A stretch of 33,009 nt of DNA from an uncultured Bacteroidales bacterium (GTDB lineage Bacteria; Bacteroidota; Bacteroidia; Bacteroidales; WCHB1-69), in assembly GCA_946407715.1 (NCBI GenBank), contig CAMJPH010000022.1:1-33009 (forward strand), written 5' to 3'. The stretch's first letter is position 1. Each line of letters starts with the position of its first letter. Of the stretch, positions 1 through 33,009 are shown piece after piece. The position numbers and the translations under genes are program-made. The notes beneath the pieces were generated by a model that did not search any database, had not been told where the DNA came from, and was given only the letters and a program-made list of their open reading frames with translations.

Positions 1-1
1 G

Positions 2-160
2 AAAATCGCCGCCAACAAGGCTTTCGGTCTGGAGGCGACCTCGCGTGTGAAAAAGCTCTTCTTCCGCTTCGTTCAGGTGCCGTTCCGCTGGGTCTTCCGC
101 AGCCGCCAGTGGCACCTGCAGCTGTTCACCAGCCGCCCTTACGACCGGCTCCGCTTGTGA
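2..160 (+). CDS. C-terminal 52 residues of an unrecognised protein (5' end outside window)
   Basis: The frame starting at base 2 is open from the window edge to a TGA at 158-160. The visible tail is strongly basic and aromatic, with the stretches KKLFFRFVQVPFRWVF and a final SRPYDRLRL. There are too few residues to place it in a family. The codon choice (GCC, CGC, CTG, TTC) resembles the housekeeping genes here, which supports real coding. It could be the cytosolic tail of a membrane-associated enzyme, but nothing seen establishes that. Confidence 0.55.
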   Translation, partial: KIAANKAFGLEATSRVKKLFFRFVQVPFRWVFRSRQWHLQLFTSRPYDRLRL

Positions 161-590
161 GTCTGCTCTCTTACTGTTTTCCTCCTCTCCTCATTCGCTT
201 GGGTGGGGGGATTTATGCGCTCCCGTCAGCAAAAATCCCTTTCGGAGGCCGCGCAACCGCATTTTTCGTCAACAGGCATCACCTCTGCGCGGCTCAGGGG
301 CACCCGCCGGAGGCTGAAGGGGGTATTTGCGGAAATTAGGTTAATATTCTTTTATTCTTGTTTCGAGACGGCAAAATACACTTTTTTTGATTCGTGAATT
401 GTGATTCGTTTTGGCTGTTGCCAGCAACTATTACCTTTTGACTTTGACAAATGACTATGACTTTCGCAAGCCGCTACCGAGCTTGAGCCCATGCCGGGGC
501 TTTTCGCGAACGTGGCAGCAAATCAACAGCCAACGACAACCGGAACGGGAAACGGATTTTCGAGGTGGTGGTGTAAAAGACGCTTCATGC
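161..590. other. Gene-free spacer of about 430 bp with a repeat fragment
   Basis: No frame here looks like a gene. Bases 194-208 (TTCGCTTGGGTGGGG) exactly match 15 bases inside the dispersed repeat at 7517-7600, so this is probably a degraded copy. Bases 435-461 carry GAC triplets spaced 6 to 7 bases apart, resembling a worn form of the heptad arrays elsewhere in the window. Nothing else recognisable was seen between 209 and 590. Confidence 0.5.
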
Positions 591-627
591 GATTATACAA
601 AAATGCGTTACGCAAAATTGTATAATC
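591..627. promoter_or_regulatory. Long inverted repeat overlapping the AAA ATPase promoter (candidate operator)
   Basis: Perfect 10-base arms GATTATACAA (591-600) and TTGTATAATC (618-627) enclose an inner TGCG/CGCA pair centred on TTA (608-610). The right arm contains the TTG of the -33 box of the following promoter, so a dimeric protein bound here would cover the RNA polymerase site. A cruciform or a mobile-element end is an alternative reading. No regulator gene is adjacent, so autoregulation is a guess. Confidence 0.55.
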
Positions 628-646
628 AAAATTTTTATTATCTTTG
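618..646 (+). promoter_or_regulatory. Bacteroidota-type promoter of the AAA ATPase gene
   Basis: TTG at 618-620 is followed, after 18 bases, by TATCTTTG at 639-646, matching the phylum consensus TTG-N17to23-TAnnTTTG. It decides the start codon: an in-frame TTG at 644 lies inside the -7 box, so the protein must begin at the ATG at 677. Confidence 0.75.
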
Positions 647-676
647 CCGCCGAAACGGATAAAAAGAATTCTGACT

Positions 677-1795
677 ATGAAAAACCCATTTCTGACATAC
701 GGATATAACGGCCCTGCATATTTCTGCGATAGAGAAAAGGAGACCAAACGTCTGACTTCATTGCTGCAAAACGGCAACCATGTCGCCTTAATGTCACCAA
801 GGAGAATGGGCAAGACTGGGCTCATCCGTCACTGCTTTGCCCAACAGGAATTACAAGAAAGCCATTATTTGTTCCTCGTAGATATATATGCCACGAAGTC
901 ACTGGCTGAACTGACTTATGAATTGGGACGTGCTATTCTTTCCGTACTGAAGTCAAAAGAACGGAAAGCTTGGGAGCGTTTCATCCAAATTGCAGGTTCT
1001 TTGCGAACTGGCATTACCTTTGATGCTTTCGGGCAGCCCAGTTGGAACCTTGAGTTAGGCGATGTGCAATCGCCTAAAACAACTCTTGATGAAATCTTTC
1101 AGTACCTGAGTACGGCTGACAAACCGTGCATTGTGGCCATAGATGAGTTCCAAACGATCACCGACTACCCAGAGCAAAATGTGGAAGCCCTTTTGCGGAC
1201 CTATATCCAAAAATGCAATAACGCTTGGTTCGTGTTTTCTGGCTCCAAACGACACATGATGGGTGAAATTTTCTCATCTCCTGCCAGGCCTTTCTACCAA
1301 AGCGCATCCACTTTGTCATTAAAACCGATTCCGCTTGATGCATACAACACTTTCATCACGCAACATTTCGAACAGAACAATTATACAATAGAACCTGAAG
1401 CCATCGGATACATGTACGAAAAGTTTGAAGGCACAACTTGGTACATTCAAAAAATCTGCAATGAACTATTTGCGATGGCTGAGCCAGGAATTCCGTGTGA
1501 GGTTAAAGATGTGGACGCAGCCATTTGTAATGCAGTGGAAGAGAAAGAAGACACCTATCAAGATTTGATGACAAGACTTTCTTCCAGACAAAAAACGCTG
1601 CTCTTGGCTTTGGCGCATTCCGGAAGAGACGTGCAACCGACCAGCGGAGAATTCATCCGCAAATTTCACCTCACTTCGGCTAGTGCCGTTCAAAGAAGTT
1701 TGTCCGCCCTACAAGAAAAGGATATTGTCACAAACAACAACGGGCAATACTACATCTACGACTATTTCTTGTACCATTGGCTGAAGAACAAATAA
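677..1795 (+). CDS. Archaeal-type AAA ATPase (ATPase_2 / PF01637-like) with C-terminal winged helix
   Basis: This 372-residue P-loop ATPase shows a Walker A SPRRMGKT at residues 40-47, a Walker B IVAIDEF at 152-158, and a sensor-like FSGSKRHMM near 188-195, the usual pattern of the STAND-related ATPase_2 family. Residues from about 300 on (SSRQKTLLLALA onward) look like a winged-helix segment ending in YDYFLYHWL, common in these proteins. The family is widespread and poorly understood in Bacteroidales; a DNA-associated or stress-sensing switch role is inference. The ATG at 677 is chosen because the promoter excludes the upstream TTG. It is a monocistronic gene convergent with the DUF2461 gene. 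The codon use looks more AT-rich than in neighbouring housekeeping genes, which would fit lateral acquisition, but this was not measured. Confidence 0.85.
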   Translation: MKNPFLTYGYNGPAYFCDREKETKRLTSLLQNGNHVALMSPRRMGKTGLIRHCFAQQELQESHYLFLVDIYATKSLAELTYELGRAILSVLKSKERKAWERFIQIAGSLRTGITFDAFGQPSWNLELGDVQSPKTTLDEIFQYLSTADKPCIVAIDEFQTITDYPEQNVEALLRTYIQKCNNAWFVFSGSKRHMMGEIFSSPARPFYQSASTLSLKPIPLDAYNTFITQHFEQNNYTIEPEAIGYMYEKFEGTTWYIQKICNELFAMAEPGIPCEVKDVDAAICNAVEEKEDTYQDLMTRLSSRQKTLLLALAHSGRDVQPTSGEFIRKFHLTSASAVQRSLSALQEKDIVTNNNGQYYIYDYFLYHWLKNK

Positions 1796-1859
1796 AAGAA
1801 CTAACTGCTGACGTAACAGCCAAATCGGCAGCCTACACCCAACAATCACCACCCACCTT

Positions 1860-1901
1860 TCACTAATCACTAATCACTAATCACTGCTCACTATTCACTT
1901 A
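1860..1901. repeat. Six-unit heptad array, TCACTAA class
   Basis: Six consecutive 7-base units begin at 1860: three TCACTAA, then TCACTGC, TCACTAT and TCACTTA. The array fills the spacer between two convergent genes and ends two bases from the stop codon of the DUF2461 gene (1904-1906). Read in either direction its units carry stop triplets (TAA one way, TAG and TGA the other). Confidence 0.9.
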
Positions 1902-1903
1902 AC

Positions 1904-2617
1904 CTAAACAAACTTCACCACGCTCTTCATCGTCTCCATCTCCTCCATGTTGATGAGGATGTTCTCGCTGAGGAAGTCGTTGACCGGCTTCATCACGCGG
2001 AAGACGTGCGCGATGCGTTGCGCGTAGTCGTCGCGACAGAGGTCTTTGGGCTTCAACATGCAGGACATGGCATAGTCCTTGCAGGTGAGGTATTCGGGGT
2101 GCGGAGAGTCTTTCGGCAGACCGTTGGGAATGCGTTTGTAGTGTTCCTGCCCGATGGTCGGCACTAATTTCTTAAGTTCCGGTTCTTCCACAAGTTTCAC
2201 GAAATCAGTCATTTGTTCGGCAACGGCAGTGCGCAGCTGGTGCATTTCCTTCGTGGGAAGCCACCACACACCGCTCGCCAGCATCACCTGCTCGGGTTCG
2301 ATCTGGATGTAGTAGCCGCCCCAGTAGGCCTTCTTGCCGTACTGGTTCATGTACGCGCCAAGATGCCCTTTGTAGGGCGTTTTGTCGGGCGAGAAACGGA
2401 TGTCGCGGTAGATGCGGTAGGTGCAGTCCTTCGGGGTGAGTCCGGCAATCGATTCGTCAAACTCCCCTACCGCTGCTATCACATTCTCCATCAATACGTT
2501 AAACTGTGCCCACGCGGCATCGTACAGCTCCCGATGCGCTTTGAACCACTCGCGGTTGTTGTTGGGAATCAGCTCACGGAGGAAGGAGAAGAGGATTTCG
2601 TTGGGATGTTGTTTCAT
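1904..2617 (-). CDS. DUF2461 / TIGR02453 family protein
   Basis: This 237-residue protein begins MKQHPNEILFSFLREL and shows the NNNREWF motif near residue 25, then the family hallmark region YRIYRDIRFSPDKTPYK and a GGYYIQIEP strand, all typical of DUF2461. The function of the family is unknown. In-frame alternatives exist at 2632 (ATG) and 2638 (TTG); 2617 was chosen because the family motif usually lies close to the N-terminus and the longer forms add only five to seven residues. It lies downstream of the two secreted-protein genes on the same strand, 29 bases after the stop of the nearer one, so it may be cotranscribed. It is predicted cytosolic, with no signal peptide or membrane segment. 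Confidence 0.88.
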   Translation of the reverse strand: MKQHPNEILFSFLRELIPNNNREWFKAHRELYDAAWAQFNVLMENVIAAVGEFDESIAGLTPKDCTYRIYRDIRFSPDKTPYKGHLGAYMNQYGKKAYWGGYYIQIEPEQVMLASGVWWLPTKEMHQLRTAVAEQMTDFVKLVEEPELKKLVPTIGQEHYKRIPNGLPKDSPHPEYLTCKDYAMSCMLKPKDLCRDDYAQRIAHVFRVMKPVNDFLSENILINMEEMETMKSVVKFV

Positions 2618-2646
2618 ATTTATTAAATTCATTATCAAGATGGTTA

Positions 2647-4116
2647 TCAGAAAACGGTAATCGTTCCTCTCAAGTTATATGGTCTCTCAATAATATCAGA
2701 ATAGTGAATCAAGTAGTTGTAAACGACACCATGGAAGATTTTGCCGTTAACTTCGCCTTTCCATCTGAAATGCTTGTCGGTGGAGTGGAAAACTACTGTG
2801 CCCCAACGATTATAAACGGTGATTTCAAAGTCAGTGATCTGCGGGAGGTACTCTTCTGGAAGATGAAAATAGTCGTTGAGACCGTCGTTGCGGGTGGGTG
2901 TGATGGCATTGGGGAGGTAAATAATCAGAGTGTCTCTTTCACCGAAATCCAAGGAATCCGGATCGTAGCCTGGATCAGGGTCAACACCACTATCGAGTGT
3001 AAGTGTCAGGACAACTGTACTGTCACATCCATTCTGGTTGTTGAAATACTGGGTGTAAGTGCCGTCTTCCGTGTAGGTTACACCATTCCAAACAAAAGGT
3101 CCAGTGGCGGTTTGCTCCAAATAGACCGTATCGTGCGGCATCACCGTGAGGAAAAGCATGACTTCGCTCTCGCAGCCAGCGGCGGATACCGTATGCGAGC
3201 GGACTATTTCCCCAGCTTCCGCCGTTTCCTGCGCACTTAACGTAAAACCGTGGTTATTATACGTCGAACCCTGACAGATGGTGTCGTAAATCACTTGCGG
3301 GGCGTTGTCAATGACCATCACGTCAGCAGAGGCGGAGTTTGTACAGCCGTATGCGTTGCTCACGGTGACGGTATAGGTCGTGTTCTGCAACGGAACATCG
3401 TGAAAGTGCGGTTCGGTGCTTCCGGTGTTCCACAGGTACGTCAACGTGGAATCGTAAACATTCTCCCGTGGCGGAAAGCTGCAGACGGCGCGCACCCGAA
3501 AGTCACTTTGATTTTTAGGCGATTTTCTGGGCGTTCCAGTGACATCTGTATAGGAATAGGAAAGATTTGTATCATCAAAAAAGTACATACACCAAGCCGA
3601 TTCGCTATTGGCTTCAGTACTGCTCCAGTATGCAGCATTGTAGCCATCGGAATTATAGAGATCATAAGAACTATCCAAAGGAGTTCCCCCAACCAATATC
3701 AATGCAGCTTGAATCAGCGGTAACTGTGCATAGATCAAACAAAGTTGAGCCATTGCAGGCACATACCAACCATGGTTGAAATCCACAGCTCCTGCTGCGT
3801 AATTATTACTCGCCCCACAAAAATTACGTATCGCTTGCGTGTTCGCATATCCGGATGTGTCCGCCATAGGTGCTTGCGCCACAGAGGCTCCATAGTTGGT
3901 CAATGCAGGCACGTCAACCGCCGTGGTGGACCAGGGGAGCAGAGTATCTTGATCTTGAAGTGCCACCGCCCAACCGCCACCGTCCGCATGCACGAAGAAG
4001 ACAATGCCTTGAGAGCCATCGGGAGCGACATAAAGATCGCCCACATGGTATGCCTGTCCAAAGCCAAACAGTATGACTATCTGCAGCAGCATATATGTGA
4101 CAAGTCTTCTCTTCAT
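2647..4116 (-). CDS. Secreted surface protein with Lcl/DUF1566-like domain and type B T9SS sorting domain (CHU_C)
   Basis: The 489-residue precursor starts with a signal peptide (MKRRLVTYMLLQIVILFGFG). Residues about 24-210 form an Lcl/DUF1566-like module, with GIVFFV, WAVALQD, HGWYVPAMAQL and YWSSTE and a closing FRVRAVCSF. An Ig-like segment (YLWNTGST) and a YDTICQGSTYNNHGF unit follow, then GCDSTVVLTLTL. The last 90 or so residues (YLPNAITPTRNDGLND, FEITVYNRWG, NGKIFHGVVYNY) are a gliding-motility-type C-terminal domain, the type B signal that sends proteins across the outer membrane by the type IX system. The gene begins 12 bases after the preceding secreted-protein gene, so the two are probably an operon. 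The ligand and role are unknown; adhesion or sugar binding is only a family-level guess. Confidence 0.85.
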   Translation of the reverse strand: MKRRLVTYMLLQIVILFGFGQAYHVGDLYVAPDGSQGIVFFVHADGGGWAVALQDQDTLLPWSTTAVDVPALTNYGASVAQAPMADTSGYANTQAIRNFCGASNNYAAGAVDFNHGWYVPAMAQLCLIYAQLPLIQAALILVGGTPLDSSYDLYNSDGYNAAYWSSTEANSESAWCMYFFDDTNLSYSYTDVTGTPRKSPKNQSDFRVRAVCSFPPRENVYDSTLTYLWNTGSTEPHFHDVPLQNTTYTVTVSNAYGCTNSASADVMVIDNAPQVIYDTICQGSTYNNHGFTLSAQETAEAGEIVRSHTVSAAGCESEVMLFLTVMPHDTVYLEQTATGPFVWNGVTYTEDGTYTQYFNNQNGCDSTVVLTLTLDSGVDPDPGYDPDSLDFGERDTLIIYLPNAITPTRNDGLNDYFHLPEEYLPQITDFEITVYNRWGTVVFHSTDKHFRWKGEVNGKIFHGVVYNYLIHYSDIIERPYNLRGTITVF

Positions 4117-4128
4117 TTTTCAATCAAA

Positions 4129-6423
4129 TTAAAAATTACGGACAGCCCGCACAAACTTCTGTGCACCTTTCTCAACCGATTTTAACGTAAAGTTACTACT
4201 CAAACACCAAGCCGTGAAACCGGTATCCTCTGTTGAAGACCAATATTCCCAGCCCAAATCCAGTGGAAAAGTATCCACTCCAATGATTTGCAAGGTGTTG
4301 TTCAGCATACCAAGAGTGGCATACAAATAATAGAGTTGCGCGGAAGCGGGCAGATACCATCCATGGTCAAAATCCACAGCGTAAGCCGCAGGATATTGCA
4401 TTTCGTTTCCAAGAGCTCTGAGGGTAGCCGTATTCTGGAATCCGTCCATATCCCCGAGAGCCAAGAACGCAGAGTTGTAGTAGTTCGGCAAAGAGGCTAT
4501 ATCTTCAATGGAATTGGCCCATCGGAAAGTGGCATTTTCATCCTGCAAGTTGACTGCCCAATCATGCTGTCCCGTGTTATCCACATAAAACACGACACCC
4601 CATGCAATCTTGCCACATGGCCAGTCTGAAGGATGCACACGGGCACTGTCTGTACACAAAATATCCCCCACCGCAACATTTTGGCTTTCGTATGACAACG
4701 TAACCGAGGCTTGGGCGCCCACAGCGTGCAACTCGGTCTCCTGACCCACACAAAGCAGAGGGGGATCAGACAAAGCTGTGATTTCCGGAATTTCGGCTAC
4801 TATCAGCTGCAATGTTGTAATGCTGTCACAGCCGTTGGCTGTGGTGTCGTAATGAGTGAAAATGGAGAATCCCAAACTATCCTGAACGCCCAGCTGGAAT
4901 CCATGCTGTGCATAGTCGGTGCCAACGCAAACGGTGTCGAAATAGTAATCGTAATAGGCTGGTAAAACATTCACTTCTAATGGGATAGAACCATTCCCGC
5001 AACCATTGGCACCGGTCAGCGTGATGATGGAAGTAGCTGGTGCATTCTGCGTAAAAAACACCATGACCGTATTCGTGCCCTGACCGTTCACAATGCTAAC
5101 CCCTTCAGGTACGTTCCAATCAAAAAAGGTCAATCCTTCGGAATTGGGAAGGGAATAATGTTCTATTGACCTGCTGCACACTATCGTGGGGCCGCTGATG
5201 ACATTGGGAAGCGTGAACGAGGCATTGATCGTGAGGTGCAACACCGTTGTGGAGTCGCATCCGGCAGCTCTTGGCACCGTAATGGAATCCACAATCACCC
5301 CTTCAGAAAGTTGGCTGAACTGAAAACCATAGTCGTTGTAGTTGTCGCCCTCGCAAGCAGCATCATAAATGTGATAGAAACGTTGATAGACGTACAGATG
5401 TAAGGTGGATGTGGCCCCCTCTTCGCAACTGGTAATATTATAATAAACGTTATGGATGACCTGGTCTCCCTGCGTCATTTGTGGAGGCAAGTCAAAGCCA
5501 TAATTATGGTAGGTATCTCCTTGGCAAATGGTATCATAAAAATCCTGATCCTGGGTAGGCACGTTTTGACTGACAATGGTCCCAGAGAAGGTAAGCTGGC
5601 ATCCAGTGACAGTGTTGGCCACGCAAGTGACAACGGTATCACCCTGCACGATGCAAGACGTTGAAGTGGCTGTGCTGCCGTTGTTCCAGAGGTAGGTTTC
5701 GAACCCCTGTGGAGCACTAAGCGTTACCTGAGTGCCGTCACAGCCGGAAAAAGAGAGCTTATTGCTGATACACCTTGCGGTGAAATAGGCGTACCCGAAA
5801 TGGACATAATAGCCGCAATCATACGTGGAGAGCTGCAGTTTTACAGTCTGTCCCGCGTATGCCGACAGGTTGAAACCATTGGTCGTCCAAGGCCGCCACA
5901 TAATATGTACACTCTCTGAATACTCAAAGGGTTGGAAACCGGGAATATCACTCGATGAAACTACATCGTATTCCATACAGTCGTTCAAAAGAACACCATC
6001 AGCATCAAGCATGTGGATGAGGAAGCGCGGCTGCATGGGGAGTTCGTGGCTGGGATTCTCCAAAACAACGGCATACTTCAGTAACAGAATAGGATATTCA
6101 GGGTCAACTGTGAAGGTATAGATCAGTGACTTCGTCTCGCCTCCCGCCTGCTCGCACCCTAATCTAATCACGGTACTCTCCCCATCAGGGAGCAGCGGCA
6201 ACTGTCCGCCTGTCCGCGGATCCGTCCCCTGTTGCGTGATAAGGGTGTGATGTCCCGGCGCGATGCCGATGCTCGTCGGGGTATTCGTCAGAGATCCATC
6301 AATCGGTCCATAGATCCCCATCACTTGGTCACTTGACAAATCCATAAAATCCGGACACTGTGCTTGAGCGGTGAGAGCAAGAAGCCCCCACAGCAGGGTG
6401 ATCAGGATTTCTTTGGGACGCAT
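4129..6423 (-). CDS. Large secreted repeat protein with C-terminal Lcl/DUF1566-like domain, no sorting domain
   Basis: The 764-residue protein has a signal peptide (MRPKEILITLLWGLLALTAQ, then AQC). A jelly-roll-like N-terminal region is followed by three copies of a module opened by YDTICQGDTYHNYGF (near 296), YDAACEGDNYNDYGF (near 353) and FDTVCVGTDYAQHGF (near 495), two closing with GCDSxTTxL. An Ig-like insert (GPTIVC to GANGCGNGS) lies at about 411-477. Residues about 585-764 are an Lcl/DUF1566-like domain paralogous to the N-terminal domain of the next gene. The protein stops directly after that domain (RAVRNF), with neither a type A nor a type B sorting domain, unlike its partner. It may stay periplasmic, be lipid-free and released, or ride with the partner protein. 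Confidence 0.82.
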   Translation of the reverse strand: MRPKEILITLLWGLLALTAQAQCPDFMDLSSDQVMGIYGPIDGSLTNTPTSIGIAPGHHTLITQQGTDPRTGGQLPLLPDGESTVIRLGCEQAGGETKSLIYTFTVDPEYPILLLKYAVVLENPSHELPMQPRFLIHMLDADGVLLNDCMEYDVVSSSDIPGFQPFEYSESVHIMWRPWTTNGFNLSAYAGQTVKLQLSTYDCGYYVHFGYAYFTARCISNKLSFSGCDGTQVTLSAPQGFETYLWNNGSTATSTSCIVQGDTVVTCVANTVTGCQLTFSGTIVSQNVPTQDQDFYDTICQGDTYHNYGFDLPPQMTQGDQVIHNVYYNITSCEEGATSTLHLYVYQRFYHIYDAACEGDNYNDYGFQFSQLSEGVIVDSITVPRAAGCDSTTVLHLTINASFTLPNVISGPTIVCSRSIEHYSLPNSEGLTFFDWNVPEGVSIVNGQGTNTVMVFFTQNAPATSIITLTGANGCGNGSIPLEVNVLPAYYDYYFDTVCVGTDYAQHGFQLGVQDSLGFSIFTHYDTTANGCDSITTLQLIVAEIPEITALSDPPLLCVGQETELHAVGAQASVTLSYESQNVAVGDILCTDSARVHPSDWPCGKIAWGVVFYVDNTGQHDWAVNLQDENATFRWANSIEDIASLPNYYNSAFLALGDMDGFQNTATLRALGNEMQYPAAYAVDFDHGWYLPASAQLYYLYATLGMLNNTLQIIGVDTFPLDLGWEYWSSTEDTGFTAWCLSSNFTLKSVEKGAQKFVRAVRNF

Positions 6424-6426
6424 AAT

Positions 6427-6454
6427 GGTTATTGGTTATGGGTTATAGGTTATT
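6427..6454. repeat. Four-unit heptad array, GGTTATT class
   Basis: Four exact 7-base units: GGTTATT, GGTTATG, GGTTATA and GGTTATT, starting three bases upstream of the start codon of the large secreted protein. They lie in its 5' leader, where they could affect translation initiation. In the gene's own direction the units read AATAACC-like. Confidence 0.9.
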
Positions 6455-6475
6455 GAAGCCCGCGATTTACGACCT

Positions 6476-6503
6476 GTAGAGGCGAATAATTATTCGCCCC
6501 TAC
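6476..6503. repeat. GTAGRGGCG-armed palindrome, copy 1
   Basis: A 28-base palindrome opening with GTAGAGGCG and closing with CGCCCCTAC around AATAAT/TATT. It is symmetrical except for one A/G position, which still allows a wobble pair, and is followed by AAACG. It shares its outer arms with elements at 18997 and 32055. It has no T-tract, so it is not an obvious terminator. Just beyond it, 6516-6539 holds three 8-base units (CATCACAT, CATCGCAT, CATCGCAA). Confidence 0.8.
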
Positions 6504-6541
6504 AAACGCCCTATTCATCACATCATCGCATCATCGCAATA

Positions 6542-7414
6542 TCACTCCACGTGTTTCAGCTTCTCCACCACCTTCGGTCTGTCCTCCGCGTAGGTGACGC
6601 CGAACCATTCGGCGGTGGTGGGCAGGACACGCACGGTGGCGAGACCGCGTTGCATGACGGAGGTCACCGCGTCAGGGATCGGAAACTCGGCCTTGATGTT
6701 GCCTTCGTTGTCATTCAGGAACTGCGCGAACATTTCTGTCAGCGTGTCGAAGAAGCACGGGGAGAAGCCCCAGAAGTTCATGGAGACGGGCTCCTCGCCA
6801 GTTAGCGGGGTCACCACGCCGTCCTCGTCGTTCTGGATGCCGTCGGCCGTGCGGGCGATCTTGCGCATCTCCTTGACAATCGTCAGGTAGCCGTTTCCAT
6901 CAACTTGGCAGACACCGCGCGAGACGGTGCCGTTCTCCGACAGCGTCTTGTCCAAACGGTAGCCGACCATCGCGAAGGCGGTAGGGTCGTTGGCGGTGAC
7001 GTCGCGCAGGTAGTCGCCCAAGATCTGGAAGGGCTCCTTGCCGTAGAAGTCGTCGGCGTTGATTACCGTGAAGGGCTCCTGGATGGCGTCCTTCGCCACG
7101 AGGATGGCGTGCGCGGTGCCGTAGGGTTTCACGCGCTCGGGGTTCACGGAGAAGCCGGCGGGCAGCATGTCGAGCTCCTGGAAGACGTACTCCACAGGGA
7201 TGACGTTCTTGTATCTCGGCAGGATGTACTCCTGGAAGTCGGCCTCCATGCTGCGGCGGATGACGAGCACCACCTTGCCGTAGCCGGCTGCTGCGGCGTA
7301 CTTCACGGAGTAGTCGAGGATGGTTTCACCATTCGGACCCATCTGGTCCAGTTGTTTCAGTCCGCCGTAGCGGCTTCCCATGCCGGCGGCGAGGATTAGT
7401 AGGGTTGGTTTCAT
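6542..7414 (-). CDS. Nucleotidyltransferase-family protein (sugar-1-phosphate NTP transferase fold)
   Basis: The 290-residue protein opens with LLILAAGMGSRYGGLKQ (residues 5-21), the nucleotide-binding signature of sugar-phosphate nucleotidyltransferases, followed by GETILDYSV. The acidic motif NADDFYG near 120 is the metal-binding site of the fold. Such enzymes couple a sugar phosphate or similar acceptor to NMP, but the substrate cannot be read from sequence, and no cognate sugar-pathway or phosphotransferase gene lies beside it. It is predicted cytosolic. It lies downstream of the SDR gene on the same strand, but about 260 bases of repeat-rich spacer separate them, so it is probably transcribed on its own. 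No clear TAnnTTTG box was found immediately upstream. Confidence 0.85.
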   Translation of the reverse strand: MKPTLLILAAGMGSRYGGLKQLDQMGPNGETILDYSVKYAAAAGYGKVVLVIRRSMEADFQEYILPRYKNVIPVEYVFQELDMLPAGFSVNPERVKPYGTAHAILVAKDAIQEPFTVINADDFYGKEPFQILGDYLRDVTANDPTAFAMVGYRLDKTLSENGTVSRGVCQVDGNGYLTIVKEMRKIARTADGIQNDEDGVVTPLTGEEPVSMNFWGFSPCFFDTLTEMFAQFLNDNEGNIKAEFPIPDAVTSVMQRGLATVRVLPTTAEWFGVTYAEDRPKVVEKLKHVE

Positions 7415-7516
7415 ATTGTTACTTTTTTGTTTGTTTTTTCGTTATTGTTTGCCCACACTGCGCTCCACTTCCACTTTTTCGCCACTCCGCAGTCCGTAAC
7501 GCTCTGCCGTATCATG

Positions 7517-7600
7517 CCCCACATTGCGCTTCGCTTGGGTGGGGTTAATTGCGCTTCGCGCGTGTTGCCTCTCCGAGGCTGCTTAAGGAAGATGTTTTTA
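7517..7600 (+). repeat. Dispersed intergenic repeat, copy B
   Basis: About 80 bases starting CCCCACATTGCGCTTCGCTT and running through TTAATTGCGCTTCG and GCCTCTCCGAGGC to AAGGAAGATG. A second copy lies inverted at 32487-32570 with about nine differences. CCCCAC/GTGGGG and GCCTC/GAGGC pairs predict two hairpins. A partial echo (CCCACACTGCGCTCCACTT) is seen near 7450. The repeat occupies the 7415-7676 spacer; the rest of that spacer (7620-7680) is TTCATC-rich low-complexity DNA. Confidence 0.8.
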
Positions 7601-7676
7601 TATATGGGGCTTTTTACGTTCATTCATCGTCCTTTCATCATTCATTCATCGTTCTTCATCGCTTTTCATCGCATCA

Positions 7677-8480
7677 TCACATCGGATTGATCTTCCGGGC
7701 CAGTTTCGCACAGAGGCCGGGGAAGAATCGTTTGATGTGGGCCATGATGAGTTCGGAGCTGCCGACGAGTTGTTCGCGTTTCTCCTTGGCGATGGCGTTG
7801 AAGATGATACGGGAGGCCTTCTCGGGGGTGATGCCGCCGGCCTGGCCCGCGTCCATCTTGCCGTGCTTGCGGCCGTCCTTCTCCAGCGAGTTGACGGAGA
7901 TGTTGGTCTGCACGCGACCAGGGGTGAGGATGGTGACACGGATGCCGTCCTTATAGTTCTCCGCCGCCACGGTCTCGAAGAAGCCGTAGAGGGCGTGCTT
8001 CGCCGACGAGTAGGCGCAACGCAACGGGAACCCGAAGAGTCCGGCGATGCTGGTGGTGACAGCTAACTGTCCCCCACCCTGCTCGTTCATCTTGGGCAAC
8101 ACGGCCTTCGTAAGGATGACCGGCGCGTAGAAGTCGATGTCCATCACCTTGCGGATGACGGCCATATCGGTCTCCACGGTGGTGCCGCGCTGGCTTATGC
8201 CGGCATTGTTGTAGAAGACATCGATTCGCCCATAAGCATTGAGGGCATCCTGCGCAAGTTGCGGCAGCGCGTCGGTCTGCCCGAGGTCGAACGGCAGGCA
8301 GGTCACATCTTTTGCGCCCAGCCGCAGACACTCCTCGCGCACCTGCTCTAACAGGTCTGGCTCTAATGCCGTGAGAATCAGCCGCGCCCCCGCCTCCGCA
8401 AAGCGGAAAGCAGTCTCTTTGCCGATGCCGGAGGAGGTGCCGGTGATCCAGACTACTTTGTTAGTATAGATGTTTTTCAT
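7677..8480 (-). CDS. Short-chain dehydrogenase/reductase (classical SDR)
   Basis: The 267-residue protein has the Rossmann glycine motif TGTSSGIG at residues 13-20, the NNAG stabilising motif at 91-94, a catalytic Ser at about 144, and YxxxK at Tyr157/Lys161. This is the full set for an NAD(P)-dependent classical SDR. The substrate is unknown; the extended C-terminus (AHIKRFFPGLCAKLARKINPM) resembles membrane-associated SDRs acting on lipids or sterols, but this is weak. It starts 15 bases after the end of the broken restriction gene on the same strand, so it may be read from the methyltransferase promoter. Its GC-rich codon use contrasts with the AT-richer R-M segment upstream. Confidence 0.9.
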   Translation of the reverse strand: MKNIYTNKVVWITGTSSGIGKETAFRFAEAGARLILTALEPDLLEQVREECLRLGAKDVTCLPFDLGQTDALPQLAQDALNAYGRIDVFYNNAGISQRGTTVETDMAVIRKVMDIDFYAPVILTKAVLPKMNEQGGGQLAVTTSIAGLFGFPLRCAYSSAKHALYGFFETVAAENYKDGIRVTILTPGRVQTNISVNSLEKDGRKHGKMDAGQAGGITPEKASRIIFNAIAKEKREQLVGSSELIMAHIKRFFPGLCAKLARKINPM

Positions 8481-8495
8481 ATTATTCTTCTTTCA

Positions 8496-9102
8496 TTAAA
8501 CTGTTAAATCCAATGGAAGGTCACTGATGTCTTTCAATCGTTTGCCATCAACAAGAATGTTAAGCATTTCCGAGGCATCGTGTTATGAGAAGCTCTTATA
8601 TCTGTCAATGTTGCATTTTTATCATCAACAATTAAGGTGTTCTTGTTGATTTCTTCATCTATTTCAGGTTCTCTATAAACAACGACATCGGGTGATACTA
8701 TATACTCATTCCCATGGCAGCTGCTAAGCGAGCATCTGTCTTAATCATATTGTCCAAATATGACAAGTGTTCGTATTGTGAAAAACCACTGATTTTCAAT
8801 GAACTTCTATTCCCCAATTTTTCCACATGCCATTTTCCTGGACGTAAATCTGAAAGCAAAGGAAATGTATTCCTCAAAAATTCCATGTTAATCTGTTCAA
8901 ATTTAGCTCCACTGGTTTGTCCTAAAGCCTTACTTTGCTCATTGACAGAAATTTGTTCCGCAATGCCTTTAGCTATAAGAACAGACAGTTTTGATGAGCT
9001 ATCAGCATTGCTGGGTATTCCTTTACTATCAACAGTTAACACTCCATCAGACAACAAATGCTGATGGTAATTCTTCCTCGAGGTTGTAATGAGTGTATTC
9101 AT
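8496..9102 (-). pseudogene. Broken NgoMIV-family type II restriction endonuclease
   Basis: Residues 1-134 of the first frame (start 9102) align with the N-terminal half of NgoMIV as remembered, including IPSNAD, IAKGIA, LGQTSG, the active-site Glu in KFEQ, and the LRPGKWHVE region. A one-base loss near 8709/8710 ends that frame at a TAG at 8698-8700. The next frame continues with YIVSPDVVVYREPEIDEEIN (retaining the active-site Asp) to ASHNTMP. There the family sequence jumps about 80 residues to DASEMLNILVDGKRLKDISD and the native C-terminus (stop 8496-8498), in another frame. The missing block holds the catalytic Ser and Lys. The seven bases GATGCCT at the join (8573-8579 on the plus strand) read correctly in both frames, which suggests deletion between short direct repeats. 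The start overlaps the methyltransferase end by 56 bases. Confidence 0.9.
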
Positions 9103-10036
9103 AATCTAAAACATCTTTGATTCGTAAACCGACTGCTTTAGCCACAGGAGGAGGAAAGGCATTCCCTATCATGCGGCAAGCGAGTGTCTTTTTATCCCCA
9201 AATGTCCAATCATCCGGAAATCCTTGAATGCGAGCCATCATACGAGGCGTCAGGCGAGGAAAACCTTCAAAACAAGGCGGAGGGGCTTCATTACCGACAC
9301 CACGTCCGTCAATGCCCAACAAGCTCCATGCTTGACGTGCGCGTGTTGGCCCTAAATCCGGACCGCCATGTTTCTTGCTTCCCCCGACAAGAGTTGGAGC
9401 AATCCTATTCGCCCTTTTTCTCCATTCGTCAGCACCCGACCAGCCATTCTCGACCATCAAATCATAAAGGGTATCTCCAACACTTTTTGTCAAATGTGGT
9501 TGAGGCATAGGATATGTAAAAATGTCTTTCAAATCGTTACGTACAGCCACTATGACAGTGCGAGGACGTAACTGAGGAACAGTGTAATCTGAGGATTGCT
9601 GTAATCGAATATGTGTGCGATATCCCAACTGATTTAGTTCGGACAAAATAGTATTTCTATAAACATCGAATTTCCTATCCAAAAATCCCCTCACATTCTC
9701 TATCATCACCACTTTGGGGTTAATTTCACCAACCAATCGCAACATTTGGGGAAATAAATCACGTTCATCATCTTTTCCCAACTGCTTGCCGGCAACACTG
9801 AATGGGGGACACGGAACGCCACCTGCCAACAAATCTATGGAATTATAGTAAGGTTTTCCATCAAAATCTGCCACATCCATACACTGTACATTCCAACTCG
9901 GTCTATTTCGCATCAAACAATCGCAATACTCCTTCTCGTATTCAATCAACACGAGATGCTCAAAGCCGGCCTGTTCAAGTCCTAACGCCTGACCGCCAGC
10001 CCCTGCGCATATCTCTATGGATGTGTACTTCTTCAT
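9047..10036 (-). CDS. DNA cytosine-5 methyltransferase, probably GCCGGC-specific (M.NgoMIV-like)
   Basis: The 329-residue protein has the C5-methylase motifs in order: SAM-binding EICAGAGGQALGLEQAGF (about 8-25), the catalytic PC motif GGVPCPPFS with Cys76, ENV at 113-115, QLRPR at 155-159, and the C-terminal RMIGNAFPPPVAKAVG. All look intact. It methylates cytosine C5 in duplex DNA; the GCCGGC specificity is inferred only from the NgoMIV-type endonuclease remnant that follows. GCCGGC occurs at, for example, 7154, 7283, 7382, 7836, 8199, 9788, 9965 and 10458, the sites at 9788 and 9965 lying inside this gene. With the partner dead, it should now act as an orphan methylase. It has its own promoter 17 bases upstream of the ATG. 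Confidence 0.93.
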   Translation of the reverse strand: MKKYTSIEICAGAGGQALGLEQAGFEHLVLIEYEKEYCDCLMRNRPSWNVQCMDVADFDGKPYYNSIDLLAGGVPCPPFSVAGKQLGKDDERDLFPQMLRLVGEINPKVVMIENVRGFLDRKFDVYRNTILSELNQLGYRTHIRLQQSSDYTVPQLRPRTVIVAVRNDLKDIFTYPMPQPHLTKSVGDTLYDLMVENGWSGADEWRKRANRIAPTLVGGSKKHGGPDLGPTRARQAWSLLGIDGRGVGNEAPPPCFEGFPRLTPRMMARIQGFPDDWTFGDKKTLACRMIGNAFPPPVAKAVGLRIKDVLDYEYTHYNLEEELPSAFVV

Positions 10037-10053
10037 TCGATTTATTATGTCGG

Positions 10054-10061
10054 CAAAAATA
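10054..10061 (-). promoter_or_regulatory. -7 box of the methyltransferase promoter
   Basis: Read on the minus strand this is TATTTTTG followed by CCG, matching TAnnTTTG, and it lies 17 bases before the methyltransferase ATG. No convincing TTG -33 box was found at the usual distance. Confidence 0.6.
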
Positions 10062-10157
10062 CAAAAGTTTACGGTAACATGACGAAAAAAGTTATTTCAC
10101 AAAAGCAACTATTTAGGGTTGGACAGGGATTATTGCTTGTCTGCGTTGCGGCGTAGC

Positions 10158-10192
10158 AAAAAAACACCCCGGAATCACTCCCGAGGTGTTTC
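10158..10192 (-). terminator. Rho-independent terminator after kce
   Basis: On the minus strand AACACCTCGG pairs with CCGGGGTGTT (10 pairs, one G-U) around an 8-base loop and is followed by a run of T. It lies about 30 bases beyond the kce stop codon and closes the kal-kce unit. Confidence 0.85.
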
Positions 10193-10220
10193 GTACGTTT
10201 CACATCACATGTTTTATGCC

Positions 10221-11051
10221 TTATCTTTTCTTCAGGCCGAGAATTTCGCGAGCCTCATCGGAGGTGGCGACGGGACGGCCGAGCAGTTTGGCCATACGGA
10301 CAACCTTGTCAACGAGTTCACCGTTGCTCTTGGCGAGCACGCCGCGTTCGAGGTAGAGGTTGTCTTCAAAGCCGACACGCACGTTACCACCCATGACGAT
10401 GGTGGGAGCGGCGAGGGTGAACGCGTGACGGCCGATGCCAGTGCTGGTCCAAGTGCTGCCGGCGGGGATGTTCTTCACAAGCCAGCAAAGGTTGTCAACC
10501 GTGGCGGGGGTGCAGCCGGGCACGCCGAGCACGAAGTTGAACTGCATCGGGGCACCGGGAACCTCGCCCTTGCGAGCCATGGTGAGGATAGTGTCGAGGT
10601 GACCCATCTCGAAGCACTCGTATTCGGGTTTGATACCACGCTCGATCATGCGTTTGCCAAAAGCGCGCATGGTAGGCATCGTATTGTCGAAAATCTCGTC
10701 TCCAAAATTGCATGTCCCGCAGTCGAGAGTTGCCATTTCCGGAATCGGAGTGGTATCTGTCGATTGCAAACGCTCATCGGGAGTCATGCCCACGGCACCA
10801 CCCGTTGAAGGAATAAGGATGACGTTCGGGCAAGCCTTGTAGATGGCATCCTCGCATTCCTGAAAGCGGGCGCGGTTCTGTGTGGGCGTGCCATCGTTCT
10901 CGCGCACGTGCAGATGCACGATGGCGGCACCAGCATCCACGGCACTTTTGGCTTCGCGCACAATTTCCTCAACGGTGTAAGGAACGGCCGGATTCTGTTC
11001 TTTCGTTACTTCAGCACCGCAAATAGCGGCAGTTATGATCAATTTCTCCAT
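10221..11051 (-). CDS. kce: 3-keto-5-aminohexanoate cleavage enzyme (BKACE/DUF849 family)
   Basis: The 276-residue length is that of characterised Kce. In lysine fermentation this zinc enzyme converts 3-keto-5-aminohexanoate and acetyl-CoA to 3-aminobutyryl-CoA and acetoacetate. Two metal-ligand histidines are in IVHLHVR (His46, His48); the third ligand is probably Glu229 in GFED. STGGAVG near 82-88, PEMATL and NFGDEIF, and the C-terminal REILGL are family features. Because DUF849 enzymes act on many beta-keto acids, the assignment rests on overall resemblance to Kce and on the adjacent kal gene, whose product uses 3-aminobutyryl-CoA next. It follows kal after a 113-base spacer of heptads and ends at a terminator. 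Confidence 0.87.
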   Translation of the reverse strand: MEKLIITAAICGAEVTKEQNPAVPYTVEEIVREAKSAVDAGAAIVHLHVRENDGTPTQNRARFQECEDAIYKACPNVILIPSTGGAVGMTPDERLQSTDTTPIPEMATLDCGTCNFGDEIFDNTMPTMRAFGKRMIERGIKPEYECFEMGHLDTILTMARKGEVPGAPMQFNFVLGVPGCTPATVDNLCWLVKNIPAGSTWTSTGIGRHAFTLAAPTIVMGGNVRVGFEDNLYLERGVLAKSNGELVDKVVRMAKLLGRPVATSDEAREILGLKKR

Positions 11052-11097
11052 ATTGGTTGTTTACTTTTTTTGTTACTGTTTAAGTGTTGAAACGTAT

Positions 11098-11167
11098 GAC
11101 TTAAGACTTGAGACTTAAGACTTTATCTTTTTCAGACATATTTTCACGTCTTACGTCTTACGCCTTA
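11098..11167. repeat. Inverted pair of heptad arrays in the kal-kce spacer
   Basis: Units GACTTAA, GACTTGA, GACTTAA and GACTTTA fill 11098-11125. CGTCTTA, CGTCTTA and CGCCTTA fill 11147-11167 in the opposite sense, so the transcript could fold into a long imperfect hairpin. On the minus strand the first three bases of the outermost unit (TAAGGCG) are the kal stop codon. Confidence 0.85.
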
Positions 11168-11560
11168 ATTCTTCCGTTGGCACTGTTTGGGGACAACGCA
11201 GGTGCCGGAGGCGCGGCAGACCACGATGGGTTCTTCCAAGACATCGGCGGCGGAAGCACTAATGTCAGGGCGCGGACGGACGACCTTGCGGGCCTCGAAG
11301 ACCATCTTGCGAGAGGTGTTGCCCACTTTGGTGATTTCTCCTACAGCTTCAATATAGTCTCCGGCATACACAGGCGCAAGGAATTCCACGTTGTCGTATG
11401 CGCAGAAGAGACCTTCATCGCCGTCTTGCATAATCAGCAACTCCGTGGCCACATCGCCGAACAAGGCAAGCATGTGAGCACCGTCAACCAAATTTCCGCC
11501 ATAGTGTGCGTCTTGAGAACTCATTCTCAAACGAATCATTGATGTTTTCTTTTCTTCCAT
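11165..11560 (-). CDS. kal: 3-aminobutyryl-CoA ammonia-lyase (hotdog fold)
   Basis: The 131-residue protein is a single hotdog domain with the strongly Kal-like stretches [20 protein letters not shown] (residues 8-27), [29 protein letters not shown] and [19 protein letters not shown]. Kal removes ammonia from 3-aminobutyryl-CoA to give crotonyl-CoA, which feeds the butyrate end of lysine fermentation. It is the first gene of a kal-kce pair with a promoter box 54 bases upstream. The earlier pathway genes (kamA, kamDE, kdd) are not in this window, so the pathway must be completed elsewhere or be partial. The C-terminal KQCQRKN is followed at once by a stop codon lying inside the heptad array. 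Confidence 0.9.
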
Positions 11561-11614
11561 AATGTATTGTTTTTCAGAATAATAATATTATTTTTCAAAC
11601 TTTTTTCGATTCGG

Positions 11615-11622
11615 CAAATTTA
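11615..11622 (-). promoter_or_regulatory. -7 box of the kal-kce operon
   Basis: Minus-strand TAAATTTG followed by CCG fits TAnnTTTG and lies 54 bases upstream of the kal ATG. The -33 region is not clear. The rest of the 11561-11739 spacer is AT-rich with no gene. Confidence 0.5.
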
Positions 11623-11739
11623 CATAAATTTCATACACCACCGAATTTGATTTGAAAGAAAAAACACAATTACACGTCAAGAATGCCAACTACACTTCCA
11701 CAAGGCGAAGAAAAATGAACTGATGTTTTTTTTTCTCCA

Positions 11740-12534
11740 TCACAAAGTCTTCCGGATTTCTTTTATTTCTTGAAACAAAGTGTTGTAGTTCAACACGAAA
11801 TGACTTGTAAGACGGCTAAGCAAGGACAAGAACTCCACATTCTTCTGTTTCTCGAAAATCGTGGAGATTGATAGACCGTGCAAGTAATAACGATGGTTCA
11901 ACGCCTCATTCACCACCTTCTGAATGGCTGTTTTGTGCCCTTTTTCATCCTTCACAATGCCCGACTTGTTCAGAAAGGAGGGGCCCGCCTCAAACTGTGG
12001 CTTGATCAGGAACATCATCTGCCCGTCTTGCTTCAAAAAAGGATCAATATAGGGGATGATATAGGTCAATGAAATGAAAGAGACATCGGAAACAATAAAA
12101 TCAAATTTCTGATTGTCAACATCTTCTATTGTAAGTTCACGAAAGTCCTTGTTTTCAAAGACCGTCACGTTGGGATGATTCCGCAACTGCTCGACCAATT
12201 GGGCAGTACCCACATCGACAGTGGTGACCGATGCGGCTCCGTGCTGCAACGCGCAGTCCGTGAAGCCGCCCGTGGAAGCCCCGATGTCCAACACCGTCTT
12301 CCCGACAAAATCCAACCCGAAATCCTTGATCGCCTTCTCCAACTTCAACCCGCCCATGCTCACATACTTGTTGAAAAGGTCTATCACCTCCACCCGCATC
12401 GACTCCGTGATGTCCATGGACGCTTTCGTCACGATACGCCCATCCACCATCACCGTCTCGTGCTTGATGGCGGTCTGCGCCTTCTCCCGCGAGGAGAAGA
12501 AGTTGTTGTCGGTAAGATATTTGTCTAATCGCAT
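11740..12534 (-). CDS. tlyA: TlyA-family rRNA 2'-O-methyltransferase (S4 plus FtsJ-like domains)
   Basis: The 264-residue protein begins with an S4 RNA-binding domain (MRLDKYLTDNNFFSSREKAQ, ending near residue 60). The SAM motif VLDIGASTGGFTDCAL at about 81-96 is typical of the TlyA/RrmJ fold, and further conserved stretches are FDFIVSDVSFISLTYI and FLIKPQFEAG. TlyA proteins methylate 2'-OH positions of 16S and 23S rRNA; older annotations call them hemolysins. The length matches the family. It is downstream of ftsK on the same strand, separated by about 150 bases bounded by inverted heptads, so separate transcription is likely. The ATG overlaps the end of a possible 33-residue frame described separately. 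Confidence 0.92.
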   Translation of the reverse strand: MRLDKYLTDNNFFSSREKAQTAIKHETVMVDGRIVTKASMDITESMRVEVIDLFNKYVSMGGLKLEKAIKDFGLDFVGKTVLDIGASTGGFTDCALQHGAASVTTVDVGTAQLVEQLRNHPNVTVFENKDFRELTIEDVDNQKFDFIVSDVSFISLTYIIPYIDPFLKQDGQMMFLIKPQFEAGPSFLNKSGIVKDEKGHKTAIQKVVNEALNHRYYLHGLSISTIFEKQKNVEFLSLLSRLTSHFVLNYNTLFQEIKEIRKTL

Positions 12535-12626
12535 AATAAAGATGTTAGACTTGAGACGTAAGACGTGAGACTTTGGGGTCCTACGGTTGTGTCTTGTAAT
12601 TCGGCAAAAAGTTCTTCGTATTTCAT
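12525..12626 (-). CDS. Possible 33-residue frame, perhaps a truncated XseB-like start
   Basis: A frame from an ATG preceded by AGGAAGAA reads MKYEELFAELQDTTVGPQ, then runs into the heptad array and stops inside the first codons of tlyA (overlap 10 bases). The first dozen residues resemble the YxEAFxELQ opening of exodeoxyribonuclease VII small subunits, but the conserved remainder is absent. It may be a remnant cut off by the repeat array, or a chance frame. Confidence 0.2.
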   Translation of the reverse strand: MKYEELFAELQDTTVGPQSLTSYVSSLTSLLCD

Positions 12627-12691
12627 TTCTTCCTCTAATCGTTTATTCTAATACTCCTTTTATCTCACATCCTACGTCCTACGTCTCACAG
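12548..12691. repeat. Spacer bounded by two inverted heptad arrays (tlyA-ftsK)
   Basis: Four units (GACTTGA, GACGTAA, GACGTGA, GACTTTG) lie at 12548-12575. Four units in the opposite sense (CTCACAT, CCTACGT, CCTACGT, CTCACAG) lie at 12664-12691. On the minus strand the ftsK stop TGA is part of the last array, which then reads TGAGACG, TAGGACG, TAGGATG. Confidence 0.85.
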
Positions 12692-15328
12692 CAGTTGCAA
12701 ATCCGCCAAATGCTGCCGCAGCTCCGCCTCGGTCTTGATGAGGACCTGGCGGGGTTTGCTGCCGCTGCCGGGACCGACAATCTTGAGGTCTTCGAGCTGG
12801 TCCATGATGCGTCCGGCACGGTTGTAGCCGAGACTCAGCTTCCGCTGGATCGAGGAGGTGGAACCCTGCTGGGTCTGTACAATCAACGTGGCCGCCTCTA
12901 CCAACATGGGATCCAGTTCGTTCGGATTGGTTGGTCCATCGTTTCGGGCACCGCCTTCTTCGCCGGGTTCGGGCACATCAGGCAGTTCGTAGGGTTCAAG
13001 CAACGGATGCAACTCTTCTTGCTTTTCGATGAATTCCGCAATCTTCTCCACCTCAGGCGTATCCACGAATGCGCACTGCAGGCGCACCACGTCGCTGCCG
13101 GTGGAGATGAGCATATCGCCCTTGCCGATGAGCTGGTTGGCGCCGGTGGCATCGAGGATGGTCTTGGAATCAACACCCGACTGCACACGGAATGCGATAC
13201 GGGCGGGGAAGTTGGCCTTGATGCTGCCGGTGATGATGTTCACGGAAGGACGCTGCGTGGCGATCACCAAGTGGATACCAATGGCGCGGGCGAGCTGGGC
13301 CAGACGGGCCAACGGTTGCTCAACCTCACGACCCGCTGTCATGATCAAATCGCCGAACTCATCAATGACAACTACGATGTAGGGCATGTAACGGTGGCCG
13401 GCCACTGGCGAAAGCTCGCGGGCGCAGAACTTGGCATTGTATTCTTTGATGTTACGCATCTTGGCGGCCTTCAGCAGATCATAGCGCGTGTCCATCTCCA
13501 CACAGAGGGAGTTGAGCGTGCGCACCACCTTTTTGGTGTCGGTGATGATGGCGTCACCGTTGTCGGGCAGCGTGGCCAAATAGTAGTTTTCGATGACAGA
13601 ATAAAGGGTGAACTCCACTTTCTTCGGATCGACTAACACGAATTTCATCTCGCAAGGATGCTTGGTGTAGAGCAACGAGGTAATGATGGCGTTCAGACCA
13701 ACGGATTTACCTTGACCCGTGGCACCGGCGACCAACAGGTGCGGCATCTTCGCCAAATCCACCACGAAAGATTCGTTGTTGATGGTCTTGCCCAAACCAA
13801 TAGGCAGCGCATAGTTGTTCTTGCGGAATTTATCGGAGTTGATGATCTCGCGCATGGAGACGATGTTCGGGTTCTTATTGGGAACCTCGATGCCGATGGT
13901 GCCGCGACCCGGGATGGGTGCGATGATACGGATTCCCAACGCAGATAGGCTCAACGCGATGTCGTCCTCCAAATTCTTGATTTTGCTGATGCGGACACCC
14001 TCCTTAGGGACAATCTCGTACAAGGTCACCGTCGGGCCGACCACAGCGGAGATGCTCTTGATGGCGATGCCGAAGCTGAGCAGTGTCTTCTCGATGCTCA
14101 CCTTGTTTTCCATCAACTCTTTCTTTATCAGCTCTTCCGTGGAGGCGGTGAAGGGATAGTCTTTTAGCAGGTCAACCGGAGGGAACTCGAAATGAGAAAG
14201 TTCCTTCGTCGGGTCGAATGGCTCCAGATCGCGCACCTCTTCCGGCGTAAGCTCACGCGGCTTTTCTTCATCACCTGATTCATCGCTCAACTCATCGCCT
14301 GATTCATCACCTGATTCATCACTCAATTCATCATTTATTTCATCGGCCGCTTTATCGTTCGTGTTCACAAAATCAAATGGTATATCATCCGTCTGTTTCT
14401 CAGCTTCTTCTTCATCAAAAAACTGGTCAACATCCATGATGTCGTTGGCGCGTTCTTTCTCTGTTTCTGTTCCCGTCTCTTCTTCCTTATTATCCACCAA
14501 ATCATAGACTTTCGGTTTGTATTCATCGCTAAGGGTGCCATGGTCGGTGATATAGAGATCCGGCTGGTCTTCATGTTGAGTATGGGTGACAGGGATGGCT
14601 TGTCGCACTTTCTCCGCACGCCGTGCCATTTTCCGCTCTCGGGCATTAACAGCCATCTGTTGAAATCCTTCCGCAATTCCCTGGATGTTCATCTCATAGC
14701 AGAACACGAGAACCAGCACCAAAACGGCGATGTCAATCAGCACAGAGAAGACCATACCCACATGCTCCACAAGGAACTGGCAAATGAAATTCCCGAAATA
14801 GCCGGCCAGGAAAGGACTGCTGTTGGAATTATAGCCTACCAGACCGAGGGTGATGGAAAACCATGCCATCGTCATCAACACAGCGAAAGTGGTTCGTCCG
14901 AGCGGAAGAACCGACTTTTTGGCGACAAGTCTGATACCATATAATAGTATAAGGAAAGGAAAGCCTATAGAAATGACACCGAAAAAGAACTGAACAAAGA
15001 AATATGACAGGGTAGCCCCTACCCCTTTCGCGATGTTCAAGGCGGGCTCCGCGTGGTCGCTTTCCACAAACGCGACATTGTTATGCGCGTTGAAGTAGAA
15101 CGACCCTATCGAGAGGAAGAGAAGAAGGGCAAACAAGATGAGCAAAACACCGTAGAAAATGATCATCTTGTCTCCTGAAATGAACTTCCAGAAGGAGGAA
15201 GAGAATGTTTTGGTTTTGGACGAGTTGTTTTTTGACGACGTGCTCTTCCGGCTGTTTTTCTTCGACGACCCACCGTTTTGCTCACTGGCCAGTCGTTGCA
15301 TATTGGACGTATTCGATTTTTTTGCCAC
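12686..15328 (-). CDS. ftsK: FtsK/SpoIIIE DNA translocase
   Basis: The 880-residue septal DNA pump moves chromosome ends through the closing septum and serves XerCD dimer resolution. A Ser/Lys/Asn-rich start (1-48) precedes about four membrane segments between 54 and 212. A charged linker (about 215-400) follows, with an acidic tandem repeat at 334-354 (LSDESGDE-type; DNA repeat at about 14269-14345). The motor shows Walker A GATGQGKS at 535-542, Walker B IVVVIDEFGD at 651-660 and IATQRPSVNIITG near 688-701. The last 75 residues are the DNA-reading gamma winged helix (STSSIQRKLSLGYNRAGRIM). The start is a GTG at 15328; the next in-frame ATG at 15301 would drop nine residues. A promoter box lies 129 bases upstream. 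The stop codon lies in a heptad array. Confidence 0.95.
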   Translation of the reverse strand: MAKKSNTSNMQRLASEQNGGSSKKNSRKSTSSKNNSSKTKTFSSSFWKFISGDKMIIFYGVLLILFALLLFLSIGSFYFNAHNNVAFVESDHAEPALNIAKGVGATLSYFFVQFFFGVISIGFPFLILLYGIRLVAKKSVLPLGRTTFAVLMTMAWFSITLGLVGYNSNSSPFLAGYFGNFICQFLVEHVGMVFSVLIDIAVLVLVLVFCYEMNIQGIAEGFQQMAVNARERKMARRAEKVRQAIPVTHTQHEDQPDLYITDHGTLSDEYKPKVYDLVDNKEEETGTETEKERANDIMDVDQFFDEEEAEKQTDDIPFDFVNTNDKAADEINDELSDESGDESGDELSDESGDEEKPRELTPEEVRDLEPFDPTKELSHFEFPPVDLLKDYPFTASTEELIKKELMENKVSIEKTLLSFGIAIKSISAVVGPTVTLYEIVPKEGVRISKIKNLEDDIALSLSALGIRIIAPIPGRGTIGIEVPNKNPNIVSMREIINSDKFRKNNYALPIGLGKTINNESFVVDLAKMPHLLVAGATGQGKSVGLNAIITSLLYTKHPCEMKFVLVDPKKVEFTLYSVIENYYLATLPDNGDAIITDTKKVVRTLNSLCVEMDTRYDLLKAAKMRNIKEYNAKFCARELSPVAGHRYMPYIVVVIDEFGDLIMTAGREVEQPLARLAQLARAIGIHLVIATQRPSVNIITGSIKANFPARIAFRVQSGVDSKTILDATGANQLIGKGDMLISTGSDVVRLQCAFVDTPEVEKIAEFIEKQEELHPLLEPYELPDVPEPGEEGGARNDGPTNPNELDPMLVEAATLIVQTQQGSTSSIQRKLSLGYNRAGRIMDQLEDLKIVGPGSGSKPRQVLIKTEAELRQHLADLQLL

Positions 15329-15397
15329 TACTTTGTATTTTGACTTAAACTTATACTTAAACTATTGATTATAGGTTTCAGTATTGGTCGTTGGCAT

Positions 15398-15445
15398 TAT
15401 CGCTTAGCGATAGCTAATCACTAATCACAATTCACCAATCACTAA
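15398..15445. repeat. Hairpin and TCACTAA-class heptads in the ftsK leader
   Basis: TATCGC-TTA-GCGATA (15398-15412) is a perfect 6-base hairpin. It is followed by 7-base units TAGCTAA, TCACTAA, TCACAAT, TCACCAA and TCACTAA (15411-15445). Both lie between the presumed ftsK transcription start (near 15452) and its GTG, so they would be in a leader of about 120 bases. The class matches the array at 1860. Confidence 0.75.
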
Positions 15446-15457
15446 AATTTCAACGAA

Positions 15458-15465
15458 CAAAAATA
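15458..15465 (-). promoter_or_regulatory. -7 box of the ftsK promoter
   Basis: Minus-strand TATTTTTG (preceded by TTG) fits TAnnTTTG. It stands divergent from the exbB promoter about 100 bases away. The -33 box is not clear. Confidence 0.5.
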
Positions 15466-15566
15466 CAATATTTAAAGGCAAAACGAGTTATTACAATTTG
15501 TATTATATAAACATCACAATGTTAGAAAAAAAAAGATAGAAAACAAAAAAACATTCAATAAGTACG

Positions 15567-15574
15567 TATTTTTG
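15567..15574 (+). promoter_or_regulatory. -7 box of the exbB-exbD-tonB promoter
   Basis: TATTTTTG lies 16 bases before the ATG at 15591. It rules out any start far upstream and gives a very short leader. No clear TTG -33 box; the upstream DNA is A-rich. Confidence 0.6.
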
Positions 15575-15590
15575 CATAAAATTTTTGAAT

Positions 15591-16295
15591 ATGAACGGAT
15601 TAACATTGTTATTAACGGCGGTAAACGATTCCATGGGGGCTGTAGCCTCCGCAGTTGAGCCACACGTGGAAGAAACCTCCTATTTTAAATTGGTATTTGC
15701 GGTCAACAGTCTTTGGATCATCATCCCGCTGATTCTGATGCTCGCCTTCGCCATCTATTTCTTTGTGAAGAAGCTTTTGGTGGTGAACCGCGCCTCTCAG
15801 GAGGAGGGCAACTTCATGAACAATATCCGCGACTTCATCCACGACGGGAAACTGGATTCAGCCGTCGCGCTCTGCCGGAACAACAACAATCCCACAGCCC
15901 GCATGATCGACAAGGGTCTCAGCCGTCTCGGCCGCCCGCTGGACGACATCCGCACGGCCATCGAGAACGAAGGCAATCTGGAGGTCTCCCGCCTGGAGAA
16001 AGGCGTGTCCGCCTTAGCCACCATCGCAGCTGTCGCCCCGATGATGGGTTTCTTGGGAACCGTCGTCGGCATGGTGGGTGCGTTCCACAACATGGCTGCT
16101 GACCCGAACAACTTCAACATCGGCACCCTGTCTTCCGGCATCTACACCGCCATGATCACCACGGTGGGCGGTCTGGTCGTCGGCATCATCGCCTTGGTGT
16201 TCCACAACCTGCTGATTTCCAGAATTTCCAACGTCGTTTATATGCTTGAGGTCCGCACCACGGAATTCATGGACCTGCTTCACGAAAACGCCTAA
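15591..16295 (+). CDS. exbB: MotA/TolQ/ExbB proton channel family protein
   Basis: The 234-residue inner-membrane protein has a long membrane segment at about 42-60 (LWIIIPLILMLAFAIYFFV). A cytoplasmic helical domain follows, then the family core in which two further segments include IAAVAPMMGFLGTVVGMVGAF and GIYTAMITTVGGLVVGIIAL. It forms the pentameric proton channel that, with ExbD, energises TonB-type proteins. The ATG at 15591 is preferred over an in-frame TTG at 15585, which adds only two residues. It is the first gene of a three-gene operon, 12 bases ahead of exbD. Confidence 0.93.
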   Translation: MNGLTLLLTAVNDSMGAVASAVEPHVEETSYFKLVFAVNSLWIIIPLILMLAFAIYFFVKKLLVVNRASQEEGNFMNNIRDFIHDGKLDSAVALCRNNNNPTARMIDKGLSRLGRPLDDIRTAIENEGNLEVSRLEKGVSALATIAAVAPMMGFLGTVVGMVGAFHNMAADPNNFNIGTLSSGIYTAMITTVGGLVVGIIALVFHNLLISRISNVVYMLEVRTTEFMDLLHENA

Positions 16296-16307
16296 TTTCC
16301 CGCGGCC

Positions 16308-16748
16308 ATGGCTATAAAGATGCAAAATAGAATCGACACGACCTTCAGCGCCACGTCCATGTCCGACCTGGTGTTCCTGCTGTTGATTTTCTTCATGCTG
16401 ACCTCCACCATGATCTCCCCCAACGCCATCAACTTGGTGTTGCCCAAGAGCACGGCCGACAAACAGCTCTCCAACAGACAGCTGGAAGTCTATATCGACG
16501 CCGACCTGAACTACTACGTGAACCCGGAAGGTTCCGCGGCGCAACCCACCGCTTACGAAGACCTGCTCCCGGTACTCATGGATGCCGTGCAGCATGTCAA
16601 CTCCGACCAGAAAAACATCATCCTCCGCGCCGACAAGAGCGTCCCGATTGAGAATGTGGTCGCCTTGATGGATGTCTTGAACGAATTGAACGAAAACTTC
16701 CCCGAGGAAGAAAGATATAAATTGGTACTTGCCACAGAAGCCAAATGA
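16308..16748 (+). CDS. exbD: ExbD/TolR biopolymer transport protein
   Basis: The 146-residue protein has a short cytoplasmic N-terminus and one membrane helix, SDLVFLLLIFFMLTSTM, whose Asp20 is the conserved proton-carrying residue of ExbD/TolR. A periplasmic domain follows (NIILRADKSVPIENVVALMD). It pairs with the ExbB just upstream as stator of the energising complex. Its stop codon overlaps the next ATG by four bases (ATGA), suggesting translational coupling with the TonB-like gene. Confidence 0.93.
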   Translation: MAIKMQNRIDTTFSATSMSDLVFLLLIFFMLTSTMISPNAINLVLPKSTADKQLSNRQLEVYIDADLNYYVNPEGSAAQPTAYEDLLPVLMDAVQHVNSDQKNIILRADKSVPIENVVALMDVLNELNENFPEEERYKLVLATEAK

Positions 16749-17443
16749 TCAAAACTAACGAGAATAGGAAAGATAATGTGATTGCATGGTGTACGACTAT
16801 CGGCACCATGGCATTATTATTGATTTTGCTTCTGGCCTGTAGTCTTAAGACGCAGATTCCCCCGCCACCGCCAAAACAGTTGGTCTATGTTGACATAGCC
16901 CCGATGGGCGGCGGCGGAGGTGGCGGTACTCCTCAGGTTGCCTCCAACCCGAAGCCTACAGCCGGGCAGAACTACGCCACTCAAAACGCGCAGGACGCCC
17001 CTGCTGTGAGCCACTCGAACCGGACAACCACAAAGCCGACCTCCCAGACCGTTCCGTCCCAACCTAAACCCGATCAGTCGTCCATGTACCATGGTCGCGG
17101 CGGCAGTGGTAGCGGTGGCGGTTCAGGCAGCGGTATCGGCAGCGGCACGGGCTCCGGCCTCGGTCCCGGCGAAGGCGGCGGCAGCGGCGGCGGTGTCGGC
17201 TATGGCACCGGCCACCGTGGGATGTTAAACAACATTGCTCTTGATGTCAATGAGGAAGGGCAAGTATGCGTAGAGGTGCATATCGCCGCTGACGGACACA
17301 TCATCGATGCCCGCGTCATCAACACCTCCAAGCATAAAACCACCATCACCAGCCGCAACATCCAGCAACAATGCGTGGCACGCGCCAAACAGGCTCTATA
17401 CAAGCCCGGGAAAGAGGAACTGCGAATAATCGTATTCAGTTAG
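16745..17443 (+). CDS. tonB: TonB-like energy transducer with Gly/Ser-rich linker
   Basis: The 232-residue protein has a single N-terminal membrane anchor (about 13-32, WCTTIGTMALLLILLLAC) followed by PPPPPK. The middle is a Ser/Thr/Pro stretch and then a long Gly/Ser repeat (about 118-155), where classical TonB has Pro/Lys repeats. The C-terminal 75 residues (VNEEGQVCVEVHIAADGHI to KEELRIIVFS) resemble a short TonB C-terminal domain. The gene order exbB-exbD-tonB supports transfer of proton-motive force to outer-membrane receptors, but no TonB-dependent receptor is nearby. The Gly-rich linker would be more flexible than a Pro-rich rod. The stop TAG shares its G with the first unit of a heptad array. 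Confidence 0.82.
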   Translation: MIKTNENRKDNVIAWCTTIGTMALLLILLLACSLKTQIPPPPPKQLVYVDIAPMGGGGGGGTPQVASNPKPTAGQNYATQNAQDAPAVSHSNRTTTKPTSQTVPSQPKPDQSSMYHGRGGSGSGGGSGSGIGSGTGSGLGPGEGGGSGGGVGYGTGHRGMLNNIALDVNEEGQVCVEVHIAADGHIIDARVINTSKHKTTITSRNIQQQCVARAKQALYKPGKEELRIIVFS

Positions 17444-17470
17444 ACTTAAGACTTGAGACTTGAGACTTTG
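17443..17470. repeat. Four-unit heptad array, GACTTAA class
   Basis: Units GACTTAA, GACTTGA, GACTTGA and GACTTTG begin on the last base of the tonB stop codon. In the gene's direction the units carry TAA and TGA in successive frames. Confidence 0.9.
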
Positions 17471-17497
17471 GGGGATTCTATAGAATTCCCTTTTTTT
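17471..17497 (+). terminator. Rho-independent terminator of the exbB-exbD-tonB operon
   Basis: GGGGATTC and GAATTCCC pair (8 base pairs, one G-U) around TATA and are followed by seven T. It lies just beyond the heptad array, 28 bases after the tonB stop. Confidence 0.8.
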
Positions 17498-17558
17498 GAC
17501 GTATATTTCCCACAAAAGAAGCACAAGATGTAAGAAAAAAACTATCGCAAAAAAATCC

Positions 17559-17592
17559 TATCTTTGCAGATTCTAACTGCTAACTTCTAACT
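17559..17592 (+). promoter_or_regulatory. folC promoter -7 box and heptad leader
   Basis: TATCTTTG at 17559-17566 fits TAnnTTTG. Directly after it, in the presumed leader RNA, three 7-base units TCTAACT, GCTAACT and TCTAACT occupy 17572-17592, 16 bases before the folC ATG. Confidence 0.65.
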
Positions 17593-17608
17593 ATTGCCTT
17601 AAAAGAGT

Positions 17609-18901
17609 ATGGAAACCTATCACGAAATACTTGAACGCATTTTCACCGCCTACCCGATGTACCACAAAGTCGGGAGTGCGGCGTATAAAGAAGGACTTGA
17701 GAACATCGAAGCCCTTTTAGACATTATCGGCAACCCGCAACGAAAGCTGCGTTGCGTGCATGTAGCTGGCACCAACGGGAAAGGCTCGGTATCGTCGTTC
17801 CTTTCGTCCTATTTCCAGGAACTCGGCTACAAAACCGGCCTCTTCACTTCTCCGCACTTAGTCGATTTCCGCGAGCGCATCCGCATCAACGGTGAAATGA
17901 TTTCCGAGAAGGACGTGTTGGACTTCTTCGCCCAATATCAAGAGAAATTCCAACATCTGGAACCCTCGTTCTTTGAGATCACTACCGCGTTAGCGTTCCA
18001 CTATTTTGCAGAACAGAAGGTTGATTTCGCAGTCATTGAGGTGGGACTCGGCGGACGATTGGACTCCACCAACGTCATCACCCCCCTACTCTCCGTTATC
18101 ACCAACATCTCCCTGGAACACACGCAGCTGTTAGGTGACACCGTGGCGAAAATCGCTTACGAGAAGGCCGGTATCATCAAGGACAAGGTGCCCGTGGTCA
18201 TCGGGGAATACGACCCCGAAAGCTTCCCCGTGTTCGAGGATGTCGCCCTGAAACACGATGCGCCGTTGTTCCCCGCCAACGTCAACTACGAACACAGCAA
18301 TTACGAAGGCAGATTGGATATCCACGACAAGGAGACGCACGAGTTGGTCTATTCGCTCTACACCCCATTCAAGGCACATTATCAAGACAAGAACATCCTC
18401 ACCTTCTTCCAAGCCGCAAAGGTGCTGGAGTTTGTCCTCAATATCCAAGAGGACAAGATCGGACAGGCCGTGGAGAATATGCAGGTTAACACCGGACTAA
18501 TCGGACGCTGGCAGGTTCTGTCCGAAAACCCGCGCATCCTTTGCGACGTGGGACACAACTACGCCTGTCTGCAAAACTCTATGAGCAACATTTACGAGGA
18601 GCGTTCTTCCTACGACAGCAAAATCCACGTGGTGTTCGGTATGGTGAGCGACAAGGACATCGACCGCATCCTGCCGCTGCTACGCAAGGAGTTTGTCTAT
18701 TACGTCTGCCGCGCCCACATTGAACGGGCTATGGACCAGGAGAAACTCGCCGCGAAGATGCGTGAACAGGGGTTATCTTGCGAGACCTATCCTTCTGTGG
18801 AAGAAGCGATTGCGGCGGCAAAAGAAGCGGCGAAAAAGGAGGATGTGATTTTCATCACCGGCAGTTGTTTCGTAGTCGGCGAGGCGTTATCGGCGAAATA
18901 G
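17609..18901 (+). CDS. folC: Bifunctional folylpolyglutamate / dihydrofolate synthase
   Basis: The 430-residue Mur-ligase-fold enzyme adds glutamate to dihydropteroate and then to folates, using ATP. The P-loop GTNGKGS is at residues 54-60, preceded by VHVAG. TSPHLVDFRERI (about 80-91), VIEVGLGGRLDSTN and TNISLEHTQLLG are the folate- and Mg-binding family motifs; the C-terminal domain includes CDVGHNYACL and FITGSCFVVGEAL. The length is normal. It has its own promoter. The end of the gene (TCGGCGAAATAG) already resembles the 25-base unit that follows, so the last residues may derive from repeat sequence. The downstream outer-membrane gene is 147 repeat-filled bases away. Confidence 0.94.
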   Translation: METYHEILERIFTAYPMYHKVGSAAYKEGLENIEALLDIIGNPQRKLRCVHVAGTNGKGSVSSFLSSYFQELGYKTGLFTSPHLVDFRERIRINGEMISEKDVLDFFAQYQEKFQHLEPSFFEITTALAFHYFAEQKVDFAVIEVGLGGRLDSTNVITPLLSVITNISLEHTQLLGDTVAKIAYEKAGIIKDKVPVVIGEYDPESFPVFEDVALKHDAPLFPANVNYEHSNYEGRLDIHDKETHELVYSLYTPFKAHYQDKNILTFFQAAKVLEFVLNIQEDKIGQAVENMQVNTGLIGRWQVLSENPRILCDVGHNYACLQNSMSNIYEERSSYDSKIHVVFGMVSDKDIDRILPLLRKEFVYYVCRAHIERAMDQEKLAAKMREQGLSCETYPSVEEAIAAAKEAAKKEDVIFITGSCFVVGEALSAK

Positions 18902-18994
18902 TCGGCGAATTTCACGAATTAGGCGGTCGGCGAATTTTACGAATTAAGCGAATAATATTCGTACGATGAAACGATGAAACAATGAAACGACGAA
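18901..18994. repeat. Tandem 25-bp duplication and 8-base unit array after folC
   Basis: Two 25-base units lie at 18901-18925 and 18926-18950, each opening GTCGGCGAATTT and differing at two positions. The first begins on the last base of the folC stop codon. An octad array follows at 18963-18994: ACGATGAA twice, ACAATGAA, ACGACGAA. Confidence 0.88.
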
Positions 18995-18996
18995 TC

Positions 18997-19020
18997 GTAG
19001 GGGCGCATCGCATACGCCCC
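18997..19020. repeat. GTAGRGGCG-armed palindrome, copy 2
   Basis: GTAGGGGCG and CGCCCC arms flank a CATCGCATA core, with one mismatched position in the extended arms, and are followed by ACAAACG as at copy 1 (6476). It lies in the 5' leader of the BamA-like gene. There is no T-tract. Confidence 0.7.
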
Positions 19021-19048
19021 ACAAACGACAACAACGAATCGATAAATA

Positions 19049-20563
19049 ATGAAGATTGTAAGAAATACCGTTTTGTCCGTTTTATTTCTGTTCAACGCGA
19101 TTATAACGTTCGGGCAATCTTCTTCGATTATTTATAGCGAAAGTGACGCAGAGTTGTTGCGAGATGCGAAAGTCTTCGGGCGTAAAAACCAAGTGCTGAC
19201 CCTGGACAACTATCCGCAAGCGGCCGAAAAAATCGTGCAATACCTTGAGAACCAAGGCTATCCGTTTGCATCCGTACATCTTACCACCGAATGGGAAAAC
19301 GACACCACCCCACTCTATCGAATGCAAATCGACCATGGTCGTTACACAAAAATCGACTCCATCGTGTTGAAAGGCAACCTAAAACTGAGTCAAAGCTACC
19401 TTTGGCCATATTTGGGACTGCGACGAAAAGCCCCTTATTCCGAGAAAACTATACAGGAGGTTGGAAAAAAGCTGGATGCCATCCCTTTCGCAACGGTCAT
19501 CCAACCGGCAGGAGTTTCTTTTGAGGAAGACAAAACCCTGCTTTACGTTTTCTTAGACAAGCGGCAGGTCAACCGTTTTGACGGCTACATCGGATTCCAG
19601 CCCGTAAACGAACAGACAGGCAAGCTGGCCGTCACAGGCGAATTGTCGTTAGCCTTGCAGAACCTCTTCCACCTCGGGGAGCGGCTCTCCTTGGAATGGC
19701 GCAGCAGCGAAAGACACTCGCAGTATCTGAACCTTGATGCTACTTTCCCTTTCCTTTTCCGCACACGTTTTGGTATTGACGGGCATTTCCGCCTTGACAA
19801 GCAGGACACTACCTACCTGACCCTAAATTACCACATCGGCATCCCTTACCATTTCCGCCATGACAGCTACATCCGCCCCTACATCGACTTCACGCAGTCA
19901 CAGCTACTGACCAATTCCAGCACTTTTTCGACTGCGGACACTTCTTGTATGGGGCACCGCAACATCCTATACGGATTGTCGCTACAAATCAGACAGGTGG
20001 ACAATCCCTATCAGCCGAGGCTTGGTTTCGAGCTTTATGCGGACGCAGCTGCCGGGCGCAGAACCCTGATACCCAACCAGCACGATAACGAAATGGTGGC
20101 ATCAGACCTCGACTTAGTGAAGACTTCCTATCGACTGATGGGCGGGATAACCGGCTATATCCCTATTTACAAACAACTTATCTTGATGCTTCGGACACAG
20201 GCTGGCAGTATGCTCACTGGACCGCACTACCGTAACGAAATGTTCAAGATCGGCGGGGAAGGCCAAATCAGAGGGTTCACGGAGAACGAACTGTACGCCA
20301 GCACATACCTGCTTTACACGGCGGAGCTTCGTTATCTTTTCGGCCGCAACTCCGACGTACACCTATTCTTCGATGGCGGCACATACGAGCAACAAGGATA
20401 CTACAACTACCTGTTTGATACGCCGTTCGGATTCGGATTGGGTGTCAATGTCGGGGTGCGAAGCGGCGTTTTCTATTTCGAGTACGCTTTACCGAGACAA
20501 AGGAACAATCCCATCTCCCTCAAAACGGGGAAGATACATTTTGGGGTGAAAGTTTCGTTCTAA
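19049..20563 (+). CDS. BamA/TamA-like (Omp85 superfamily) outer-membrane protein
   Basis: The 504-residue protein has a signal peptide (MKIVRNTVLSVLFLFNAI, cleaved near FGQ at 21-23). A POTRA-like region lies at about 45-170 (IVQYLENQGYPFASVHLTT, IDSIVLKGNLKLS). The rest is rich in alternating aromatic strands of a beta-barrel. IGGEGQIRGF at 401-410 carries the Omp85 loop-6 RGF motif, and the chain ends in Phe504, as expected of a BAM substrate. With only one or two POTRA-like units it is much shorter than BamA (about 800 residues), so it is more likely a TamA-like or surface-antigen D15-type protein of uncertain substrate. No TAnnTTTG box was seen; it may be read from folC. Confidence 0.83.
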   Translation: MKIVRNTVLSVLFLFNAIITFGQSSSIIYSESDAELLRDAKVFGRKNQVLTLDNYPQAAEKIVQYLENQGYPFASVHLTTEWENDTTPLYRMQIDHGRYTKIDSIVLKGNLKLSQSYLWPYLGLRRKAPYSEKTIQEVGKKLDAIPFATVIQPAGVSFEEDKTLLYVFLDKRQVNRFDGYIGFQPVNEQTGKLAVTGELSLALQNLFHLGERLSLEWRSSERHSQYLNLDATFPFLFRTRFGIDGHFRLDKQDTTYLTLNYHIGIPYHFRHDSYIRPYIDFTQSQLLTNSSTFSTADTSCMGHRNILYGLSLQIRQVDNPYQPRLGFELYADAAAGRRTLIPNQHDNEMVASDLDLVKTSYRLMGGITGYIPIYKQLILMLRTQAGSMLTGPHYRNEMFKIGGEGQIRGFTENELYASTYLLYTAELRYLFGRNSDVHLFFDGGTYEQQGYYNYLFDTPFGFGLGVNVGVRSGVFYFEYALPRQRNNPISLKTGKIHFGVKVSF

Positions 20564-20623
20564 ACAATCGGATTATTTTGCGGAAAATATGCGGAAAGGC
20601 GGAATATGCGGAAACGATAAAGC

Positions 20624-21493
20624 CTAATCACAGCAACTTAGGCAAAAAAGTAACACCGGGATGGTGGCGAAAAGGATGGAATCGACTCTGTCGAGGACAC
20701 CGCCGTGACCAGGAATGATATTCCCGCTGTCCTTCACGCCAGCCTTGCGTTTGAACAACGATTCTATCAAATCGCCCATCAGTCCGAAGATTTCCACTAA
20801 TAAGGCCATCACTATCCACTGCCAAAGGGCAAGTCCCGCAGACTGAAAATACGGAATATAAGAAAGCCCGACCGCCAGACCTGCCGTGAAAACGCAACTG
20901 CACAGGAATCCTTCCCATGTTTTGCCCGGTGAGATATTCGGTGCCAGCTTGTGTTTGCCGAACAACGACCCGAAAACGTATGCCGCTGTGTCTGCCATCC
21001 AAATCAGGATAAAGAAGGCCAGAACCAACATAGGTTGTTTCGGGATCCATACAAAAAACAACAAACTCAACGGTAGAAGAATCCAAAACAACGAAAGAAG
21101 CCCCATGCCGATATTCAAAATCGGATTCTCATGGCGATAAATCAGTTCAGGCAAGAAAATTCCAAGTATTGACAACACCAACATCGCGGATTCCCCGGGA
21201 GTAAAAAAGTGGGCATCCCCCACTATATCTGGCGAACTACTCAAAAAGGCATACATCTCTGATGCCAACAAGAAAGCCAATAACATATTGATGGCGGAAA
21301 TATTGACGAATGGATAACATTCCTTAAGCTCCTGTGTACCATACATCTTATACAATTCCCATATCCCCACCAATGCGAAAAAGAAAGCTAACGGCACGGC
21401 CACCCACGGGGTAAAAACCGCAGCCACCATCAAGGCTACATAAACGATTCCGGAAGCAGTTCTGACAAACAGATTACGAGTTTTTGGGTTCAT
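20624..21493 (-). CDS. cdsA: Phosphatidate cytidylyltransferase
   Basis: This 289-residue, roughly eight-helix membrane enzyme makes CDP-diacylglycerol from CTP and phosphatidate. The CDP-DAG synthase signature appears near the end: GDLIESLFKRKAGVKDSGN followed by PGHGGVLDRVDS. The upstream DADTAAY-like region reads WMADTAAYVFGSLFGKHKLA, then SPGKTWEGF. The ATG at 21493 (MNPKTRNLFVRTAS) is chosen because the longer open frame to 21610 adds 39 residues of cysteine- and arginine-rich sequence that is only the overlapping LUD gene in another frame. It overlaps the LUD gene by 20 bases and is the last gene of the rsfS-ftsH-LUD-cdsA unit. Its 3' spacer (20564-20623) holds GCGGAAA repeats. Confidence 0.94.
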   Translation of the reverse strand: MNPKTRNLFVRTASGIVYVALMVAAVFTPWVAVPLAFFFALVGIWELYKMYGTQELKECYPFVNISAINMLLAFLLASEMYAFLSSSPDIVGDAHFFTPGESAMLVLSILGIFLPELIYRHENPILNIGMGLLSLFWILLPLSLLFFVWIPKQPMLVLAFFILIWMADTAAYVFGSLFGKHKLAPNISPGKTWEGFLCSCVFTAGLAVGLSYIPYFQSAGLALWQWIVMALLVEIFGLMGDLIESLFKRKAGVKDSGNIIPGHGGVLDRVDSILFATIPVLLFCLSCCD

Positions 21494-22130
21494 TTTTAGG
21501 GGGATTATCGTCCAAAAGCAACAGAATATATCGAGGGTTCTTTGTTGTGCGCACCTCTTTGCCGTTCGCTTTCGGCAACGGAGTCGGGGTGATGAACTCC
21601 ATGCCGGCATCCTTGGCGAATTTGGCGTTCCGTTTCAGTGCCGTCTCAAAATCGGGGACTATGTCAACCATGCGGGAAATCACTATTACATCGAAAGCGA
21701 GATTCCGCATCGAGACAAAGCGCGAGATGGGTTGCGTGAAACCGATGCTGCCATTCCGCGCCACCAAGGCCGTGGACAACACATATACTGCATCTATCGG
21801 CATACTTGTTGTGATGGTATTGACATAGTTGACCTGCGCCTGCTCCAAATCACCACAAAGGTTATTATGGGTATTCAGCACCACATTGTACTGCTTGTCA
21901 TCCACCAGCATCTTCAGAAATTTCAGTCGGTCCTCACGAGTATGACAGCGGAGAATCTTACCGCCGTTGGCCTGGAAATTCTGCCAAAACTCCACCTGTA
22001 CATTATCTATGGGTGCAAAATATTGTAAAGACGGCTGCCCATCGGGCTTATGGTCGTGTGACACGGTGCTTTTCCTGATCACACCACGTATATATTCTTT
22101 ATCTGTTATAAAATTTTCAATCTCGCTCAT
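21474..22130 (-). CDS. LUD-domain protein (LutC/YkgG-like, DUF162)
   Basis: The 218-residue cytosolic protein has the LUD-domain pattern: NTHNNLCGDLEQAQVNYVNT in the middle, VLSTALVARNGSIGF, then MRNLAFDVIVISRMVDIVPD and an NPRYILLLLDDNPP tail. LutC proteins belong to lactate-oxidation complexes, but here there are no lutA or lutB genes. The gene sits between ftsH and cdsA, an arrangement known across Bacteroidota, where its role is not established. It overlaps the ftsH stop by four bases (ATGA) and overlaps cdsA by 20, so translational coupling on both sides is likely. Confidence 0.85.
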   Translation of the reverse strand: MSEIENFITDKEYIRGVIRKSTVSHDHKPDGQPSLQYFAPIDNVQVEFWQNFQANGGKILRCHTREDRLKFLKMLVDDKQYNVVLNTHNNLCGDLEQAQVNYVNTITTSMPIDAVYVLSTALVARNGSIGFTQPISRFVSMRNLAFDVIVISRMVDIVPDFETALKRNAKFAKDAGMEFITPTPLPKANGKEVRTTKNPRYILLLLDDNPPKNEPKNS

Positions 22131-24229
22131 TGTTCTGGATTTGGTTCTTCAGTATGTGTAAGTTTTTCAGATTCAACGCCTTCTACAACAGAATTCTGTT
22201 TTTCCTCCTTGGCTTGGAACGGGCGGTCACCGAGGATATTCTGCACGTCTTCGGAGAAAATCACCTCACGTTCCAGCAACAGCTTGGCCAGCTGCTCTAC
22301 CTTGGCATAGTTCTCCGTCAGAATCCCTTTTGCCCTGTTATAGGCGGTTTCAATCAACAAATGTACACGTTCGTCAATCTCCTGCGCGGTTTTCTCGCTA
22401 TAAGGCTTTGTCATGGTGTATTCTTGCTGGCCCGTTGAGTCATAATAACTTACATTGCCGATTTTCTCATCAAGTCCATAATAGACAACCATCGCGTATG
22501 CTTGCTTGCTGACACGTTCCAAGTCGTTGAGAGCGCCTGTGGAGATTTTGCCGAAGAAAACGTCTTCAGCTGCACGACCGCCCAAAGTGGCCGTCATCTC
22601 ATCGAAGAGTTGGTCGTAGGTGGTCAGCTGGCGTTCTTCGGGAAGGTACCAAGCCGCTCCTAACGCCTTGCCGCGGGGAACGATAGTCACTTTCATCAGC
22701 GGGGAGGCGTAACGGAGCATCCAGCTCACGCACGCATGGCCAGACTCGTGGTAGGCGATGGTTTTCTTCTCTTCGGGAGAAATGACATTGCCGCGCCGCT
22801 CCAAGCCGCCGACAATACGGTCAACCGCTGCAAGGAAATCCTCTTTCTCGATATACTGTTTGTTCTGGCGGGCAGCAACCAACGCAGCTTCGTTGCAGAT
22901 ATTGGCGATGTCGGCGCCCGAAAAGCCGGGAGTCTGTTTCGCGAAGAAGTCCAAATCCACATCGGGACCAAGTTTGAGGTTGCGCACATGTACGCCAAAA
23001 ATACCGCGACGTTCGTTCAAGTTAGGCAGTTCCACTTGGATTTGGCGGTCGAAACGGCCTGCGCGCAGAAGCGCACGGTCGAGGATGTCAGCGCGGTTAG
23101 TGGCCGCCATAATGATGACACCAGCGTTGGTGCCGAAGCCGTCCATTTCCGTAAGCAGTTGGTTCAACGTGCTTTCCCGTTCATCATTGGCATTAGAAAA
23201 AGCTCCTTTTCCGCGAGCCCGCCCGATCGCGTCAATCTCATCAATGAATATGATGCAGGGGGCCTTCTCCTTGGCGGTGCGGAACAAGTCGCGAACACGA
23301 GACGCACCCACGCCCACGAACATCTCCACAAAATCGGAGCCTGACATCGAGAAGAACGGCACTTTCGCCTCACCGGCCACCGCCTTGGCCAACAGGGTCT
23401 TACCCGTTCCCGGAGGGCCGACCAAAAGCACACCTTTGGGGATTTTGCCGCCTAAGACGGTATATTTCTGCGGGTTCTTCAAGAAATCGACCACTTCCTC
23501 AATCTCAAACTTCGCGCCTTCCAAACCGGCCACATCTTTGAACGTCACCACCTGACCGGACTTCTCGTCAAACTCCTGCGCCCGCGACTTTCCGATGTTG
23601 AAGATATTGCCGGGGCCGCCAAATCCGTTGCCGCCGCGCATCGAGCGCATTGAGAAATAGTACAACAAGAAAATCAACAATACAGGCAGCATCCAGAAGA
23701 TAATCTCAAATCCCCAGTTTTGGGAATTGTCCTGCTTCATCGGGAAATCGTACTCTTTGGCTATCTCATTGGCCATCAGCGTGCTGTCCTGTGCCAGACG
23801 TTCCTGCACATACTGATTCTTCATATCCCGCAAGTTCTCATTATACACCTGCAAATCTGTCACAACCAGATAATATTGGGGACCTGTCGTGTTATTTTTC
23901 ACCTCCTCATACGCGGAGTTCTGCTCAAGAGCTTCCTTTTTCAAGAAAACATTGATATGGGAATTCTTCTTCACGAACTCAACGTGTTCAACATCACAGT
24001 TCTTCACCATCTGGTAGAATTCCATGTCGTTCACCTCACGCACCGGATCATCGGATGTGAAAAAATAGACCCCGATCAATCCAAGCGTGATTACAATATA
24101 AAACAGCGACCAATTGAACTTGCCGCCATCTTTTTTCCTGTCATTTCTGTTACCAAATGGATTTGGGAAGCCGTTCTTTCCGCTGTTATTGTTAGCGTTA
24201 TTATTATTGTTTTTGTTATTGTCTGGCAT
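22127..24229 (-). CDS. ftsH: ATP-dependent zinc metalloprotease FtsH
   Basis: The 700-residue membrane-anchored protease degrades misfolded and regulatory proteins. An unusual Asn-rich cytoplasmic start (residues 4-15) precedes two membrane segments (about 40-58 and 173-193) that enclose the periplasmic domain. The AAA domain has Walker A GPPGTGKT (271-278), Walker B IIFIDEID (326-333), the pore motif MFVGVGAS and arginine fingers in LLRAGRFDR. The zinc site is HESGH at 494-498, with a third ligand probably in NDLERVSKQA. The C-terminus is charged. It follows rsfS by 50 bases and is probably read from that gene's promoter. Confidence 0.96.
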   Translation of the reverse strand: MPDNNKNNNNNANNNSGKNGFPNPFGNRNDRKKDGGKFNWSLFYIVITLGLIGVYFFTSDDPVREVNDMEFYQMVKNCDVEHVEFVKKNSHINVFLKKEALEQNSAYEEVKNNTTGPQYYLVVTDLQVYNENLRDMKNQYVQERLAQDSTLMANEIAKEYDFPMKQDNSQNWGFEIIFWMLPVLLIFLLYYFSMRSMRGGNGFGGPGNIFNIGKSRAQEFDEKSGQVVTFKDVAGLEGAKFEIEEVVDFLKNPQKYTVLGGKIPKGVLLVGPPGTGKTLLAKAVAGEAKVPFFSMSGSDFVEMFVGVGASRVRDLFRTAKEKAPCIIFIDEIDAIGRARGKGAFSNANDERESTLNQLLTEMDGFGTNAGVIIMAATNRADILDRALLRAGRFDRQIQVELPNLNERRGIFGVHVRNLKLGPDVDLDFFAKQTPGFSGADIANICNEAALVAARQNKQYIEKEDFLAAVDRIVGGLERRGNVISPEEKKTIAYHESGHACVSWMLRYASPLMKVTIVPRGKALGAAWYLPEERQLTTYDQLFDEMTATLGGRAAEDVFFGKISTGALNDLERVSKQAYAMVVYYGLDEKIGNVSYYDSTGQQEYTMTKPYSEKTAQEIDERVHLLIETAYNRAKGILTENYAKVEQLAKLLLEREVIFSEDVQNILGDRPFQAKEEKQNSVVEGVESEKLTHTEEPNPEQ

Positions 24230-24279
24230 TCTTTTCTATAATACGTGATAAAAAAAACGCTAATCTCTTCGAAGAAAAA

Positions 24280-24660
24280 TTAGAACTTTTGGATATCTGC
24301 ATCCCCCCAAAGGGATTCAATTTGGTAGTATTCCCGCGCCTCGGGCAAGAATATGTGTACCAAAATGTTGAAATAGTCCAAAAGCACCCACTCCTTGTTC
24401 TCAAGTCCCTCTACATGGATGGGGGTGATGTTGGCCACCTTCTTGGTCTGCTCTTGCACAAAATCACACAATGTGTCCACATGCGGCTTGGAGGTGCCGG
24501 TACAAACAATAAAATAGTCAAAATAGACGTGGTTGATTTTCTTGAGATTGAGGCAATGAATATCCACTCCTTGTTTCTCAAGCAATGCCTGAATTATCAA
24601 CTCCTCAAGGTTTCCTTCAAACGGAACACCCTCATATTTTACTTTTCTTTTCGTAGCCAT
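24280..24660 (-). CDS. rsfS: Ribosome silencing factor RsfS (Iojap family)
   Basis: The 126-residue protein binds uL14 on the 50S subunit and blocks joining of subunits when nutrients are short. Family features are YFDYFIVCTGTSKPHVDTLCD, a VEGLENKEWVLLDYFNILVHIF stretch (split here by its conserved WVLLDY) and EAREYYQIESLW. The ATG at 24660 (MATKRKVKYEG) is preferred because the longer frame to 24684 begins inside the -7 promoter box. It is the first gene of the rsfS-ftsH-LUD-cdsA unit. Confidence 0.93.
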   Translation of the reverse strand: MATKRKVKYEGVPFEGNLEELIIQALLEKQGVDIHCLNLKKINHVYFDYFIVCTGTSKPHVDTLCDFVQEQTKKVANITPIHVEGLENKEWVLLDYFNILVHIFLPEAREYYQIESLWGDADIQKF

Positions 24661-24678
24661 ACTGTCATTTAAAAACGG

Positions 24679-24709
24679 TTGCAAAAATACGATTTTTTTT
24701 ATATTTTTG
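24679..24709 (+). promoter_or_regulatory. Promoter of the lysyl-endopeptidase-like gene
   Basis: TTG at 24679-24681 and TATTTTTG at 24702-24709 are 20 bases apart, a good match to the phylum consensus. The -33 box lies next to the -7 box of the divergent rsfS promoter. Confidence 0.7.
24682..24689 (-). promoter_or_regulatory. -7 box of the rsfS-ftsH-LUD-cdsA promoter
   Basis: Minus-strand TATTTTTG lies 21 bases from the rsfS ATG. It is only 12 bases from the opposing -7 box of the peptidase gene, so the two RNA polymerase sites must overlap. Confidence 0.65.
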
Positions 24710-24746
24710 CCGCCTTAAATTAAACTGAATTTAAACCTTAACATTT

Positions 24747-26417
24747 ATGAGAAAATATTTTACCCTTTCGGTTTTATTTTTGTTGGTTACCAGTGTATTA
24801 GTCGCACAAAGTGGAAACAAGCCGCAACCATTCTCCTTTGGCAAAAAGGGAATCTCCCAAGCCATTGACGTGAACATCATGCCGAGCACAGACAACGAGA
24901 TGTTAATTAAAGAAGATGCCGAACGAGAGGATAAAAGCCTTCCGCTCCGTGTCGGCATCGGGCACAATGTGTCAAAAACGCTTGACAACTCAGGCCGCAA
25001 AGATATATTGGATGACGGCAGCATGTTATGGCGCGCCGAATTTGTGTCGGAGAACGCCATCATGACTTACTTAGTCTTCGACAAATTCAACATCCCCGAA
25101 GAGGCGCAGCTCTTCATCTACAGTCCCGATCGGACTCAGGTTTTCGGTCCGTACACGAACGCTGACGTGCAGGAGGTGGGGAAATTGGTGACGGACGACA
25201 TTATCGGCGACGATGTGGTCGTGGAATACTACGAACCGGCCAATGCTTCGTTCAAAGGGGAATTACGGATTGCCGCTGTGATGCATGTGTATCGGGATTT
25301 CCTGCATACACGTCCCAAGGATAAAGGGCCGCACGGAGAGGCTGACGGCACCTGCCACATTGACGTGGCATGTCCCGAGGCGCAACCATGGCATTATCCT
25401 GTCAACTCGGTCGTTTGCATCAGCATCACCGCTTACGTTCCCGCAGACGGTGGCTGGGGTGGCTACCTCTGTTCCGGTGCAATGGTTAACAACGTCAGGA
25501 TGGACAAGACCCCCTACGTGCTTTCTGCCGAACATTGTGTGGCTGCCGACGACCAAACCCACAAATTCTATTTCAACTACCAACTCAACGAATGTAACGG
25601 AGCCAATGGTTTTGCCAACCGTGTAGCCAACGGCGGCAATATTATAGCCCGCTCCGGTGCCGCCGACACCCATAATAAATCCGATTTCTTATTGCTGAAG
25701 ATAACAGGCAATTTGGGCGTTTCCTACCGTGACAGCATTGTTTTCGCGGGATGGGACAGAAGCGGCGCTGCATCCGTTGGCGCAGGCATCCATCACCCTG
25801 GCGGCGATTGGAAGAAGATCAGTTTCCCGAGTAGTGTGACCACCATCACTTCCGGCAACATGGCCCACAAATATTTCAAAGTTGCATGGCAGACTAACCC
25901 TAACAAAGGTGTCACCGAGCAAGGTTCCTCCGGCTCTCCTCTGTTCAACGCCGACCAACTGATTATCGGAACGTTGACCAGCGGATCAAGTTCATGCGAC
26001 TATGTGTATGGCACCGACAACTACGGCAGGATGTACTACCATTGGAACAACAACAATGCTCCCAACGCCGCCAACAGACTCCAGCCGTGGCTCGACCCCG
26101 ACAACACAGGGGCTGTCACCCTGCCCAGCATGAAATTCAACGGCACCATCCTCGGACTCCAACATCACGAAACATCAACGTTTGAGATATACCCGAACCC
26201 GAGCCAGGACGGTTGCATCACCATTCAGGGAGAATTCATTCCCGAAGAAGCCACCTGCCAAATCTACAATGTCCTCGGCCAACTGGTCAAGAGCATGGAG
26301 GTGACCACTGACGCAACTTTCTCATTGAACGTCAACGGTCTTGAAAACGGTGTCTATTTCGTTGACATCCTCGGTTCCGAACGCAACTACCGTTCCAAAC
26401 TAATCATCGCCCGTTAA
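24747..26417 (+). CDS. Secreted trypsin-fold serine peptidase (lysyl-endopeptidase-like) with type A T9SS sorting domain
   Basis: The 556-residue precursor has a signal peptide (MRKYFTLSVLFLLVTSVLVA) and a propeptide-like region to about 200. The catalytic domain shows LSAEHC with His263, SDFLLLKI with Asp313, and GSSGSP with Ser395, the arrangement of Lys-C/Achromobacter protease I-type enzymes, with many cysteines for disulfides (C203, C209, C224, C242, C264). Residues about 479-556 (FEIYPNPSQDG, CQIYNVLGQLV, LENGVYFVDI) are a type A C-terminal sorting domain, so it should cross the outer membrane by the type IX system. Lys specificity is inferred. It supplies extracellular peptides, which fits an amino-acid fermenter. 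The next gene begins two bases after its stop. Confidence 0.9.
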   Translation: MRKYFTLSVLFLLVTSVLVAQSGNKPQPFSFGKKGISQAIDVNIMPSTDNEMLIKEDAEREDKSLPLRVGIGHNVSKTLDNSGRKDILDDGSMLWRAEFVSENAIMTYLVFDKFNIPEEAQLFIYSPDRTQVFGPYTNADVQEVGKLVTDDIIGDDVVVEYYEPANASFKGELRIAAVMHVYRDFLHTRPKDKGPHGEADGTCHIDVACPEAQPWHYPVNSVVCISITAYVPADGGWGGYLCSGAMVNNVRMDKTPYVLSAEHCVAADDQTHKFYFNYQLNECNGANGFANRVANGGNIIARSGAADTHNKSDFLLLKITGNLGVSYRDSIVFAGWDRSGAASVGAGIHHPGGDWKKISFPSSVTTITSGNMAHKYFKVAWQTNPNKGVTEQGSSGSPLFNADQLIIGTLTSGSSSCDYVYGTDNYGRMYYHWNNNNAPNAANRLQPWLDPDNTGAVTLPSMKFNGTILGLQHHETSTFEIYPNPSQDGCITIQGEFIPEEATCQIYNVLGQLVKSMEVTTDATFSLNVNGLENGVYFVDILGSERNYRSKLIIAR

Positions 26418-26419
26418 CG

Positions 26420-27055
26420 GTGAAAAATCGTCTGCTTTCCACCGCTTACCTCCCGCCTGTGGAGTATTTCGCCTTCCTTCTCTCCGGCGAGGCACTCATT
26501 GACGGGGAGGAGCGGTACCAGAAACAGTCGTATCGCAACAGGGCCGTCATCATGAACGGCAACGGCGCGCTGAACCTCATCATCCCAACCGTTCATGACC
26601 AACGGATGGGTGTTGTGAAGGAGGTACGCATCGAATACGTCACCCCGTGGCAGCGGGCGCACTGGCGTTCCATTGAATCCGCCTACAACAACACGCCCTT
26701 CTACCTCTACTACAAGGATGCCTTGAAGCCCTTTTTCGAACAAAAATTCGATCTTCTCTTTGATTTCAACACGCAACTTACGCAGACCCTGCTGAAATTA
26801 CTGCAGATTGACACGAACATAATGTTCACCCAAACTTTCTCCCCGTACGAAGATGACGACCTTCGCATGGATATTCATCCGAAAAAGGCGAAAAGAACAG
26901 ACTATCGCTATCTTCTTAAAACTCCCTATTATCAGGTTTTTGAAGACAAGTTCGGGTTCCAGCCCAACCTTTCCGTCATCGACTTGCTTTTCAACGAAGG
27001 CCCTCATGCCGCCGCATATCTGCACCAGCTCGCCAAAACTTTTGTAACACTATGA
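26420..27055 (+). CDS. WbqC-like family protein
   Basis: The 211-residue protein has the WbqC opening LLSTAYLPPVEYFAFLLSG, then ERYQKQSYRNRAVIMNGNG and the IPTVHDQR and WQRAHWRSIESAYNNTPFY stretches of the family. Its members occur in polysaccharide clusters and unrelated places in Bacteroidota, and the reaction is not known. The start is a GTG two bases after the peptidase stop; the first in-frame ATG would remove the conserved N-terminus. It overlaps the following membrane-protein gene by four bases (ATGA), so all three plus-strand genes are probably one transcript. Confidence 0.85.
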   Translation: MKNRLLSTAYLPPVEYFAFLLSGEALIDGEERYQKQSYRNRAVIMNGNGALNLIIPTVHDQRMGVVKEVRIEYVTPWQRAHWRSIESAYNNTPFYLYYKDALKPFFEQKFDLLFDFNTQLTQTLLKLLQIDTNIMFTQTFSPYEDDDLRMDIHPKKAKRTDYRYLLKTPYYQVFEDKFGFQPNLSVIDLLFNEGPHAAAYLHQLAKTFVTL

Positions 27056-28941
27056 ACAACAAGCCGAAAGAATCCGCCTCTTTTTGGGATCGCTTGTTCA
27101 TCCGCCTTAAAAACGGCGTGGACAAGTTTCTCTATTATGACAATCTTTTCGATGACAACGTATGGAACGTCCGTTTTTCCAAAGACAAGAAGGAAAAAAT
27201 CAAGTACAAAATTGAAAAGAGCCAGTTCTCTCTCTCTCTGAAAACCAGCGATGATGTCTTCAAATACCTGTGGATGGCGCTGTTGCTGGTGTCGTTGGTG
27301 TGGATGCTGGTGCTGAGCCGCCACATCGGCATTTCCGACAGAGAAATAGCGCAGACTGAGTATTCAGAGCTGCTGTACAACCATTTCCACCACATTGGGG
27401 ATGTTGATGCCTACAAGCAGCACCCTTACGCCCATACGCAGGCGCAAATCGTGGACCTGCTTGCGTTCTCATTCTGCAAGACGTTCCACATCCGAGACCC
27501 ATACGCTTTCCGCCACATCCTCAGCACCATTTTCGGCTGGCTATTAGTGGCTTATCTATCTCTCATACTGCTACGCGCCTTCAATTGGAGGGCAGCTTTC
27601 TTCACGGCCTTCTTCTTGCTCATTTCCCCTCGATTCTTCGGCTATTCACTCAGCAACATTGTAGATGTGACGTTTGCCTGCTTCTTCATCTACAGCATCA
27701 TGCAGATGTACTATTTCTCGCGGGAGCTACCGGTCATCCGCATCTCGCGACTCATCCGTATAGCGGTGGGCATTCTCCTGACCCTTTCCGTCCACAACGC
27801 AGGCTCATCCCTGCTACAATTGTTTCTGATATTCACCCTGCTGAACTTCCTACTCTATAATCCTATCAAAAAGGTTTTCACCAAAGAATACCTCTCCGCC
27901 TTAGGATGGGTCTCTCTGGTCATCGTTTGCATGTATGTGGGCATATATATCCTCCATTCAGCATGTACTTTCTTCTTGGAAACCTCATTCATCTTGCCCA
28001 ACAAGGCGTTCGCTTCGCTGGTAACCAACATCCCCTACGACCAAAACCAGATTTTTGAAGGGCATCTCATCGGCCCTGACAACTTCCCAACCCGATATTT
28101 AGTTAAGTACCTGTATGTTACCACTCCGACCGTTGTGCTTATCAGCTTCCTGTTATTCTTTATCTTCTTTAAGAATGCCATCAAAAGTCTGAAGCCGTTC
28201 TCCATCTTCATATTTATTTACACGCTGCTCTTCTGCATAAACCAGGTGAAAACGCACTACATGAACCCCGACACCCTGTGGGCCATTCATTACTGCATCT
28301 ATCCATTATTCATGCTTGTGGCGGCCAGCGGAGTGGAATGCACGCTACGGCAGATTCAGGACCGTTACACCAACATTGTCATATTAGGGTTGCTGGCGTT
28401 TCTCTCATTCATGCCCATCCGGCACATCATCCGCAACAGCCCATACACATCGCTCTATTTCAACGAAATATCCGGAGGCATCCACAACGCCTACTCCAAA
28501 TACGCTTTGGACAGCAACTTCGAGGCCAACAAAGAGGCGAATATGTGGATTCAGAATTATATTTACCAGCACGACATTTACAGCCATTACGTCTCCCGGC
28601 CTGTGGTTGTGGCCACCAACGGGAACGCCGCCTGCGCCCTTTTCTACCAGAAAGACCCGCATTTCAACCTCGTTTTCAAAGGCTTCGACCGTTTGGACAC
28701 CACGTGGGACTATTACGTGGCCTACTGCAACCAGATTCCGATCACCCAGCTGCGCAACGGAACTTGGCCGCCCGACACAGCCATGCACATTATGACGTTC
28801 GAGCAGAAGCCGATGGTCGCTTTCTACCGCAACGAAGCCCGGTTCCGCAAATGGGACCTTCAGGACAGCCTCGCGCGCGTCGCCGACTCGCTGCAAGCCA
28901 TCTCCGACAGCCTAATGGAGGAGAATCTTAAAAGAGAATAA
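27052..28941 (+). CDS. Polytopic GT-C-type membrane protein (PMT/ArnT-like glycosyltransferase candidate)
   Basis: The 629-residue protein has a basic cytosolic start (1-70) and about ten hydrophobic segments between 72 and 440. The first periplasmic loop has ISDREIA (Asp96) and then HPYAHTQ near 124, placed like the catalytic acidic residue and the HPP-type motif of GT-C enzymes. The soluble tail includes YFNEISGGIHNAY, seen in Bacteroidota PMT-like proteins. GT-C enzymes move a sugar from a polyprenyl phosphate to an acceptor outside the inner membrane; donor and acceptor cannot be told. The C-terminal 30 residues are a predicted helix (SLARVADSLQAISDSLMEEN). It is coupled to wbqC by ATGA overlap. 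Confidence 0.65.
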   Translation: MNNKPKESASFWDRLFIRLKNGVDKFLYYDNLFDDNVWNVRFSKDKKEKIKYKIEKSQFSLSLKTSDDVFKYLWMALLLVSLVWMLVLSRHIGISDREIAQTEYSELLYNHFHHIGDVDAYKQHPYAHTQAQIVDLLAFSFCKTFHIRDPYAFRHILSTIFGWLLVAYLSLILLRAFNWRAAFFTAFFLLISPRFFGYSLSNIVDVTFACFFIYSIMQMYYFSRELPVIRISRLIRIAVGILLTLSVHNAGSSLLQLFLIFTLLNFLLYNPIKKVFTKEYLSALGWVSLVIVCMYVGIYILHSACTFFLETSFILPNKAFASLVTNIPYDQNQIFEGHLIGPDNFPTRYLVKYLYVTTPTVVLISFLLFFIFFKNAIKSLKPFSIFIFIYTLLFCINQVKTHYMNPDTLWAIHYCIYPLFMLVAASGVECTLRQIQDRYTNIVILGLLAFLSFMPIRHIIRNSPYTSLYFNEISGGIHNAYSKYALDSNFEANKEANMWIQNYIYQHDIYSHYVSRPVVVATNGNAACALFYQKDPHFNLVFKGFDRLDTTWDYYVAYCNQIPITQLRNGTWPPDTAMHIMTFEQKPMVAFYRNEARFRKWDLQDSLARVADSLQAISDSLMEENLKRE

Positions 28942-28973
28942 TCAGGGTTAGTCTGTTTTTTCGTCCTATTTGA

Positions 28974-29015
28974 GACGTAAGACGTTTGACGTGAGACGTT
29001 TGACGTGAGACGTTG
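28974..29015. repeat. Six-unit heptad array, GACGTRA class
   Basis: Six exact 7-base units: GACGTAA, GACGTTT, GACGTGA, GACGTTT, GACGTGA and GACGTTG. They lie between convergent genes, 33 bases from the GT-C stop and nine bases from the permease stop. The GACGTTTGACGTGA pair is itself repeated, giving a 14-base higher-order unit. Confidence 0.9.
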
Positions 29016-29024
29016 GATTAATCA

Positions 29025-30155
29025 CTACTTGCTGCTTTCGCGGTAGCTCAAAATGGCACCGGTGTTGATGACCACAGCCATCACGGAGAGTACAATGGTT
29101 TCCGTTTGCACACTTGGGAAATCGCCGCCTTTCAGCACCACTTTTTTAATCACCTCCATGAAGAAGGACATGGGGTTGAAGTAGTTGATATGATGCGCCC
29201 AGTCGGGCATTCCCTCTGTGGGCGTGAACAGGCCGCTCAGCAGCACAAACACGATGAACAGGAACAGCACAATGAACATGGCCTGCAGCTGGTTCTCCGC
29301 CACGCTGGAAATGAAGAAACCCAGCCCTAACATCACTAACAGATAAATGGCGGTGATACCTAACAACATAGGGATGCTTCCCTGCACCGTGATGCCGAAA
29401 ACAATTTTCATTATAAACAAACCCACATTGAACTCGACCATACCCAATATCCAGAAAGGAATCATTTTCCCTATCAGGAATTGCCAGCGTCGAATCGGGG
29501 TGACATTCACCTGCTCTATAGTTCCTATTTCCTTTTCTCTCACCAAGTTAAGAGCTGTAACATAGCAACCGATCAGTGTGACCAAAATCACCAGAATGCC
29601 GGGCACAATGAGGTTTTTGTAGTTCATCTGCTCATTGTACCAATAGACGTTCGACAGCTTGATTTCCGCATTTCTGGTTCCGAACTGATCAGGAACTTTG
29701 TTCATTTCAGCGAATTGGCGCATATAGTCGCCAATCACCTCCTGCACATAACCCGTTCCGATGCCGGCCTTCACCGTGTTGATGGCATTGGCCGTGGAAC
29801 TGATCTGCGTCGGCTGGCCGGTGTATAAGTCGTGCTCGAAACGCGCCGGGATCTCAATCAGGATGTCGATTTTGTCGTGCCGCATCATCTCCTCCGCTTC
29901 AGACTGGCTTTGCAGCACGCCGTGAGGGATAAAATAGCCCGAAGAGTTAAACGTGTTGATAATATCCTTGGAAATAGACGACCGGTCATTGTCAATGAAA
30001 GCGATATCCAGCATCTTGATTTCGTAGTCGGCACAGAAGGGGAAAATCACGAACTGCACCAACGGCGCCACAACCAAAATACTGATTAACAGTGGATTGC
30101 GGAACACCTGCAAAAACTCTTTCTTTATTAGTATCAATATCGTCCTCATAATCAA
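29025..30155 (-). CDS. ABC-2 type exporter permease (second of the pair)
   Basis: The 376-residue permease has one N-terminal membrane helix (FRNPLLISILVVAPLVQFVI), a large extracytoplasmic domain (about 45-175), and five or so C-terminal helices, with LNLVREKEIGTIEQVNVTPI as the conserved ABC-2 cytoplasmic loop. It resembles YbhR/YhiI-type drug or lipid-exporter permeases. It overlaps the preceding permease gene by four bases and forms with it and the ATPase one transporter. The substrate is unknown. The usual partner, an HlyD-type membrane fusion protein, is missing from this cluster. Confidence 0.88.
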   Translation of the reverse strand: MIMRTILILIKKEFLQVFRNPLLISILVVAPLVQFVIFPFCADYEIKMLDIAFIDNDRSSISKDIINTFNSSGYFIPHGVLQSQSEAEEMMRHDKIDILIEIPARFEHDLYTGQPTQISSTANAINTVKAGIGTGYVQEVIGDYMRQFAEMNKVPDQFGTRNAEIKLSNVYWYNEQMNYKNLIVPGILVILVTLIGCYVTALNLVREKEIGTIEQVNVTPIRRWQFLIGKMIPFWILGMVEFNVGLFIMKIVFGITVQGSIPMLLGITAIYLLVMLGLGFFISSVAENQLQAMFIVLFLFIVFVLLSGLFTPTEGMPDWAHHINYFNPMSFFMEVIKKVVLKGGDFPSVQTETIVLSVMAVVINTGAILSYRESSK

Positions 30156-31261
30156 TTTCTTTTATCCAACTGTTTGATACTGAATGTAATGAAAACGACA
30201 GCCATCAGGAAAAGCACCAACATGTATCGCCAGATGTCCAAAAAGCCGGAACCTTTGATCATCACATCCTTGATGGCGAGAATGAACCATTTGGCAGGGA
30301 AAATGTTTGCCAACCACTGGAAGAACAACGGCATGCTGTTCAGCGGGAAAAGAAAGCCCGACAGCAACACCGTGGGAAGGAAAAGTCCCATCATCGTGAT
30401 CATCATGGCATCCAACTGCGAGGTGCTGACAGAGGAAATCAACATTCCGAACGATGCAGCCGTCATCATGAAAATGACACAAAGGAACAACAGGAAGGGA
30501 ACACTGCCGTTAATCGGCATCTTGAATACCAAAACACTGATAACCAATATGATAATGGTACTCAAAAAGGAAATTATCATATAGGGAATAACTTTCCCGA
30601 TGATAATGTGGATTTTGCTGACAGGGGTAATTAGGAGCATCCGCATCGTGCCAGTCTCCTTTTCGCGAGCCAGCGTGATAGAGGTCATCAGCGCCGTCAC
30701 CAAAATCATGATCAGCGTGATGATGCCCGGCACGAACATATAAACACTGTTCGAGGTCGGGTTGTACAGCATTTTGGTGTTGATGGTGAAATTCTGCGAC
30801 ATACCCGTCGTCGCATTGTAGTCGCTCTCAAAATCGTGGACCACGGCGCGGACGTAATTGTTCAGGATGGAGGCAACATTCAGGTCGGAAACATCGTTGA
30901 TGACCTGCAGCGTGGCGGTATGTTCACGTGACAAGGACTCCTCGAAATGCGAGGGGATGACCAGTGCGAGTTTGATGTTCTTCAGTTTGAAGTCGCAGTC
31001 CGCCTCCTGCTCGCTGCCCGGATAAGAGACGATTTGGAAATAACCCGAGGCAGACAATTTCTTGCAGAGCTGTTTGGACTGTGAATCGTTCGCCTGGTCC
31101 AGCACGGATATTTTCGCGTTGCGGATTTCTGAGCTGATTGTGAAACCGAAGAGCAGCACCAACGCGATTGGCATGGCCAACACCAGAAAGAGCGTAATTT
31201 TATCCCGGAAAATATGGATAAACTCCTTTTTCAATATCATCCGTAACTCTTTCATAATCAA
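30152..31261 (-). CDS. ABC-2 type exporter permease (first of the pair)
   Basis: The 369-residue permease has the same plan as its neighbour: an N-terminal helix after FRDKITLFLVLAMPIALVLL, an extracytoplasmic domain, and a C-terminal membrane domain with the loop ITLAREKETGTMRMLLITPV. The two are paralogues and presumably form a heterodimer (YbhS/YbhR type). The gene overlaps the ATPase gene by four bases (ATGA), so subunit ratios are probably set by translational coupling. Confidence 0.88.
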   Translation of the reverse strand: MIMKELRMILKKEFIHIFRDKITLFLVLAMPIALVLLFGFTISSEIRNAKISVLDQANDSQSKQLCKKLSASGYFQIVSYPGSEQEADCDFKLKNIKLALVIPSHFEESLSREHTATLQVINDVSDLNVASILNNYVRAVVHDFESDYNATTGMSQNFTINTKMLYNPTSNSVYMFVPGIITLIMILVTALMTSITLAREKETGTMRMLLITPVSKIHIIIGKVIPYMIISFLSTIIILVISVLVFKMPINGSVPFLLFLCVIFMMTAASFGMLISSVSTSQLDAMMITMMGLFLPTVLLSGFLFPLNSMPLFFQWLANIFPAKWFILAIKDVMIKGSGFLDIWRYMLVLFLMAVVFITFSIKQLDKRN

Positions 31262-31980
31262 CGGTTCACAAATTTCACAAACACTTCGTCAACGCTGCTT
31301 ACCCCCATCTGCTCCTTCAGTTCACTGGGAGTGCCAATCAGTTTCATTTGACCGTCCGACATGATGGAGATGCGGTTGCAATACTCCGCCTCATCCATAT
31401 AATGGGTGGTAACCAAGATGGTAACTCCTTGGGAAGCAGTCTGATAAATAAGTTTCCAGAACTCGCGGCGCACGATAGGATCCACGCCGCTGGTCGGTTC
31501 GTCCAAGAACACAATGTCCGGATGATGGAGGATGGCCGTGGCGAACGCCAGCTTCTGTTTCCAGCCGAGCGGGATGGAAGCGACCAACGTACTGGCCTGC
31601 CGTTCCATGTCAAGGCTGCGGAGACTTTCGTAGATCCTGTCCTTGAGCTCTTTGCGCGGGATTTTGTAGATAGTGCCGAACAGCTGCATATTCTCGAAGA
31701 CCGTCAGGTCGTTGTAAAGGGAGAAGCGCTGGCTCATGTAGCCGATATGTTTCTTGATGAGTTTCGACTGGGTGAGGATGTCATAACCCGCGATGGTGGC
31801 CGTGCCGGACGTAGGCAGCAGCAGCCCGCTCATCATCTTGATGGCCGTGGTCTTCCCCGCCCCGTTAGCACCCAAAAAGCCGAAAATCTCACCGCGCTTC
31901 ACCTGGAAGCTGATGTGATCCACGGCAGTGAACGTTCCGAACTGCTTGGTAAGCTGGTCTGCTACAATACTATACGTCAT
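31258..31980 (-). CDS. ABC exporter ATP-binding protein
   Basis: The 240-residue ATPase has Walker A GANGAGKT at 37-44, a Q-loop in GYMSQRF, and Walker B IVFLDEP with the D-loop SGVDP. The signature region reads IPLGWKQKLAFA instead of LSGGQ, which is usual for the YbhF/CcmA-like exporter group. It powers the two permeases downstream. It is the first gene of the operon, with a promoter 25 bases upstream. The family handles drugs, lipids or cations; nothing here decides which. Confidence 0.93.
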   Translation of the reverse strand: MTYSIVADQLTKQFGTFTAVDHISFQVKRGEIFGFLGANGAGKTTAIKMMSGLLLPTSGTATIAGYDILTQSKLIKKHIGYMSQRFSLYNDLTVFENMQLFGTIYKIPRKELKDRIYESLRSLDMERQASTLVASIPLGWKQKLAFATAILHHPDIVFLDEPTSGVDPIVRREFWKLIYQTASQGVTILVTTHYMDEAEYCNRISIMSDGQMKLIGTPSELKEQMGVSSVDEVFVKFVNR

Positions 31981-32005
31981 CCTTGACGGTCAAAAAAACA
32001 ATCGG

Positions 32006-32039
32006 CAAAAGTACACAAATTATGAATATGTACAGACAA
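32006..32039 (-). promoter_or_regulatory. Promoter of the ABC exporter operon
   Basis: On the minus strand TACTTTTG (32006-32013) follows a TTG (32037-32039) after 23 bases, at the long end of the allowed spacing. The -7 box is 25 bases from the ATPase start. Confidence 0.55.
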
Positions 32040-32054
32040 CCGAAATTCCTCCCC

Positions 32055-32082
32055 GTAGAGACGTTTCCTGAAACGTCCCAAC
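32055..32082. repeat. GTAGRGRCG-armed palindrome, copy 3
   Basis: GTAGAGACGTTTC and GAAACGTCCCAAC surround a 2-base centre; GACGTTTC/GAAACGTC are perfect 8-base arms (32060-32077). The outer GTAG arm and layout match copies 1 and 2, but the core differs. It lies between divergent promoters, so it is not a terminator. Confidence 0.65.
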
Positions 32083-32181
32083 ACCTCAGGAAAACATAAC
32101 ATTTCAGGGAAAAGATAAAGTATCCTTTTCTGAACGAAATGAATATTTTTCATGAATCGTCAAGTGCATTCACTTTTTTTG

Positions 32182-32189
32182 TATTTTTG
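32182..32189 (+). promoter_or_regulatory. -7 box of the NifU-like gene
   Basis: TATTTTTG followed by CCG lies 18 bases before the ATG at 32208. It shows that an in-frame ATG at 32139, upstream of the promoter, is not the start. Confidence 0.7.
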
Positions 32190-32207
32190 CCGCCTAATTT
32201 TGAAGCA

Positions 32208-32456
32208 ATGGAATACGCCACGTTAGAACAGAAGGTCATCTCGATCATCGACCAGATCCGCCCCTACTTAGTGCAGGACGGCGGCGACATCGAATTTGTG
32301 GAACTCACCCCCGAAAATGTCGTGAAAGTGCGTCTGCAAGGCGCGTGCGGCACCTGCCCCCACGCCAAGATGACCCTCAAGAACGGCGTGGAACAGACGA
32401 TCAAACACTACCTCCCCGAAATCGACCACGTCGAAGACATCGTCCTCGGATTCTAA
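32208..32456 (+). CDS. NifU C-terminal-domain (Nfu-type) iron-sulfur scaffold protein
   Basis: The 82-residue protein is a stand-alone Nfu domain: LVQDGGDIEFVEL near 22-34, VVKVRLQGACGTCPHAKMTL with the cluster-binding CxxC (Cys48/Cys51), and a C-terminal EIDHVEDIV. It carries Fe-S clusters to target proteins. The start was set by the promoter; the longer frame from 32139 adds 23 residues of Phe/Ser-rich sequence translated from promoter DNA. It is probably monocistronic; a heptad array begins five bases after the stop. Confidence 0.92.
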   Translation: MEYATLEQKVISIIDQIRPYLVQDGGDIEFVELTPENVVKVRLQGACGTCPHAKMTLKNGVEQTIKHYLPEIDHVEDIVLGF

Positions 32457-32461
32457 TTATA

Positions 32462-32482
32462 GACTTAAGACTTAAGACTTTT
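32462..32482. repeat. Three-unit heptad array, GACTTAA class
   Basis: Two GACTTAA and one GACTTTT unit, five bases after the NifU-like stop, oriented with TAA in the gene's direction. Confidence 0.85.
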
Positions 32483-32486
32483 TAAA

Positions 32487-32570
32487 AAGAAAGATATTCC
32501 TTGAGCAGCCTCGGAGAGGCAAAACGCACGAAGTGCAATTAACCCCATACAAGCGAAGCGCAGTGTGGGG
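32487..32570 (-). repeat. Dispersed intergenic repeat, copy C
   Basis: On the minus strand this reads CCCCACACTGCGCTTCGCTT and continues to GCCTCTCCGAGGC and AAGGAATATC, matching copy B (7517-7600) at about nine in ten bases. It fills the spacer between the NifU-like gene and ychF. Confidence 0.8.
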
Positions 32571-32603
32571 AAACACAAACGAAAAGAAACAAATAAACGA
32601 AAC

Positions 32604-33009
32604 ATGGGCCTCAAATGCGGCATAGTAGGACTGACGAACTCGGGTAAGACCACGATGTTCAACTGCATCTCCAACACGAAGGCGGAGGTGACGGATTTCG
32701 CGTATAGTACGAACAAGTCCAATATCGGCGTGTGTCAGGTGCCCGACGAACGTCTGACCCACATCGACTCGTTCATCCATGCCGACAAGCTGGTCTATGC
32801 CAACTTAGACATCGTCGATATCCCCGGTTTGGCGAAGGGTGCGAGCACCGGTGCCGGCATCGGCAACAGCTTCTTGGCGGACGTGCGCCTTTGCGACGCG
32901 CTCATCCACGTGCTCCGTTGCTTCGACAACCCTGCCCTCCCCCACGAGGAAGGTTCCGTGGATCCGGTGAGAGACATCGAGATTGTCGATTTCGAGCTGC
33001 AATGCAAGG
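32604..33009 (+). CDS. ychF: YchF/Obg-like P-loop ATPase, N-terminal 135 residues (3' end outside window)
   Basis: The frame opens MGLKCGIVGLTNSGKTTMFN, the G1/P-loop of YchF, followed by VPDERL, VDIPGLAKGASTGAGIGNSF (G3 region), DALIHVLRCFDNP and the SVDPVRDIEIVDFELQ segment specific to YchF. YchF is a ribosome-associated P-loop protein that prefers ATP. Differences from the form usual in the family: P-loop TNSGKT in place of PNVGKS, and FAYSTNKSNIG in place of the common FPFCTIEPNVG. The YchF-specific sections are otherwise clear, so this is a divergent variant and not another Obg family. The gene is still open at the window edge. Confidence 0.92.
   Translation, partial: MGLKCGIVGLTNSGKTTMFNCISNTKAEVTDFAYSTNKSNIGVCQVPDERLTHIDSFIHADKLVYANLDIVDIPGLAKGASTGAGIGNSFLADVRLCDALIHVLRCFDNPALPHEEGSVDPVRDIEIVDFELQCK

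What the first reader, a model, noticed from the sequence alone, without database searches (positions are those of the whole stretch)
8496..10036. Restriction-modification system caught in decay: dead NgoMIV-type nuclease, live methylase
The endonuclease frame is broken twice. A single-base loss near 8709/8710 shifts the frame just before the SPDVVV segment with the active-site Asp. About 80 family residues, which in NgoMIV include catalytic Ser185 and Lys187, are missing at 8573-8579. The native C-terminus (KRLKDISDLPLDL) survives in a third frame. The methyltransferase has all its motifs. Losing the nuclease first is the safe order of R-M loss and leaves an orphan GCCGGC methylase.
Basis: partly seen in the sequence, partly recalled or inferred. 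Interest (0 to 1): 0.75.

Follow-up and report, generated by a model that had tools for sequence, protein, structure and literature searches.

The report
Dead restriction enzyme, surviving DNA methylase
A bacterium's DNA-cutting defence gene has lost its working core while the partner gene that marks the cell's own DNA looks intact, an ordinary stage in the loss of such systems that is also seen in related bacteria.

Summary
Minus strand 8496-9102 is a broken NgoMIV-type restriction gene beside an intact C5-cytosine methyltransferase (9047-10036). Three frames carry consecutive pieces of the nuclease. The frame changes at 8709/8710, before the active-site PD. About 250 nt (NgoMIV residues 179-259) are missing at 8573-8579, bases that read as both sides of the gap, as a short-repeat deletion would leave. 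The lost block holds Ser185, Lys187, Glu201 and the RSDR recognition motif, so the deletion alone kills the enzyme. The pieces deviate at 1 of 54 family-invariant positions, so the damage looks recent; the methylase deviates at 2 of 124. No nuclease match over cut-off was found in 40 same-genus genomes: probable recent horizontal gain.

The decay recurs. Among 25 species-level loci with a close methylase, 21 nucleases are intact, 2 frameshifted, 2 gutted by deletions that keep the gene's end. A nuclease-first scan of 398 Prevotella genomes gave 10 loci: 6 intact, 2 frameshifted beside intact methylases (the same two as above), 2 remnants with both genes gutted. All 8 close methylases there still adjoin a recognisable nuclease, so the orphan state may be brief. 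New member of a known kind; reads and methylation untested.

The parts
9047..10036 (-). C5-cytosine methyltransferase gene, 329 aa, intact frame (predicted target GCCGGC)
   Evidence: PF00145 E 8.8e-70 over 2-323/324; 60% identical to the methylase beside NgoMIV; deviates at 2 of 124 invariant columns
8698..9102 (-). Nuclease remnant, N-terminal ORF (134 aa; overlaps the methylase end by 56 bases); holds the Glu70 equivalent (FE, 8901-8896)
   Evidence: PF09015 positions 1-122/275, E 1.4e-35; 1fiu_A E 6.4e-25
8709..8710 (-). Net one-base frame change between the N-terminal and middle pieces
8573..8710 (-). Nuclease remnant, middle piece in another frame; holds the PD motif (Asp140 equivalent, codon 8689-8687)
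   Evidence: tblastn with intact relatives; coordinates
8573..8579 (-). Deletion junction: about 250 nt (NgoMIV 179-259) missing; these bases read as residues 177-178 in one frame and 260-261 in the next
8496..8579 (-). Nuclease remnant, C-terminal piece in the third frame with the native stop (8496-8498)
   Evidence: (89% to the last 27 residues of the L009 nuclease); stop read
10050..10066 (-). Promoter-like element TTTTGTATTTTTGCCGA upstream of the methylase, also seen before host genes in same-genus genomes
   Evidence: by eye; 3 matches at up to 1 mismatch in the window; largest count in 100 shuffles 0
10158..10191 (-). Hairpin followed by a T run (terminator-like) between the upstream BKACE gene and the methylase
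   Evidence: seen by eye; not scored

Best explanation
This is a horizontally gained type II restriction-modification pair of the NgoMIV kind (G/CCGGC), recently inactivated on the nuclease side only. One event removed about 250 nt, probably between short matching stretches, taking out the catalytic lysine, the second acidic residue and the CCGG-recognition motif; another shifted the frame by one base before the active-site aspartate. The methylase, with its own promoter-like element, most likely still methylates GCCGGC as a newly orphaned enzyme. Shown: the broken frames, the lost residues, the intact methylase frame, no close match in the held same-genus genomes, and similar decay elsewhere. 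Inferred: methylase activity, its exact target, the short-repeat mechanism in this locus, the order of the two lesions, and that loss of the nuclease was tolerated because the methylase stayed.
For: Pieces in three frames. Missing block contains K187, E201 and R-SDR: positions; Glu70, Glu201 and Ser192 inside the R-(D/E)R motif of NgoMIV are named in passages of PMC6344858 and PMC4652773; Lys187 follows from the motif spacing given there and from recall, Ser185 from recall. Little further decay: 1 of 54 invariant positions (33+8+13) over the three pieces, that one (T to I at residue 104) also seen in P0001 and P0002; 21 intact relatives score 0-2 per piece; methylase 2 of 124. R-M at 37-48% GC against 50-64% in the neighbouring genes at 6900-8399 and 10200-11399. 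No nuclease match over cut-off in 40 same-genus genomes. Homology of relatives' SDR loci stops at 8481-8495, beside the nuclease stop codon. Parallel decays. Large neighbouring genes such as FtsK and FtsH are full length.
Against: No reads, so the one-base change could be an error. No methylation or expression data. AT-richness is not unique in the window: 11400-12299 is 38-48% GC. The BKACE and SDR blocks flanking the pair lie on different contigs in the four relatives compared in detail, so a chimeric contig cannot be wholly excluded. A full-length nuclease of this exact clade was not found, because the search that found the closest relatives admitted only proteins of about 74-235 aa. GCCGGC is not depleted in the window (13 against 14.7 expected).
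Confidence: 0.86

Rival explanations
1. Assembly or sequencing error: the nuclease is intact in the living organism.
For: Own assembly and reads not available; flanking blocks are arranged differently in relatives; single-frameshift pseudogenes can be sequencing errors (PMC3488263, passages).
Against: A 250-nt deletion with a clean junction is not a base-call error. Large neighbouring genes match their Pfam families nearly end to end. Other loci carry different deletions of the same gene.
Confidence: 0.07
2. The whole pair is dead or silent: the methylase is also inactive through a missense change or lack of expression.
For: Two Prevotella loci have lost most of both genes (L147, L151), so the methylase can go too. 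All 8 close methylases in 398 Prevotella genomes still adjoin a recognisable nuclease, so lasting orphans were not seen there.
Against: Full-length frame, 2 of 124 invariant columns changed, promoter-like element.
Confidence: 0.12
3. The 134-aa N-terminal ORF is kept as a functional truncated protein, such as a decoy or regulator.
For: It is 92% identical to P0001, about as much as the methylase is to P0216, 93%.
Against: Decay elsewhere breaks at many different places, one locus (L010) leaving no N-terminal domain at all; the high identity is equally explained by recent damage.
Confidence: 0.04

Closest known systems
NgoMIV restriction-modification system (Neisseria gonorrhoeae)
   Same: Methylase then nuclease on one strand; methylase 60% identical; nuclease pieces align in order with NgoMIV, whose full gene lies directly after that methylase
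   Different: Nuclease broken in frame and without residues 179-259; the two genes overlap by 56 bases here
Solitary C5-methyltransferases that arise by loss of the nuclease
   Same: Intact methylase frame, no working partner nuclease in the window
   Different: Here the dead partner is still readable. Oliveira et al. 2014 (PMC4176335; passages and section 20 seen) argue that most solitary genes do not come from recent degradation
ScmA of Caulobacter (solitary methylase of YGCCGGCR; PMC12907096, passages seen)
   Same: Solitary cytosine methylase whose motif contains GCCGGC; a fitness cost of losing it is reported
   Different: Homology to ScmA was not tested. That paper ties the effect to a Vsr-like protein; none appears in the Pfam scans of 28 window ORFs, and the rest of the genome could not be searched
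NaeI-type systems of Alphaproteobacteria (L032, L041, L050)
   Same: Methylase 60-62% identical to the window's
   Different: Partner nuclease is NaeI, not NgoMIV

Membership tests
NgoMIV restriction endonuclease (PF09015) | Family profile match | tested here: met
   N-terminal piece 123.3 bits against cut-off 23.2, positions 1-122 of 275
NgoMIV restriction endonuclease (PF09015) | Gln63, Glu70 and PD (Asp140) | tested here: met
   GQTSG.KFE in the first frame, SPDVVV in the second; but not in one frame
NgoMIV restriction endonuclease (PF09015) | Catalytic Lys187 and Glu201, R-(D/E)R motif 191-194 | tested here: not met
   Inside the missing block 179-259
NgoMIV restriction endonuclease (PF09015) | Single open frame | tested here: not met
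   Three frames
NgoMIV restriction endonuclease (PF09015) | Cleaves GCCGGC | not testable with these tools
   No assay; loss follows from the missing residues
C5-cytosine methyltransferase (PF00145), M.NgoMIV type | Full-length profile with the conserved motifs | tested here: met
   2-323 of 324; PCPPF, ENVRGF, QLRPR and GNAFPPP read (motif roles recalled)
C5-cytosine methyltransferase (PF00145), M.NgoMIV type | Methylates GCCGGC | not testable with these tools
   Inferred from 60% identity to the methylase beside NgoMIV
Orphan methyltransferase | No working cognate nuclease in the genome | tested here: inconclusive
   Own assembly not held; window nuclease dead
Orphan methyltransferase | Retained by selection for its methylation | not tested
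   No strain series available

The most novel reading that the evidence does not exclude
In gut Bacteroidota the NgoMIV-type pair is dismantled repeatedly by internal short-repeat deletions that gut the nuclease (or both genes) but keep the outer ends, perhaps because in some loci the pair abuts a host gene. The orphan-methylase stage is then brief rather than a route to lasting domestication, which would help reconcile frequent nuclease loss with the rarity of orphans derived from complete systems.
Probability: 0.3. Interest if true: 0.5.

Novelty: new member of a known kind. Interest (0 to 1): 0.36.

Why it matters
Whether solitary methylases come from decayed restriction systems is disputed; PMC4176335 (passages and section 20 seen) says rarely. 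Here several loci of one family are seen mid-decay, and in a two-way scan of 398 Prevotella genomes none of the 8 close methylases had lost its nuclease without trace. With strain-level data this family could give rates for each step of loss.

Tried and rejected
Site avoidance: GCCGGC is not depleted in the window (13 seen, 14.7 expected from a maximal-order Markov count), so no footprint of past restriction; low power in 33 kb.

Empty site: a 32-base match of window 10045-10076 beside SDR in G010 looked like an empty insertion site. Comparison showed a promoter-like element common upstream of genes in this genus, so the reading was dropped. Upstream regions of SDR differ among the ten relatives printed.

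Relaxed evolution: nuclease against methylase identity (window with P0001/P0216: methylase 92.7%, nuclease N-terminus 91.5%) lies within the scatter of 820 pairs. P0001 and P0216 are paired only because both list a longest contig of 6277 bases.

Protein search bias: admits only proteins of about 74-235 aa, so its 95 hits favour broken nucleases and cannot give a rate. Many other shortened entries may be contig ends or frameshifts. One search scored only the 8000 candidates sharing most words and listed 120, ranked on another query, so it does not show whether this clade has an intact nuclease.

The 80 loci kept of 261 are ranked on methylase similarity, so broken methylases may be under-represented; hence the nuclease-first scan. 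The two scans overlap: G492, G493, G495 and G498 are the genomes of L002, L003, L007 and L020.

Host-gene constraint on deletions: in 38 loci measured, a same-strand ORF of 100 aa or more begins within 40 bases of the end of the nuclease ORF in 11, and none within 400 bases was found in 9 (for L020 the ORF measured is the frameshifted one). That is weaker than I first thought, and I lowered the novel reading from 0.35 to 0.3 for it.

The nuclease search over 393 genomes of the order found nothing; the tool warns that an empty answer without a positive control shows nothing. Over 104 genomes of the family 1 matched.

Paper searches listed no report that I recognised as this locus or as recurrent internal deletion of NgoMIV-type nucleases. 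Only openly licensed papers are held, and Seshasayee et al. 2012 is not. PMC5608340 (Prevotella intermedia R-M systems; passages) mentions neither GCCGGC nor NgoMIV.

Full report
What is there. On the minus strand the window reads BKACE-family enzyme (11051-10221), methyltransferase (10036-9047), nuclease remnant (9102-8496) and a short-chain dehydrogenase (SDR, 8480-7677), all in one direction. The methyltransferase is a full-length C5 enzyme. The nuclease is in three pieces, each in its own frame, in the right order: 9102-8710 (NgoMIV 1-132), 8710-8573 (133-178) and 8579-8499 (260-286), with the native stop at 8496-8498.

What is broken. The frame changes by a net one base at 8709/8710. At 8573-8579 the same seven bases read as the last residues of the middle piece (MP, 177-178) and the first of the C-terminal piece (DA, 260-261). 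About 250 nt are missing there, 81 residues in NgoMIV numbering, and the loss is out of frame. A junction shared by both sides is what a deletion between short direct repeats leaves. The intact parent of this clade was not available, so the repeat is inferred, not shown. In L018 the parallel deletion can be compared with its close relative L016, and the junction lies in a shared TGAAA.

Why it is dead. Passages of PMC6344858 and PMC4652773 name Glu70 and Glu201 of NgoMIV in the active site, the family pattern PD...K...E, and an R-(D/E)R motif that reads CCGG, with Ser192 of NgoMIV inside it. In the NgoMIV sequence this puts the aspartate at 140, the lysine at 187 and the motif at 191-194. Ser185 as an active-site residue is recalled. 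Lys187, Glu201 and the motif are in the missing block. Glu70 and Asp140 remain but in different frames. The deletion alone is enough.

How recent. Across the three pieces the window differs from 21 intact relatives at 1 of 54 otherwise invariant positions (33+8+13); the relatives score 0-2 per piece in a leave-one-out count. The one change is T to I at residue 104, and P0001 and P0002 have it too, so it belongs to the clade. The methylase differs at 2 of 124, relatives 0-4. Family-wide constraint has had little time to relax.

Where it came from. The pair has 37-48% GC in 300-base steps, against 50-64% at 6900-8399 and 10200-11399; but 11400-12299 is 38-48%, so low GC is only a hint. In 40 same-genus genomes (23 of them at least 90% complete and at most 5% contaminated) no PF09015 match passes the family cut-off; one weak match (G063, 20.4 bits) is below it. 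The best-scoring methylase relative there is 37% identical over 2-306, the next 42% over 2-183. One of 104 same-family genomes has a nuclease, full length and next to a methylase. SDR has a DNA match in 35 and BKACE in 34 of the 40 genomes. In the four compared in detail (G001, G010, G014, G021) they lie on different contigs; among the places listed I saw one shared contig, G012:C86, with SDR and part of BKACE about 26 kb apart. In the ten SDR loci compared, homology stops at window 8481-8495, at the edge of the nuclease stop codon. So the pair sits at a junction of two chromosome blocks: either a real rearrangement, as restriction systems are often linked to (recalled), or less likely a contig error. 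The methylase has a promoter-like element identical over 17 bases to one before SDR in G010 and similar to others in the genus.

Is it a pattern? Methylase first: of 261 relatives in species-representative genomes the best 80 were kept. The closest 25 (L002-L026, at least 63% identical) all have a methylase match without internal stops. Their nuclease is intact in 21, frameshifted in 2 (L007, L020), cut by an internal deletion in 1 (L018, about residue 147 joined to 272) and reduced to its last 9 residues, read by eye, in 1 (L010). Whole-genome searches found no intact nuclease in the genomes of those four. Of all 91 loci checked (80 plus 11 viral contigs), 43 had an NgoMIV-type match, including a weak one (L033) and one cut by the contig end (L043), and 48 had none, L010 included. 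Five of those 48 were sampled: L032, L041 and L050 carry NaeI, L046 and L063 an HNH gene, and a Vsr was confirmed in L032, the one tested for it. So 'no NgoMIV' does not mean solitary.

Nuclease first: of 398 Prevotella genomes, 9 matched, with 10 loci: 6 intact with a methylase free of stops, 2 frameshifted with intact methylase (G495 and G498, the genomes of L007 and L020, so not new cases), and 2 remnants, in G823 and at a second locus in G492, in which both genes are gutted. In G823 (L147) methylase residues 4-140 and nuclease 255-285 remain; in G492 (L151) nuclease 256-285 remains after about 14 methylase residues seen by eye (tblastn reported no methylase there). Methylase first in the same genomes at E up to 1e-80: 8 loci, the same 8 genomes whose nuclease is intact or frameshifted. 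None of the 6 intact nucleases sits beside a broken methylase. Numbers are small, many of these genomes are metagenome bins, and the two frameshifts could be errors; the deletions are harder to explain that way.

Reading. The data add that the damage is recent, that the deletion junction looks like a short-repeat event, that the same family decays elsewhere by internal deletion, and that in Prevotella no close methylase of this kind was found free of its nuclease. That hints the orphan stage is short. PMC4176335 (passages and section 20) argues that most solitary genes do not come from recent degradation; a transient orphan stage would agree with that while still allowing frequent nuclease loss. 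PMC12907096 (passages) reports a solitary methylase of a GCCGGC-containing motif in Caulobacter with a fitness role, so persistence is possible in other hosts.

Limits. No reads, no methylation data, no name for the organism (type IX secretion domains suggest Bacteroidota; inference), and no full-length nuclease of the same clade.

Noticed in passing
L147:1058-1596; L151:about 4090-4221: Two Prevotella loci keep only the start of the methylase and the last 30 or so codons of the nuclease: whole-pair internal deletions (the methylase start in L151 by eye).
   Followed up: partly
window 8480-8498; L010; L147: In some loci the nuclease end lies within tens of bases of a same-strand gene (SDR here, 15 bases; in L010 and L147 a gene that looks like miaA, by recall). 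In one search, 11 of 38 loci had one within 40 bases and 9 of 38 none within 400.
   Followed up: partly
window 8495-10158: The pair joins two chromosome blocks that are on different contigs in the four same-genus genomes compared in detail.
   Followed up: partly
window 2606-6397: A block with two large genes bearing secretion-type domains is present at 96% in G001 but missing between the flanking sequences in G010, G014 and G021.
   Followed up: no
window 11087-11123, 12547-12579, 15414-15445, 17442-17471, 18963-18994: Short stretches that recur at many places in same-genus genomes.
   Followed up: no
protein P0007: A nuclease that after about residue 175 runs into residues resembling the methylase tail (EYTHY), perhaps a tandem rearrangement.
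   Followed up: no
MT836008.1 1204-1596: A 13.9-kb 'Bacteriophage sp.' record from human faeces encodes a protein 62% identical to the N-terminal nuclease piece.
   Followed up: no
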